A DNA stretch of 44,872 nucleotides from Gemmatimonadota bacterium (GCA_002712305.1 PATE01000090.1:5239-50110), one strand, 5' to 3'. Counted from the stretch's first letter, positions 1-44,872 are shown. Notes: generated by a model from the letters alone, not told the origin. Program-made: numbers and translations.

Positions 1-236
1 GCGCTCAGCTCCCCATCGGTGACCAGGCGAAGCGTGGCACTGTAGGTGGGCGACTCCTGTTCGGCGACATAGATGGGCGCCTCGAATTCAGGAGTACCAC
101 CGTAGCCTGAGGTGTGCGTGAAACGACCCGAGAGGCCGGGTGGGATCTTGTCGATGGAGCCACCATGGCTGTGACGCACCTCGCGCCGCATCGGTGCGCC
201 CTCGCTGATGATGATGACTGCCTGAGTGATCTTCAT
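1..236 (-). CDS. Partial CDS, N-terminus of an unidentified protein (possibly enolase-superfamily)
   Basis: This reading frame is not in the ORF track as such. On the minus strand an ATG at 236-234 opens a frame that stays open to the window edge (78 codons). It begins MKITQAVIIISEG and reaches SATLRLVTDGELSA. The MKIT start followed by a 'xATLRLVTDG' strand about 65-75 residues in resembles the capping domain of mandelate racemase/enolase-family proteins, where a 'TVLVRVETDDG' strand is usual, but the similarity is weak and no catalytic part is visible. Upstream is a 161-base gap shared with the divergent gene at 398. The existence of the frame is better supported than the family assignment. 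Confidence 0.5.
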   Translation of the reverse strand, partial: MKITQAVIIISEGAPMRREVRHSHGGSIDKIPPGLSGRFTHTSGYGGTPEFEAPIYVAEQESPTYSATLRLVTDGELS

Positions 237-397
237 GGCGTCGGTAGCTCCACGCGGCGGCTGAGGCCGACCTGGCCGATGCGGACGGTGATAGGGTACT
301 TCTGCGGCGTGCGGTGGCGTATTCGGGTCGTCGCCCACGGTACGCTATCTTGGCGCCAACGAAAACCCCGCGCACCGAGGGACCTGGAGCCAGGCTC

Positions 398-1567
398 ATG
401 AGCCGCCCGAAGATCGCTGTCGTGTGCACCGAGTATCGACGCAATTCACACGCCGACGTCATCACCGGTCGCCTGCTGGCTGGATACCAGTACGAGGGCA
501 GGTGGTGCGAGCCGCGCCTCGACGTCGTGTCGATGTACACCGACCAGGTGCCCGACAATGACATGAGCCACGACCTGGCGAAACAGCACGACTACACCAT
601 CTACGACACCGTCGCCGAGGCCCTGAGGATGGGCACCGACTCGCTCGCCGTCGATGGTGTCGTATTGATCGGTGAGCACGGCGACTACCCGACGAATGCC
701 AAGGGTCAGAAGCTGTATCCACGATACGAGCTGTATCGTGAGGTCGTTGACGTATTCGAGGCGTCGGGACGCAGTGTACCGGTGTTCTGCGACAAGCATC
801 TGTCCACCGAGTGGGACAAGGCGGTGTGGATGGTCGAACAGACCGAGCGACACGGGTATCGACTGCTCACCGGCTCCGTGCAGCCCCTGTCCTGGCGCCG
901 ACCGCCGCTGGAGTTCGACATCGGCACGCCCGTCACGCACGCGCTGACGACATTCCACGGACACAAGGAGCACTACGGCTTCCACGCCCTCGAGATGCTG
1001 CAGTGCATGGTCGAGCGCCGCGCCGGGGGCGAGACCGGTGTCGCCGCCGTGCACTGCCTGGAGGGTGCCCCCGTGTGGGAGTGGACAGACGGCAGCGACT
1101 GGGCGCCACCGCTGCTCGAACACGCGCTCCGTCGCAGCGACACGGTCAAGCCGGGAAGACCACGCGACAACTGCAGCGAGCCGATCCTGTTTCTGCTCGA
1201 ATACGGCAGCGGCCTGCAGGGCGCCTGTTACATCCTCAACGGGCATCTGTCGGATCGCGGCTTCGCGGCGCGCGTCGAGGGTGTGGCCGATCCCGTGTCG
1301 ACGCAGGTGTACGCACAGAACGTGCGCCCCTTCGGACAGCACGCTGGCACGGTGCACTACATCGAAGAGTTGGTCCTGACAGGCACGGCGGCCTGGCCTC
1401 CACAGCGCACACTGCTGACGACGGGTACGCTGGAGGCGCTGATGGACTCCTCGTATGAGGGCAATGTGCGTCTGGAGACACCGCACCTGAAGGTTGCCTA
1501 CGACCCGCCGCCGGGATCCCGCTTCCAGGGCGAGCCACCACCCCTTGAAGACGAGGTCCCCCTATGA
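398..1567 (+). CDS. Conserved protein of unknown function (paralogue of 21569-22768)
   Basis: This 389-aa protein belongs to a conserved family that I associate with Planctomycetota-like genomes and that has no known function. The ORF track starts at 314, but ATG 398 (MSRPKIAVV) has a GGAG about nine bases upstream, and the paralogue starts at the equivalent point. Visible motifs are an N-terminal Rossmann-like strand (KIAVVCTEY), 'SHADVI', 'LIGEHGDYP', 'SGRSVPVF.DKH', 'LSWRRP', 'LQCMVERR..GE.G', 'CLEG' and a C-terminal 'RTLLTTG ... EG..R.ETP'. There is no signal peptide or membrane segment, so it is probably cytoplasmic. The conserved His, Asp, Cys and Arg residues would suit an enzyme, but I cannot assign a reaction. 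A mandelate-racemase-like gene converges on it, consistent with a sugar-acid or similar catabolic setting. Confidence 0.85.
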   Translation: MSRPKIAVVCTEYRRNSHADVITGRLLAGYQYEGRWCEPRLDVVSMYTDQVPDNDMSHDLAKQHDYTIYDTVAEALRMGTDSLAVDGVVLIGEHGDYPTNAKGQKLYPRYELYREVVDVFEASGRSVPVFCDKHLSTEWDKAVWMVEQTERHGYRLLTGSVQPLSWRRPPLEFDIGTPVTHALTTFHGHKEHYGFHALEMLQCMVERRAGGETGVAAVHCLEGAPVWEWTDGSDWAPPLLEHALRRSDTVKPGRPRDNCSEPILFLLEYGSGLQGACYILNGHLSDRGFAARVEGVADPVSTQVYAQNVRPFGQHAGTVHYIEELVLTGTAAWPPQRTLLTTGTLEALMDSSYEGNVRLETPHLKVAYDPPPGSRFQGEPPPLEDEVPL

Positions 1568-1604
1568 CGGCGCTGCCCGATCCAGCGACGGGTGCCGAAG
1601 CCGC

Positions 1605-2624
1605 TCAGGCCGCTTTGCGGATCGCATCCCAGTCGAGGTCGAGGCCCAAGCCCGGTCCCTGGGGCACACGCACGTGACCATCGACGATGTGAATCGGATT
1701 GGTGATGTAGGGCTCGCCGCCAAGCGACCCGGTCTTCCAGCCTTCGAAGAACGTGCAGTTGCGCAAAGCGCCGATGACCTGGGCGTGGACGAAGCCGAAC
1801 GATCCGCCCACCGAGGTGATCTCGCAGGCGACATCGAAGCTCTCGGCGAGTCGAGCGATCTTCAGCATGTCGGTGATGCCACCGCGCCACGGCACGCTGG
1901 CGCGGACAATGTCGGCGGCGCCCTGGGCCAACACCTGGGCCGTGGCGTGGATCGTCCCGGGCAGATACTCGGTGGCGGCGATCGGCAGATCCAGCGCATC
2001 GCACAGCTGCTTGAGGCCGGCGATGTCACAGTCCTTCAACGGCTCTTCGAACCAGTAGTACTTCGTCTCATCCAGCACCCGCCCCAGTCGCAACGCGTCA
2101 ATCAGGATGTATTGCGCAACGGCGTCGTGCATCAGGTGAAAGTCGTCACCCACGGCGGCGCGGCAGGCGCGCGCCACCTGGGCCATGCCGTCGGCGCCCA
2201 GATGACAGTGGTCCTTGTAGCCGGCAAAGCCTTCGGCTCGGGCGCGCAGCGCCTCGTCGACGTAGGCCTGCAAATCGTCGTGGTGGTGTCCCGACATGTA
2301 ACATGGCAGCCGGTCGCGATAGCCGCCGGCGAGTCGATACACCGGCAGGCCGGCGGCCTTGCCCGCCAGGTCCCACAGGGCCACGTCGACCAGCCCGCGC
2401 ACACCATGGGCCAGGTATTTGTAGCGATCCAGGCGCATGCCCTCCTGCCACAGACGCTCGCGATTCAACGGGTCGGCGCCGATCAACGTCGCGCGGAAGT
2501 GTGCATCGATCGCGTTCGCCGCGTCCCTGCCAACGCCGAAGCAGACCCCATCCGGTTCGTCGTCGGTTACGATGCGCAACAGGCCCGCTGCGGCGGGGTA
2601 GTATTCGAGATCGGTGATCTTCAA
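1605..2624 (-). CDS. Mandelate racemase/muconate lactonizing enzyme-family protein with altered active site
   Basis: This 339-aa member of the enolase superfamily has the capping domain at roughly residues 1-110 and the TIM barrel after it. I place the start at TTG 2624 (KITDLEYY), because AGAAGG lies nine bases upstream; the track's ATG nine codons earlier has no such site. Metal ligands are present: Asp in 'LMHDAV', Glu in 'WFEEPL' and Glu in 'ATEYLPG'. The first catalytic segment reads 'GYKDH' instead of KxK/KxH. The usual Asp-His pair on the last barrel strands is missing: 'VRASVPW' where 'VR.DV' is common, and 'CEITSVGG' where 'CEIHS' is common. Typical substrates of the family are sugar acids, dehydrated or epimerised. 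Here the chemistry may differ or be lost. Confidence 0.85.
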   Translation of the reverse strand: MKITDLEYYPAAAGLLRIVTDDEPDGVCFGVGRDAANAIDAHFRATLIGADPLNRERLWQEGMRLDRYKYLAHGVRGLVDVALWDLAGKAAGLPVYRLAGGYRDRLPCYMSGHHHDDLQAYVDEALRARAEGFAGYKDHCHLGADGMAQVARACRAAVGDDFHLMHDAVAQYILIDALRLGRVLDETKYYWFEEPLKDCDIAGLKQLCDALDLPIAATEYLPGTIHATAQVLAQGAADIVRASVPWRGGITDMLKIARLAESFDVACEITSVGGSFGFVHAQVIGALRNCTFFEGWKTGSLGGEPYITNPIHIVDGHVRVPQGPGLGLDLDWDAIRKAA

Positions 2625-2842
2625 TTGGATTCGCCTTCTGATGGCCTGCAAGGAAATGTGCGCGGACGCCGGACGCCAGTCGATCCCTCGTCGGACCCAC
2701 TTCCCTGTCCCACTATGACCCCGTTGTGATCACGTCTTGCACAAAGCGGTGGCGCTCGATTGTTTGTCGGCTGTTGGTGCATTGGGCTGTGGGGTTCTCG
2801 GCAGGACAGTATCCTGGTCAGTCCTCGTGAACGGAGGTGCGG

Positions 2843-3446
2843 GTGAACTACTGCAAGACCTGCAACACCGGCACCCCCCACCGGGTGGCCGTTCCTGAGC
2901 GGTCGGCGGCGGTCTGCAACGAGGGCGGCACGGAGAACGAGATCACGTATGTGCCGCTGTTCGTGATTACCGGCGGCGGGGGGATGTGGCAAGTCGACGG
3001 CAGCGATCGAGCTGCTGCGCAAATCCAACCCCTATTTCGTGATCGCCGCCAAATATCTTGGTCACGGCAAGGGTGGGTTCGACACGTGGGAGGAATACTG
3101 GAATGGCGTGGCGATCGTCTGTCGGACCTTCGGCCGTAACCGGCTTCCCCTCGTGCTGGCGGGCTGGATCCCGCCGGGTCTGTGGGAAGGATTTCATTCC
3201 TCCCAGTTCTTCTCACCCACCTACTTCCTCGTGCTGGTCAGTGATCCCGAAACGCAGCGGCGGAGACTGGAAGCGCGTGCGGTGACGACACCCGACAAGG
3301 TCGAGTTCGCGCTGGGCGCGACGGTGACCATGACGGCTGAGGCGGAGGAACGTGAGAACGCGACCATTCTCGATACGTCAGGCATGACACCCAAACAGCT
3401 CGGCGCCGCGGCGGACCGCTGGATCCTGGAGCGGTTGGCTGAATGA
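2843..3446 (+). pseudogene. P-loop kinase-like protein, frameshifted inside the Walker A motif
   Basis: Two track ORFs (2837-3139 and 3039-3446) are one gene. The first frame reads to 'VPLFVITGGGG'. If one G is removed from the six-G run at 2978-2983, the reading becomes TGGGGCGKST AAIELLRKSNPYFVIAAKYLGHG and joins the second frame, restoring a perfect GxxxxGKS/T Walker A. The remainder (about 135 aa, with 'VLVSDPETQRRRLEARA' and a C-terminal helix) resembles small nucleoside/NMP-kinase-like P-loop proteins; the phosphate acceptor is unknown. I chose GTG 2843 because GGAGG lies about five bases upstream. The roughly 40-residue N-terminal extension has a CxxC and a further Cys, possibly a zinc site. 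Either the gene is inactive or the extra G is a sequencing error. It is followed 27 bases later by an aldo/keto reductase. Confidence 0.75.
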
Positions 3447-3473
3447 GGGCACTCCGAAACGATGAGGAATCAA

Positions 3474-4331
3474 ATGAGACGTAGAGGGTATGGCGATACC
3501 GGTGTTGAGCTGTCGATGATCGGCTTTGGCGGAATCCTCGTGAGCGGTACCGAAGCTTCCGAGGCGGGTTCGCTCGTTTCGGAGGCGGTGGATCGTGGCG
3601 TCAACTACTTCGACGTAGCTCCCACCTACGGCAACGCGCAGGAAATGCTGGGGCCTGCCCTGGAACCCTATCGCAATGACGTCTTCCTGTCCTGCAAGAC
3701 GACGGAGCGCACCGCATCGGGCGCCCGGACGGAGCTGGAGGAATCTCTCAGGCTCCTGCGTACCGACCATGTCGATCTATACCAGCTGCATTCGCTGAAT
3801 ACCGACGAGGACTTCGACACGGCGACCGGACCGGGCGGCGCGTGGGAGGTTTTTCTGCAGGCGCGTGAGGAGGGCAAGGCGAGGTTTCTCGGCTTCTCCT
3901 CTCATTCCGCCGAAACGGCGCTGCGTCTCATCGAATCGGTGGACGGTCTCGATTCGGTGCTGTTTCCGACGAACTGGTGCACCTGGCTGGCCGCCGGCTT
4001 CGGCCCCCAGGTCATCGACGCGGCGCAGCAGAAGGGGCTCGCCCGGCTGGCGCTGAAGGCGATGGCGTACGGCAAGATCGCCGAGGGGGCCGAAAAGAAA
4101 TGGAGTCGATGCTGGTATCAGCCGATCGAGGATCCGGATCTGGCCGAGCTGGCCCTCCGGTTCACCCTCTCTCAACCTGTGACGGCAGCGCTGCCGCCAG
4201 GCGAGGCACCTTTCTTCCGCATGGCCCTCGACATTGCGGAGTCTTTCCGTCCCGTTGAGGATACCGAAGTGGAGCAGCTGCGGCAGCGGGCAACCGAGGC
4301 AGAGCCAATCTTCGAGCTCGCCGCCGCATGA
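3474..4331 (+). CDS. Aldo/keto reductase
   Basis: This 285-aa NADPH-dependent (alpha/beta)8-barrel oxidoreductase is expected to act on aldehydes or ketones, including sugars. The catalytic tetrad is visible: Asp and Tyr in 'YFDVAPTYG', Lys in 'LSCKTT' and His in 'YQLHSL'. Conserved barrel elements 'GFGGILVSG' and 'RFLGFSSHS' are present. The track starts at ATG 3462, but ATG 3474 (MRRRGYGDTGVELS) has GAGGA five bases upstream and fits the family start better. The C-terminal third is shorter than in many family members, without the long cofactor-loop motif being obvious. It lies 27 bases after the frameshifted kinase and 35 bases before the FG-GAP gene, so the three plus-strand genes probably form one transcription unit. 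Confidence 0.9.
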   Translation: MRRRGYGDTGVELSMIGFGGILVSGTEASEAGSLVSEAVDRGVNYFDVAPTYGNAQEMLGPALEPYRNDVFLSCKTTERTASGARTELEESLRLLRTDHVDLYQLHSLNTDEDFDTATGPGGAWEVFLQAREEGKARFLGFSSHSAETALRLIESVDGLDSVLFPTNWCTWLAAGFGPQVIDAAQQKGLARLALKAMAYGKIAEGAEKKWSRCWYQPIEDPDLAELALRFTLSQPVTAALPPGEAPFFRMALDIAESFRPVEDTEVEQLRQRATEAEPIFELAAA

Positions 4332-4366
4332 AGCAGGCCCCGAGCGCCGGCAGCCAGGGATGATCC

Positions 4367-5684
4367 ATGAGCGTGCAGTGGATTGAACCGACAGCGGTGT
4401 GGGACGTACGCTCCTGGGGTGGGGCCATGTTTCGCGTCGCCGACGTCAACGGCGATGGCAAGCCTGAGGTGTTGTTTCTGCAGAGTGCCGGTGCCCACGC
4501 CAACGAAGCTTTCGATCCCCGGTATCCTGAACTCGACTACTACAAGAGCCGGGGTTGAGGACCAGGAACTGTTCTGCCTGACCCTCGTCGATGGGAGCGG
4601 CGATATCCTCTGGCAGACGGGTACGCCCTGGGCTGAAAACAGACCCTTTTCCTGGAACGGACACTGGGGCCGATTCTGCGATCTGGTCGATCTCGATGGC
4701 GATGGGAAGACCGAGATTCTGCTGGTTCACAAGGACGAACTGCGTGTCTACGATGCCACCGACGGCCGCCTCAAGAACACACGCAAACTGCCCAACTCCG
4801 GTTTCAACTACACGCGAGCCGTCCGGATCGACGATTCGGGCCAGTATCACATATTCACCAAGAGTGGCACCTCCTCACGGGAGCACAGCTACGGCAATCC
4901 AACGCTGATGCTGAACCATCGTCTGGAAACGGTTTGGACGAAGCAGGTGGAGGGCGCCGGGCACCAGGGAAACTTCGCCGACGTAGACGGCGACGGTTTC
5001 GACGAATTGCTGATCGGATACAGTCTCTTCGACCACGACGGCACACCGATCTGGTCACACGCCCCGCTGTCAGAGGATGACCACCTGGATGACTCGGAGA
5101 TCGTCGACCTCGACGGTGACGGAGAGTTCGAAATCGCCGTAGCCCACGACGGACACGACGCCTATATCCACAACGCCGACGGCTCCATCCGCCGTCGGAT
5201 CTCCATGCACCACTGCCAGAATGTGCTGTCGGGCAAGTTCGTAGATGCAGTGGATGGGAAGCAGCTTCTCTTCGTCGATCGCCAGGTCGCTACCGGCACG
5301 AGAGACGCCGTGCTTGTCGACGCGCAGGGAAATGAACTGTCGAGGCACGCCACGCTCGGTTACTGCGAGCCGGTTGCATGGCCGTCGGGCGTCGGCCCGG
5401 TCAGTCTGATCCGTGTCGAACGTCCGCCGGCACCGGACGGGGTGCACCGCGTCCTGTGGGTGGATCCACACGGCCGCGAACTGGGCCGATTTCGCGTCCG
5501 CGACAGCTTCGAAGACCACATCCTGCGGCATGGTCTGGACCGGGTCTCGTACGATCGATGCACCTATCACGGGGCGATGCACAGTCCGGCTGTGGGGGAC
5601 ATCGACGGTGACGGCCACCCGGAGCTGCTGGTCACCGACCGGGAGTCGGTGTGGGTCTTCGACGTGGATCCGGATCGCCGATGA
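4367..5684 (+). pseudogene. FG-GAP/VCBS-repeat beta-propeller protein, frameshifted (PL11-like)
   Basis: The frame starting at ATG 4367 (MSVQWIEPTAVWDVRSWGG) carries the first repeat, 'VADVNGDGKPEVLFL', and stops at 4558. The frame listed as 4383-5684 continues the protein from 'VEDQELFCLTLVDG'. Removing one G from the GGGG at 4551-4554 joins them. Four further calcium-binding repeats follow: DLDGDGKTEILL, DVDGDGFDELLI, DLDGDGEFEIAV and DIDGDGHPELLV. The repeat spacing, with 'HHCQNVLSGKF' and 'YHGAMHSPAVGDIDGDG', resembles rhamnogalacturonan lyase family 11 propellers, but no catalytic assignment is safe. No signal peptide is seen at the N-terminus, which is odd for this fold. Intact length would be about 439 aa. 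Confidence 0.75.
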
Positions 5685-5745
5685 AGACCCGCTGGCAACA
5701 GTCAGCTCGGTGATGTCACCAAGGCGGGGTCCTTCGCCTTCCCGC

Positions 5746-6792
5746 CTATGTGAGTGGAAACGAAACCCGATCTCGTCGGCGGGCCGACTCGTAAAGCCCC
5801 AGAACGGCCTCCAGGCTTGCTCGGCCGAGCTCACCACTGGCCCGGTGCTCCCGCCCCTGACGCACACACTGCACCAACTCAAGCATCTCCAACCGGAAGG
5901 GATGGCACTCGTCGCCGGGGTCGAGATCCCAGCCGGGACGATCGTCGGGCAACGGCGGCGCCCCCTCTGGCAAGGGCGGGATCTCGGGGTCTGCCAGGGG
6001 ATCGATCACCTGCCAGTCCCAGTGTTCGAAGCGCCGATAGCTCGCCTTGGGCTCGTCGAAGGGGCGGATCTGCAGGTGTCCTTCCGTGCCCTCCAGGAAG
6101 ATGTGGTGGAAAGCGGAGGCCGCTTCGCCCCCCTCGAAGAGTGCGGTGATATCGCCAGCCAGCCTGTAGTAGCCGGTGGCTGAGGTCTCCTCAGCAGGGC
6201 CCCCGTCCCAGTACGGCGGGTCGCCGAAGACGGCCTGACCCATGACCCATTCGAGAGCCGGATCGCCGAGTACGTAGCGCAGCAGGTCGAAGGTGTGGGT
6301 ACCGGTGCTGATCATGGAGCCGCCGCAGATGGCGCGGGCGAAGAGAGGCTGACCGATGATCCCGTCCTGCACGAGCTGAGCGGCCTGGCGGTTGTAGAGC
6401 TGTGAGCGCAGCTGATACCCCAAAGCCAGACGCACCCCGGCCGCCTGACAGACGCGCACCATCTCGGCGGCGTCGGCAGCGGTCAGGGCCATCGGCTTCT
6501 CGCAGAGGATACCTCGAGCGCCAGAGCGCACCGCCAGCTCCACCATCTGTCGGTGGGTCTGCGGAGGTGAGCAGATGCTCACCAGGTCGGGGCGTTCACG
6601 CTCGAGCATCTCCCCCGCCTCGGCGTGTACCTGGGGGACGCCGAACTCGGCGGCACGCGCCTGGCGCGCCTCGGGACTGGGGTCAGCGGCGGCGGCGAGC
6701 TCTACAAGGGGAGCCAAGCTGCGCCAGCCCCATAGGTGGGCGTAGGAGACGGTGCCGCAACCGATGACTGCAGCGCGCAGAGGGGTGGTCAT
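5746..6792 (-). CDS. Gfo/Idh/MocA-family oxidoreductase
   Basis: This 348-aa NAD(P)-dependent sugar or inositol dehydrogenase-like enzyme has an N-terminal Rossmann fold with 'AAVIGCGTVSYAHL'. The conserved 'LCEKPMAL' carries the catalytic Lys and comes near residue 95. The C-terminal alpha/beta domain contains 'STGTHTFDLLRYVLGD' and a late 'HPFRLEMLELVQCVRQGRE'. The track extends the frame to 7086, but ATG 6792 (MTTPLRAAVIGCG) places the Rossmann motif at the family's usual position; the extra 98 residues are low-complexity and unsupported. It converges on the FG-GAP gene and diverges from the membrane gene at 7064. Substrate is not predictable from sequence. Confidence 0.92.
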   Translation of the reverse strand: MTTPLRAAVIGCGTVSYAHLWGWRSLAPLVELAAAADPSPEARQARAAEFGVPQVHAEAGEMLERERPDLVSICSPPQTHRQMVELAVRSGARGILCEKPMALTAADAAEMVRVCQAAGVRLALGYQLRSQLYNRQAAQLVQDGIIGQPLFARAICGGSMISTGTHTFDLLRYVLGDPALEWVMGQAVFGDPPYWDGGPAEETSATGYYRLAGDITALFEGGEAASAFHHIFLEGTEGHLQIRPFDEPKASYRRFEHWDWQVIDPLADPEIPPLPEGAPPLPDDRPGWDLDPGDECHPFRLEMLELVQCVRQGREHRASGELGRASLEAVLGLYESARRRDRVSFPLT

Positions 6793-6978
6793 GATGGTTT
6801 TCCGTTCAGGTTGGTAGCAGTTAACGTCGGTGGTTTGGAATCGGGCCCCGCTCCCGCGGGTCCGTCTGTTCGACAAGATGGCATGGCCTGATGGGTTGGT
6901 CCAGTGGTGACCGGGCGGCATCGCCAACTCGAATTCGACGAAGCTGTCTGAGTCGCAGTCGCAAGGGATGTCGGCTCG

Positions 6979-7041
6979 AGAGGATGGGCCTGTGCCCGAA
7001 CCCATGCGCCTGGACACCGAACGTCGCGGGCCCCATCCTCT
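6979..7041. promoter_or_regulatory. Inverted repeat in the leader of the 7064 gene
   Basis: AGAGGATGGG at 6979-6988 pairs exactly with CCCATCCTCT at 7032-7041, and the stem can extend by GGCC/GGcC with one bulge. The enclosed 43 bases contain smaller GC-rich complementarities. The structure ends 22 bases before ATG 7064 and lies in the 271-base gap between divergent genes. The gene at 7064 has no good Shine-Dalgarno sequence. A leader RNA fold or a large operator are both possible; I recognise no known riboswitch. Confidence 0.35.
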
Positions 7042-7063
7042 GACCACCCTATAAGAAGCCCTC

Positions 7064-7723
7064 ATGTTTGTCGGACACTTCGCCATCGCTTTCGGCGCGA
7101 AGAGATATGCCCCTCATGTTTCACTTGGCGTGATGTTCCTTGCATGCCAGATGGCAGATCTGATATGGCCCAGTCTGGTGCTACTTGGAATCGAGACGTT
7201 TGAGATTGAACCGGGCAGCACCGTCATGACGCCGCTTAGTTTTACCTCCTATCCCTATTCACACAGCCTCCTGGGCTTACTTGTCTGGAGTGTTCTTCTC
7301 GCCGGCCTCTATCCAACCCTGCGGCGTGGCGGGAAGAGGGCGGTAGCAGTGATCGCTCTCGTTGTGATGAGTCATTGGTTTCTTGATTTCCTGACCCACC
7401 GGCCAGATATGCCACTCTACTTCGATCAGACCACCCTCCTTGGATTGGGATTGTGGAATCATCCTGTCGTTGCCGTGCCTCTCGAGTTGCTGCTCTTTGG
7501 CCTCGGTATATGGTTGTATGCACGGCACACGCGGGCCCTGGACAAGATCGGTGTCCATGGATTGTGGGGACTCGCGTCATTTCTGTTGCTGATCTATGCT
7601 GCCAATCTTCTTGGCCCGCCGCCGCCGTCTGTTGGTGCTGTTGCCTGGTCCGCGCAGGCCCTCTGGCTCGTCGTTGCCATGGGATTCTGGATTGACCGAC
7701 ATCGGGCGCCTCATGCTGACTGA
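7064..7723 (+). CDS. Integral membrane protein, YdjM/DUF457-like metal-dependent hydrolase family
   Basis: This 219-aa protein has about five to six predicted membrane segments (for example LLGLLVWSVLLAGLY, AVIALVVMSHWFLDFL, VAVPLELLLFGLGIWLY and ALWLVVAMGFWI). Family-type polar motifs sit at the membrane edges: 'FVGHFAIAFG' at the N-terminus, 'YPYSHSLLG' near residue 65 and 'SHWFLDFLTHRPD' near residue 105. These His/Asp positions are the presumed metal site of YdjM-like membrane hydrolases, whose substrates are mostly unknown. The ribosome binding site is weak (AAG only). The 3' end overlaps the PhyH gene by 11 bases, so translation of the two is probably coupled. Inner membrane location is expected. 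Confidence 0.8.
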   Translation: MFVGHFAIAFGAKRYAPHVSLGVMFLACQMADLIWPSLVLLGIETFEIEPGSTVMTPLSFTSYPYSHSLLGLLVWSVLLAGLYPTLRRGGKRAVAVIALVVMSHWFLDFLTHRPDMPLYFDQTTLLGLGLWNHPVVAVPLELLLFGLGIWLYARHTRALDKIGVHGLWGLASFLLLIYAANLLGPPPPSVGAVAWSAQALWLVVAMGFWIDRHRAPHAD

Positions 7724-8426
7724 CGGCGAACAGCGTAGCCTCGACGAAGAGGGTTTCGTCATTCTACACGACATACTGAGACGTGAGCAAGTCGACGCTA
7801 TCGTTGAGCGTATTCAAAGAATGGCCGAAACGTCAGAACGCGATTACTCACGCGAAGCCGTCGTTGAACCGGAGATGATCAAGGTTCTCGATTTGATCAA
7901 CGGCGGCGAAGTCTTCGATGTCGGATACACGCACCCCCGTGTGCTCGCCGCAGCGAAGTACGTCCTCGGTGGTGACATGAAGTTTCACTCCATGGGCTCG
8001 CGCTCTGCTACACCTGGATACGGTCGTCAAGCACTCCATCTCGACTTCCATCGTGATCTGGGACAGACTCACCCGGCTGGCTGCAACACTCTGTGGACGC
8101 TAGTCGATTTCTGCCGCCACAATGGTGGCACTCGCCTGGTTCCCGGGTCGCATAGATCGGGCCAGAATCCGCGCGAGGTGCTCGACGATCCCGAGGCCGA
8201 TGTGACAGGTGAAGTTCGCCTCGAAGCACCTGCCGGCTCTGTCGTCGTTTTCGGCGGCCATACGTGGCATGGCGGGGCGCAGAATCTGAGCGATGATATG
8301 CGCTGGACGTTGTTGACTGCTTTCTGCAAACGAGACCACGCACAGGATCCACCCGTTGCAGAGATCATCGATGATGACGTACGAGAGCGTCTAAGCGACG
8401 AATCACGAGAGTTACTCGATCTTTGA
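7713..8426 (+). CDS. Phytanoyl-CoA dioxygenase-like Fe(II)/2-oxoglutarate oxygenase
   Basis: This 237-aa non-heme iron oxygenase has the double-stranded beta-helix fold. The iron triad is visible: His and Asp in 'LHLDFHRD' and the distal His in 'GGHTWHGGAQN', followed by the 2-oxoglutarate-binding Arg in 'DDMRWTLL'. 'GTRLVPGSHRSG' is the typical loop of the family. The track begins at 7596 in a frame that overlaps the membrane gene; ATG 7713 (MLTDGEQRSLDEEGFVIL) is the family-like start, since 'L.EEGFVIL.D' is how these proteins usually begin. Expected reaction is hydroxylation of an unknown small substrate. It sits between a membrane protein and a Gfo/Idh/MocA dehydrogenase on the same strand. 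Confidence 0.9.
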   Translation: MLTDGEQRSLDEEGFVILHDILRREQVDAIVERIQRMAETSERDYSREAVVEPEMIKVLDLINGGEVFDVGYTHPRVLAAAKYVLGGDMKFHSMGSRSATPGYGRQALHLDFHRDLGQTHPAGCNTLWTLVDFCRHNGGTRLVPGSHRSGQNPREVLDDPEADVTGEVRLEAPAGSVVVFGGHTWHGGAQNLSDDMRWTLLTAFCKRDHAQDPPVAEIIDDDVRERLSDESRELLDL

Positions 8427-8486
8427 AGAGCACCCTCAACAGTACTGTTGATGAAAGTCACTGATACAACCGGGAGGAAGAGGAAG

Positions 8487-9386
8487 ATGATTAAGGTCGG
8501 ACTTGTCGATTTCGACACATCTCACGTGGTACAGTTCACCAAGCGTTTCAATCACCTGGACATCGAAGAAGATCAATGGGTCGAGGGCGCGCAGGTTGTA
8601 GCCGGTTGTCCCGGACAATCGCGCCACTCACCTGAGAGAGTGCCCGAGTACACCGAGCAACTCAAGGCCTACGGCGTCGAGATCGTCGAGAAGCCTGAAA
8701 ACCTGATCGGCAAGATTGACGCCGTCTGCATCGAGTCGAACGACGGGACGGTACACCTTGAGCGCGCAACACCTTTCGTCGAAGCGGGCATTCCCTGTTA
8801 CATCGACAAACCTCTCGAGATCAGTCTCGAGAATGCCAAGCAAATCATGCGCCTGGCCCAGAAGCACTCGGTGCCCACCTTTTCGTCGTCGTCGCTGCGT
8901 TTCTGCCCCGAAGTTCAGGATGTGCTGAGTGATGAGAGCGTCGGCCAGATCCTCTCGGCCAACGCCTATTCGCCCGCCTCAGAACACGAGATCAATCCCG
9001 GGTTGTTCAATTACGGGATTCACGGCGTGGAGATCCTCTACACCCTCATGGGTCAGGGATGCACGAAACTCTCCTGCGCTTACACGGAGGGCGGTGAAGT
9101 GGTCACCGGCTTCTGGGGCGATGAACGACTTGGCGTCATGCGCGGCACGCGGGCTGGGGCGCATTCCTATGGCTTCACAGTATGGGGCGACAAAGGGGTG
9201 AAGCAGTCGGGGATCTCGACGCAGTTTATCTATCGCGAACTCTGCAAGGAAATCGTGAAGATGTTCGAGACGGGGGAAACGCCGATCGATCCACTCATCA
9301 CACTCGAGATCGTCGCTTTCATCGATGCAGCGATCAAGAGCCGGGAGCAGAATGGCGCCTGGGTGGATCTGGATCTGTCGCTCTAG
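8487..9386 (+). CDS. Gfo/Idh/MocA-family oxidoreductase
   Basis: This 299-aa protein has an N-terminal Rossmann domain opening with 'IKVGLVDFDTSHVVQF' in place of the classical GxGxxG. 'DAVCIESNDGTVHLE' and 'PCYIDKPLEIS' follow, the latter in the position of the usual EKP with its catalytic Lys. The C-terminal domain contains 'GLFNYGIHGVEILYTLMGQG', matching the His-bearing helix of the family. I chose ATG 8487 because GGAGGAAGAGGAAG lies immediately upstream, rather than the track start at 8448. It lies 60 bases after the PhyH gene and is probably co-transcribed. The 'DFDTSHV' variant is seen in a subgroup of these dehydrogenases; the substrate is unknown. Confidence 0.9.
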   Translation: MIKVGLVDFDTSHVVQFTKRFNHLDIEEDQWVEGAQVVAGCPGQSRHSPERVPEYTEQLKAYGVEIVEKPENLIGKIDAVCIESNDGTVHLERATPFVEAGIPCYIDKPLEISLENAKQIMRLAQKHSVPTFSSSSLRFCPEVQDVLSDESVGQILSANAYSPASEHEINPGLFNYGIHGVEILYTLMGQGCTKLSCAYTEGGEVVTGFWGDERLGVMRGTRAGAHSYGFTVWGDKGVKQSGISTQFIYRELCKEIVKMFETGETPIDPLITLEIVAFIDAAIKSREQNGAWVDLDLSL

Positions 9387-9451
9387 TTCGACATAGCAAT
9401 GTGACGCCTTTCGATTCCGCGTAGCGTCGCGAGTCTGTGTCCTGTCAGACA

Positions 9452-10786
9452 TCAGCCAAAATGACCGGACACTTTCCCGCCGCGCTCGATCATCCTGTCC
9501 AGGGCATTCATGTTGATCATCAGTTGTCGTGGATGATGGAAATTGCCGAGACGGCTCGTGTGTTCCCTATAGGTCACGAATCTGTCGGCGTAGAGAATCC
9601 ACAAGGGGTGACCGTACTGTCTGAGCGGGAATTTCTCGAGGACGTAGGTATACATCTTTGAGAACCAGTCTTTCGCCCACTGAGCGCCCGTGTGTTCAAT
9701 GACGCACATTGTGCCGATGAGAATTTCCTCCTGGAGCCAGAGCGCCTTGCCTGTGTTCCATACGCTCTTGTCCACATGCGTTATTCCGAGCATGAGACCG
9801 CCGTACACATCGTCCCACATGACCTCGATGTGACGTCTCAACAGATCTGCGGCACGGTTGAAGAGAGCCTTGTCCTTACGTCGTAGGGCCTCGAACAACA
9901 CCATCCAGAGGGTTTCGGGCGCGTGCCCGAAAACAAGCTGGCCGTGGTCGCTTTGGATCCGGGACATGTCGTGATTGATGTTCTCGTTGATCAAATCGTA
10001 GGCCGGGTTATAGTGGTAATCCATGACAGCCTCGACGGCGCGGTCATTGATCGCTTTCAATTCGGGATCGTCGCGTTTTTCAAGCATCTGCGTCGTTGAG
10101 CGCAGCAAGACGAACCAGTGGCCGAGCTTACGTGGGCTGACGACCTCGGGTGACGTCTCTGTCTTCGGAAGATTTCCGTAATTTGGGCGGTGGTCGTAGA
10201 TATCGAGGCACTTGAGGATGATTCTCTTCGCCATATCCCAGTACTGGTCCTCGCCCGATGCTTGCGAGAATTCCTGAAGACCATTCGCGACAAACATATC
10301 GCCATAGAATATCTGAGCCGGGCCGGTCAGCGGCTCGCCCTCGCGCGTGAACTGCGACGGCAAAAGTTCCGGGCCGAGCGGATTGTGTTTCATGATAAAA
10401 TCGACGGACATGCGCGCCACGTTGACGTAGTCGGGATCGTTTCTGACTGAGTTGTACAGATAGGACATAACCCAGATCCCGCGACCCTCGAACCAGGCAT
10501 TCTTGTTCGTGTTGATCTTGGTACCATCACGATCGAGGGAGGTTGTGAAGCCACCGAATTCTCGATCGACACAGAACCTGTCGTGAAAAGAGAGATAGTC
10601 GTCGAAGAGCCAGTAGCGGTGTTCCTCTCTCAGCTTGTCGAGGGTTTTACCCGCGAGCATACCGCCATCGGTGACCGATGGCGCCTCGGGAGTAGCGTTC
10701 ACAACGGGTGATGCTGATGCGCATGACCAGCCTGCCGCCGCGGCTGATGCGGCTGATGCGGCTCCGATGAACGTTCGTCGTTTCAT
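9452..10786 (-). CDS. N-acylglucosamine 2-epimerase-like protein with Tat-type signal
   Basis: This 444-aa protein begins MKRRTFIGAASAASAAAAGWS, a twin-arginine-like leader, so export is likely. The mature part is an (alpha/alpha)6 barrel of the AGE family: 'NAWFEGRGIWVMSYLYN' (usual W..GR..W), 'HDMSRIQSDHGQLVFGHAPETLWM' with the two His of the active site region, 'WDDVYGGLMLG' and 'WNTGKALWLQEEILIG'. Family members epimerise or isomerise free or N-acylated sugars. The track start at 10909 is not supported; ATG 10786 has GAGG about seven bases upstream. The signal region is encoded by a nine-base tandem repeat (GCGGCTGAT). An exported epimerase is unusual, because characterised members are cytoplasmic. 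Confidence 0.88.
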   Translation of the reverse strand: MKRRTFIGAASAASAAAAGWSCASASPVVNATPEAPSVTDGGMLAGKTLDKLREEHRYWLFDDYLSFHDRFCVDREFGGFTTSLDRDGTKINTNKNAWFEGRGIWVMSYLYNSVRNDPDYVNVARMSVDFIMKHNPLGPELLPSQFTREGEPLTGPAQIFYGDMFVANGLQEFSQASGEDQYWDMAKRIILKCLDIYDHRPNYGNLPKTETSPEVVSPRKLGHWFVLLRSTTQMLEKRDDPELKAINDRAVEAVMDYHYNPAYDLINENINHDMSRIQSDHGQLVFGHAPETLWMVLFEALRRKDKALFNRAADLLRRHIEVMWDDVYGGLMLGITHVDKSVWNTGKALWLQEEILIGTMCVIEHTGAQWAKDWFSKMYTYVLEKFPLRQYGHPLWILYADRFVTYREHTSRLGNFHHPRQLMINMNALDRMIERGGKVSGHFG

Positions 10787-11033
10787 TGCGACCTCGCATT
10801 GAGTTGTCTTGAAGCCTCGCCCAGTCATCGAGAAGCGCCGCCCGGTCAGCTGGTACAAGCTAACGCCGAAGCGGCGCGACGAGTTGAAGCAGCCGGAGGT
10901 CCCCTGCAACCCTCAGGGCGCAGCCATCGTGTTTCGCTGATGGGACGTTCCATCCGAGCTGTACGGATGCGCTGTTTCACTTTTTTCCGTACCGTGTTTG
11001 CTCGGCGTGATATCGTGCTCCCCACCTCATCGG

Positions 11034-13328
11034 ATGTCTCCCATGCGACTCGGCTCGCCTTCCTGCCTTCTGGCCCTTCTCCAGGTAGCGCTCCTGTCCG
11101 CCACCTCTCTGGCGCAGATTCCCGACCATCCCCTCGCCGGCTATGCAGATCACCACAGTATACAGCCAGGTCAGGTCATGCAATTCATGGTCAGCAGCGA
11201 GGCCCCACAATATGAAGCGCAACTGGTGCGCCTCATCCACGGGGACACGAATCCTCTCGGACCGGGATTCCGCGAGCAGGAGATTGACGCTTCGTTCAAC
11301 GGACCACACGAAGGTCGCCTGCAGCCTCTTGAAAACGGCTCCAGTGTCGTGGTGCCCGATCACCCGGCCCTCGATGTAACCGGCAGTTTCAGTCTGGTCG
11401 CCTGGATTTACCCCACGTCACCCGGTTCGGGAACCCAGGCCATCATCAGCAAGTGGTCGGCAGCGGATCGGAGTGGCTACGCTCTTCGTCTCGAAGAGGA
11501 CGGCAGCGTCGGGCTGCTCTTTGGCGACGGCACTGATGAGACGAACGTGCGAACCGGTGCCTCCATCCCCGTGTACCTGCGCTCGGAGAAAGCCTACCCC
11601 GTCGGCGATCCGCTGCACAGCTCGCTGTGGCTGCTGGCGGCGGCCACCTTCGACGCCACCACAGGCATCGCCTCCGTCTACCAACTGCCCCGCACCGTCT
11701 GGCCGGACCACCCGGCGGCCGGAACCGCGAGCATTGAGACCGGCGCTCACGCCGTGGCAGACAACAACCTGTCTCTGAGAATTGCGGCGACGCCGGGTCT
11801 GAGTGATGCGGCGACGAGCGAGCATTTCAATGGAAAGATCGAAGCCCCCCGCATCTACGATCGAGCCTTGACGGCAGATGAGATCGCCGGCCTGCTACAG
11901 GGTCAGATTCCCGCCGCTCCGGTTGCCGCCTGGGACTTCTCGCGGCGGATCCAGACCCGACAGATAGAGGACACCTCGGGCAACGAGTTGCACGGGCACA
12001 CCCGGCAGCTTCCCAAACGCGCCGTGACCGGGCACAATTGGGACGGCACCGAAATGGACTTCAAGCGGGCCCCGGAGCAGTACGGCGCCATTCACTTTCA
12101 CGACGACGATCTCGACGACGCGGGCTGGTCCCGGTCCTTCGAGTATGAGGTGCCGCACGACTTGAAAAGCGCTGTTTACGCCGCCCGGCTCCGTGCGGGG
12201 GACGACGAGGATTATATCCCCTTCTTCGTGCGCCCCCCCGCGGGGACAGCGACTTCCGAGGTGGCTTTTCTCGTGCCCACCTTCAGCTACCTCGCCTACG
12301 CCAACGGTTTCGGCATGGGCGGCGATCAATTGTTGAGTCTCTACGACAAACACTCCGATGGCAGCGGCGTCACCTACTCTTCTCGCCTGGTACCGATTCT
12401 CAACATGCGGCCCAAACTCAGCCTGGATTGGGAAGAGATGACCTTGCCCCATCAGTTCACCGCCGACCTGCACCTGGTCGACTGGCTGGAGCACATGGGC
12501 CACAGCTACGACGTCATCACCGACGAGGATCTCCATTGGGAAGGGACGGATCTGCTTTCCCCGTACCGTGTGGTCATCACCGGGTCCCACCCCGAATATT
12601 GGTCCGAGCAGATGCTGGACGCGCTCGCCGATTACCTCAATCAGGGGGGTCGATTAATGTATCTGGGGGGAAACGGCTTCTACTGGGTGACGAATATGGA
12701 TCCGGTGCAGAGACACACGGTTGAAATCCGTCGCTGGGGAGGCACCCAGACCTGGGGTGCCCAGCCCGGGGAGCACTACTTGAGTACCACGGGTGAGATG
12801 GGTGGTCTGTGGCGCGCACGGGGTCGGGCCCCACAGCGGCTCGTGGGCGTAGGCTTCACCGCCCAGGGCCCGGGCCAGGGCGTGCCCTTTACACGCCAGC
12901 CGGGCAGCTTCGACCCACGCGCCAGCTTTATCTTCGAGGGTGTCGGTGATGACGAGCTCATTGGCGATATACCCAGCCTGGTCATGAGGCACGGCGCCTC
13001 GAGCTTCGAGCTCGACCGCATGGATTTCCAGCTCGGCACGCCACCCCACGCCCTGCTGCTGGCGACGGCCTCCGGTCACCCGGAGCAGTATGTTCACGTG
13101 ATCGAGCAGGTCTACCAGTCCAACCTGGGTCCGGTGGATACGCTCGTGAAATCCGACATGGTCTATTTCGAATACCCGGCAGGCGGAGCCGTATTCGCGG
13201 TGGGGTCAATTGGTTGGGATGGTTGCCTGTCCTATAACGACTACGACAACAACGTCTCCCGCATCACTGATAATGTGCTGCGCCGATTCCGCTCGGATCA
13301 CAGTGACAGGCAACAGAAAGCCCCGTGA
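11034..13328 (+). CDS. N,N-dimethylformamidase large-subunit-like protein, secreted, with LamG-like domain
   Basis: About 764 aa with a signal peptide (LLALLQVALLSATSLAQ) after ATG 11034 or 11043; neither has a clear ribosome binding site. Residues about 90-280 form a laminin-G/concanavalin-like domain: 'SFSLVAWIYPTSPGSGTQAIISKW' and 'HFNGKIEAPRIYDRALTADEI' are typical. The C-terminal half matches the iron-dependent amidohydrolase fold of dimethylformamidase, with 'LVPTFSYLAYANG', 'ITGSHPEYWSEQM' and 'LMYLGGNGFYW', segments rich in the Tyr/Glu residues used for the iron site. The natural substrate of most relatives is unknown; a simple amide is possible but not shown. The stop codon lies inside a hairpin, and the gene converges on a porin. 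Confidence 0.85.
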   Translation: MSPMRLGSPSCLLALLQVALLSATSLAQIPDHPLAGYADHHSIQPGQVMQFMVSSEAPQYEAQLVRLIHGDTNPLGPGFREQEIDASFNGPHEGRLQPLENGSSVVVPDHPALDVTGSFSLVAWIYPTSPGSGTQAIISKWSAADRSGYALRLEEDGSVGLLFGDGTDETNVRTGASIPVYLRSEKAYPVGDPLHSSLWLLAAATFDATTGIASVYQLPRTVWPDHPAAGTASIETGAHAVADNNLSLRIAATPGLSDAATSEHFNGKIEAPRIYDRALTADEIAGLLQGQIPAAPVAAWDFSRRIQTRQIEDTSGNELHGHTRQLPKRAVTGHNWDGTEMDFKRAPEQYGAIHFHDDDLDDAGWSRSFEYEVPHDLKSAVYAARLRAGDDEDYIPFFVRPPAGTATSEVAFLVPTFSYLAYANGFGMGGDQLLSLYDKHSDGSGVTYSSRLVPILNMRPKLSLDWEEMTLPHQFTADLHLVDWLEHMGHSYDVITDEDLHWEGTDLLSPYRVVITGSHPEYWSEQMLDALADYLNQGGRLMYLGGNGFYWVTNMDPVQRHTVEIRRWGGTQTWGAQPGEHYLSTTGEMGGLWRARGRAPQRLVGVGFTAQGPGQGVPFTRQPGSFDPRASFIFEGVGDDELIGDIPSLVMRHGASSFELDRMDFQLGTPPHALLLATASGHPEQYVHVIEQVYQSNLGPVDTLVKSDMVYFEYPAGGAVFAVGSIGWDGCLSYNDYDNNVSRITDNVLRRFRSDHSDRQQKAP

Positions 13329-13350
13329 ACGGCGAACCGTTCACAGGGCT
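13319..13350. terminator. Hairpin at the end of the dimethylformamidase-like gene
   Basis: AGCCC-c-GTGAACGG, loop CGAA, CCGTTCAC-a-GGGCT gives a 13-pair stem with one mismatch. The stop codon of the upstream gene is inside the 5' arm. There is no U-run after it, so intrinsic termination is uncertain; mRNA 3'-end protection is an alternative. Confidence 0.55.
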
Positions 13351-13365
13351 GTAGTGCTGACGACA

Positions 13366-13385
13366 AATGGCGATAGACCGCCATT
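13366..13385. terminator. Second convergent-end hairpin before the porin stop
   Basis: AATGGCG, loop ATAGAC, CGCCATT gives a perfect seven-pair stem 11 bases before the porin stop codon at 13397. With the neighbouring hairpin it fills the gap between two convergent genes and could serve either strand. No U-run is seen on either side. Confidence 0.4.
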
Positions 13386-13396
13386 AGACGGCTATA

Positions 13397-14539
13397 TCAG
13401 AAGAGCAACTGCAACTGGGCGCGCACCGCGATCTGCGGATCGTCGCCGTTCAACTGGGCACTCGACAGACCTATGCCCGAGCTGAACTCGCCCCCATTGA
13501 GGCCCGGCACGCCGCTCGGATTCTGCGGCTCGAGGACATAGACGACGTCCGTCGTGAGCTTGGCGCTGTGCTTGTTCAGATAGTAGTTGAACCCCGCCGT
13601 CAAGGCGGTGACGGCATCGGCCGCGTCGTCATCGATCTGGTCGAGGCGAACGTAGGGCTGCAGCTGTGGGCTGAGACTGAACCCCGCCTGGGCAAGAATC
13701 CCGAGTTGGCTGCGATCGTCGGTGTCACCACTGGCCCCGATCACCGCACCCAGGAGTGACAGATTGCCGGTCTTCACGATGCCGTCTACAGTCCAGGCGA
13801 GCAGTTCGTCGGCGCCCTCGCCCTCCTGGCTCTCGATATGGACGGCCCCTGAGACGAAGGCAGCGAAGTCGTCGCCGTGGGCGACCAGGTCCTTCATCTG
13901 GCCCCACTCGCCGGCGAGGTTGCTCTGGGCGCGCAGAGTAACGGCGTATTCGGCGGGATCCGTGGTGGCACCCGAGGAGTTCGTGTTCGCCCCGTCACTG
14001 AAGGCGACCCTCAGCTTGAGTGCATCTGACGGAGACAGGCCGAGTTGGATCTGCTCGGCCCGATTGAGAGTAAAGAACTCGGTGGTCAGCCCACGGTCGA
14101 CCGCGAGCTGTCGCTTCGAGGACAGCAGCTCCTCGTAGAGGAAGGGCAGCTTGAAGCGGCCCGCCGTGACCGTCATTCCATTGCCGAACTCGTAGCCCAC
14201 GTAGGCATCTTCGAGGAAGGTGTTACCACTGCTGCGGCTATGGGCCATCACCAGATCGTACTCGAGAGCCGGAGAGGCCAGGTGGCCACTGAGGGCCAGC
14301 TTGGCTCGACGGATCTCGAAACCGTCCAGATTCGTCTCGTCGCGGGCGTCACTCGTGTTGAACACGAAGCGCTGCTGATACTGGCCGCCTATGTTCAGTT
14401 TGTGACCGCTTCCCGACAGGAAGTGCTTCTTGCCATCGTGTCCTGCCCGCGGCTCGTCGGCCGTCGCCGGCATTGTCATACCGACTGCCAGCAAGGCAGT
14501 GGCCAGGGCCGTCGACAGACCTCTAACTCGATTCTGCAT
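13397..14539 (-). CDS. Outer-membrane porin, OprP/OprO-like
   Basis: This 380-aa protein has an N-terminal signal peptide (ALATALLAVGMTMPATADE). It then shows alternating beta-strands such as 'KLNIGGQYQQRFVF', 'FEIRRAKLALSGHL', 'EYDLVMAHSRSSG' and 'LEDAYVGYEFGNGMTVTAGRFKLPF'. The 'GFEIRRAKL' and 'RFKLPF' segments are typical of the phosphate-selective porin O/P family. It ends in a beta-signal with terminal Phe (IAVRAQLQLLF), so insertion by the BAM complex is expected. The true transport preference (phosphate or other anions) cannot be read from sequence. A palindromic site lies about 130-140 bases upstream of the start. The start ATG 14539 has a purine-rich AAAGCGGAGCAGAGAGT just upstream. 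Confidence 0.88.
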   Translation of the reverse strand: MQNRVRGLSTALATALLAVGMTMPATADEPRAGHDGKKHFLSGSGHKLNIGGQYQQRFVFNTSDARDETNLDGFEIRRAKLALSGHLASPALEYDLVMAHSRSSGNTFLEDAYVGYEFGNGMTVTAGRFKLPFLYEELLSSKRQLAVDRGLTTEFFTLNRAEQIQLGLSPSDALKLRVAFSDGANTNSSGATTDPAEYAVTLRAQSNLAGEWGQMKDLVAHGDDFAAFVSGAVHIESQEGEGADELLAWTVDGIVKTGNLSLLGAVIGASGDTDDRSQLGILAQAGFSLSPQLQPYVRLDQIDDDAADAVTALTAGFNYYLNKHSAKLTTDVVYVLEPQNPSGVPGLNGGEFSSGIGLSSAQLNGDDPQIAVRAQLQLLF

Positions 14540-14636
14540 GTACTCTCTGCTCCGCTTTCTTTGGGGGACCGGGTCGATCGTTGTGCACCGAGTTGCGAAA
14601 CCATCTGCGCCACGTGAACGTCGTTACGTGACCAAG

Positions 14637-14683
14637 TCACAATCGGATGCGAATCTACATCACAATCGATTGCGATTCGCAAT
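14637..14683. promoter_or_regulatory. Operator-like direct and inverted repeats upstream of the porin
   Basis: Two 19-base direct repeats (TCACAATCGgaTGCGAaTC at 14637-14655 and TCACAATCGatTGCGAtTC at 14660-14678) differ at three positions with a 23-base period. The second overlaps a perfect 7-1-7 palindrome, ATTGCGA T TCGCAAT (14669-14683). The 7-1-7 geometry is that of Fur-family boxes. The rest of the 323-base gap between the porin start and the SDR remnant shows no gene. Confidence 0.45.
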
Positions 14684-14859
14684 ATAGCTACAGCAATGCG
14701 TTTCCACCCGGGCTGGTTTCGCCAAGGATCCACATCACCGCCTGAAGAGTGCGGTCTGAGACGTCGTCAGCTCATGAAGAAGCGCGCAGACGTGGCAGTC
14801 GCTGTGCTCGTCCAGCGGGGCGAGTGTGCCATGAGACAGGACAACACCCAGCGCCAGGA

Positions 14860-15187
14860 GTGGACGGGCGAATCGATGTTCTGATCAACAATGCAGGTTC
14901 CAATCGGATCAACAAACCACCGGAGAAGACCTCGCTGGCAGAGTGGAAATCGGTGATCGACACGAACATTACCGGGACCTTTCTGTGCTGCCGCCAGGCG
15001 GGCAAGGTCATGATCCCTCAGAAAAAAGGAAGAGGGATTGAGGGACAAGGTGCTGGATATGATCCCGATGGAAAAACTGGGTGGTCTTGAGGAGCTGTGC
15101 GGTTTCCTCCTCTATCTGGCCACCAACAAAACAGGCTCTATGAACGGCACGACCATCCCGATGGATGGAGAAAATTCCCTCTGGTAG
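14860..15187 (+). pseudogene. Short-chain dehydrogenase/reductase remnant with catalytic core deleted
   Basis: One frame reads GRIDVLINNAGSN followed by 'EWKSVIDTNITGTFLCCRQAGKVMI', the NNAG strand and central helix of SDR enzymes. After 'PQKKGRG' the homology jumps, in another frame starting about 15038, to 'RDKVLDMIPMEKLGG', 'ELCGFLLYLA' and 'NGTTIPMDGENSLW', the SDR C-terminus, ending at TAG 15185-15187. The N-terminal GxxxGxG nucleotide-binding strand and the Ser/Tyr-xxx-Lys catalytic segment are both missing. This is a decayed gene: about half the normal 250 residues, with an internal deletion that also shifts the frame. Confidence 0.75.
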
Positions 15188-15210
15188 GTCGAGCAGCGGT
15201 AGGACGCCTG

Positions 15211-15226
15211 ACTCACCCTTGTGAGT
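15211..15226. terminator. Hairpin between SDR remnant and ABC permease end
   Basis: ACTCAC, loop CCTT, GTGAGT, followed by TTTGG on the plus strand. It is a short stem with a minimal U-run, located between convergent features. The same stem sequence recurs at 38302-38318. Confidence 0.35.
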
Positions 15227-15246
15227 TTGGTCCGGTCCTATCCGCA

Positions 15247-16110
15247 TCAGCCTTTGACGGCGCCGACGGTCATTCCCTTCGTGATCTGCTCCTGTAGAAT
15301 CACGTAACAGAGCAATGTGGGCAGCATCACGATGACGAGGCCCGCAAAGAGGGCGCCGAAGTCGACTTCGTAAAACTGCACGAACTGCAGCACAGCGATG
15401 CCCAGGGGCATGGTGCGCAGGTGGGACGAAGACAGCAGCACCAAAGCGAGGATGTATTCGTTCCAGATCGAGATAAAGGTGAAAATGCCGACCGTCGTGA
15501 GTCCTGGTTTGGCCAGGGGCAGCATGATGCGCCAGTAGAGGGAGAAATGACCGCATCCATCCATGACACCGGCTTCCATGATCTCCGTGGGAATCGTGCG
15601 GAAGAAGGCCGTGAGCACGAAGACCGTGAAGGGGATGCCGAAGGCTGCATACACAACGATGAGCCCCAGATGGGAGTCGAGGAGGCCAAGACTCTTTACC
15701 AGGAAGAACAGGGGCACAATTCCGAGGAAAAGGGGGAACATCATCCCCGCCAGAAATCCGTAGTAGAGGATTCCCTGGGCACGGAAGCGATACTTCGCCA
15801 GCGAATAACTCGCCATGGAGCCGACGAAGAGCTGTACGAGAAGTGTCGAGATCGTGACGAAGAGCGAATTCCAGAAAAAGTCACCGATGCGGGCTTCACT
15901 CCAGGCCTCGACAAAGTTGTCGAGCTTCCACTCCACAGGCAGTGACCAGGCGCTGGCGAACAATTCGGACGTCGGCTTGAAGGCGGTATAGAGAAGCCAC
16001 ACCATGGGAAATACAACGATCACACCGTAGACGACGAAGATGATCTGCGTGATCGTCTTGCGACCATGCTCACCGAGTCGCTCAAGAATGCTCGTGCTGC
16101 TGAGACTCAT
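15247..16110 (-). CDS. Carbohydrate ABC transporter permease (MalG/UgpE type)
   Basis: This 287-aa inner-membrane permease has about six transmembrane segments (for example ITQIIFVVYGVIVVFPMVWLL and GILYYGFLAGMMFPLFLGIVPL). The ATPase-contacting EAA loop reads 'EAGVMDGCGHFSLYWRIMLPLAKPG', the standard EAAxxDGAxxxxxxxxIxLPxxxP pattern. Its start overlaps the stop of the preceding permease as ATGA, indicating translational coupling. Together with the other permease and the binding protein it forms a CUT1-type sugar importer. It is the last gene of the operon. Confidence 0.95.
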   Translation of the reverse strand: MSLSSTSILERLGEHGRKTITQIIFVVYGVIVVFPMVWLLYTAFKPTSELFASAWSLPVEWKLDNFVEAWSEARIGDFFWNSLFVTISTLLVQLFVGSMASYSLAKYRFRAQGILYYGFLAGMMFPLFLGIVPLFFLVKSLGLLDSHLGLIVVYAAFGIPFTVFVLTAFFRTIPTEIMEAGVMDGCGHFSLYWRIMLPLAKPGLTTVGIFTFISIWNEYILALVLLSSSHLRTMPLGIAVLQFVQFYEVDFGALFAGLVIVMLPTLLCYVILQEQITKGMTVGAVKG

Positions 16111-16991
16111 CAGTATTCGATCGCTTCCTTGCGTTGCAGATACAGCGACAGTAGGGCCAGGGAGAAGGTGATGATGAACAGACTCATGGCGATGGTCGTC
16201 GCGTAGCCGAACTTCCCGAGTTCAAAGGCATTCTCGTAGATGTAGGTTGCCAGGGTCTCCGTGGCTCGATCCGGTCCGCCATCGGTCATGATGCGTACCA
16301 GGTCGAAAGTGCCAAAACCATTCAGAAGCAGAAACACGACGGTGACCTTCATCATTTCCGACAGCAGCGGGAAGGTGACGTGGCGGAAGGACTGCATCTC
16401 ACCAGCGCCGTCGATCTTTGCCGCGTCGTAGTAGTCGTCGGGGATGCCCTCGATCGCTGAGATGTAGAGGACCATATAGAAACCCACGGCAGCCCAGACC
16501 TTTACGGCGACAACACACCATCGCGCCCAGTCCGGATCACCGAGCCAGGATGGCAGAGCCGTCAGGCCAAGGAGGCGCAGGAAGTTGGAGAGGATGCCGA
16601 ATTCCGGATTGAGAGCAAACCACCACAACACAGCGATGGCGACCTGTGAAATCAGATTCGGGAAGAAATACGTGATGCGAAAGACCCGGGCGCCGGCGAC
16701 GAGTTTGCGCGTGACAGCGACAGCGAAATAGAGCGCCATGACCGGCACGATGAGGCCCGTACAGACGGTAAAGAAGGCGGTGTTGTACAGCGCTTTCCAG
16801 AAGAACGGATCGCCAAACATGCGCTCAAAGTTGCCGAGCCCGACGAATTCCAGCTGCAGGGACACGCCACGCCATTTGGCAAAACTGACACCGAAAGCCA
16901 GTGCATACGGCACGACGAGAAAGGTCACGTAGAACAGGAGGGCAGGCAGCACAAAGAGCCAACCCGCACGGGCGCTGGTCTGCAGCTTCAT
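16110..16991 (-). CDS. Carbohydrate ABC transporter permease (MalF/UgpA type)
   Basis: This 293-aa permease begins KLQTSARAGWLFVLPALLFYVTFLVVPYAL, the usual first membrane segment of UgpA-like proteins. The coupling loop is 'DDYYDAAKIDGAGEMQSFRHVTFPLLSE', a good EAA motif match. 'GNFERMFGDPFFWKALYNT' is a periplasmic/first-loop signature of the CUT1 family. It overlaps both neighbours by four bases (ATGA). It should pair with the permease at 15247 to form the membrane channel; the substrate is set by the binding protein. Confidence 0.95.
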   Translation of the reverse strand: MKLQTSARAGWLFVLPALLFYVTFLVVPYALAFGVSFAKWRGVSLQLEFVGLGNFERMFGDPFFWKALYNTAFFTVCTGLIVPVMALYFAVAVTRKLVAGARVFRITYFFPNLISQVAIAVLWWFALNPEFGILSNFLRLLGLTALPSWLGDPDWARWCVVAVKVWAAVGFYMVLYISAIEGIPDDYYDAAKIDGAGEMQSFRHVTFPLLSEMMKVTVVFLLLNGFGTFDLVRIMTDGGPDRATETLATYIYENAFELGKFGYATTIAMSLFIITFSLALLSLYLQRKEAIEY

Positions 16992-18352
16992 GAGGCGGCC
17001 TTCGCCGTCACGGCCCGCTCGGGTTCACTGTCGAATCGCAGCGTATCGGGATCACGACGCAGACGCTCAGCCATCGCCTCCATGCGTTCGACGAAACGCT
17101 CCGGCGTGATGTCGTGATTCAACAGGGCCCCAAGGGCATTCTCGAACTCAGTGTCCAACTCCAGGTACCAGCTTCTGAAGCGGGGGTTGAAGGTCTCGCC
17201 ACCTGCAGCCTCTACTGCGTCGAGGGCACTGCGTGTCGCGGGACGAACCTCGGCATCTTCCGTGCTACCAAGAATCGGCTGTACGGAGCCGACATTCTCG
17301 ATGAACCCCGCTGCGAGTTTGCGTGACAGCATGATGCGCAGATACTCCATGCCCCAATCGGGATGGGCCGCATCGGCTGGCACCCAGAAGGCAGGACTGG
17401 AATTGGCCTCCATCGCACCGACACCCCCCTTGCCATCGACGAAACCGGGCACGGGCATGATCCGCATCTCGAATCCATCTGGCAGGGCATTGATCATCTC
17501 CGACTCGAGCCAGGTGCCACACGGGATCATCGCTGCCTTGCCCTGGAGCCAGATCATCTGGGCTTCCGTGTGTGAGAACGACGAGGTCCCTTCGAGGATG
17601 TAGTCGCGTTCGTAGAGCTGCTGGCTCAGACGTGCTGCTTCGATCAACTCGGGGCGTGCCCAGGCGCCGGGTTGCAGCGTGTCCATGTCGTTGAGCAACT
17701 CTCCGCCGCCGAGTTTGTACACCAGGGCCAGATAGATTCCGCCGAAGTAGGTGGGATACTTTCCCTGGTGTGTCAGGGGGGCAATGCCATTGCCTGTCTT
17801 CTTGATCAACTCGCACAGAGCAAGAAACTCGTCCCATGTGGCAGGAACCTGCCATCCGTGCTCGTCAAACATGCCCTTGTTGTACCAGATGCCACTGATG
17901 TTGTAAACGATGGGCAGGAAATACTGACGGCCGTCGAACTGACCCTGTTCCAATACACCGGGGAAAAAGGTTTCGCCGAAGGTCTTGTCCGGCTGACCGT
18001 AGGCTGGGGTCTGCATGAGAGAATCGAGAGGGGCGACGAGGCCGTCCTGCAGATTCACCCAGAAATTGAGGTTGTGGATTCCCCAGAAGACATCCGGAGG
18101 GTTGCCGGCGAGAAAACGTGGCCGTGTCTGATCCCAGGCCCTGGGATTCCCCCAGACATAGGCGCTGATATCTGGGTGGGCTCTCTCGAATTCGGCGGCT
18201 GAGTCAAAGACCCACTGCATGCCGTAGCCGCCCTGGAAAAACACTCCCTCCACGACTCGGTCACCCAGCAGTTGTTTTTCATCCTCCCCGCGAAAGAAGA
18301 ACGACAGGACATAGAGCCCCGCCAGGAGGGCGACCATGATTTTCGAGCGCAT
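16988..18352 (-). CDS. Extracellular sugar-binding protein of an ABC importer
   Basis: This 454-aa protein has an N-terminal membrane anchor/signal (KIMVALLAGLYVLSFFF) with no lipobox Cys, so it is probably either cleaved or signal-anchored. The mature protein is a family 1 solute-binding protein: 'GNPPDVFWG', 'FLPIVYNISGIWYNKGMFDEHGWQVPATWDEFLALCELIKKTG', 'GKAAMIPCGTWLESEM' and 'ANSSPAFWVPADA'. These are the standard two-lobe elements for oligosaccharide-type ligands. It is the first gene of the three-gene operon. No ATPase gene is nearby, so a shared MsmK-like ATPase elsewhere must be assumed. A possible truncated gene lies just upstream at 18364. Confidence 0.95.
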   Translation of the reverse strand: MRSKIMVALLAGLYVLSFFFRGEDEKQLLGDRVVEGVFFQGGYGMQWVFDSAAEFERAHPDISAYVWGNPRAWDQTRPRFLAGNPPDVFWGIHNLNFWVNLQDGLVAPLDSLMQTPAYGQPDKTFGETFFPGVLEQGQFDGRQYFLPIVYNISGIWYNKGMFDEHGWQVPATWDEFLALCELIKKTGNGIAPLTHQGKYPTYFGGIYLALVYKLGGGELLNDMDTLQPGAWARPELIEAARLSQQLYERDYILEGTSSFSHTEAQMIWLQGKAAMIPCGTWLESEMINALPDGFEMRIMPVPGFVDGKGGVGAMEANSSPAFWVPADAAHPDWGMEYLRIMLSRKLAAGFIENVGSVQPILGSTEDAEVRPATRSALDAVEAAGGETFNPRFRSWYLELDTEFENALGALLNHDITPERFVERMEAMAERLRRDPDTLRFDSEPERAVTAKAAS

Positions 18353-18363
18353 GTGAGCTATTC

Positions 18364-18530
18364 TCAGACCGACGTCAGAGTCGACGTGTCCAGTGACAAC
18401 CAGCGAGGGCCAGGGCGATCGTGACGTTCAGGATGATTGCCGTAGGTGTAGTCGGTTATCGAGTCGGGTTCGTTGGGTTGCTCCAGGAATTCGCGTGACC
18501 TCCAATTTATACGAAGGGTGTCCGCAGATA
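18364..18530 (-). pseudogene. Possible C-terminal remnant of an unidentified gene upstream of the importer
   Basis: The minus ORF 18612-18364 contains a protein-like stretch, 'LRINWRSREFLEQPNEPD' then 'YGNHPERHDRPGPRWLSLD'. It ends with TGA 11 bases before the binding protein ATG, an operon-like spacing. Its N-terminal 30 residues look non-coding, and no start with a ribosome binding site is apparent. I do not recognise the family. It may be the tail of an enzyme that once headed the importer operon. The remaining 374-base divergent gap holds nothing else I can support. Confidence 0.35.
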
Positions 18531-18726
18531 CAGCGAGCCCGGCCACTCGACGCTGTTCGGGTCGCCGCTGTGAGTCCTTGTCGGTAGACAGATCCGTGTG
18601 AATCCTTGTCACACCGGCGAGTTCGCCGTAGATGTTCTACTTGGCGCCCCGCGTCGAGATCTTCAATCCCTGTGTCCGACGTGGGCACACTCAGTATGGC
18701 CAGACCATCACCACTCGAGCGATCAC

Positions 18727-20184
18727 GTGCCCCAGCCAACCACGCAACATCAGTCGAGCACACAGGTCATTCTCTCTTTCGCCACGGAGGTGGCGGAAGA
18801 ACCGAAGGACTTCGAGCACATCAAGGCCCTTGCTCAGTTCCTTTCCAGCGAGGGACTGATCGGCAACTTCCACCTCACCGGCGACTACGCCCGAGCGCTG
18901 AAACACAACGGTCGGCTAGACGTGGTCGAAGCACTCAGGTGCCATGAGATCGGCTTTCACTGCAATCATCATGGCGCAGCACCGTTCATGGCCGGCTATC
19001 TGGAGAGCATGAACTGGCGCGATGGCATTGCTGAATGGACCCGCAACGAACTGCCGGGGCTTCACGTCGTCGAGGAGTTGTTCGGACGACGTCCCGTCTA
19101 TTACACGACAGAATTCAACAAGGCTCCGCAGTCCATCTTCGCCAGTTCCCAGGCTGGCCTGCCGACGATCGGATACCTCGACGTACCGACGCGAGGCCAC
19201 GGAGCGGTGTGGTACTGCAATGCCCTTGTCCCGAGCTGTGGCAGTCCGATCGGATTGGAACGTTTCTTCAACACCGGGCTGACGCCCGAAGCGGACGGCC
19301 ACTATGAGGAGAAAGAGCGGTCGTGTCGAGGCAAGTTCGACGGGTTCGTCGAGAAGCTCAACGGGCAGAAGAGCACACTGATCCGGGTCTTTCAGCATTC
19401 CTACAAGACCTACGCCGTGTTCCCCTTCGAACGTCCGAAACCGAAGATCTACCGCGACGACGACCTGTACTACGAGGAGCATCCACCCTATCTGGATCTG
19501 CTTCCCGAGACGAAGTACCAAAAGGGCTTCGACATGTTCGAACGCATCATCAGGTACTACGCCGACAGAGCTTCCTTCACAACGTTCTCGACATATCGCG
19601 ACGGGTTTCGCCAAAACCAGGGACAGTGGCTGAGCCTGTCAGAGCTCGACGACGTCTGTGCCTTGCTCAGCCATCGCCTGGATGCCTATGTGAACGACAC
19701 GCTGTCGGTCTCCCCCGCCGAAGCCTTTGGCATGCTGGTTCGTGTGCTGAGGGTTTATCACGAAGACGGTGCCTTGCCTCAGCAGGTCTTCATGCGAAAT
19801 GTGATCGGCCCCACGTCGCCTATCTCGAACATGGCTGAGAAGGCAGACGCCAACACCGCAGACTTGCTCGCGTCTTTGCAGGCCATCGATCGCGCCATTG
19901 ACGATGCGCAATCGGTCCCGTCTTCGATCGAGGTCGCCGGTGCTACGGTCGGACCAGGACAGTTGCTGCACGGACTGCGATGTCTCTACATGGCGACAAG
20001 AGAGAATCGGTCGCTGCCCACGGTGACACTTTCCGGCGTCAATCTGCCGCTGATCGCTGACGAGCCCTTCTTCATGGAAGAGACCTTCACCAAAGACAGC
20101 TACCCGGAGGACTTCGAAGGACGCAATGTCTGCCAGATGTGTCGCCTTCAATCATGGAGTTGGAAACCCGCCGTCGCCTCGTGA
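18727..20184 (+). CDS. Polysaccharide deacetylase (NodB)-like protein
   Basis: About 485 aa from GTG 18727; the track's start at 18598 adds 43 unconvincing residues, and no start has a strong ribosome binding site, so the N-terminus is tentative. The front half looks like a NodB-type barrel: 'VILSFATEV', 'GNFHLTGDYARAL', 'CHEIGFHCNHHG' and 'RRPVYYTTEFNKAPQ'. The usual catalytic Asp-Asp of motif 1 is not seen; Thr-Glu occupies that strand. The His-rich 'HCNHH' could be the metal site. The C-terminal part (residues about 320-485) is a separate helical domain ending in 'CQMCRLQSWSW'. No signal peptide is visible. It diverges from the sugar importer and precedes a lactonase, suggesting carbohydrate processing. 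Confidence 0.65.
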   Translation: MPQPTTQHQSSTQVILSFATEVAEEPKDFEHIKALAQFLSSEGLIGNFHLTGDYARALKHNGRLDVVEALRCHEIGFHCNHHGAAPFMAGYLESMNWRDGIAEWTRNELPGLHVVEELFGRRPVYYTTEFNKAPQSIFASSQAGLPTIGYLDVPTRGHGAVWYCNALVPSCGSPIGLERFFNTGLTPEADGHYEEKERSCRGKFDGFVEKLNGQKSTLIRVFQHSYKTYAVFPFERPKPKIYRDDDLYYEEHPPYLDLLPETKYQKGFDMFERIIRYYADRASFTTFSTYRDGFRQNQGQWLSLSELDDVCALLSHRLDAYVNDTLSVSPAEAFGMLVRVLRVYHEDGALPQQVFMRNVIGPTSPISNMAEKADANTADLLASLQAIDRAIDDAQSVPSSIEVAGATVGPGQLLHGLRCLYMATRENRSLPTVTLSGVNLPLIADEPFFMEETFTKDSYPEDFEGRNVCQMCRLQSWSWKPAVAS

Positions 20185-20379
20185 CGGACTCCGTGTTCGG
20201 TCCAATCGGTGAGAAGACGGACAGTTGCGTGACCGTTCCGGAGCCGATTGGTTCTCTCCATACCCGTCGCCCGCAACTGGTGGGCTTTTGACGGTGGAAA
20301 ACATCACTCCAAGCTCTTTCGGCCCCGGCGAAGGTGAAGCCGACGCGGCATGCCGCCCGCTGGGCCCATGGTGAGAAGA

Positions 20380-21576
20380 ATGACACAGACACATTACGAT
20401 TTCTGCGTGGCCGCGGGCCAGCCATCCGGCCGCGATGCGACGGGAGGCGGTCAGCAGTGGGCCGCCAGCGCGCTGTACACCTGCCGGCTCGTTGCGGACG
20501 GCAGCGCCATCGACATCGTGAGCTCGACAGAGTTACCCAGCACTCCCCCCGGATACATGACGCTTGCCCGAACGAGATCAGGGGAGCAGATGCTCTACGT
20601 CACAAGTGGCAAAGAGGTTCGCTGGTTCTCGATTGACGACCAGAACGAGTTGACGCCCCTTGGCTCTGTACCGACAGGTACAGAGAGCGCGTCGCACCTG
20701 TGCACAGATCCCGATGGGCGCCTCCTGTTCACCGCCAACTACGGCAGCGGCTCCGTATCCCTGATTCCCATCGCCGAGGATGGCACGCTTGGGGAAGCCA
20801 AAGTGTATTCGCACGGTCCCGGAGCGCATGCAGGCGCCGAAGGCACCTGGGGCGATGGGCCACAGTTCCGGCAGGAGTCCGCACACCCTCACGGCGTGGT
20901 CGTGTGTGGTGAGCAGCTCTACGTAGCAGATCTGGGGACAAATCAGGTCGTCTGTTGGACCATCGACCTCGACAACAACGCGTTAGAGGCAGCAAGCGCC
21001 ATCACCGTGCACGATCTTGCCGGGCCTCGGCACATTCAGTTCACAAGCGATGGCGAACTTGGATTCGTCCTCAATGAGCTGGACAACACGGTCTGCGTGC
21101 TGCGACGTGATGCGACCAAGGGGGGTGAGCTTTCGCTGGTGCAGACCCTGTCTTCGTTGCCGGAGGGCTGGGCAGAGGCCCACACCGATCCAGCAACATT
21201 CCCAAACGAGGTCTACTCCAAACCGTCACACGCATCCGAACTGCTGCTCTCGCCGGATGACCGCTTCGTGTACGCCAGCAATCGCGGGCATGATTCCGTC
21301 GCGGTTTTTGCGTTGGATCCATCGACCCAGAAGCTCACGCCAGTCCAGTTCGAACCGACGCGGGGACGAATCCCCTGGGTCTTCTGCTTGAGCGCAGATG
21401 GTCGCTTTGTGGTCGTGCAGAACAACCACACACGGGCTTCCGAGGCAAGGCCGGACAGTGTCGTCGTGTTTCAACGAGATGAGTCCACTGGGCTGTTGCG
21501 CCTGGCTGAGGCACGCCTGGAGTTTCCAACCGTGTCCTCCGTCTGGGCACTACCCGTGAAAGCGTCCCATGGCTGA
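20380..21576 (+). CDS. Lactonase-type seven-bladed beta-propeller (6-phosphogluconolactonase-like)
   Basis: This 398-aa protein belongs to the Pgl/YbhE-type lactonase family, which hydrolyses sugar lactones. Blade motifs recur: 'TDPDGRLLFTANYGSGSVSLIPI', 'SAHPHGVVV', 'YVADLGTNQV', 'GPRHIQFTSDGELGFVLNELDNTV', 'ASELLLSPDDRFVYASNRGHDSVAVF' and 'FCLSADGRFVVVQNN'. 'HPHGVV' and 'ANYGSGSVS' match the conserved active-site face of the family. I prefer ATG 20380 (MTQTHYDFCVAAGQ), with GAGAAG upstream, over the track start ten codons earlier. Its last eight bases overlap the next gene, so the two are translationally coupled. Confidence 0.85.
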   Translation: MTQTHYDFCVAAGQPSGRDATGGGQQWAASALYTCRLVADGSAIDIVSSTELPSTPPGYMTLARTRSGEQMLYVTSGKEVRWFSIDDQNELTPLGSVPTGTESASHLCTDPDGRLLFTANYGSGSVSLIPIAEDGTLGEAKVYSHGPGAHAGAEGTWGDGPQFRQESAHPHGVVVCGEQLYVADLGTNQVVCWTIDLDNNALEAASAITVHDLAGPRHIQFTSDGELGFVLNELDNTVCVLRRDATKGGELSLVQTLSSLPEGWAEAHTDPATFPNEVYSKPSHASELLLSPDDRFVYASNRGHDSVAVFALDPSTQKLTPVQFEPTRGRIPWVFCLSADGRFVVVQNNHTRASEARPDSVVVFQRDESTGLLRLAEARLEFPTVSSVWALPVKASHG

Positions 21577-22768
21577 GCCTTTCCGCGTCGCTGCCATCTG
21601 TACCATCTACTACGCCCACTCCCACGCCGACGCCATCGTCACCAAGTTCCTCAAGGGCATGTCGATCGATGAGGGATTCTACCCTCCAGAGGTCGAGGTC
21701 GTGTCGCTGTATATCGATCACGTCCTCGACACCGACATCGGCACCGCCATGGCCGCCGAATGCGGCGTGCCCATCTATCCAAGCATCCGCCGCGCCCTGC
21801 ATGCAGGCGGCGACAGCCTCGGCGTCGACGCAGTGCTGCTGATCGGCGAGCACGGCGACTATCCCTGGAACGAACGCGGTCGGCACATGTACCCGCGTCG
21901 CTACTTCTTCGAGCAGATCGCCGGTATCTTTGCCGCCAGCGGACGTTCGGTGCCGGTCTTCAACGACAAACATTTCGCCTACAATTGGGACGACGCTCGC
22001 TGGATGTGGGACCGCGCCGCCGAACTCGATATCCCGCTGATGGCCGGCTCCTGCCTGCCCCTGGCCTGGCGGCGCCCCTGGCTTGAGCACAACAAGGGGG
22101 TCGTCATCGACGAGGCCGTCGCCGTCGGCTATGGTGGCATCGAGGCCTACGGATATCACACACTCGAGACCCTTCAGTGCATGGTCGAGCGACGAGCGAG
22201 AGGTGAGAGCGGCATCGTATCCGTGCAGTGCCTGGAGGGCGACGACGTGTGGCGGGCGCGGGATGAGGGCCGCTTCTCCGGCGAGCTCGTCGAGGCCGCC
22301 TGCGCCACGGTGGAGTCTCGCACCTCGGAGCCGATGGAGTCGTGCAAGAAGCCCGCCGTGTTCCTCCTCGAGCACGACGACGGACTGCGTTCAGCGGCTC
22401 TGGTACTCCACGGTCATCTCGGCGACTGGTGTTATGCAGCCCGGGTCGGCGGCCAGGTGCAGGCAACCGAGTGTTTTCTGCAGCCCGATGGTCTGGGCGC
22501 CAACTTCGGCTACCTGAGTCGCAACATTCAGCAGTTCTTCCAGACGGGTGTGGCGCCGTACCCGCCCGAGCGCACGCTGCTAACGACGGGCGCCATCGAC
22601 GCGGCCATGAACTCACGCCACGAGGGTCATCGGCGCATCGAGACGCCCTGGCTCGACATCGCCTACGCGTCGTACGACGAGATGCCGATCCGCCCCCGGG
22701 GCGAACGGCCCAGCGGCGCCTGCCTGCGACGCGACGCGCCGGACCAACTGCTGCCGTGGAACGATTGA
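21569..22768 (+). CDS. Conserved protein of unknown function (paralogue of 398-1567)
   Basis: This 399-aa protein shares many blocks with the gene at 398: 'SHADAI', 'VLLIGEHGDYPWNERG', 'FAASGRSVPVFNDKH', 'LPLAWRRP', 'LETLQCMVERRARGESG', 'VQCLEG', 'YPPERTLLTTG' and 'EGHRRIETPWLDIAY'. The paralogues are clearly diverged, so they are an old duplication or separate acquisitions. There is no signal peptide. Here the gene overlaps a sugar lactonase by eight bases and follows a deacetylase-like gene, opposite a sugar ABC importer. This context suggests a step in sugar or sugar-acid metabolism. It is about 390-400 aa in both copies, so it looks full length. Confidence 0.85.
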   Translation: MAEPFRVAAICTIYYAHSHADAIVTKFLKGMSIDEGFYPPEVEVVSLYIDHVLDTDIGTAMAAECGVPIYPSIRRALHAGGDSLGVDAVLLIGEHGDYPWNERGRHMYPRRYFFEQIAGIFAASGRSVPVFNDKHFAYNWDDARWMWDRAAELDIPLMAGSCLPLAWRRPWLEHNKGVVIDEAVAVGYGGIEAYGYHTLETLQCMVERRARGESGIVSVQCLEGDDVWRARDEGRFSGELVEAACATVESRTSEPMESCKKPAVFLLEHDDGLRSAALVLHGHLGDWCYAARVGGQVQATECFLQPDGLGANFGYLSRNIQQFFQTGVAPYPPERTLLTTGAIDAAMNSRHEGHRRIETPWLDIAYASYDEMPIRPRGERPSGACLRRDAPDQLLPWND

Positions 22769-22809
22769 GACTGCGCCCTGGTCATCGCTTGACAAGACAG
22801 GTAGATGAA

Positions 22810-25431
22810 ATGTCCAGATGCATCCGTGCGGCATGCATGGTTCTCGCCGCAGCGAGCGCCTCATCTGCGATTCTGATCGACGGCGTTGTCCGAGATCAGA
22901 ATGGCCAGGTTGTCGAAGGGGCTCTGGTCTCCATTACAAGCGAAGAGAGCGGTGCTTCTGCTTCCGCCATCACAGGGAGCGGCGGAAAGTACCTGATCGA
23001 TCTGAACAGGCCCGACGCAACAGCCGTACTCGGAATCGCAGAGCGGCCGAGTGCATCTGCCCTGTTCCAGAACTATCCAAATCCGTTCAATCCGGAAACG
23101 ATCATCACCTTCCAGCTGGAAACGGCTGCACCCACAACCTTGGAGATCTACAACTCTATAGGGCAATCCATCAGAACCCTCGTCGATGAACCACTTGGCG
23201 TCGGTCTGCACCGTTTTCGGTGGAATGCGACGGACGACAACGGGCAGGGCGTTGCGGCAGGCACGTATTTCTATCACTTGACGAGCGATCGCTTCGTCGA
23301 GACAGGCAAAATGACCCTCCTCGACGGCCGCAAGGGCACCATGGCCATCGAGTCCGCGTCACTGATGCGGGTCACCTCTGCCGAACCACAACAGGCTGGG
23401 AAGGCGCTGGCCGATTCCGACTTCTTCACCATCACAGTGACGGGAGACGGATTCTTCGACTACGAACGGTCAGGTGTTGCGGTGGACGAAGACCTTAGCC
23501 TGGACATTCCCGTCAACAGTTCGACCGATCTTGGCATGGTGCGGCTAGCCCTTACAGACGCGCCCGTCGATGATGCGGACGCGGTTCTTGTGACCATCAA
23601 CACTGTAGATATTCGTCGTGATGGTGGCGGGCCCTGGCGGACCTTCGTCGGCGAGTCACGAACCTTCGATCTGTTGTCGCTCAGTGGCGGTGTCAGTGAG
23701 ATGCTTGGTGAAGAGGTACTCGAGCCCGGAGAGTTCTCCGGCGTCCGATTGCAGGTGGAGTCGGCGCAGATTGTCATCGATGGTGAGACCTTCGACCTCG
23801 AGATGCCTTCCGGTGAGCAGCGTGGCCTACAACTGCAGGGCGACTACAGGATCGTCACGGGTGAAACACTCGATCTGATGATCGATTTCGATGCCCGAAG
23901 GTCGATCACTCGCCGGGGGCAAGACAGTGACTTCGCCATGAGTCCCATTCTTCGTCTTGTCCCGACGAAAGGAGCCGGCTTCATCACCGGACATGTCTTC
24001 GCCGATGGCACCGCCGCGGCCGTCATCGCCCGTCAAGGCGATGAGGAGATCTCATCGGCGATCGTCGATCCAGAGGATGGGACGTACCGAATCTCGTTCC
24101 TGGAACCGGGTGTCTATGACCTCCGTGTTGAGAGCGAGTTGAGGATCGAACCCTCGGTGATCGAAGGGATTGAGGTCGTCGCACGCCGAGGCATACGTGA
24201 TGTCGACTTCGGCGACAGACCTGAGGATCAGGGTCCTGAGGATGAAGGTGACGACGATGCTGATTTCGCCAGCGTTGCTTGGGCCTGCGCGGCAGGCGAC
24301 GCCCCCATGGTCGACTTCCAGATTGCGGGCGACGCGATAACCCTCCACTTCGAGGCGCCCCCTACCGAGCTGGGTCTGTCCTCGGTGGTGTTGCAGACGG
24401 AGCCGACGGACTGTAACCGTGGCGCCTGCGCCAACGGCTCGCAAGGGTTTCACCTTCTGGAGTTGCGACGACTGCCTTTCGCGAACCTCGACGCAGCATC
24501 TGTGTCGATGATGGTGTCGGCACCGACTCACAGGCGAATACCAGCGACGCTCTCTCTGTTGGCGGATGGTCCGGGGATCACCTGTGAGGCCGAGCTGGTG
24601 ACCGACCATAGCTACGAGGCAGGTCCGCAGGAAACCGATCCGATCGAAGTGCCGGTGGTCGCGGCGCCGGACCTTGACCGGTATGCGGGTTTCGAGCTGC
24701 CGCCACCCACTGCTGAGGCCGCCATGCTCACCGTCTCGACGACGGCGCGCGAGATGGCCTTTGGCCTGCCGACGGTTCGCAAGATCTCCGGGCCGGTCCG
24801 ATTCGGTCTCTACGGCAATCCTCGCGAGGAGCACTGGCGCCTGGTGTCTGAGATCATCGAAGTCCTCGCCGTCGTTGCACCCTCGTTAGAGGCGGGTTAT
24901 GCCGAGACTCATGAGGATGTGACGTTCCCCGTGTTGCTGCGGGCTTGTGAGGAATGGGAGCGAAGCAAGGACGGCGTCGGAGGCCACCGATACTCCGAGT
25001 GCAGGACGGGCCCCTCTGGTTTCCTCTCCGGTGGGCCCGGCGCCGACAGCCCCTGGTGGGTCTGGATCGATATCTCCATCGACGAGGCCAATGGGTACTC
25101 GGGGAACCTGCCGACGGTCCGCCACGAGATCGGCCATGCGCTGGGGATGTGGCATCCGTTCTGCGGCCAGAGCCAGATGACGATCGATCACCCGCAGGGA
25201 CAGGGCCGCTTCTTCAGTGCTGCCGATCTGGCCACGATTGCGGCGGTTCACGATGCGCGAGCCATGCACGGCATGCGGGTAGACCAGATCGGCGCCGCGC
25301 TGGGGATCCCGGCCGATGACCGCTGGTCTGCTCTGCAGGCCGACCGCGGGCTTGCCTGCCAGGTCCCGGACGACGCCTTCACCGCTCTCTTCCAGGACTA
25401 CGCCACCACGGCCGTCCTGCAGAGCCGCTGA
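22810..25431 (+). CDS. Secreted multidomain metzincin-type metalloprotease with N-terminal FlgD-like Ig domain
   Basis: 873 aa from ATG 22810 (AGG about nine bases upstream); the track start at 22342 runs back through the preceding gene and is wrong. In order: signal peptide (CMVLAAASASSA), a carboxypeptidase-regulatory-like domain (ILIDGVVRDQNGQVVEGALVS), a FlgD-type Ig domain at about 80-170 (NYPNPFNPETIITFQL, GQGVAAGTYFYHL), a DUF4382-like domain at about 235-385 (LALTDAPVDDADAVLVTINTV), a second regulatory-like domain (GFITGHVFADGT), an acidic linker, and a C-terminal protease. The protease carries 'RHEIGHALGMWHPF', an exact HExxHxxGxxH zinc site. The FlgD-like domain is normally a C-terminal sorting tail; here it is near the N-terminus. 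It is expected outside the cell or on the surface. Confidence 0.88.
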   Translation: MSRCIRAACMVLAAASASSAILIDGVVRDQNGQVVEGALVSITSEESGASASAITGSGGKYLIDLNRPDATAVLGIAERPSASALFQNYPNPFNPETIITFQLETAAPTTLEIYNSIGQSIRTLVDEPLGVGLHRFRWNATDDNGQGVAAGTYFYHLTSDRFVETGKMTLLDGRKGTMAIESASLMRVTSAEPQQAGKALADSDFFTITVTGDGFFDYERSGVAVDEDLSLDIPVNSSTDLGMVRLALTDAPVDDADAVLVTINTVDIRRDGGGPWRTFVGESRTFDLLSLSGGVSEMLGEEVLEPGEFSGVRLQVESAQIVIDGETFDLEMPSGEQRGLQLQGDYRIVTGETLDLMIDFDARRSITRRGQDSDFAMSPILRLVPTKGAGFITGHVFADGTAAAVIARQGDEEISSAIVDPEDGTYRISFLEPGVYDLRVESELRIEPSVIEGIEVVARRGIRDVDFGDRPEDQGPEDEGDDDADFASVAWACAAGDAPMVDFQIAGDAITLHFEAPPTELGLSSVVLQTEPTDCNRGACANGSQGFHLLELRRLPFANLDAASVSMMVSAPTHRRIPATLSLLADGPGITCEAELVTDHSYEAGPQETDPIEVPVVAAPDLDRYAGFELPPPTAEAAMLTVSTTAREMAFGLPTVRKISGPVRFGLYGNPREEHWRLVSEIIEVLAVVAPSLEAGYAETHEDVTFPVLLRACEEWERSKDGVGGHRYSECRTGPSGFLSGGPGADSPWWVWIDISIDEANGYSGNLPTVRHEIGHALGMWHPFCGQSQMTIDHPQGQGRFFSAADLATIAAVHDARAMHGMRVDQIGAALGIPADDRWSALQADRGLACQVPDDAFTALFQDYATTAVLQSR

Positions 25432-25469
25432 GCTCGGGTCGAGGCCAGTCACTCGAGAGCAGACGCTGG

Positions 25470-26428
25470 TCAGCGGACTATTTTCACCTGACCCCACGAC
25501 AGCGGTCGCACCTCGGTGCCAGGTGTCGCCGAGGACAGGATCTCGATCTCGTAGAACTCGACGCCCGCCTCAGTGATCAGCTCGATGTAGTCCGTCTGCG
25601 TGTCGGGTGGAAACTCGAGCTCGACCCAGGTCTGAGCCTCGAAGGCAAAGTCGTATACATCGGCGACCATCTTGCCATCACCAGTCTCGGTCTGACCGGC
25701 CTCTCCGAACTCGACGCCCAGATAGGCGATGGCGGCGTACGTTCCTGCATCGGCTCCAACCCGCAATCGTACGCCGTCCACGGGCCGTGGCGCATCAAAC
25801 TGGAAGACCAGATTGCCCTTCGTGGGCCAGGCGAAGACGGCGGCGCCGTCGGGCACGTCCCTCCAGATGACTTCGGAACCCTCCTCCAGATTGGCCAGCG
25901 AGGCCTCGGCCATCATGCGGCCAGAGTCGAAGTCGGTCAAGTGGGCGCCGACACGCTCCGCCATCGGTCCGTATCAGTCGAGAACCTGATTGTCCGGGCA
26001 GTAGGCGTCGCCGAGATGATTGCCTTCGCGCATGTAGAACTGGCCGCCATCCATGCCCAGATTGTCCTTCATACCTTCGATCAGGCCGGAGACGAACTCG
26101 GCGTCTGTGGCGATGCTCATCCGCGCGGTGTCGAAGGAGCCACCCATGCACGTGAGGTTGGGCTTGATGGCGATGTCGAAGCCGTGGGTGTCGCTGGCGA
26201 AGAACAGCTCACTGGCCAGATGCGGCCGGCCTCGATCTTCTCGTCGAAGGCGCTTTTATCCGATACCGTAGTTCGCTTGATGAACACGGCCTCCGGGTGA
26301 TCGGCAACGAAAGGATGGAGCTGGAAGTAGGCGGCAGCCTGTCGGGGATCGGCGAAGATGAGGCTGGGCTGGGCCAGCGACGTGGTGCCGGCGACGCCGG
26401 CGGTCTTGAGAAAGTCTCGACGCTTCAT
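25470..26428 (-). pseudogene. DUF362-family Tat protein, frameshifted, with nonsense codon and swapped C-terminus
   Basis: The start MKRRDFLKTAGVAGTTSL is a Tat leader, followed by 'YFQLHPFVADHPEAVFI'. After 'KIEAG' a one-base deletion near 26220-26228 shifts the frame; the correct continuation is 'HLASELFFASDTHGFDIAIKPNLT' and 'ATDAEFVSGLIEGMKDNLG'. An in-frame TGA (25974-25976) stands where 'VLDWYGPMAERVGAHL' would be expected. The DUF362 homology stops at 'EVIWRDVPDG'. The remainder, 'NLVFQFDAPRPVDGVRLRV' to 'YIELITEAGVEFYEIEIL', looks like a discoidin-type carbohydrate-binding domain that does not belong to this family. Three separate lesions in one gene argue for true decay. Confidence 0.75.
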
Positions 26429-26518
26429 GGAGTCGTCCTTGGTCGGTGTCTGACGAGATGCTCACAGGTATCATCCCCGGAATCCGGCCCCCTCATCAAC
26501 CATCAGCCACCTCGAACA

Positions 26519-27571
26519 CTACGCCTTCGCGTTTGTACTCGCCCCACGACCATCGTCGCTCAGCAGCTTCGCTCTGGTCTCGTCTGTCAATCGGATGTGC
26601 GGCGGCGACATGCCCGGCAGCAACACGCTCGGGTCGCTCTCCACACGCGCCAGCGGATGGAGCTGTGTGAGCGCCGGATTCGCGGAATAGTCTCTGTCCT
26701 CCCGCGGCTCGTTGAACCAGCACGGCGAGAACTCGAGGATGCGCTTCTGCCGTTCGGTGAGTTCGGGGTCGTTGGTATCGTAGGCAGCGTCGCCATGGTG
26801 CATGCCGAAGGGGACGTACTTGTAGAAAAGCGTGCGGCGTTCACCCTTCCCCGCCCAGGGGATGGTGCCGTGCTTGAGCTTCTCAGTGAACAGGATGCAG
26901 TCGCCCGCCTTGGCCTCGACACGGTGCACCGGCACATCCTCATCCCAGTTCGGCAGCTTCGACGTCCACTCGGTGTCACTCCAGTTCCATCGCCAGTCGC
27001 CGTCCATGTCCTTCAGCTTCTGCTCATTGGCCGGCTTATGTGTGCCCACGACACAACCGAAGCCGCCGTCACCGGGACCGACGGTCTTGAGTTCGTACAC
27101 GCACGTGACATGGAAGGCGGCTGGGCCGCCGTGGAGCCCCCCACCTTTGTCCGGCCCGTCGGTCGGGGTCCGGCCGGGCTTGTAGTGCACATTGTCGTGA
27201 TCCAAGCGGAACTGGGGCCTAAGCTCGGCCGGCATGTGTGCCGGGGCGTGGCCCCACGCCGGGTCGCCAAGAACCTCTTCCAGGAGGGGTAGCATGGTCT
27301 CGTTGTCGATCAGGTCCATGTAGGCCTTGTTCCAGAGTCTTCTCCCCGTGTAGGAGTTGCCATGCCGGTCCGTTGTCTCGCACTTGTCTCGCCCGCCGAT
27401 GTAGAAACGGTTCTGTTTGTCGGTCCCGGCGGCGGACAAAGTCTCTTCCCGCTCGAGCACGTGCTCGTCGTAGACTCGATTGAGCTCGTCCAACTGTTGT
27501 TGATCGAGAACATCGGGCACAACGATGTACCCTTGTCGAGCGAACTCGTCGCGCATCGCGTTGTCGATCAT
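26519..27571 (-). CDS. Phytanoyl-CoA dioxygenase-like oxygenase (HGG variant)
   Basis: This 350-aa protein belongs to a PhyH subfamily common in uncultured marine bacteria. N-terminal 'DEFARQGYIVVPDVLDQQQLDEL' is typical. In the position of the iron-binding HxD the sequence has 'GGGLHGGPAAFH', followed by 'GPGDGGFGCVVGTHK'. The distal His and 2-oxoglutarate Arg are in 'CILFTEKLKHGTIPWAGKGERRTLFYKY'. The missing Asp suggests a changed iron site, as in oxygenases that accept a third ligand from outside. It lies 90 bases upstream of the DUF362 pseudogene on the same strand, and is divergent from the beta-helix gene. Confidence 0.88.
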   Translation of the reverse strand: MIDNAMRDEFARQGYIVVPDVLDQQQLDELNRVYDEHVLEREETLSAAGTDKQNRFYIGGRDKCETTDRHGNSYTGRRLWNKAYMDLIDNETMLPLLEEVLGDPAWGHAPAHMPAELRPQFRLDHDNVHYKPGRTPTDGPDKGGGLHGGPAAFHVTCVYELKTVGPGDGGFGCVVGTHKPANEQKLKDMDGDWRWNWSDTEWTSKLPNWDEDVPVHRVEAKAGDCILFTEKLKHGTIPWAGKGERRTLFYKYVPFGMHHGDAAYDTNDPELTERQKRILEFSPCWFNEPREDRDYSANPALTQLHPLARVESDPSVLLPGMSPPHIRLTDETRAKLLSDDGRGASTNAKA

Positions 27572-27723
27572 TCTTCGCCTTTCCCAACGATAGCTGTAAG
27601 CCGTATCTGCAGATCAGTGTTCTATATAAAATAGAGAGCATGAGTGATCATGCCTTAGATGGAACGGTACACAAGTTTGCCCACCAAATGTGGGTCTTTC
27701 AAGGTGAAAACCAGGGGTTGCTG

Positions 27724-28905
27724 ATGGACAGACAGATATATGTCGAGCCGATGACTTCGCCCACGTCCGGTATTCAGGAGGCCATCGATTCACTCCAGGA
27801 GCAGGGCGGCCGTGTGCACATTCCCGCCGGCAAGTGGCATCTATCGAGGTCGATCTGTCTGCCCTCAGGTGTCAGTCTGGTTGGCGATGGACCGGCGACG
27901 GTTCTCCACATCTCACCCCTCAAAGTCGCGCGTCTGGCGAAGGCTGTGCGAAAGGGTGGCAGGGTCCTGACGCTGAAAGGGAAAGTGCCCTATCGAGTAG
28001 GACAGGAGATCGGCATTTCGGATGAGGTCCTTAGTGGCTGGTGGGGGACCCACGGGATCGTCGAGGCCATCAAGGGCCAGCGGGTCCACCTGAGCGCCAG
28101 ATTCAACCGGGGTCTGTCCGTTGCCGACGACGCCAAAGCGGTCAGTCTCTTTCCGGCCATCACAGCCGATGGAGCGACCGACGCCGAACTCGCGAACTTC
28201 ACGATTCGCGGACCCAAGGGTTACAAGGGCAAGTGGTGGGACTTCACCTACAGTGCGATTCACCTGGTGTCGTGCCAGCGTGTCCGCGTCACGAATGTGA
28301 CCGTCTTCGAATGGCCCAGCGATGGAATCGGCGTCCAGAGGGGTTCGGACGTACAGGTGAGCCAATGCCAGTCCCACGGGTGCCGGGGGCACGGTTTTCA
28401 TCCAGGGACCGGCCTGGCACGAAGTGTCTGGTCGCACAACATCGGCAAGGGCAATGGGGGCGACGGGTTCTTCTTCTGTGCTCGCGTGCACCATTCGACA
28501 TGCAGCGACAGCGTCTTTTCGGAGAATGGCCTGGCCGGGATCGGTGGTGTCGCTCGAGGCGGGGACCATCACAACATCATCAGTGACAATGTCTGCTCGT
28601 ACAACCAGAAGTGGGGCATCGAGGCAACGCGCGGCGATGAGCAGATCATTACGGGAAATCTGGTTCTCAGCAATTCGCAGGAGCGAGCGGGAGAGTTTCC
28701 CGGGATTCGACTACACGATATGGAACGGAACGTGGTGACGAGCAATCGGCTGGCAGACGACCAGAACGAACCAACGCAGACCCAGGGAATCGTCGAGAGC
28801 GGCGCCACGGACTACAATCTCATCAGTAGCAATCTCTGTGCAGGTATGAAGCAGGGCGTGATCATCGTCGGGGCACATTCCAGAGCAGAGGGAAACCTGA
28901 CCTGA
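27724..28905 (+). CDS. Right-handed parallel beta-helix protein (pectate-lyase-like)
   Basis: This 393-aa protein has the pectate-lyase-type beta-helix: 'GIQEAIDSLQEQGGRVHIPAGKWHLSRSICLPSGVSLVGDG' is the standard N-terminal cap. Helix coils follow with repeated 'N..V' and 'S....NG..GIGG', ending in 'NLISSNLCAGMKQGVIIVG'. Such proteins cleave or bind uronate-rich polysaccharides, but no catalytic Arg/Asp cluster can be assigned. I place the start at ATG 27724 because GGGG lies six bases upstream. The track's ATG 27640 sits just downstream of an AT-rich TATATAAAAT and would give a 28-residue leader without signal-peptide character. No signal peptide is seen with either start. Confidence 0.8.
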   Translation: MDRQIYVEPMTSPTSGIQEAIDSLQEQGGRVHIPAGKWHLSRSICLPSGVSLVGDGPATVLHISPLKVARLAKAVRKGGRVLTLKGKVPYRVGQEIGISDEVLSGWWGTHGIVEAIKGQRVHLSARFNRGLSVADDAKAVSLFPAITADGATDAELANFTIRGPKGYKGKWWDFTYSAIHLVSCQRVRVTNVTVFEWPSDGIGVQRGSDVQVSQCQSHGCRGHGFHPGTGLARSVWSHNIGKGNGGDGFFFCARVHHSTCSDSVFSENGLAGIGGVARGGDHHNIISDNVCSYNQKWGIEATRGDEQIITGNLVLSNSQERAGEFPGIRLHDMERNVVTSNRLADDQNEPTQTQGIVESGATDYNLISSNLCAGMKQGVIIVGAHSRAEGNLT

Positions 28906-29047
28906 CACATCCGTTGTACGATGTCGGCGAGACCGCAGATGAACAGGACTCAGTGGCGGGCAGTCAGTTCAGTGCGGGGTTGTGGTCGGTCACGTCGTCG
29001 ATGTGAACCTTAGAGTCGCCCCCCCAAGACCAACCAGGAGGCTCCCC

Positions 29048-30086
29048 GTGGTCGAGCTTGTCGTCGCCGATGGCGGCCGCCATCGGCATCTCATCACTCT
29101 GTTCACTCTTCGAAGCCGTGCTCTACGCGGTCCCTGTTGCGCATGTTGAGAACCTGGCGCAATCCGGTCGTCGGGCTGGGCGCGTCCTGCGTGACTTGCG
29201 CCAGAACATCGATCGACCGATCGCGGCGATTCTGACGCTCAACACCATTGCGCATACGGTGGGGGCCACCGTAGCGGGCGCATCGGCGGAACGTGTGCTT
29301 GGGCATCAGTGGTTGCCCGCCTTCTCCGTTCTATTCACCCTCGCCGTGTTGGTGATCTCCGAGATTCTGCCCAAGACCGCCGGGGTCGCGTACAGCCGTG
29401 TCCTGTCGGCACCGATCGCCCTGCCGCTGCAAGCCCTGGTCCAGCTCTTCTCCCCCTTCATCTGGCTCAGTGAGGGGCTCACTCGCCTTGTGTCGCGTGA
29501 CCATCAGCAGGTCGGCGTATCGGCTGAAGACCTGCATGTATTGGCCCGGCTCGGTCAACGCACCGGATCGCTGCAGGAAGATGAGGCCAAGGCGATCGCC
29601 AATGTGCTGACGCTCCGGGACAGACCCGTTCAGGACATCATGACACCTCGGACGGTCGTCTTCTCTCTGAACGTCGCGGCCAGAGTAGGTGAGATCCGCG
29701 AGCAAGAGGATATCTACTATCATAGCCGTATCCCTGTGTTCGACCGGGACGCTGACGATGTGGTCGGCATGGTCCATCGACGGGATCTGATGGCGGCGAT
29801 GGCCCGCCAGCAGTTCGACGCAACGATGGAGTCGATGATGGGGCCCATCGACTTCGTTGCCGGTACGATGGGGATCGACCGGTTGCTACACCGTTTCCTG
29901 CACCATCGTACTCACCTGTCCATGGTAATCGATGAGTTCGGCAGCCTTGCGGGGTTGGTGACCCTCGAGGACGCGCTGGAAGCACTGCTTGGCTACGAGA
30001 TCGTCGACGAATACGATCCGGCCGTCGACATGCGCGAGTTGGCACATGACCGGCGGCGCGAACTGCAGTCGCCGGACGACACATGA
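29048..30086 (+). CDS. CNNM/CorC-type membrane protein with CBS pair; frameshift near the start
   Basis: This protein combines a CNNM (DUF21) membrane domain with 'LAVLVISEILPKTAGVAYSR' and a cytoplasmic CBS pair: 'VQDIMTPRTVV' and 'HLSMVIDEFGSLAGLVTLEDALEALLGYEIVDEYD'. The family is linked to Mg/Co efflux and divalent-cation homeostasis. AGGAGG at 29036-29041 sets GTG 29048 (MVELVVA) as the authentic start, but that frame stops after about 35 codons. The conserved protein runs in the frame of ATG 29070 (MAAAIGISSLCSLFEAVLY), one base out of phase. So one extra base lies between 29048 and 29070, or a weak TTG/ATG start is used without its own ribosome binding site. The usual C-terminal transporter-associated domain is absent. 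Confidence 0.8.
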
Positions 30087-30203
30087 GTCCTTTCTAAGTC
30101 CGAGGGTTGAGCTGTCGTGCAGGACCAGCCAGAGCCCGACGAGAGAACCGTCGTAACCACGCGGCCTGATCAGATCCCGTACTAACCCAACAGAGAAAGA
30201 GAC

Positions 30204-30425
30204 ATGATAAGACTCGGTCGGTTTGTCGACTCCTACTTCTTCCAGAACTTCGTACTCGCCGTGATCGTGCTCGCCGCGATCCTCATCGGTCTCGAGACCT
30301 CCCGCGATCTCGTTGCCGACTACGGAGCCATCCTGCACACCATCGTCGTCGTCTGCTTCCTGCCCGTCGGCCACGTCGACGAACTGCCGTGCTTCGTTCA
30401 GGCAGGCGATCTTCACGCCGAGTAA
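30204..30425 (+). pseudogene. Voltage-gated ion-channel-like N-terminal stub
   Basis: 73 codons beginning MIRLGRFVDSYFFQNF, then 'VLAVIVLAAILIGLETS' and 'LHTIVVV'. This matches the first transmembrane segment (S1) and start of S2 of bacterial Ion_trans channels ('FQNFI..VIVLNAIVLGLET'). The following residues (FLPVGHVDELPCFVQAGDLHAE) are not channel-like and the frame stops at 30425. No S4 or pore segment is found in any frame before the next gene. GAGAAAGAGAC lies in front of the ATG. The rest of the channel appears to have been lost by deletion. Confidence 0.55.
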
Positions 30426-30530
30426 ACGTTTCGGTGCACTCGTCGTAGGTAGGCTGCAGAGCACGCAAGCCTGACCACGTGAGTTCATACTACGTTTGGG
30501 TGGAAGACCCGGATCTGTGGAGTGCTGAAG

Positions 30531-32495
30531 ATGGCGACCAGCAAGACAGCCAGTCGTGGACATCCCCTGAGATGGCGGGCCGTCGTCACAGGCCTGGGTG
30601 GCTGTCTGTGCATCGGTCTCGGTACGCAGTTCGGTGAGATGATGACGGGCGCGTCAAGGATGGCCAGCGGCTTCACCACGGGGGCTGCACTGTTCCTGTT
30701 CTTCTTCCTGGTGGGCGCCATCAATCCGGCGCTGAAGAGGATCCGACCGAGCTGGGCACTGCGACGTGCTGAACTGTTGCTGGTGTACGGGATGATGATG
30801 GTCGCGTGCGCGCTGCCAACGACGGGACTGGTCGCCTACCACCTGCCGATTATGGTGCTCAGCTTCTACTACGCCACGCCGGAGAACGACTGGGCACAGG
30901 TGATTCATCCCTTCATCCCCGACTGGTTGGCGCCCCAGGATCCGGCAGCGATCAAACACTTCTTTGAAGGTCTGCCTCAGGGAGAGAGCGTCCCGTGGGG
31001 TGTGTGGGCTGTGCCCCTGGCGTGCTGGGGTATGTTCTTCGTCGCCCTGTATCTAGTGATGATCTCGGTGGCCGTCATCCTGCGCCGGCAATGGATGGAG
31101 CACGAGAACCTGATCTATCCCATTGCACATGTGCCGCTGGCCATGGCTCAAGAGGACGAGTCAGGATCAGCGGTCAACCCCTTCTTCAGAAACGGGTTGA
31201 TGTGGTTGGGATTCGCCCTGCCCGTGCTGCTGACGACGGCAGAGGCACTGCACCAGTATGATCCGATCTTCCCCACCGCCAACAGTGTCCTCTACCCGGG
31301 GACGACCGTGCCCATCTTGCGAAATGCGACACCGATCAGTTTTCTGCTCAGCTTTCCGATCCTGGGGTTTTCCTATCTGATCAGGCTGGAAGTGGCCTTC
31401 GGATTCTGGTTCTTCAACATCCTTTCCAGTGTTCTGCTGGGCGTATTCCGCATCACGGGGATTCATAGCACCGAGCACCTGGACTTCGCCGCCAACTCAC
31501 CCATCCTGGCACACCAGGGCATGGGTGCGATGATCGTGTTGTGCTTGGGGGGCCTTTGGATGGCTCGTGGCCACTTGCGCACCGTTTGGCGCGGTGCCGT
31601 CGGCCCGCAAGGAGAGGTCAACGACGACGACGAGATCATGTCCTATCGCGCTGCAGTGTTCAGCACCCTGGGCGGGTTCCTCGTCATGGCCATGATGCTC
31701 AATGCTGCGGGTCTTCCCCTCTGGGCGGCCGTGACGATGCTCGTGGTGGCCTTCATCCTCTTTGTCGGGATCACGCGCATTGTTGTCGAGGGTGGGATGG
31801 CCTCGTGTCGTGCACCGTTGATCGCACCCAACTTTGTCGTCTCCGGCATGGGCACCAGCGCCCTGGGTGAAAGCGGAATGACCACCCTCGCCTTCACCTA
31901 CTCGTGGGCCGGAGATGTGCGCACCTTCGTGATGGCCTCGGCTGCCCACGCCTTGAAACTGCTGGACGAAGCGTCTGTGGGCGGCAACCGCAGGATGGTC
32001 TTCTGGAGTCTGGCCGCTGCAGTCGTGGTCACGATGGCGAGCTCGTGTTGGATGATGCTGACCCTTGCCTACGAATACGGCGGGATCAATCTCAACGCCG
32101 GGTATTTCCAGTTGATCACAATGACGCCATTCCGATACCTTGATGTCTACTTGAAGAATCCGACACTGCCCAACCTCGGCGGCTGGCTGCAAACGGGGGT
32201 CGGTGCTGGACTGATGGCGTTGTTGATGTTCCTGCGTCAGCGATTTCTCTGGTGGCCCCTGCATCCGCTGGGTCTGCCGATCAGTGCCACGCGGATCATG
32301 GATCTGGTCTGGTTCAGCGTGTTCCTGGCCTGGTTCTTGAAACTCGTGATCCTCAAATACGGGGGCCCGGGAATGTTTGTCCGGATGCGACCGTTCTTTC
32401 TGGGGATGATCCTTGGGCAGTTCGTCTCCGCCGGCGTATGGATCGTCATCGACTATTTCACCGGCATGCAGGACAACATGGTTTTCGTGATCTGA
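30531..32495 (+). CDS. DUF6785-type polytopic membrane protein (OPT-like transporter)
   Basis: This 654-aa integral membrane protein has about 13-14 hydrophobic segments (for example FTTGAALFLFFFLVGAI, GMFFVALYLVMISVAVIL, AAVTMLVVAFILFVGI and LMALLMFLRQ). Conserved signatures are 'RRQWMEHENLIYPIAHVPLAM', 'FGFWFFNILSSVLLG', 'TRIVVEGGMASCRAPLIAPNFV' and 'NLNAGYFQLI'. The family is of unknown function but resembles oligopeptide-type transporters. ATG 30531 has GGAG eight bases upstream; the track's GTG 30522 does not. It is followed 26 bases later by two coupled amidohydrolase-fold genes, so it may import their substrate. Confidence 0.85.
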   Translation: MATSKTASRGHPLRWRAVVTGLGGCLCIGLGTQFGEMMTGASRMASGFTTGAALFLFFFLVGAINPALKRIRPSWALRRAELLLVYGMMMVACALPTTGLVAYHLPIMVLSFYYATPENDWAQVIHPFIPDWLAPQDPAAIKHFFEGLPQGESVPWGVWAVPLACWGMFFVALYLVMISVAVILRRQWMEHENLIYPIAHVPLAMAQEDESGSAVNPFFRNGLMWLGFALPVLLTTAEALHQYDPIFPTANSVLYPGTTVPILRNATPISFLLSFPILGFSYLIRLEVAFGFWFFNILSSVLLGVFRITGIHSTEHLDFAANSPILAHQGMGAMIVLCLGGLWMARGHLRTVWRGAVGPQGEVNDDDEIMSYRAAVFSTLGGFLVMAMMLNAAGLPLWAAVTMLVVAFILFVGITRIVVEGGMASCRAPLIAPNFVVSGMGTSALGESGMTTLAFTYSWAGDVRTFVMASAAHALKLLDEASVGGNRRMVFWSLAAAVVVTMASSCWMMLTLAYEYGGINLNAGYFQLITMTPFRYLDVYLKNPTLPNLGGWLQTGVGAGLMALLMFLRQRFLWWPLHPLGLPISATRIMDLVWFSVFLAWFLKLVILKYGGPGMFVRMRPFFLGMILGQFVSAGVWIVIDYFTGMQDNMVFVI

Positions 32496-32521
32496 GCGTT
32501 CAGCTGAAGAGGTGGGAACTG

Positions 32522-33289
32522 ATGAGAATCGATTTCCAGACCTATCTGCCCGACACCTTCGATGGCCGGTCCTTCGGTCCAGATGAGTTACGCGCGCTGG
32601 CAGCGGAAGGGAGCGTCGAGCGCTGTGTCGTGATGCCCTCGGCTCAGCCCCAACCAGACAATGCCGCCCTTGCCAGGCGAATCGACGCGCAGCCAGAGAT
32701 GATCGGCTGTGCAGCGTTGAACCCGGCTCGTGGATCCGAGGTGGTAGACGAACTGGAGCAGGCCGTTCACGAGTGGGGATTCATGGGTCTGCGGCTCTAC
32801 CCGGCGACGCACGGGTATGACCTCGACAGCAGCGATGTTGATCTGCTGCTGGCCAAGGCCCTGAATCTGCAGCTGCCGGTGACCGTCGACGGCTGTCGGG
32901 AGCACTGCTCGCCCGCCCAGGTGAGCGAACTTGCCAGCCGATTCCCCGACGTGCCGTTCATCGTCGACGTCGGCTTCCGCCCCAGTGCTCCCCCGGTGAG
33001 CATGAAGATCCCCCTGCCTCCTGAAGGACGAATCGCCGAGGTCGCCGAGTCGGTGCCCAACGTGTATCTAGGGCTGACCACCGTGGCCTCCGTCGAACTC
33101 TACTGTATCAAACGACTCATGGGAGTCTGTGGCCCACAAAAACTCATCTTCGGCTCGAACGCTCCCCATGGCATTCCTCAGTTCGGCGTACGCGGCTTCC
33201 AGATGGGAAATCTGCCACCCGAAGAAGAGGAGGCCATCCTCGGAGGCACCTTGGCGCGGTTGTATCGATTGGGGGGAGAGGAGCGATGA
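32522..33289 (+). CDS. Amidohydrolase-2-like TIM-barrel protein lacking metal ligands
   Basis: 255 aa from ATG 32522 (GAGGTGGGAA just upstream); the track start at 32252 lies in the preceding gene. Barrel features include 'MIGCAALNPARG', 'EWGFMGLRLYPATHGYDL' and 'LIFGSNAPHGIPQFG'. In the amidohydrolase-2/ACMSD family the N-terminal strand carries HxH and the last strand an Asp (GSD). Here the start is MRIDFQTYLPDTFDG with no His, the middle strand reads 'VTVDGCR', and the last has 'GSNAPH' with Asn. All metal ligands therefore appear absent, so it may be a non-catalytic partner of the next gene. Its end overlaps the following start by four bases. Confidence 0.8.
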   Translation: MRIDFQTYLPDTFDGRSFGPDELRALAAEGSVERCVVMPSAQPQPDNAALARRIDAQPEMIGCAALNPARGSEVVDELEQAVHEWGFMGLRLYPATHGYDLDSSDVDLLLAKALNLQLPVTVDGCREHCSPAQVSELASRFPDVPFIVDVGFRPSAPPVSMKIPLPPEGRIAEVAESVPNVYLGLTTVASVELYCIKRLMGVCGPQKLIFGSNAPHGIPQFGVRGFQMGNLPPEEEEAILGGTLARLYRLGGEER

Positions 33290-34032
33290 AGATCTTCGAT
33301 TGCGAAGCATACCTGCCCAACAGCGGAAATCCCTATCTGTGCGGGGACTCTTTCGAGGCGGCCGACCTGATTCGCATGCTGGACGAGGTCGACACCGAAG
33401 CCGTCCTCACGATTCCCGCCCCCGAAGCCCCGTTGGAGGGCTCCGGCTGGGAGCAGACGAACAACCGGACCATGCACACGGCCATGGCTGAATACCCTGG
33501 CAAGATCCTGGGCTGCTGCGTGGTCAATCCCGCCGATGGGGATGCCGCCGTTGATGAGTTTGAGAAAACGGTGAAGGAGTGGGGATTCTCGGGCCTGAAG
33601 TATTCACCCGGCCTGGAGGGCACCGCCGCCGACCTGGCCAAGGCGGCGGCAGAGATGGAAATCCCCGTGACCATCCATACGAACGGTTCCGTCGATGCGT
33701 ATGAACGCATCGCTGGACTGGCCAAGCGTCATCCCGAGTTGGTGATGGTCCTCGAACACATGGGATATCGGTTCCATGTCGACCTCGCCATCGACCTTGC
33801 CCGGCGGTTCGAAAATATTTACCTGGCGCCCACCGTCACGGCCGCCGCCGAACCCATGGTTGTCAAGAAAGCGGTCGAAGAGGTTGGAGCCGAACGGATG
33901 GTCTTCGGTTCCAACGCGCCATGGGCGGCGCCTGTTTTCGGCGTCGAAGCCATCCGAAGACTCCGGCTGGGCGACGCTCAGGAGCATCTGATCTTCCGAG
34001 GGAACTTCCAGCGGATCTATCGTCTGGAGTGA
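33286..34032 (+). CDS. Amidohydrolase-2-like TIM-barrel protein with altered metal site
   Basis: This 248-aa paralogue of the preceding gene is coupled to it by ATGA and a GGGGAGAGGAG ribosome binding site. It keeps 'VTIHTNGSVDAYERIAGLAKRHPELVMVLEHMGY', containing the His residues normally used on barrel strands 5 and 6. The N-terminal HxH is replaced by 'FDCEAYLP', and the last-strand Asp is Asn in 'VFGSNAPWAAP'. 'GFSGLKYSPG' and 'CCVVNPADG' match the family framework. The function is unknown. With one copy partly and the other fully stripped of ligands, the pair may act as an obligate heteromer. It is co-transcribed with the DUF6785 transporter. Confidence 0.85.
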   Translation: MKIFDCEAYLPNSGNPYLCGDSFEAADLIRMLDEVDTEAVLTIPAPEAPLEGSGWEQTNNRTMHTAMAEYPGKILGCCVVNPADGDAAVDEFEKTVKEWGFSGLKYSPGLEGTAADLAKAAAEMEIPVTIHTNGSVDAYERIAGLAKRHPELVMVLEHMGYRFHVDLAIDLARRFENIYLAPTVTAAAEPMVVKKAVEEVGAERMVFGSNAPWAAPVFGVEAIRRLRLGDAQEHLIFRGNFQRIYRLE

Positions 34033-34140
34033 GGCTCAGATGCGGCACCGCCAGAATGCATGCATCGCCGCTCTACAGGTTCGACCGTGTGACCCGGGTC
34101 ATTTCAGCGATGCAATCAGACATATCCTGGATGACAACGG

Positions 34141-34440
34141 TTGTCCAAGGTCACTGGAGAGAATAGACTCGAGAGCCTGATCATCCTGCTCGTAGAAGAC
34201 GTCTGCGACATGCGTCGTGTCGTCGCCCGTATGCTCGGCAAGATCGGCTTCACCGATGTGATCTCCGTTGGCGACGGCCAGGAGGCCCTCGACGTTCTGC
34301 GCATGCGTCATGTCGATCTGGTACTGACTGACTTGGCCATGCCCAACATGGATGGGAACAGTCTGATCCATGAGATCCGCTCCAGCCACGTCTACGAGGA
34401 TCTTCCCGTCACCGTATTCACCGCCCTCAGCAACCCACAG
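34141..34440 (+). pseudogene. Truncated response-regulator receiver domain
   Basis: The frame encodes 'LIILLVEDVCDMRRVVARMLGKIGFTDV', 'DGQEALDVLRMRHVDLVLTDLAMPNMDGNSLI' and 'LPVTVFTAL'. These are the acidic pair, the phospho-acceptor Asp (TDLAMP) and the Thr strand of a CheY-like domain. The final strand with the conserved Lys and the last helix are missing. After about 34430 the frame runs antisense through another gene's remnant. No good start is seen; the track's TTG 34141 lacks a ribosome binding site. The gene appears cut at both ends. Confidence 0.6.
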
Positions 34441-34563
34441 ATCGGCCATGACCTCATCGAAACGGGAGAACGCCTCATCCGTGTCGGCGATCTCACCATT
34501 GTACCAGCCTTGGAAGAACGCGTGGAGTTCGCGAATCTCCCTCTCGCAGTCACCGGCGCTCAT
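34436..34563 (-). pseudogene. Truncated DUF4440/SnoaL-like fragment
   Basis: ATG 34563 overlaps the stop of the upstream amidohydrolase (ATGA), a genuine operon-type start. The frame reads 'CEREIRELHAFFQGWYNGEIADTDEAFSRFDEVMADLW', typical of the first helices of DUF4440/NTF2-like proteins. After 'DLWVAEGG' the homology ends, and the frame continues only as the antisense of the receiver-domain fragment. About 45 of an expected 120-150 residues survive. Confidence 0.5.
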
Positions 34564-35792
34564 CCTGCTTCGATCGCCTCGGCAGCCAACGACTGCGGCA
34601 GCCCCTCTTTGTACACCGCACGCACGTCCTGAAGGCCCTCACGAATTCCCTTCAGCGGATCCGTGCCGACGATGAGCAGATCAGCCAGTTTCCCCGCCTC
34701 GACGGTGCCCACCTGCTGAAGACCACAGATCCTGGCCGCCGATCCGGTGGCGGCGACGAGGGCCTCCATCGGCGAGAAGTGATAGACGGACACGAGGGCT
34801 TCGAGTTCATCGACCATGAAGGCGCGGCTATCGGTGCCTGCACCAATTGGAATACCGGCCGCCATCGCCTGGCGGACGGCACGCACGTGTGACGGCACGA
34901 CAGTCCGGGTGAATTCGGCCAGCGGGCCCTTGCCCGCCTGCATGCGAACCATGACACGGACCGTGGGCACGAAGGTCGTACCCTGCGCGGCCATGCGGTC
35001 GACGGTCTCCTCCGTGAGGAGAAACCCGTGTTCGATCGTATCGATGCCGGCCTCGATGGCGTTGCGTGCGCCCTGATCAGCGATGGCATGGGTCGTGATC
35101 AACCGGCCCTGACGATGTGCTTCTTCAGCGGCGGCACGCAGTTCGTCGACGGTGAACTGCGTGGCCTCCGGATCCTCATGGGGATAGTGACTGAAGCCGC
35201 CGCTGCTCATGATCTTGATGAAGTCAGCGCCGCCTTTGAGTTGCTCGCGCACCGCCTTTCGCACCTCATCCGGACCGTCGGCTTCGCGAATCGCGAACCA
35301 CGGATAACCGTGGCCTCCCGTCATCGTCACCGCCAGTCGGCAGGCCAGAATGCGCGGCCCGGGCATCCCCGCTGCAATCGCGTCCCGCAGGTCCACATTC
35401 GTGTATCCCGGGTTTCGTTGATCGGCCATGTTCGGGCCTGCCAGGTCGCGGATCGTCGTCACACCCTGACTCAATTCGACGACGGCGTTCTTGGCGCACT
35501 CCAGGGCTTGAAAGCCCGGCGGCCGCCCACTGAAATCGTGCCGCCACGCACCTTCGGAGCCCTGGCGACGCCCCAGGCTTTTGTCCATGAGGTGATCGTG
35601 GCAGTTGATCAGCCCCGGCAGCAACCAGAAACCCTCCCCCTTGATCTCGTCATATGACGGGCGGTCGAACTCAACCTGGTCGCTGGGACCGACACGCTCG
35701 ATCTGGCCGTCCTGCACCAGAACGGTCATGTCGGGCGTACTGCTGCCGCATCCATCGACGAGGTTAAAACGTGTGAAGGCGAGACGACTCAT
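34560..35792 (-). CDS. Metal-dependent amidohydrolase (imidazolonepropionase/prolidase-like)
   Basis: This 410-aa cyclic-amidohydrolase-type enzyme has a complete metal site: HxH in 'LINCHDHLMD', the bridging Lys in 'ADFIKIMSSGG', His in 'LITTHAIAD', His in 'IDTIEHGFLL' and Asp in 'IGAGTDSRAF'. The C-terminal 'VGTVEAGKLADLLIVGTDPL' is the standard closing strand of the small beta-domain. Relatives hydrolyse dipeptides, lactams or imidazolones. AGGAGG six bases before ATG 35792 fixes the start; the track's 35894 is too long. A truncated DUF4440 gene overlaps its end. Confidence 0.93.
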   Translation of the reverse strand: MSRLAFTRFNLVDGCGSSTPDMTVLVQDGQIERVGPSDQVEFDRPSYDEIKGEGFWLLPGLINCHDHLMDKSLGRRQGSEGAWRHDFSGRPPGFQALECAKNAVVELSQGVTTIRDLAGPNMADQRNPGYTNVDLRDAIAAGMPGPRILACRLAVTMTGGHGYPWFAIREADGPDEVRKAVREQLKGGADFIKIMSSGGFSHYPHEDPEATQFTVDELRAAAEEAHRQGRLITTHAIADQGARNAIEAGIDTIEHGFLLTEETVDRMAAQGTTFVPTVRVMVRMQAGKGPLAEFTRTVVPSHVRAVRQAMAAGIPIGAGTDSRAFMVDELEALVSVYHFSPMEALVAATGSAARICGLQQVGTVEAGKLADLLIVGTDPLKGIREGLQDVRAVYKEGLPQSLAAEAIEAG

Positions 35793-35887
35793 CGGTTGCC
35801 TCCTGAGGATGACTCGGGATCCATGTTGGTCGGCGCTTGGCTGCTTGTCTAATTTTGGGGCACTACACTCAGGAAAAGGATTCAACC

Positions 35888-38278
35888 ATGCCAACTCGGA
35901 CCGTCCCTGTTCCTGCCATCTTGGCTATGGTAATCGCCTGCGCTGCTGTCTGTCACGCCGCCGACTACACGGTCCACGTCGTCGAGCCGGCAGTGACGGA
36001 CCACCTGATCCTGCCCGACGGTCCCCTGCCGGCGGTGTGCCGGCTGAAGACGAGCATCAGCCTGTCCGGCTGCCGAGGCGAGTACGAACCAGCATCGTTC
36101 GTGGTAACATCCTCCAAGCCGCTGGATCGAGTGCGCATCGAGGTGGACCCCCTCGCCGGTGAGGGCGGCCAGTGGCCGAGGGAGGCCGTGGACGTGCGCG
36201 TGGTCAAGTCATACTACGGCCGCTCATCGGCCGGCCCGCAGGCTCCCATCCCAGCGCTGCTGGTACACGACGACGACTTCCTGGCCATCGAGCCGGACCC
36301 AACGCCGGAAAACCCCGAGCGGATGAAGAACGTGACGCGGGGCCCCCTTCGCGATGCGCCGGAACTTCAGCCCGTGACCATCGAGAAGCGCCGGCAGTTC
36401 TGGATCACTGTCCGGATCCCCGATCGCGCCGACGCGGGAACCTACCGTACGACGCTGCGGATCGTGCCCGCCAACAGCGAACCTGTCAGCCTGGAGTTGG
36501 GGGTCGAAGTCCATCCCTTCGAGCTGCGTGATTCGATGCTCGAGTACTCGATGTACTACCCGGTCATGCTGGTCCCCGACGGTGCGCAGGACTGGCGCAC
36601 CGGCCAATGGTCGAACGTTGCGCGGCTCACGAGGCAGCAGTACATCGCCGAGTGCCGCAACATGCTGGCCCACGGCCTGTCGAACCCGAACATCTACGGC
36701 GGCGTGAGTGTGCGACCTGACGGAACGCTGGACACAAGCCAGCTGGAGCAGATTCTGCAGGCGCGGGAGGAGGCCGGGATGGGCCCTGGCGTGCCGCTGT
36801 ACACCATGACCAGCGCCGCGGAACCGGTGCGCAGGTCACTGACGGACCAGGAGAAGGCCCAGCGAATTCAGACGGTCCGGGACGTAATGACCTGGGCCAG
36901 ACGCCGGGGCTACCCCGACTTCTACTGGGCTGGGCAGGACGAGGCGTGGGGTGAGTGGCTGGCCTCCGAACGGGACAGCTTCCAGGCCATTCACGACGGA
37001 GGCGGCAGGACGTTCGTCGCGTGTGGCAGTGACTTCTTCAAGATCATCGGTGACGTGCTGCATCTGCCCGTGATGTACGTCAACATCAGCGACCCCATGA
37101 CACTCTTTGGAGCCGAACAGGGCTTTGGCCCGGACGAGTCACTGCGGCAGAATCACCGTCTCGCTTCGCTCATCGGCTTTGAACGTCAGGTGGACCATCC
37201 GACGTACCGTCGCTCCATCGACGGCCTGCACCGACTTGGCCGCAAGATCTTCACCTACACGACGCTGCGCCCGCCGATGCCACAGTGGCATCGCCGACAC
37301 GGGGGCCTGGGCCTGTGGCGCGTCGGCTTCGACGGCGTGATGAACTGGGCCTACACCCACATCAGCGCAGATCCGGAAAATCAGCCGATGCACTTCGCCA
37401 TGGTCTTGCGCACCGAGGGCGGCGTACTGGACACGCCCAAGTGGGAAGGCTTTCGCGAGGGCGTCGACGACGTGCGATATCTGACCACGCTGCTGGCCAC
37501 GTTGGCAGAGGCCCTCGGGCGATTTCCCGACGAGCCACTCATCGCCGAAACCCACCAGTGGGTCGGAAAGCTCGACGTGGCGCAGGGTGATCTGGACACC
37601 ATGCGCCGGGAGATGGCGCGGCGCATCGTCGCACTGCAGAGGCTGGGGCATCGAGACCTGACGCCGGCCGAGGCGCTCGCAGGTATCGACGTCGAGCGCG
37701 TCGAGATGGTGACGCTTGCGGATCACTGGCGCTTCAGGTTGGTCGAGATCGACCAGCCGACCATGATGAAGACCGACGCCTTCGCTCAGGATGATGGTTT
37801 GCGTGGTAAATGGTTCGACCCGGCGCTGGATGACAGCCAATGGGCGCCGGGGCAGGTTGGGGGCGGGTACGAGCTCGGGGCGGGGGGTGGCTGGGGCAAC
37901 GAGCCTGGCTTCGGCTGGTATCGCACGCGCCTCGCGCTGACCGCGTCGCAGCGCGCCGGGAAGTTCAAGTACCTGCACTTCGACGCCTGCGATGAGGACG
38001 CGTGGATCTACCTGAATGGCAAGCGAATCTTCGAACACACCGTTGAGAGCACCGGCCTGATGGGGTCCGAGATCTGGCGGACACCGTTCGTGGTGCCCCT
38101 GAACGACGTGGCACTCAACGGCGATGACGCGCTGGTCGTGCGCATCCGCAACACGGAGGGCATGGGCGGCATCTGGAAGCCCGTGCGGCTCATCGTCAGC
38201 GATCAGCTCATGGACGAGCGGCAGGTCAAGGCACTGGTCACGGTGAGAAATCGTTTTCCAGACACGATACATGAGTAG
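35888..38278 (+). CDS. Secreted DUF4091 glycosidase-like protein with C-terminal galactose-binding domain
   Basis: 796 aa with a signal peptide (PVPAILAMVIACAAVCHA) from ATG 35888, preceded by AAGGA. The N-terminal Ig-like domain includes 'SLSGCRGEYEPASFVV'. A TIM-barrel domain of the DUF4091 type follows, with 'YPDFYWAGQDEAWGEWL', 'FVACGSDFFKIIG' and 'GFDGVMNWAYTHISADP'. 'PKWEGFREGVDDVRYLTTL' is a family hallmark. The last 150 residues resemble the sugar-binding domain of GH2 enzymes: 'YRTRLALTASQRAGK', 'EDAWIYLNGKRIFEHT' and 'LVVRIRNTEGMGGIWKPVRL'. It is probably a periplasmic or surface glycoside hydrolase; acidic residues suitable for catalysis are visible in 'GQDEAWGEW', but no activity is established. 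Confidence 0.88.
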   Translation: MPTRTVPVPAILAMVIACAAVCHAADYTVHVVEPAVTDHLILPDGPLPAVCRLKTSISLSGCRGEYEPASFVVTSSKPLDRVRIEVDPLAGEGGQWPREAVDVRVVKSYYGRSSAGPQAPIPALLVHDDDFLAIEPDPTPENPERMKNVTRGPLRDAPELQPVTIEKRRQFWITVRIPDRADAGTYRTTLRIVPANSEPVSLELGVEVHPFELRDSMLEYSMYYPVMLVPDGAQDWRTGQWSNVARLTRQQYIAECRNMLAHGLSNPNIYGGVSVRPDGTLDTSQLEQILQAREEAGMGPGVPLYTMTSAAEPVRRSLTDQEKAQRIQTVRDVMTWARRRGYPDFYWAGQDEAWGEWLASERDSFQAIHDGGGRTFVACGSDFFKIIGDVLHLPVMYVNISDPMTLFGAEQGFGPDESLRQNHRLASLIGFERQVDHPTYRRSIDGLHRLGRKIFTYTTLRPPMPQWHRRHGGLGLWRVGFDGVMNWAYTHISADPENQPMHFAMVLRTEGGVLDTPKWEGFREGVDDVRYLTTLLATLAEALGRFPDEPLIAETHQWVGKLDVAQGDLDTMRREMARRIVALQRLGHRDLTPAEALAGIDVERVEMVTLADHWRFRLVEIDQPTMMKTDAFAQDDGLRGKWFDPALDDSQWAPGQVGGGYELGAGGGWGNEPGFGWYRTRLALTASQRAGKFKYLHFDACDEDAWIYLNGKRIFEHTVESTGLMGSEIWRTPFVVPLNDVALNGDDALVVRIRNTEGMGGIWKPVRLIVSDQLMDERQVKALVTVRNRFPDTIHE

Positions 38279-38301
38279 GCATGGCGCCGTCGAGCTGGTC
38301 T

Positions 38302-38318
38302 ACTCACGTGGGGTGAGT
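38302..38318. terminator. Hairpin between convergent DUF4091 and hydrolase genes
   Basis: ACTCAC, loop GTGGG, GTGAGT. It lies 24 bases after the DUF4091 stop and 14 before the convergent hydrolase stop. GAGTCG/CGACTC just downstream can form a second, wider stem. There is no U-run. Confidence 0.35.
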
Positions 38319-38331
38319 CGAGATCCCGAAG

Positions 38332-39084
38332 TCACGACTCGAGATCGTGTATGAAGTTCAGGCTTTCTTCGATGACGAAGTTACGAGTCAGGACCATGTG
38401 TCCGCGATCAGTGTAGTGCAGATAGCGATGGTGAACACCCTTTTCGGTCAGAGTTTCTGCCATTCGATCCGCCTGACTGACCGGCACCGAGGGATCATCG
38501 TCGGAGTGGAACAGAAGCATCGGCTTACTGCTGTCTGAGACGTGTTCGATCGGGGAAGCCAGTCGCCGCGCCTCGTCCCAGGGCACTCCGGGGGTTATCC
38601 AGCCGCATGCCCAATCCAGCGACAGCAGATCATAGGCGCCGGAAACACTGATCGAGGCGCGAAAGTCACACGACTCGCCCTCCCAGCCACCCGTATTCAT
38701 GAAAGGACCTTCCCCAAGGGTCGCGGCCAGAGACACCAGATGTCCTCCTGCGGACATACCCGTGAGATAGATCCGACTGAGATCTAGTTGGTATCTGTCC
38801 GCGTTTGCGTGGACCCAACGGATCGCGCAGAGCGTGTCCTGATAACACGCGGGAGCCGGTGTACAAGTGACCAGACGATATTCGATGGACATTGCGAAGA
38901 AACCGTGCTCAGTCCACTGATTCACATCTATGGCCGCACCCAACTGGTTTCGGCTGCTGTAGTGCCACCGCCCACCGTGCACACCGAGGATCACGGGGTA
39001 GGGGGCGGTCACGTCGCTGGGTGGAAGGGCGATGTCGGCAAGCAGTCCCGCGCCGAGGACTTCACCGTAGATGATGGTCTCCAT
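38332..39084 (-). CDS. Alpha/beta-hydrolase (BD-FAE/acetylesterase-like)
   Basis: This 250-aa carboxylesterase-type hydrolase shows an oxyanion-hole 'GVHGGRWHYSS', a nucleophile elbow 'LTGMSAGGHL' (GxSxG), an Asp in 'LLFHSDDDPSVPVSQA' and a His in 'YTDRGHMVL'. This order matches polysaccharide acetyl- or feruloyl-esterases. ATG 39084 (METIIYGEVLG) is preferred over the track's 39345, because the upstream 87 residues are not protein-like; a GAGGAG lies about 13 bases upstream and an AGGA only two. No signal peptide is seen, so it may act on imported oligosaccharides. Confidence 0.88.
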   Translation of the reverse strand: METIIYGEVLGAGLLADIALPPSDVTAPYPVILGVHGGRWHYSSRNQLGAAIDVNQWTEHGFFAMSIEYRLVTCTPAPACYQDTLCAIRWVHANADRYQLDLSRIYLTGMSAGGHLVSLAATLGEGPFMNTGGWEGESCDFRASISVSGAYDLLSLDWACGWITPGVPWDEARRLASPIEHVSDSSKPMLLFHSDDDPSVPVSQADRMAETLTEKGVHHRYLHYTDRGHMVLTRNFVIEESLNFIHDLES

Positions 39085-39188
39085 GTTCCTTATCAGCTCC
39101 TCTGTCGGCGAGAATGGGGGTATGCCAATCTGGCTTTCGTCAACGGTAGCAGACGAACACTCGATGGTACAACTCTTGGCCGGCGAAG

Positions 39189-40667
39189 TCAGGACCACTG
39201 ATCGAAGGGGCTCCGGTTCCGCTGTTGCACGAAGTCGACGAACAACTCCGCCTCGGCCAGCGTGATTGGCCCACCCAGCTGCGCCGGACGCGAGCGTAGC
39301 ACCACCTCGATGGTGTTGGGTCCTGACTGTGGCAGGATCTCCCACAGCGGATAACCGATCCAGGCGTAGCTGTAACCGACAGGGTCCCAGGTTCGGGTAC
39401 TCGCCGGAAGTTGCTGGCCATTCACGGACACCTCGACACAGTCATGGCGTGAAACATTGTCGATGTGTAGTCGCAGGGTTACGGACCGCAGCAATCCCTG
39501 CCGACGGACCGTCGGCAGATCATCTCCCACATACATGGTGAACGACTGACCGGCACCGTCCCCCACAACAGCAAGTTCCATCGGCAACGGTGACGTATAG
39601 TCCCAGATGGCGGCCTGCTCGAGGCGCGGCGTGATGAAGTAGTGCCGGCTCCGGCGGTGCATGAGCTCCATGTCGCCGATGTAGGAAAGCAGAACTCGTG
39701 TGTCGTCTTCGACCGTGCAGTAGGGCCAATTGAGCTGCATCATGTACAAGGCGTCGGCACCCTTGTGGAGGAAGTTTGTCGCCGCGGCGCGGTACATGGC
39801 CGGGGAGGCGGACTGGCGATCTGGATCCTTGCGATAGAACGGCCGTACGCCCGGATACACGTAGCAGTCGTGTCTGTGAGCCAGTTGGCTCAGTGCCTCG
39901 AAGGGCAGGTTTTGGTCCATGTTTTCGTCGACGTAGAAAATGGGCACGATGAAATCGACTAGATCCTCCTCGAGCCAGACGGGCACGTCCAACCCCGCTT
40001 TCTGGTTGCCCGCCGGTGTGGGCAACACGCGCACCCCCAACGCGATCGGGCGACCGCGGCGCCTGGCTGCCTCGTCCACCAGCTCGCGCACCTGGCGCAC
40101 GAAGTCGGTGAGGATGACCAGGCCTGCATCGACGTGCTCCGGTCGAAACACGGGGTCAGAGTTGGGCTCGTATGCGCAGTCGAGCTCGACGCCGTCGACG
40201 CCGTAGCGGGTCACGGCCTCTTCGATGAGGGCGAAGCGCTCCTGCCGGGCTTCGGGGGCCGAGAAGTCGGGCCGAACCGGGTCCTCGGGCAGGTTGTTGG
40301 CGGCCAGCCGCAGGCTGGCGTAGAAGTCCATGCCGTGGTGGTGCGCTCGATCGATCAGCATCCTGAGTGGGTCACGGCCCTGGTCGAGCAGACTGAGCAC
40401 GGTTTCCCGGGCACGCCAGTTGGCCACGTGATCTTCGGCACCGTCGAACCAGATCTCGCCGACCTGTGTTCCATACGACATGGTGCGGCCGATCCCCAGG
40501 CCGAAGACGAAGGTGTCGACCATACTGTTGCTGACGACATCCACCGGGTGCAGGACATCGAGTTCTTCAGGTGGTGGCTCGACCGTATACAGGTAGGCAT
40601 GGCGGGCGTCGTCATAGTAGAGCATCCGCGCCTTGGGCGGTCTGCCCATGGGTCGTCGATCGGTCAT
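39189..40667 (-). CDS. Glycosidase-like TIM-barrel protein (GHL10-like)
   Basis: 492 aa; ATG 40667 follows GAGGTGGACGA. The barrel contains 'DRAHHHGMDFYASLRLAANN', 'RYGVDGVELDCAYEPN' (candidate acidic catalytic strand), 'GRPIALGVRVLPTPAGNQKAG', 'DFIVPIFYVDENMD' and 'DALYMMQLNWPY'. These features resemble the hypothetical glycosyl-hydrolase GHL10 group. Residues about 370-490 form a beta-sandwich: 'LRLHIDNVSRHDCVEVSVNGQQL' and 'NTIEVVLRSRPAQ' look like a carbohydrate-binding domain. No signal peptide is present. It diverges from the FG-GAP gene at 40831. Confidence 0.75.
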   Translation of the reverse strand: MTDRRPMGRPPKARMLYYDDARHAYLYTVEPPPEELDVLHPVDVVSNSMVDTFVFGLGIGRTMSYGTQVGEIWFDGAEDHVANWRARETVLSLLDQGRDPLRMLIDRAHHHGMDFYASLRLAANNLPEDPVRPDFSAPEARQERFALIEEAVTRYGVDGVELDCAYEPNSDPVFRPEHVDAGLVILTDFVRQVRELVDEAARRRGRPIALGVRVLPTPAGNQKAGLDVPVWLEEDLVDFIVPIFYVDENMDQNLPFEALSQLAHRHDCYVYPGVRPFYRKDPDRQSASPAMYRAAATNFLHKGADALYMMQLNWPYCTVEDDTRVLLSYIGDMELMHRRSRHYFITPRLEQAAIWDYTSPLPMELAVVGDGAGQSFTMYVGDDLPTVRRQGLLRSVTLRLHIDNVSRHDCVEVSVNGQQLPASTRTWDPVGYSYAWIGYPLWEILPQSGPNTIEVVLRSRPAQLGGPITLAEAELFVDFVQQRNRSPFDQWS

Positions 40668-40697
40668 TCGTCCACCTCATTCATCAGGAGTGATTCG

Positions 40698-40709
40698 CGA
40701 TGCGCATCG
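40698..40709. promoter_or_regulatory. Perfect 12-base palindrome in a divergent promoter gap
   Basis: CGATGC GCATCG lies 31 bases upstream of the GHL10-like start and in the 163-base gap shared with the gene at 40831. It could be an operator of a dimeric repressor; its regulator is unknown. Confidence 0.35.
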
Positions 40710-40773
40710 AACACTAAGCCCTGCTCATCGGCGTCACCAGGAACCTGTGATTTGGGACCAGCTGTTGGTGCCT

Positions 40774-40786
40774 TTGCCGATGGCAA
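40774..40786. promoter_or_regulatory. 5-3-5 palindrome upstream of the FG-GAP gene
   Basis: TTGCC GAT GGCAA lies 45 bases before GTG 40831. It resembles an operator half-site pair, but no regulator can be named and chance occurrence is possible. Confidence 0.3.
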
Positions 40787-40830
40787 CATAGACTCTGTGA
40801 ACTCGTCCCACGCCACGGTAGGAGGCTGAA

Positions 40831-42930
40831 GTGAGCGACTTTCCACGCCCCATAGCGGGCGGCAATGCCGGCGACGGATTACCTCTCGTCCTCGGCGACG
40901 ACTCGGTTGTGGGAGACCTGTTTACCGGCGCCAGCGCTGCCCACGTGCTGGACTGGGACGGGGATGGTCAGCACGAGATCGTCGCCTCCGGTGGCAACGG
41001 CGACATCTACAGCTACCGGATCGTAGACTTCTTGGCTGACGGCACGCCCATCGTCGATCGCGGCATGCAGTGGGGCGAAGTGTCGCGGGCACTGCATCGC
41101 AATGAGCGAGACAAGGGACTGGTAGGCACCATCGCCGTGGTGGCCGACTTCGATGGCGACGGGAGCACGGAAGCGATCCTGGCGCCACGCGGTTATTCAC
41201 AGAAGGAAACGACGGCAGTCACACTGCAGAATGGCCCCCCTGCGAGCCGGGATGAAGGGAGCCCGATTTCGGTCGAAGGCCGTGAGGTCAACTTCGGTGG
41301 CGGCACGGTGGCCGCTGTCGATTGGAACGGGGATGGTGTCGTCGACCTGATCGTGCTTGAAAGCGATCGGGGTGAGATGTGGAGCATGGACGAGGCAGGC
41401 GTCGTTCCCGAAGACCAGCGCGATCGGTATGACCGGGATGGTACCTGGTTCACTCGTTATCCCAGACAGTCTCTTCACCTGTTTCACAATACCAGCACGG
41501 CAGGCAGCATCGGTTTCACCTATGCAGGGAAGGCGACCATCGAGTTGCCCCGACATTCCTTCCACATCAGCGCCGTCGATCCCACCGACCCGGTATCAGG
41601 GCTTTTGCTGTTGAACTACTACGGCAGCGTCCACCACCTGCCGCTGTCGGCGCCGGGGGATGTTCCCGTCTGGGGTGAGGTGGCCGAGTTGTTCACCCTA
41701 CACGGCGAGCCATTCAACCGCATCGCTACGCTTCAGTCGGGAATCGGGGTTTCGGACGTCGTCGACGCGGGACGTTTCGACATTTTCGCCGCCGACAACG
41801 CGGGCAACATCGATTGGGCGCGGTGCTACGGACGGGACGCTGCGAATCGACCGATCTACGATACGCCGCGCAAGGTCAAGCAGCGGAATCCACATGTCAA
41901 CGGTGGTATCTTCTCGGTCCCCACGGTCGGCGACTGGCGTGGCACCGGCGTGCCGGATCTCCTCGTGGGTAGCATCGAGGGGTACATCTTCTGGTACAAG
42001 ACACTCTCCACCGACCCACTACGCTTTGCGGCGCCGGAGCGGGTGCGTTATGGAACGACCGAGATTCGCCGGCTTGCGACACCCTACCCCTCAGGAGGCC
42101 AGCATTGGGGCGGCTCCCAGAGCCCCTACGACGGTGAGACCGGTGGATACAGCAATCCCGTTCTGATCGATTGGAACGGCAGCGGGTTGCTCGACCTGGT
42201 CGTGTCCGACATGATCAGCCTCTATGAGTGGTATCCCAATTGGGGCACACAGACTGCACCGGAACTCGGGCCACCGCAGCGCCTGCACATTGCCGGATCG
42301 CCGCTCATTGGACCATGGCGACAACAGCCGGGGATCGGCTGTTTCAGCGACGATGTGCTCCCGGACATCATCATCCAGGATCACGACCTGGATCTGGCTC
42401 TGTACCGACGTGCAGGACCGAACGACCTGTCAGCCCTGCAACCAGGTGAGAAGCTGCGCTATGAGGACGGTTCGACGATCAAGACCCACGGTGTCTACAC
42501 GCCACCCGGCGGTGACGGCCGCGGGCGCACCAAGCTCAACGTGGTCGACTGGGACGACGATGGTCTCCTCGATCTGCTGATCGGTGTCGGCTCACAGCAT
42601 GGCAGCCCGTATCGCGGCAGCTATGTCCTGTTCGCCAGGAATGTCGGATCCAATCGTGAGCCGGTGTTCTCCAAGCCCGTCGTGCTCCTGTTCGACGAAG
42701 ATGGCCAGCCACTGGAATTCTGGCGGCATGGGGTGCACATGGCCCCCGTCGACTGGGACGGCGACGGTGCCTTTGAGCTGGTGGCCGGGGCGGATCAGGG
42801 CCATATCTGGTACTGGCACCGCGACCATTTCGGCCGTCCCGCCAACGGTGACCCGACCGCGATGGAACGACCCGATGGGGAGGAGGGTTTCGGCCCCCGC
42901 GACGACGCCGAAGACCACAATGACCGGTGA
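40831..42930 (+). CDS. FG-GAP/VCBS seven-repeat beta-propeller protein
   Basis: 699 aa; GTG 40831 has AGGAGG five bases upstream, so the start is secure. Seven 'DW/DF' repeats are visible: VLDWDGDGQHEIVA, VADFDGDGSTEAIL, AVDWNGDGVVDLIV, VGDWRGTGVPDLLV, LIDWNGSGLLDLVV, VVDWDDDGLLDLLI and PVDWDGDGAFELVA. This suggests one closed seven-bladed propeller with calcium loops. The N-terminus (MSDFPRPIAGGNAGDGLPL) has no signal peptide, unusual for this fold. It overlaps the GH43-like gene, lies opposite a GHL10-like gene, and probably binds or cleaves a polysaccharide. No catalytic residues can be assigned. Confidence 0.85.
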   Translation: MSDFPRPIAGGNAGDGLPLVLGDDSVVGDLFTGASAAHVLDWDGDGQHEIVASGGNGDIYSYRIVDFLADGTPIVDRGMQWGEVSRALHRNERDKGLVGTIAVVADFDGDGSTEAILAPRGYSQKETTAVTLQNGPPASRDEGSPISVEGREVNFGGGTVAAVDWNGDGVVDLIVLESDRGEMWSMDEAGVVPEDQRDRYDRDGTWFTRYPRQSLHLFHNTSTAGSIGFTYAGKATIELPRHSFHISAVDPTDPVSGLLLLNYYGSVHHLPLSAPGDVPVWGEVAELFTLHGEPFNRIATLQSGIGVSDVVDAGRFDIFAADNAGNIDWARCYGRDAANRPIYDTPRKVKQRNPHVNGGIFSVPTVGDWRGTGVPDLLVGSIEGYIFWYKTLSTDPLRFAAPERVRYGTTEIRRLATPYPSGGQHWGGSQSPYDGETGGYSNPVLIDWNGSGLLDLVVSDMISLYEWYPNWGTQTAPELGPPQRLHIAGSPLIGPWRQQPGIGCFSDDVLPDIIIQDHDLDLALYRRAGPNDLSALQPGEKLRYEDGSTIKTHGVYTPPGGDGRGRTKLNVVDWDDDGLLDLLIGVGSQHGSPYRGSYVLFARNVGSNREPVFSKPVVLLFDEDGQPLEFWRHGVHMAPVDWDGDGAFELVAGADQGHIWYWHRDHFGRPANGDPTAMERPDGEEGFGPRDDAEDHNDR

Positions 42931-43912
42931 AAGCATGGAGAGATCCGTCCACTATCAGGAGCAAGATCCGGGATTCCGATGGATCAAGGATGACGACGTC
43001 GCCATCAATTCTGACGGCCCCCTCGACTCGGATCGGACACTGACACCAAACGTGGTGAAGATGGATGGTGGTTACCGGATGTACTACCACGGCTTCGGCC
43101 CGGATCGCCCCAACCCCGACTCGAAGGGTTACATCTTGAGTGCTTTCTCCACCGATGCCCAGCACTGGGAAAAGGAGCCGGGCCTCAGGATGGATGCAGG
43201 AGGAGAAGGGGCCGCACACTACATCTGGAGTCCCGATGTAATCCCCCTGGAGGACGGTCGCTACCGGATGTACTACGAAGGCAAAACCGAGCAGGAGGCC
43301 GGCACCAAGGCGACGATCGTCAGTGCCATCTCCAGTGACGGGTTGAAGTGGGAGCGAGAACCGGGTGTGCGCCTTCAAGCGCCAGGTATGTCCTATCTGG
43401 CGCCGCGCTGCCTTTACCTTGAGGGCGGTGCATCCCATCGTTTTCGGCTCTATGCGAGCGCCTATCCATACCCCGATCTGGAGGTTCCCCCGGGTGTATT
43501 CACCAACCGGAACATCGTCAGCGCCGTCTCAGAAGATGGCCTGCTCTTCGCCCTGGAACCGGGCATTCGCATACCCCAGGACCGAGACCTGGAATCCAGC
43601 GCCGTCTATGCGCCCGAGGTCCTGCGCCTCGGAGAGGGTGGCTGGCGGATGTACTATGCCGGTTGGACGTCAGCCCCGGAGGTGCCGGCGGGATCGAAGT
43701 ATCACGGCAGGATCTTCAGTGCCTTTTCCCAGGACGGACTGAAGTGGACGAAAAACCCGGGGATCTGCATCGACAATGGCGGGCGATGGGACGCGGCCAA
43801 GGCATCCGAGCCATGCGTGATCGATCTTCCCGACGGCCGTTTCCGCATGTTCTACGAAGCCTGCGACATGGAGGGACGCTGGCGTATTGCCAGCGCGACC
43901 GCTGTCACATAG
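42920..43912 (+). CDS. GH43/GH32-like five-bladed propeller glycosidase-like protein
   Basis: 330 aa from ATG 42920, which overlaps the preceding stop by 11 bases; ATG 42935 with GGTGA upstream is an alternative. The track start at 42584 is inside the previous gene. Blade signatures recur: 'VVKMDGGYRMYYHGFG', 'PLEDGRYRMYYEGKT', 'GGWRMYYAGW' and 'DGRFRMFYEAC', each followed by 'SAxSxDGLxWxxEPG'. This pattern is typical of GH43/GH32/DUF1861-like proteins. Catalytic Asp/Glu positions cannot be assigned with confidence. It lacks a signal peptide, like its neighbour. Confidence 0.8.
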   Translation: MTGESMERSVHYQEQDPGFRWIKDDDVAINSDGPLDSDRTLTPNVVKMDGGYRMYYHGFGPDRPNPDSKGYILSAFSTDAQHWEKEPGLRMDAGGEGAAHYIWSPDVIPLEDGRYRMYYEGKTEQEAGTKATIVSAISSDGLKWEREPGVRLQAPGMSYLAPRCLYLEGGASHRFRLYASAYPYPDLEVPPGVFTNRNIVSAVSEDGLLFALEPGIRIPQDRDLESSAVYAPEVLRLGEGGWRMYYAGWTSAPEVPAGSKYHGRIFSAFSQDGLKWTKNPGICIDNGGRWDAAKASEPCVIDLPDGRFRMFYEACDMEGRWRIASATAVT

Positions 43913-43977
43913 GTCAGCTTGACCCCGCCTCAGCCGGTGCCGACGCCATTGGGACCGATACAGCCCCGCAGCTTAAG

Positions 43978-44872
43978 CTACTTGAGTCGGACGACGCTGA
44001 TCCCGTAGACGATGAGCCTCGGGATCTCGAAGGTGATGCGACCATCCACGACATTGTGAGCCAGCGCGAGAGGCTCCTTCATCTCCGGATAGATCCACTC
44101 GACACGATCGACTCTCGTATCGTCAGGCAGCAGCAGATCGACGCGGATGGGTCCCATCGGGATAGGAGTTTCCATCGCGGCGTCCTCGTCCTGGCGGTAG
44201 TTGATCCAATGCACGGGTATGGCCGCCGTCTCCTCGGCTCGCCAGGCGCGAACACGGACCGACCAGGGCGCATCGGTTCGCAACCAGAAACCATCGCACA
44301 GGTCTTCCAGTTTGGCCATCAAGCCCTGTCCTTCCCGTGAATCTGGCAGATGCGGATAGACCGGCATCTCTGGCTCTCCGGGCAATGTGCGAAGCACCGT
44401 GGGCCTCGGCTGCCAATCGTCGCTCTCCCACCGGAATACAGACCCGACGGAATCGGCAAAAAGCGGGTCCTGTTCTCGCTTGCCGCCTTCCGCATCCATG
44501 GTTCCCGTGGCACCGGCGACGACCAGGGCGCCGCCTGCATCCACGTGCCGCTGCACGGCGGCGATCTCTGTGTCATCCAGGCGACGGATGTCGGGCAGGA
44601 CCAACGTCGGGAACTCATCGGCCCGCTCCGCCAACTGGTCGTCGAACAACAGGTCGTAGAGCACGTGCCCGTCCTCGAGCCATTCGGCGATCCGCTTCAG
44701 TGCGTCGAGATAGTCCTCTTCACCGAGGCGTTCGGCCCGTCGCGGATAGACGAGGCCGACTTGAGAGATCGGCGTTGCCGGGTGCAGCAGATCCTCGTGA
44801 TCGGCGACGAAGCGCTGGTAACGGATGATGGGACCGAAGTAGTCCTCGGGCGCGATCCGCGTGGTCTCCTCG
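43978..44872 (-). CDS. Partial glycosidase-like protein, C-terminal part (GH42/beta-galactosidase-like)
   Basis: The track begins at an internal GTG (44664), but the frame stays open to the window edge, encoding about 298 residues. It contains 'RYQRFVADHEDLLHPATPISQVGLVYPR', 'YLDALKRIAEWLEDGHVLYDLLFDD' and 'TLVLPDIRRLDDTEIAAVQRHVDAGGALVVAG'. These fit the GATase-like trimerisation domain that follows the barrel in GH42 and related enzymes. The end, 'EIPRLIVYGISVVRLK', looks like the closing beta-domain. The catalytic barrel lies beyond the window. The 65-base gap to the gene at 42920 holds nothing I recognise. Confidence 0.7.
   Translation of the reverse strand, partial: EETTRIAPEDYFGPIIRYQRFVADHEDLLHPATPISQVGLVYPRRAERLGEEDYLDALKRIAEWLEDGHVLYDLLFDDQLAERADEFPTLVLPDIRRLDDTEIAAVQRHVDAGGALVVAGATGTMDAEGGKREQDPLFADSVGSVFRWESDDWQPRPTVLRTLPGEPEMPVYPHLPDSREGQGLMAKLEDLCDGFWLRTDAPWSVRVRAWRAEETAAIPVHWINYRQDEDAAMETPIPMGPIRVDLLLPDDTRVDRVEWIYPEMKEPLALAHNVVDGRITFEIPRLIVYGISVVRLK

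Follow-up and report, generated by a model that had tools for sequence, protein, structure and literature searches.

A recurrent tandem pair of amidohydrolase-fold proteins with altered active sites in Gemmatimonadota

Members of the amidohydrolase superfamily are usually defined by their metal site. LigI and Gli are not known to need a divalent metal, and LigI keeps the HxH motif and the Asp of this site. Moreover, some aspartate transcarbamoylases contain PyrC', a dihydroorotase-like partner that is non-catalytic. The zinc ligands of ACMSD are His9, His11, His177 and Asp294, while His228 is catalytic; ACMSD is a dimer, and Arg239 is supplied by the neighbouring subunit (PMC11650718). Uronate dehydrogenase (Udh) forms galactaro-1,5-lactone, and Gli, which is also a member of the amidohydrolase superfamily, acts on this lactone (PMC6353982). 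Here, we analysed a stretch of 44,872 nucleotides from a Gemmatimonadota bacterium (GCA_002712305.1 PATE01000090.1:5239-50110), referred to as the window, in which two amidohydrolase-fold proteins, A and B, are encoded downstream of a membrane protein, T:

30531..32495, + strand: T, a polytopic membrane protein of the DUF6785+DUF6784 type (assigned by Pfam), presumed transporter
32522..33289, + strand: A, amidohydrolase-fold protein of 255 aa with its active site lost, probable pseudoenzyme subunit
33286..34032, + strand: B, amidohydrolase-fold protein of 248 aa with a rewritten site, probable catalytic subunit
33286..33289, + strand: ATGA, overlap of the A stop and the B start seen in the sequence, translational coupling

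T starts at the ATG at 30531, and a GTG is also present at 30522. T matched DUF6785 (PF20581; 3.4e-124, 415.6 bits) and DUF6784 (PF20580; 1.8e-29, 102.3 bits), both above the curated cut-offs. A and B both matched Amidohydro_2 (PF04909, curated cut-off 26.4 bits) at 3.1e-24 and 86.7 bits and at 2.1e-22 and 80.7 bits, respectively, and are 29% identical to each other over their full length. An earlier reading of this DNA, made from the sequence alone, had proposed ATGA coupling in this gene cluster; this holds for A and B, which overlap by these four bases, but not for T, which ends 26 bp upstream of the start of A and has no ATGA. As that sequence-only reading had also noted, A and B both lack the strand-1 HxH motif, which is replaced by QTY in A (Q6, Y8) and by EAY in B (E7, Y9), and both have an Asn in place of the strand-8 Asp (N213 in A and N210 in B). 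Likewise, it is correct that the His residues of strands 5 and 6 are present in B (H131 and H158), while A has D123 and a gap.

We searched 47 genomes of the class and 17 further genomes from the rest of the phylum with a profile built from A, B and their first relatives. In the 47 class genomes, the profile identified a clade of 32 proteins that scored 302-364 bits, while the next matches reached at most 132 bits. The clade comprises 22 single-copy proteins (S), five A and five B; its members were found in 24 of the 64 phylum genomes examined, and none was detected by the profile search in the 17 genomes outside the class. Similarly, no clade relatives were detected in viral contigs, and plasmids contained only generic amidohydrolases with 23-32% identity. 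When genome contigs were searched with B as the single query, only a contig of G015, the MAG Gemmatimonadaceae bacterium COS4_bin_9 (L018), matched.

The HxH motif and the strand-8 Asp are absent in all 32 members of the clade, and the classical set was kept by no member. The strand-1 motif is E-x-Y in 22/22 S and 5/5 B and Q-x-[YFW] in 5/5 A, and the strand-8 position is occupied by Asn in 31 members and by His in one. The His residues on strands 5 and 6 are present in B and in every single-copy member, but in no A. By contrast, the closest proteins outside the clade, one of which is from the window's own genome, have the normal motifs DFHGHVG and FGSD. Because the altered motifs of A and B recur in relatives, they are beyond chance or sequencing error. 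The suggestion that they represent a new, conserved condition and not random decay is borne out by their presence throughout the clade, which contains no close relative with normal motifs. However, the D-to-N change and the loss of HxH, which had been put forward as an argument for a heteromer, do not provide one by themselves because they are fixed in the 22 single-copy relatives and are, thus, older than the pair. In total, we conclude from the aligned motifs that the classical mononuclear metal site, i.e. the strand-1 HxH, the strand-5 His and the strand-8 Asp, was rewritten long ago across the clade.

The B and S proteins are only approximately one third identical to each other. The alignment of these 27 proteins (22 S and five B) has 248 columns, of which only 20 are invariant; these include all six classical active-site positions, i.e. 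E7, Y9, K105, H131, H158 and N210 (B numbering), which are identical in 27/27 (p ~1e-7 under a random draw of columns). This invariance at approximately one-third identity suggests that the site is functional in B and S. In A, by comparison, the site consists of Q6, Y8, R91, D123, no strand-6 His and N213, and its orthologues have Q, an aromatic residue, R, Asp or Glu, a gap, and Asn or His at the same positions. These site states are seen in 5/5 orthologues, with Q, R and the acid each conserved in 5/5, while the strand-8 Asn is kept in 4/5 and the rest of the rewritten site is lost. A departs from the 20 invariant columns mainly at the active-site columns and has kept the structural invariants N60, G85, G100, A146, G160, T183, F207, G208, P212, E233 and Y245 (B numbering). 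The loss of the site together with the retention of these structural residues is what would be expected of a pseudoenzyme or a re-purposed pocket. Thus, the notion that both paralogues are in a similar state was not supported: the site of B is rewritten but invariant, whereas that of A is mostly stripped. The Asn present in four of the five A proteins may allow A to bind something, and E7, H131 and N210 could serve as metal ligands in B.

The tandem arrangement of A and B, with A first, is present at five loci in four genomes, i.e. in the window, G015:C77, G025:C6, G025:C48 and G046:C35. The pair thus recurs, and the outcome that would have spoken against the sequence-only reading, in which A and B never occur together, was not observed. 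A and B overlap by four bases in the window and in G025:C6; the remaining three loci have gaps of 1, 34 and 103 bases between the two genes. The reading frames are intact at all five loci, and across the 47 class genomes A was never detected without an adjacent B; the distribution of the pair in the class is patchy (4/47 genomes). A forms one well-supported clade, B likewise, and the two trees have the same branching order, (G025:C48,((G025:C6,G046),(G000,G015))), in which G000 is the window's genome. A sister relationship between A and B was neither established nor excluded (AU p 0.115). In total, the five loci show that A and B are inherited as a unit, with the reservation that co-inheritance of neighbours needs no physical contact. 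Compared with the G015 orthologues, dN was 0.26 for A, 0.13 for B and 0.17 for T, and dS was 1.15, 1.15 and 0.96, respectively, corresponding to dN/dS of ~0.22, ~0.11 and ~0.18, ratios that are rough since dS is near saturation; the corresponding identities were 66%, 81% and 74%. There is clear purifying selection against change in A, B and T.

T directly precedes A and B at just two of the five loci, those of the window and G015. DUF6785 was absent in the stretches read at G025:C6, G025:C48 and G046:C35, the last of which has only ~1 kb upstream of A. Moreover, every one of the 47 class genomes contains DUF6785 genes, at 4 to at least 25 copies each, with 17 in the window's genome. Because it is adjacent at two of five loci only and is very common, DUF6785 is a local partner rather than part of the core, and we rejected it as the defining partner of the pair, although the sequence-only reading had counted it as part of the unit. 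One lineage does carry T, A and B as a three-gene operon, but this operon is not what has been conserved. T itself is an ordinary DUF6785 protein with nothing unusual. By profile, no relative of DUF6785 with a solved structure was detected at E values up to 10, no DUF6785 was found on plasmids, and the domain was not named in the literature searched. A role of T in transport is presumed because it is a membrane protein.

Structures were predicted for A and B as single chains, and a barrel was obtained for both (pLDDT 91.5 and pTM 0.90 for A; pLDDT 93.0 and pTM 0.91 for B). The top PDB matches of both models are all amidohydrolases with the (beta/alpha)8 barrel, so the models assign the amidohydrolase fold to A and B with high confidence. 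Among solved structures, gamma-resorcylate decarboxylase, ACMSD-type decarboxylases and 3cjp are the closest. In profile searches against solved structures, 3cjp matched at 2.9e-13, ACMSD at ~4e-8 and LigI at 8.4e-5; LigI ranks behind 3cjp, 3irs, 3nur and the ACMSD-type decarboxylases, and LigI/Gli (COG3618) are not the closest sequence relatives of A and B. By superfamily alignment, E7, Y9, H131 and N210 of B would occupy the positions of the ACMSD ligands His9, His11, His177 and Asp294, and H158 would take the place of His228.

Altogether, a heteromer or a metal-free enzyme is the best reading of these sequences. In the clade, the classical metal site was replaced long ago by Glu-x-Tyr, Lys, His, His and Asn. 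Because the six residues are invariant, B and its single-copy relatives are probably active enzymes without a classical metal site, which may use metal-free acid-base catalysis by the Glu, the two His and the Tyr, or a differently liganded metal. For A, which has kept the barrel and lost the site, the simplest account is a role as pseudoenzyme subunit of a heteromer, where it would complete or regulate B, possibly in a manner resembling the neighbouring subunit in the dimeric relative ACMSD. In the lineage of the window, the DUF6785 membrane protein would have been added to the operon and probably imports the substrate. We give an even chance to this combined proposal, in which B would catalyse with a non-classical and perhaps metal-free site and would be joined in a heteromer by A as its pseudoenzyme partner. 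The stricter version, in which the heteromer is obligate and the stripped A completes B for metal-free catalysis by Glu-x-Tyr, Lys, His, His and Asn, is put forward tentatively and is rather less than probable.

Degenerate amidohydrolase genes also commonly lie directly beside canonical ones elsewhere in the same phylum (L134-L137, L140, L141, L074 and L077), and three ORFs fuse one degenerate and one canonical domain in a single chain (L075, L138 and L139). Since these pairs and fusions belong to other subfamilies, they back the idea of an enzyme and a partner for A and B by analogy only. Nevertheless, the fusions argue against the alternative that A and B are two independent, co-transcribed enzymes or binding proteins that form no heteromer, with the conserved Q, R, acid and Asn of A lining a different pocket, as does the observation that A never occurs without an adjacent B in the 47 class genomes. 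This alternative would fit with the conservation of the replacements in all five A proteins and with the purifying selection on A; moreover, the undecided sisterhood of A and B is compatible with A being an old lineage that has had time to acquire a function of its own. On balance, we regard independent proteins as unlikely. It is also possible, if somewhat improbable, that the clade still binds metal via shifted ligands (the strand-1 Glu, the strand-5 His and the Asn or Tyr), in which case B would be an ordinary metal-dependent enzyme and A an inactive copy. The invariance of E7, Y9, H131, H158 and N210 in 27/27 proteins, and the inferred placement of E7, Y9, H131 and N210 at the ACMSD ligand positions (PMC11650718), are in favour of shifted ligands, while the replacement of both HxH His residues and the Asp in all members, none of which keeps a classical set, speaks against it.

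That A and B are degenerate copies heading for loss by random decay is highly improbable. The patchy distribution of the pair and the faster divergence of A than of B from G015 (66% vs 81% identity) would be expected from decay; however, the intact frames at 5/5 loci, a dN/dS well below 1, the conserved replacements and the predicted folds with high confidence are not. Random decay of one copy, in particular, was rejected on the basis of the recurring states, the outsiders with normal motifs, the dN/dS and the invariant site.

As for the substrate of B and the S proteins, single-copy members in six genomes (G025, G038, G040, G041, G043 and G044) have an SDR gene similar to uronate dehydrogenase within ~2 kb, which hints at sugar-acid lactones; in G043, this gene is split in two frames. 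The best solved relatives of the SDR are the uronate dehydrogenases 6mfh, 3ay3 and 3rft (7.6e-34), while its best NCBIfam model is the NAD-dependent glucose-6-phosphate dehydrogenase Azf, below the cut-off of that model. In G025, the gene order is tartrate-dehydrogenase-like, Udh-like, transporter-like and single-copy member; the simple codon-usage gene calls, which include wrong-frame ORFs, served for orientation only. The linkage to the SDR is found in families f2 and f4 only, including all five single-copy f4 genomes, and is absent in f3 and near A-B, and uronate-dehydrogenase-like genes are numerous (2-11 per genome). Because of this missing link and the abundance of such genes, a sugar-acid lactone or a similar compound is a weak guess for the substrate. 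The neighbouring relatives of 6mfh, 3ay3 and 3rft, the run of genes in G025 and the galactaro-1,5-lactone that links Udh to Gli (PMC6353982) would agree with B and the single-copy proteins being Gli-like hydrolases or isomerases of sugar-acid lactones produced by the neighbouring Udh-like enzyme, a function compatible with the preferred explanation. However, we find this function doubtful given that the linkage is confined to f2 and f4 and that LigI, a solved lactonase, is a weaker match than the ACMSD-type proteins (8.4e-5 vs 2.9e-13 for 3cjp).

The different invariant residues of the clade suggest that the barrel can be re-used for other chemistry, and the annotation 'amidohydrolase family protein' would mislead for these genes. 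If A and B did form the obligate, metal-free heteromer, the superfamily would include a novel catalytic arrangement, and the pair would exemplify a broader tendency in the phylum to combine degenerate with intact amidohydrolase domains, either as pairs or as fusions. Moreover, the single-copy members, with one chain, and the A-B pairs, with the site in one chain only, offer a clean natural test, and the intact and degenerate domains that repeatedly occur paired or fused in the phylum provide a set of testable enzyme-pseudoenzyme partnerships.

Compared with known systems, A and B share their Pfam family (PF04909) and, by predicted structure, their barrel with ACMSD, gamma-resorcylate decarboxylase and LigW. 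B also keeps the strand-4 lysine and the strand-5 and strand-6 His of ACMSD-type proteins; by contrast, the zinc-ligating HxH and the strand-8 Asp of the latter are absent in 32/32 clade members, the clade proteins are ~75-90 residues shorter, and A also lacks the strand-5 and strand-6 His. The best solved relative by profile, the uncharacterised Clostridium amidohydrolase CAC3332 (3cjp), is similar in size and fold (TM 0.76 and 0.72), but the alignment is confined to the C-terminal half, and the FGSN of the clade corresponds to FGTD in 3cjp. LigI and Gli belong to the same superfamily and may share a pathway context with the clade through uronate dehydrogenase, although the match to LigI is weak and the clade, unlike LigI, has lost HxH and Asp. 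Finally, PyrC' resembles A in the idea of an inactive amidohydrolase-fold subunit that is retained in a complex; it is of another subfamily, and its partner is a transcarbamoylase, whereas the putative partner of A is another amidohydrolase.

In several families of the same phylum, a degenerate amidohydrolase is repeatedly paired in tandem with a canonical one; such pairs are present in relatives in the stretches L134-L137, L140, L141, L074 and L077. The canonical member carries the motifs IDCHTHWG and WGTDFG, while examples of the degenerate member carry MTIDGYCTLG without HxH, or FDANAMLG together with FGTGMP. Moreover, three single ORFs of 529-534 aa each contain a canonical and a degenerate Amidohydro_2 stretch, and the order of the two is found either way round:
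L075:5081-6667, two-stretch Amidohydro_2 ORF
L138:2175-3761, two-stretch Amidohydro_2 ORF
L139:1187-2788, two-stretch Amidohydro_2 ORF

Among the clade members, the A protein of G025:C48 (L062:6266-6997) is the only one with FGSHAP, in which His replaces the strand-8 Asn. In genome G043, the uronate-dehydrogenase-like gene adjoining a single-copy clade member is split across two overlapping frames (L128:5391-6141), owing to a genuine frameshift or to a mistake in the assembly. The stretch L018 (JAPOZM010000109.1) is titled Gemmatimonadaceae; G015:C77, which has the same content, is placed in the window's own family.

DUF6785 is expanded across all 47 genomes of the class, including the window's source genome G000, the number of copies in a genome ranging from 4 to at least 25. 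Sulfatases adjoin DUF6785 copies in G000 (L117, L118), and at L125 one copy in this genome and a uronate-dehydrogenase-like gene are divergently oriented. G000 also has, at two loci, a conserved trio made up of a DUF6785 protein, a ~1500-aa protein and a membrane-like protein of 656 aa:
L123:2207-10000, DUF6785-containing trio, locus 1
L126:3212-11702, DUF6785-containing trio, locus 2

The 656-aa protein of this trio had no Pfam match, and its versions at the two loci are 46% identical over the part compared.
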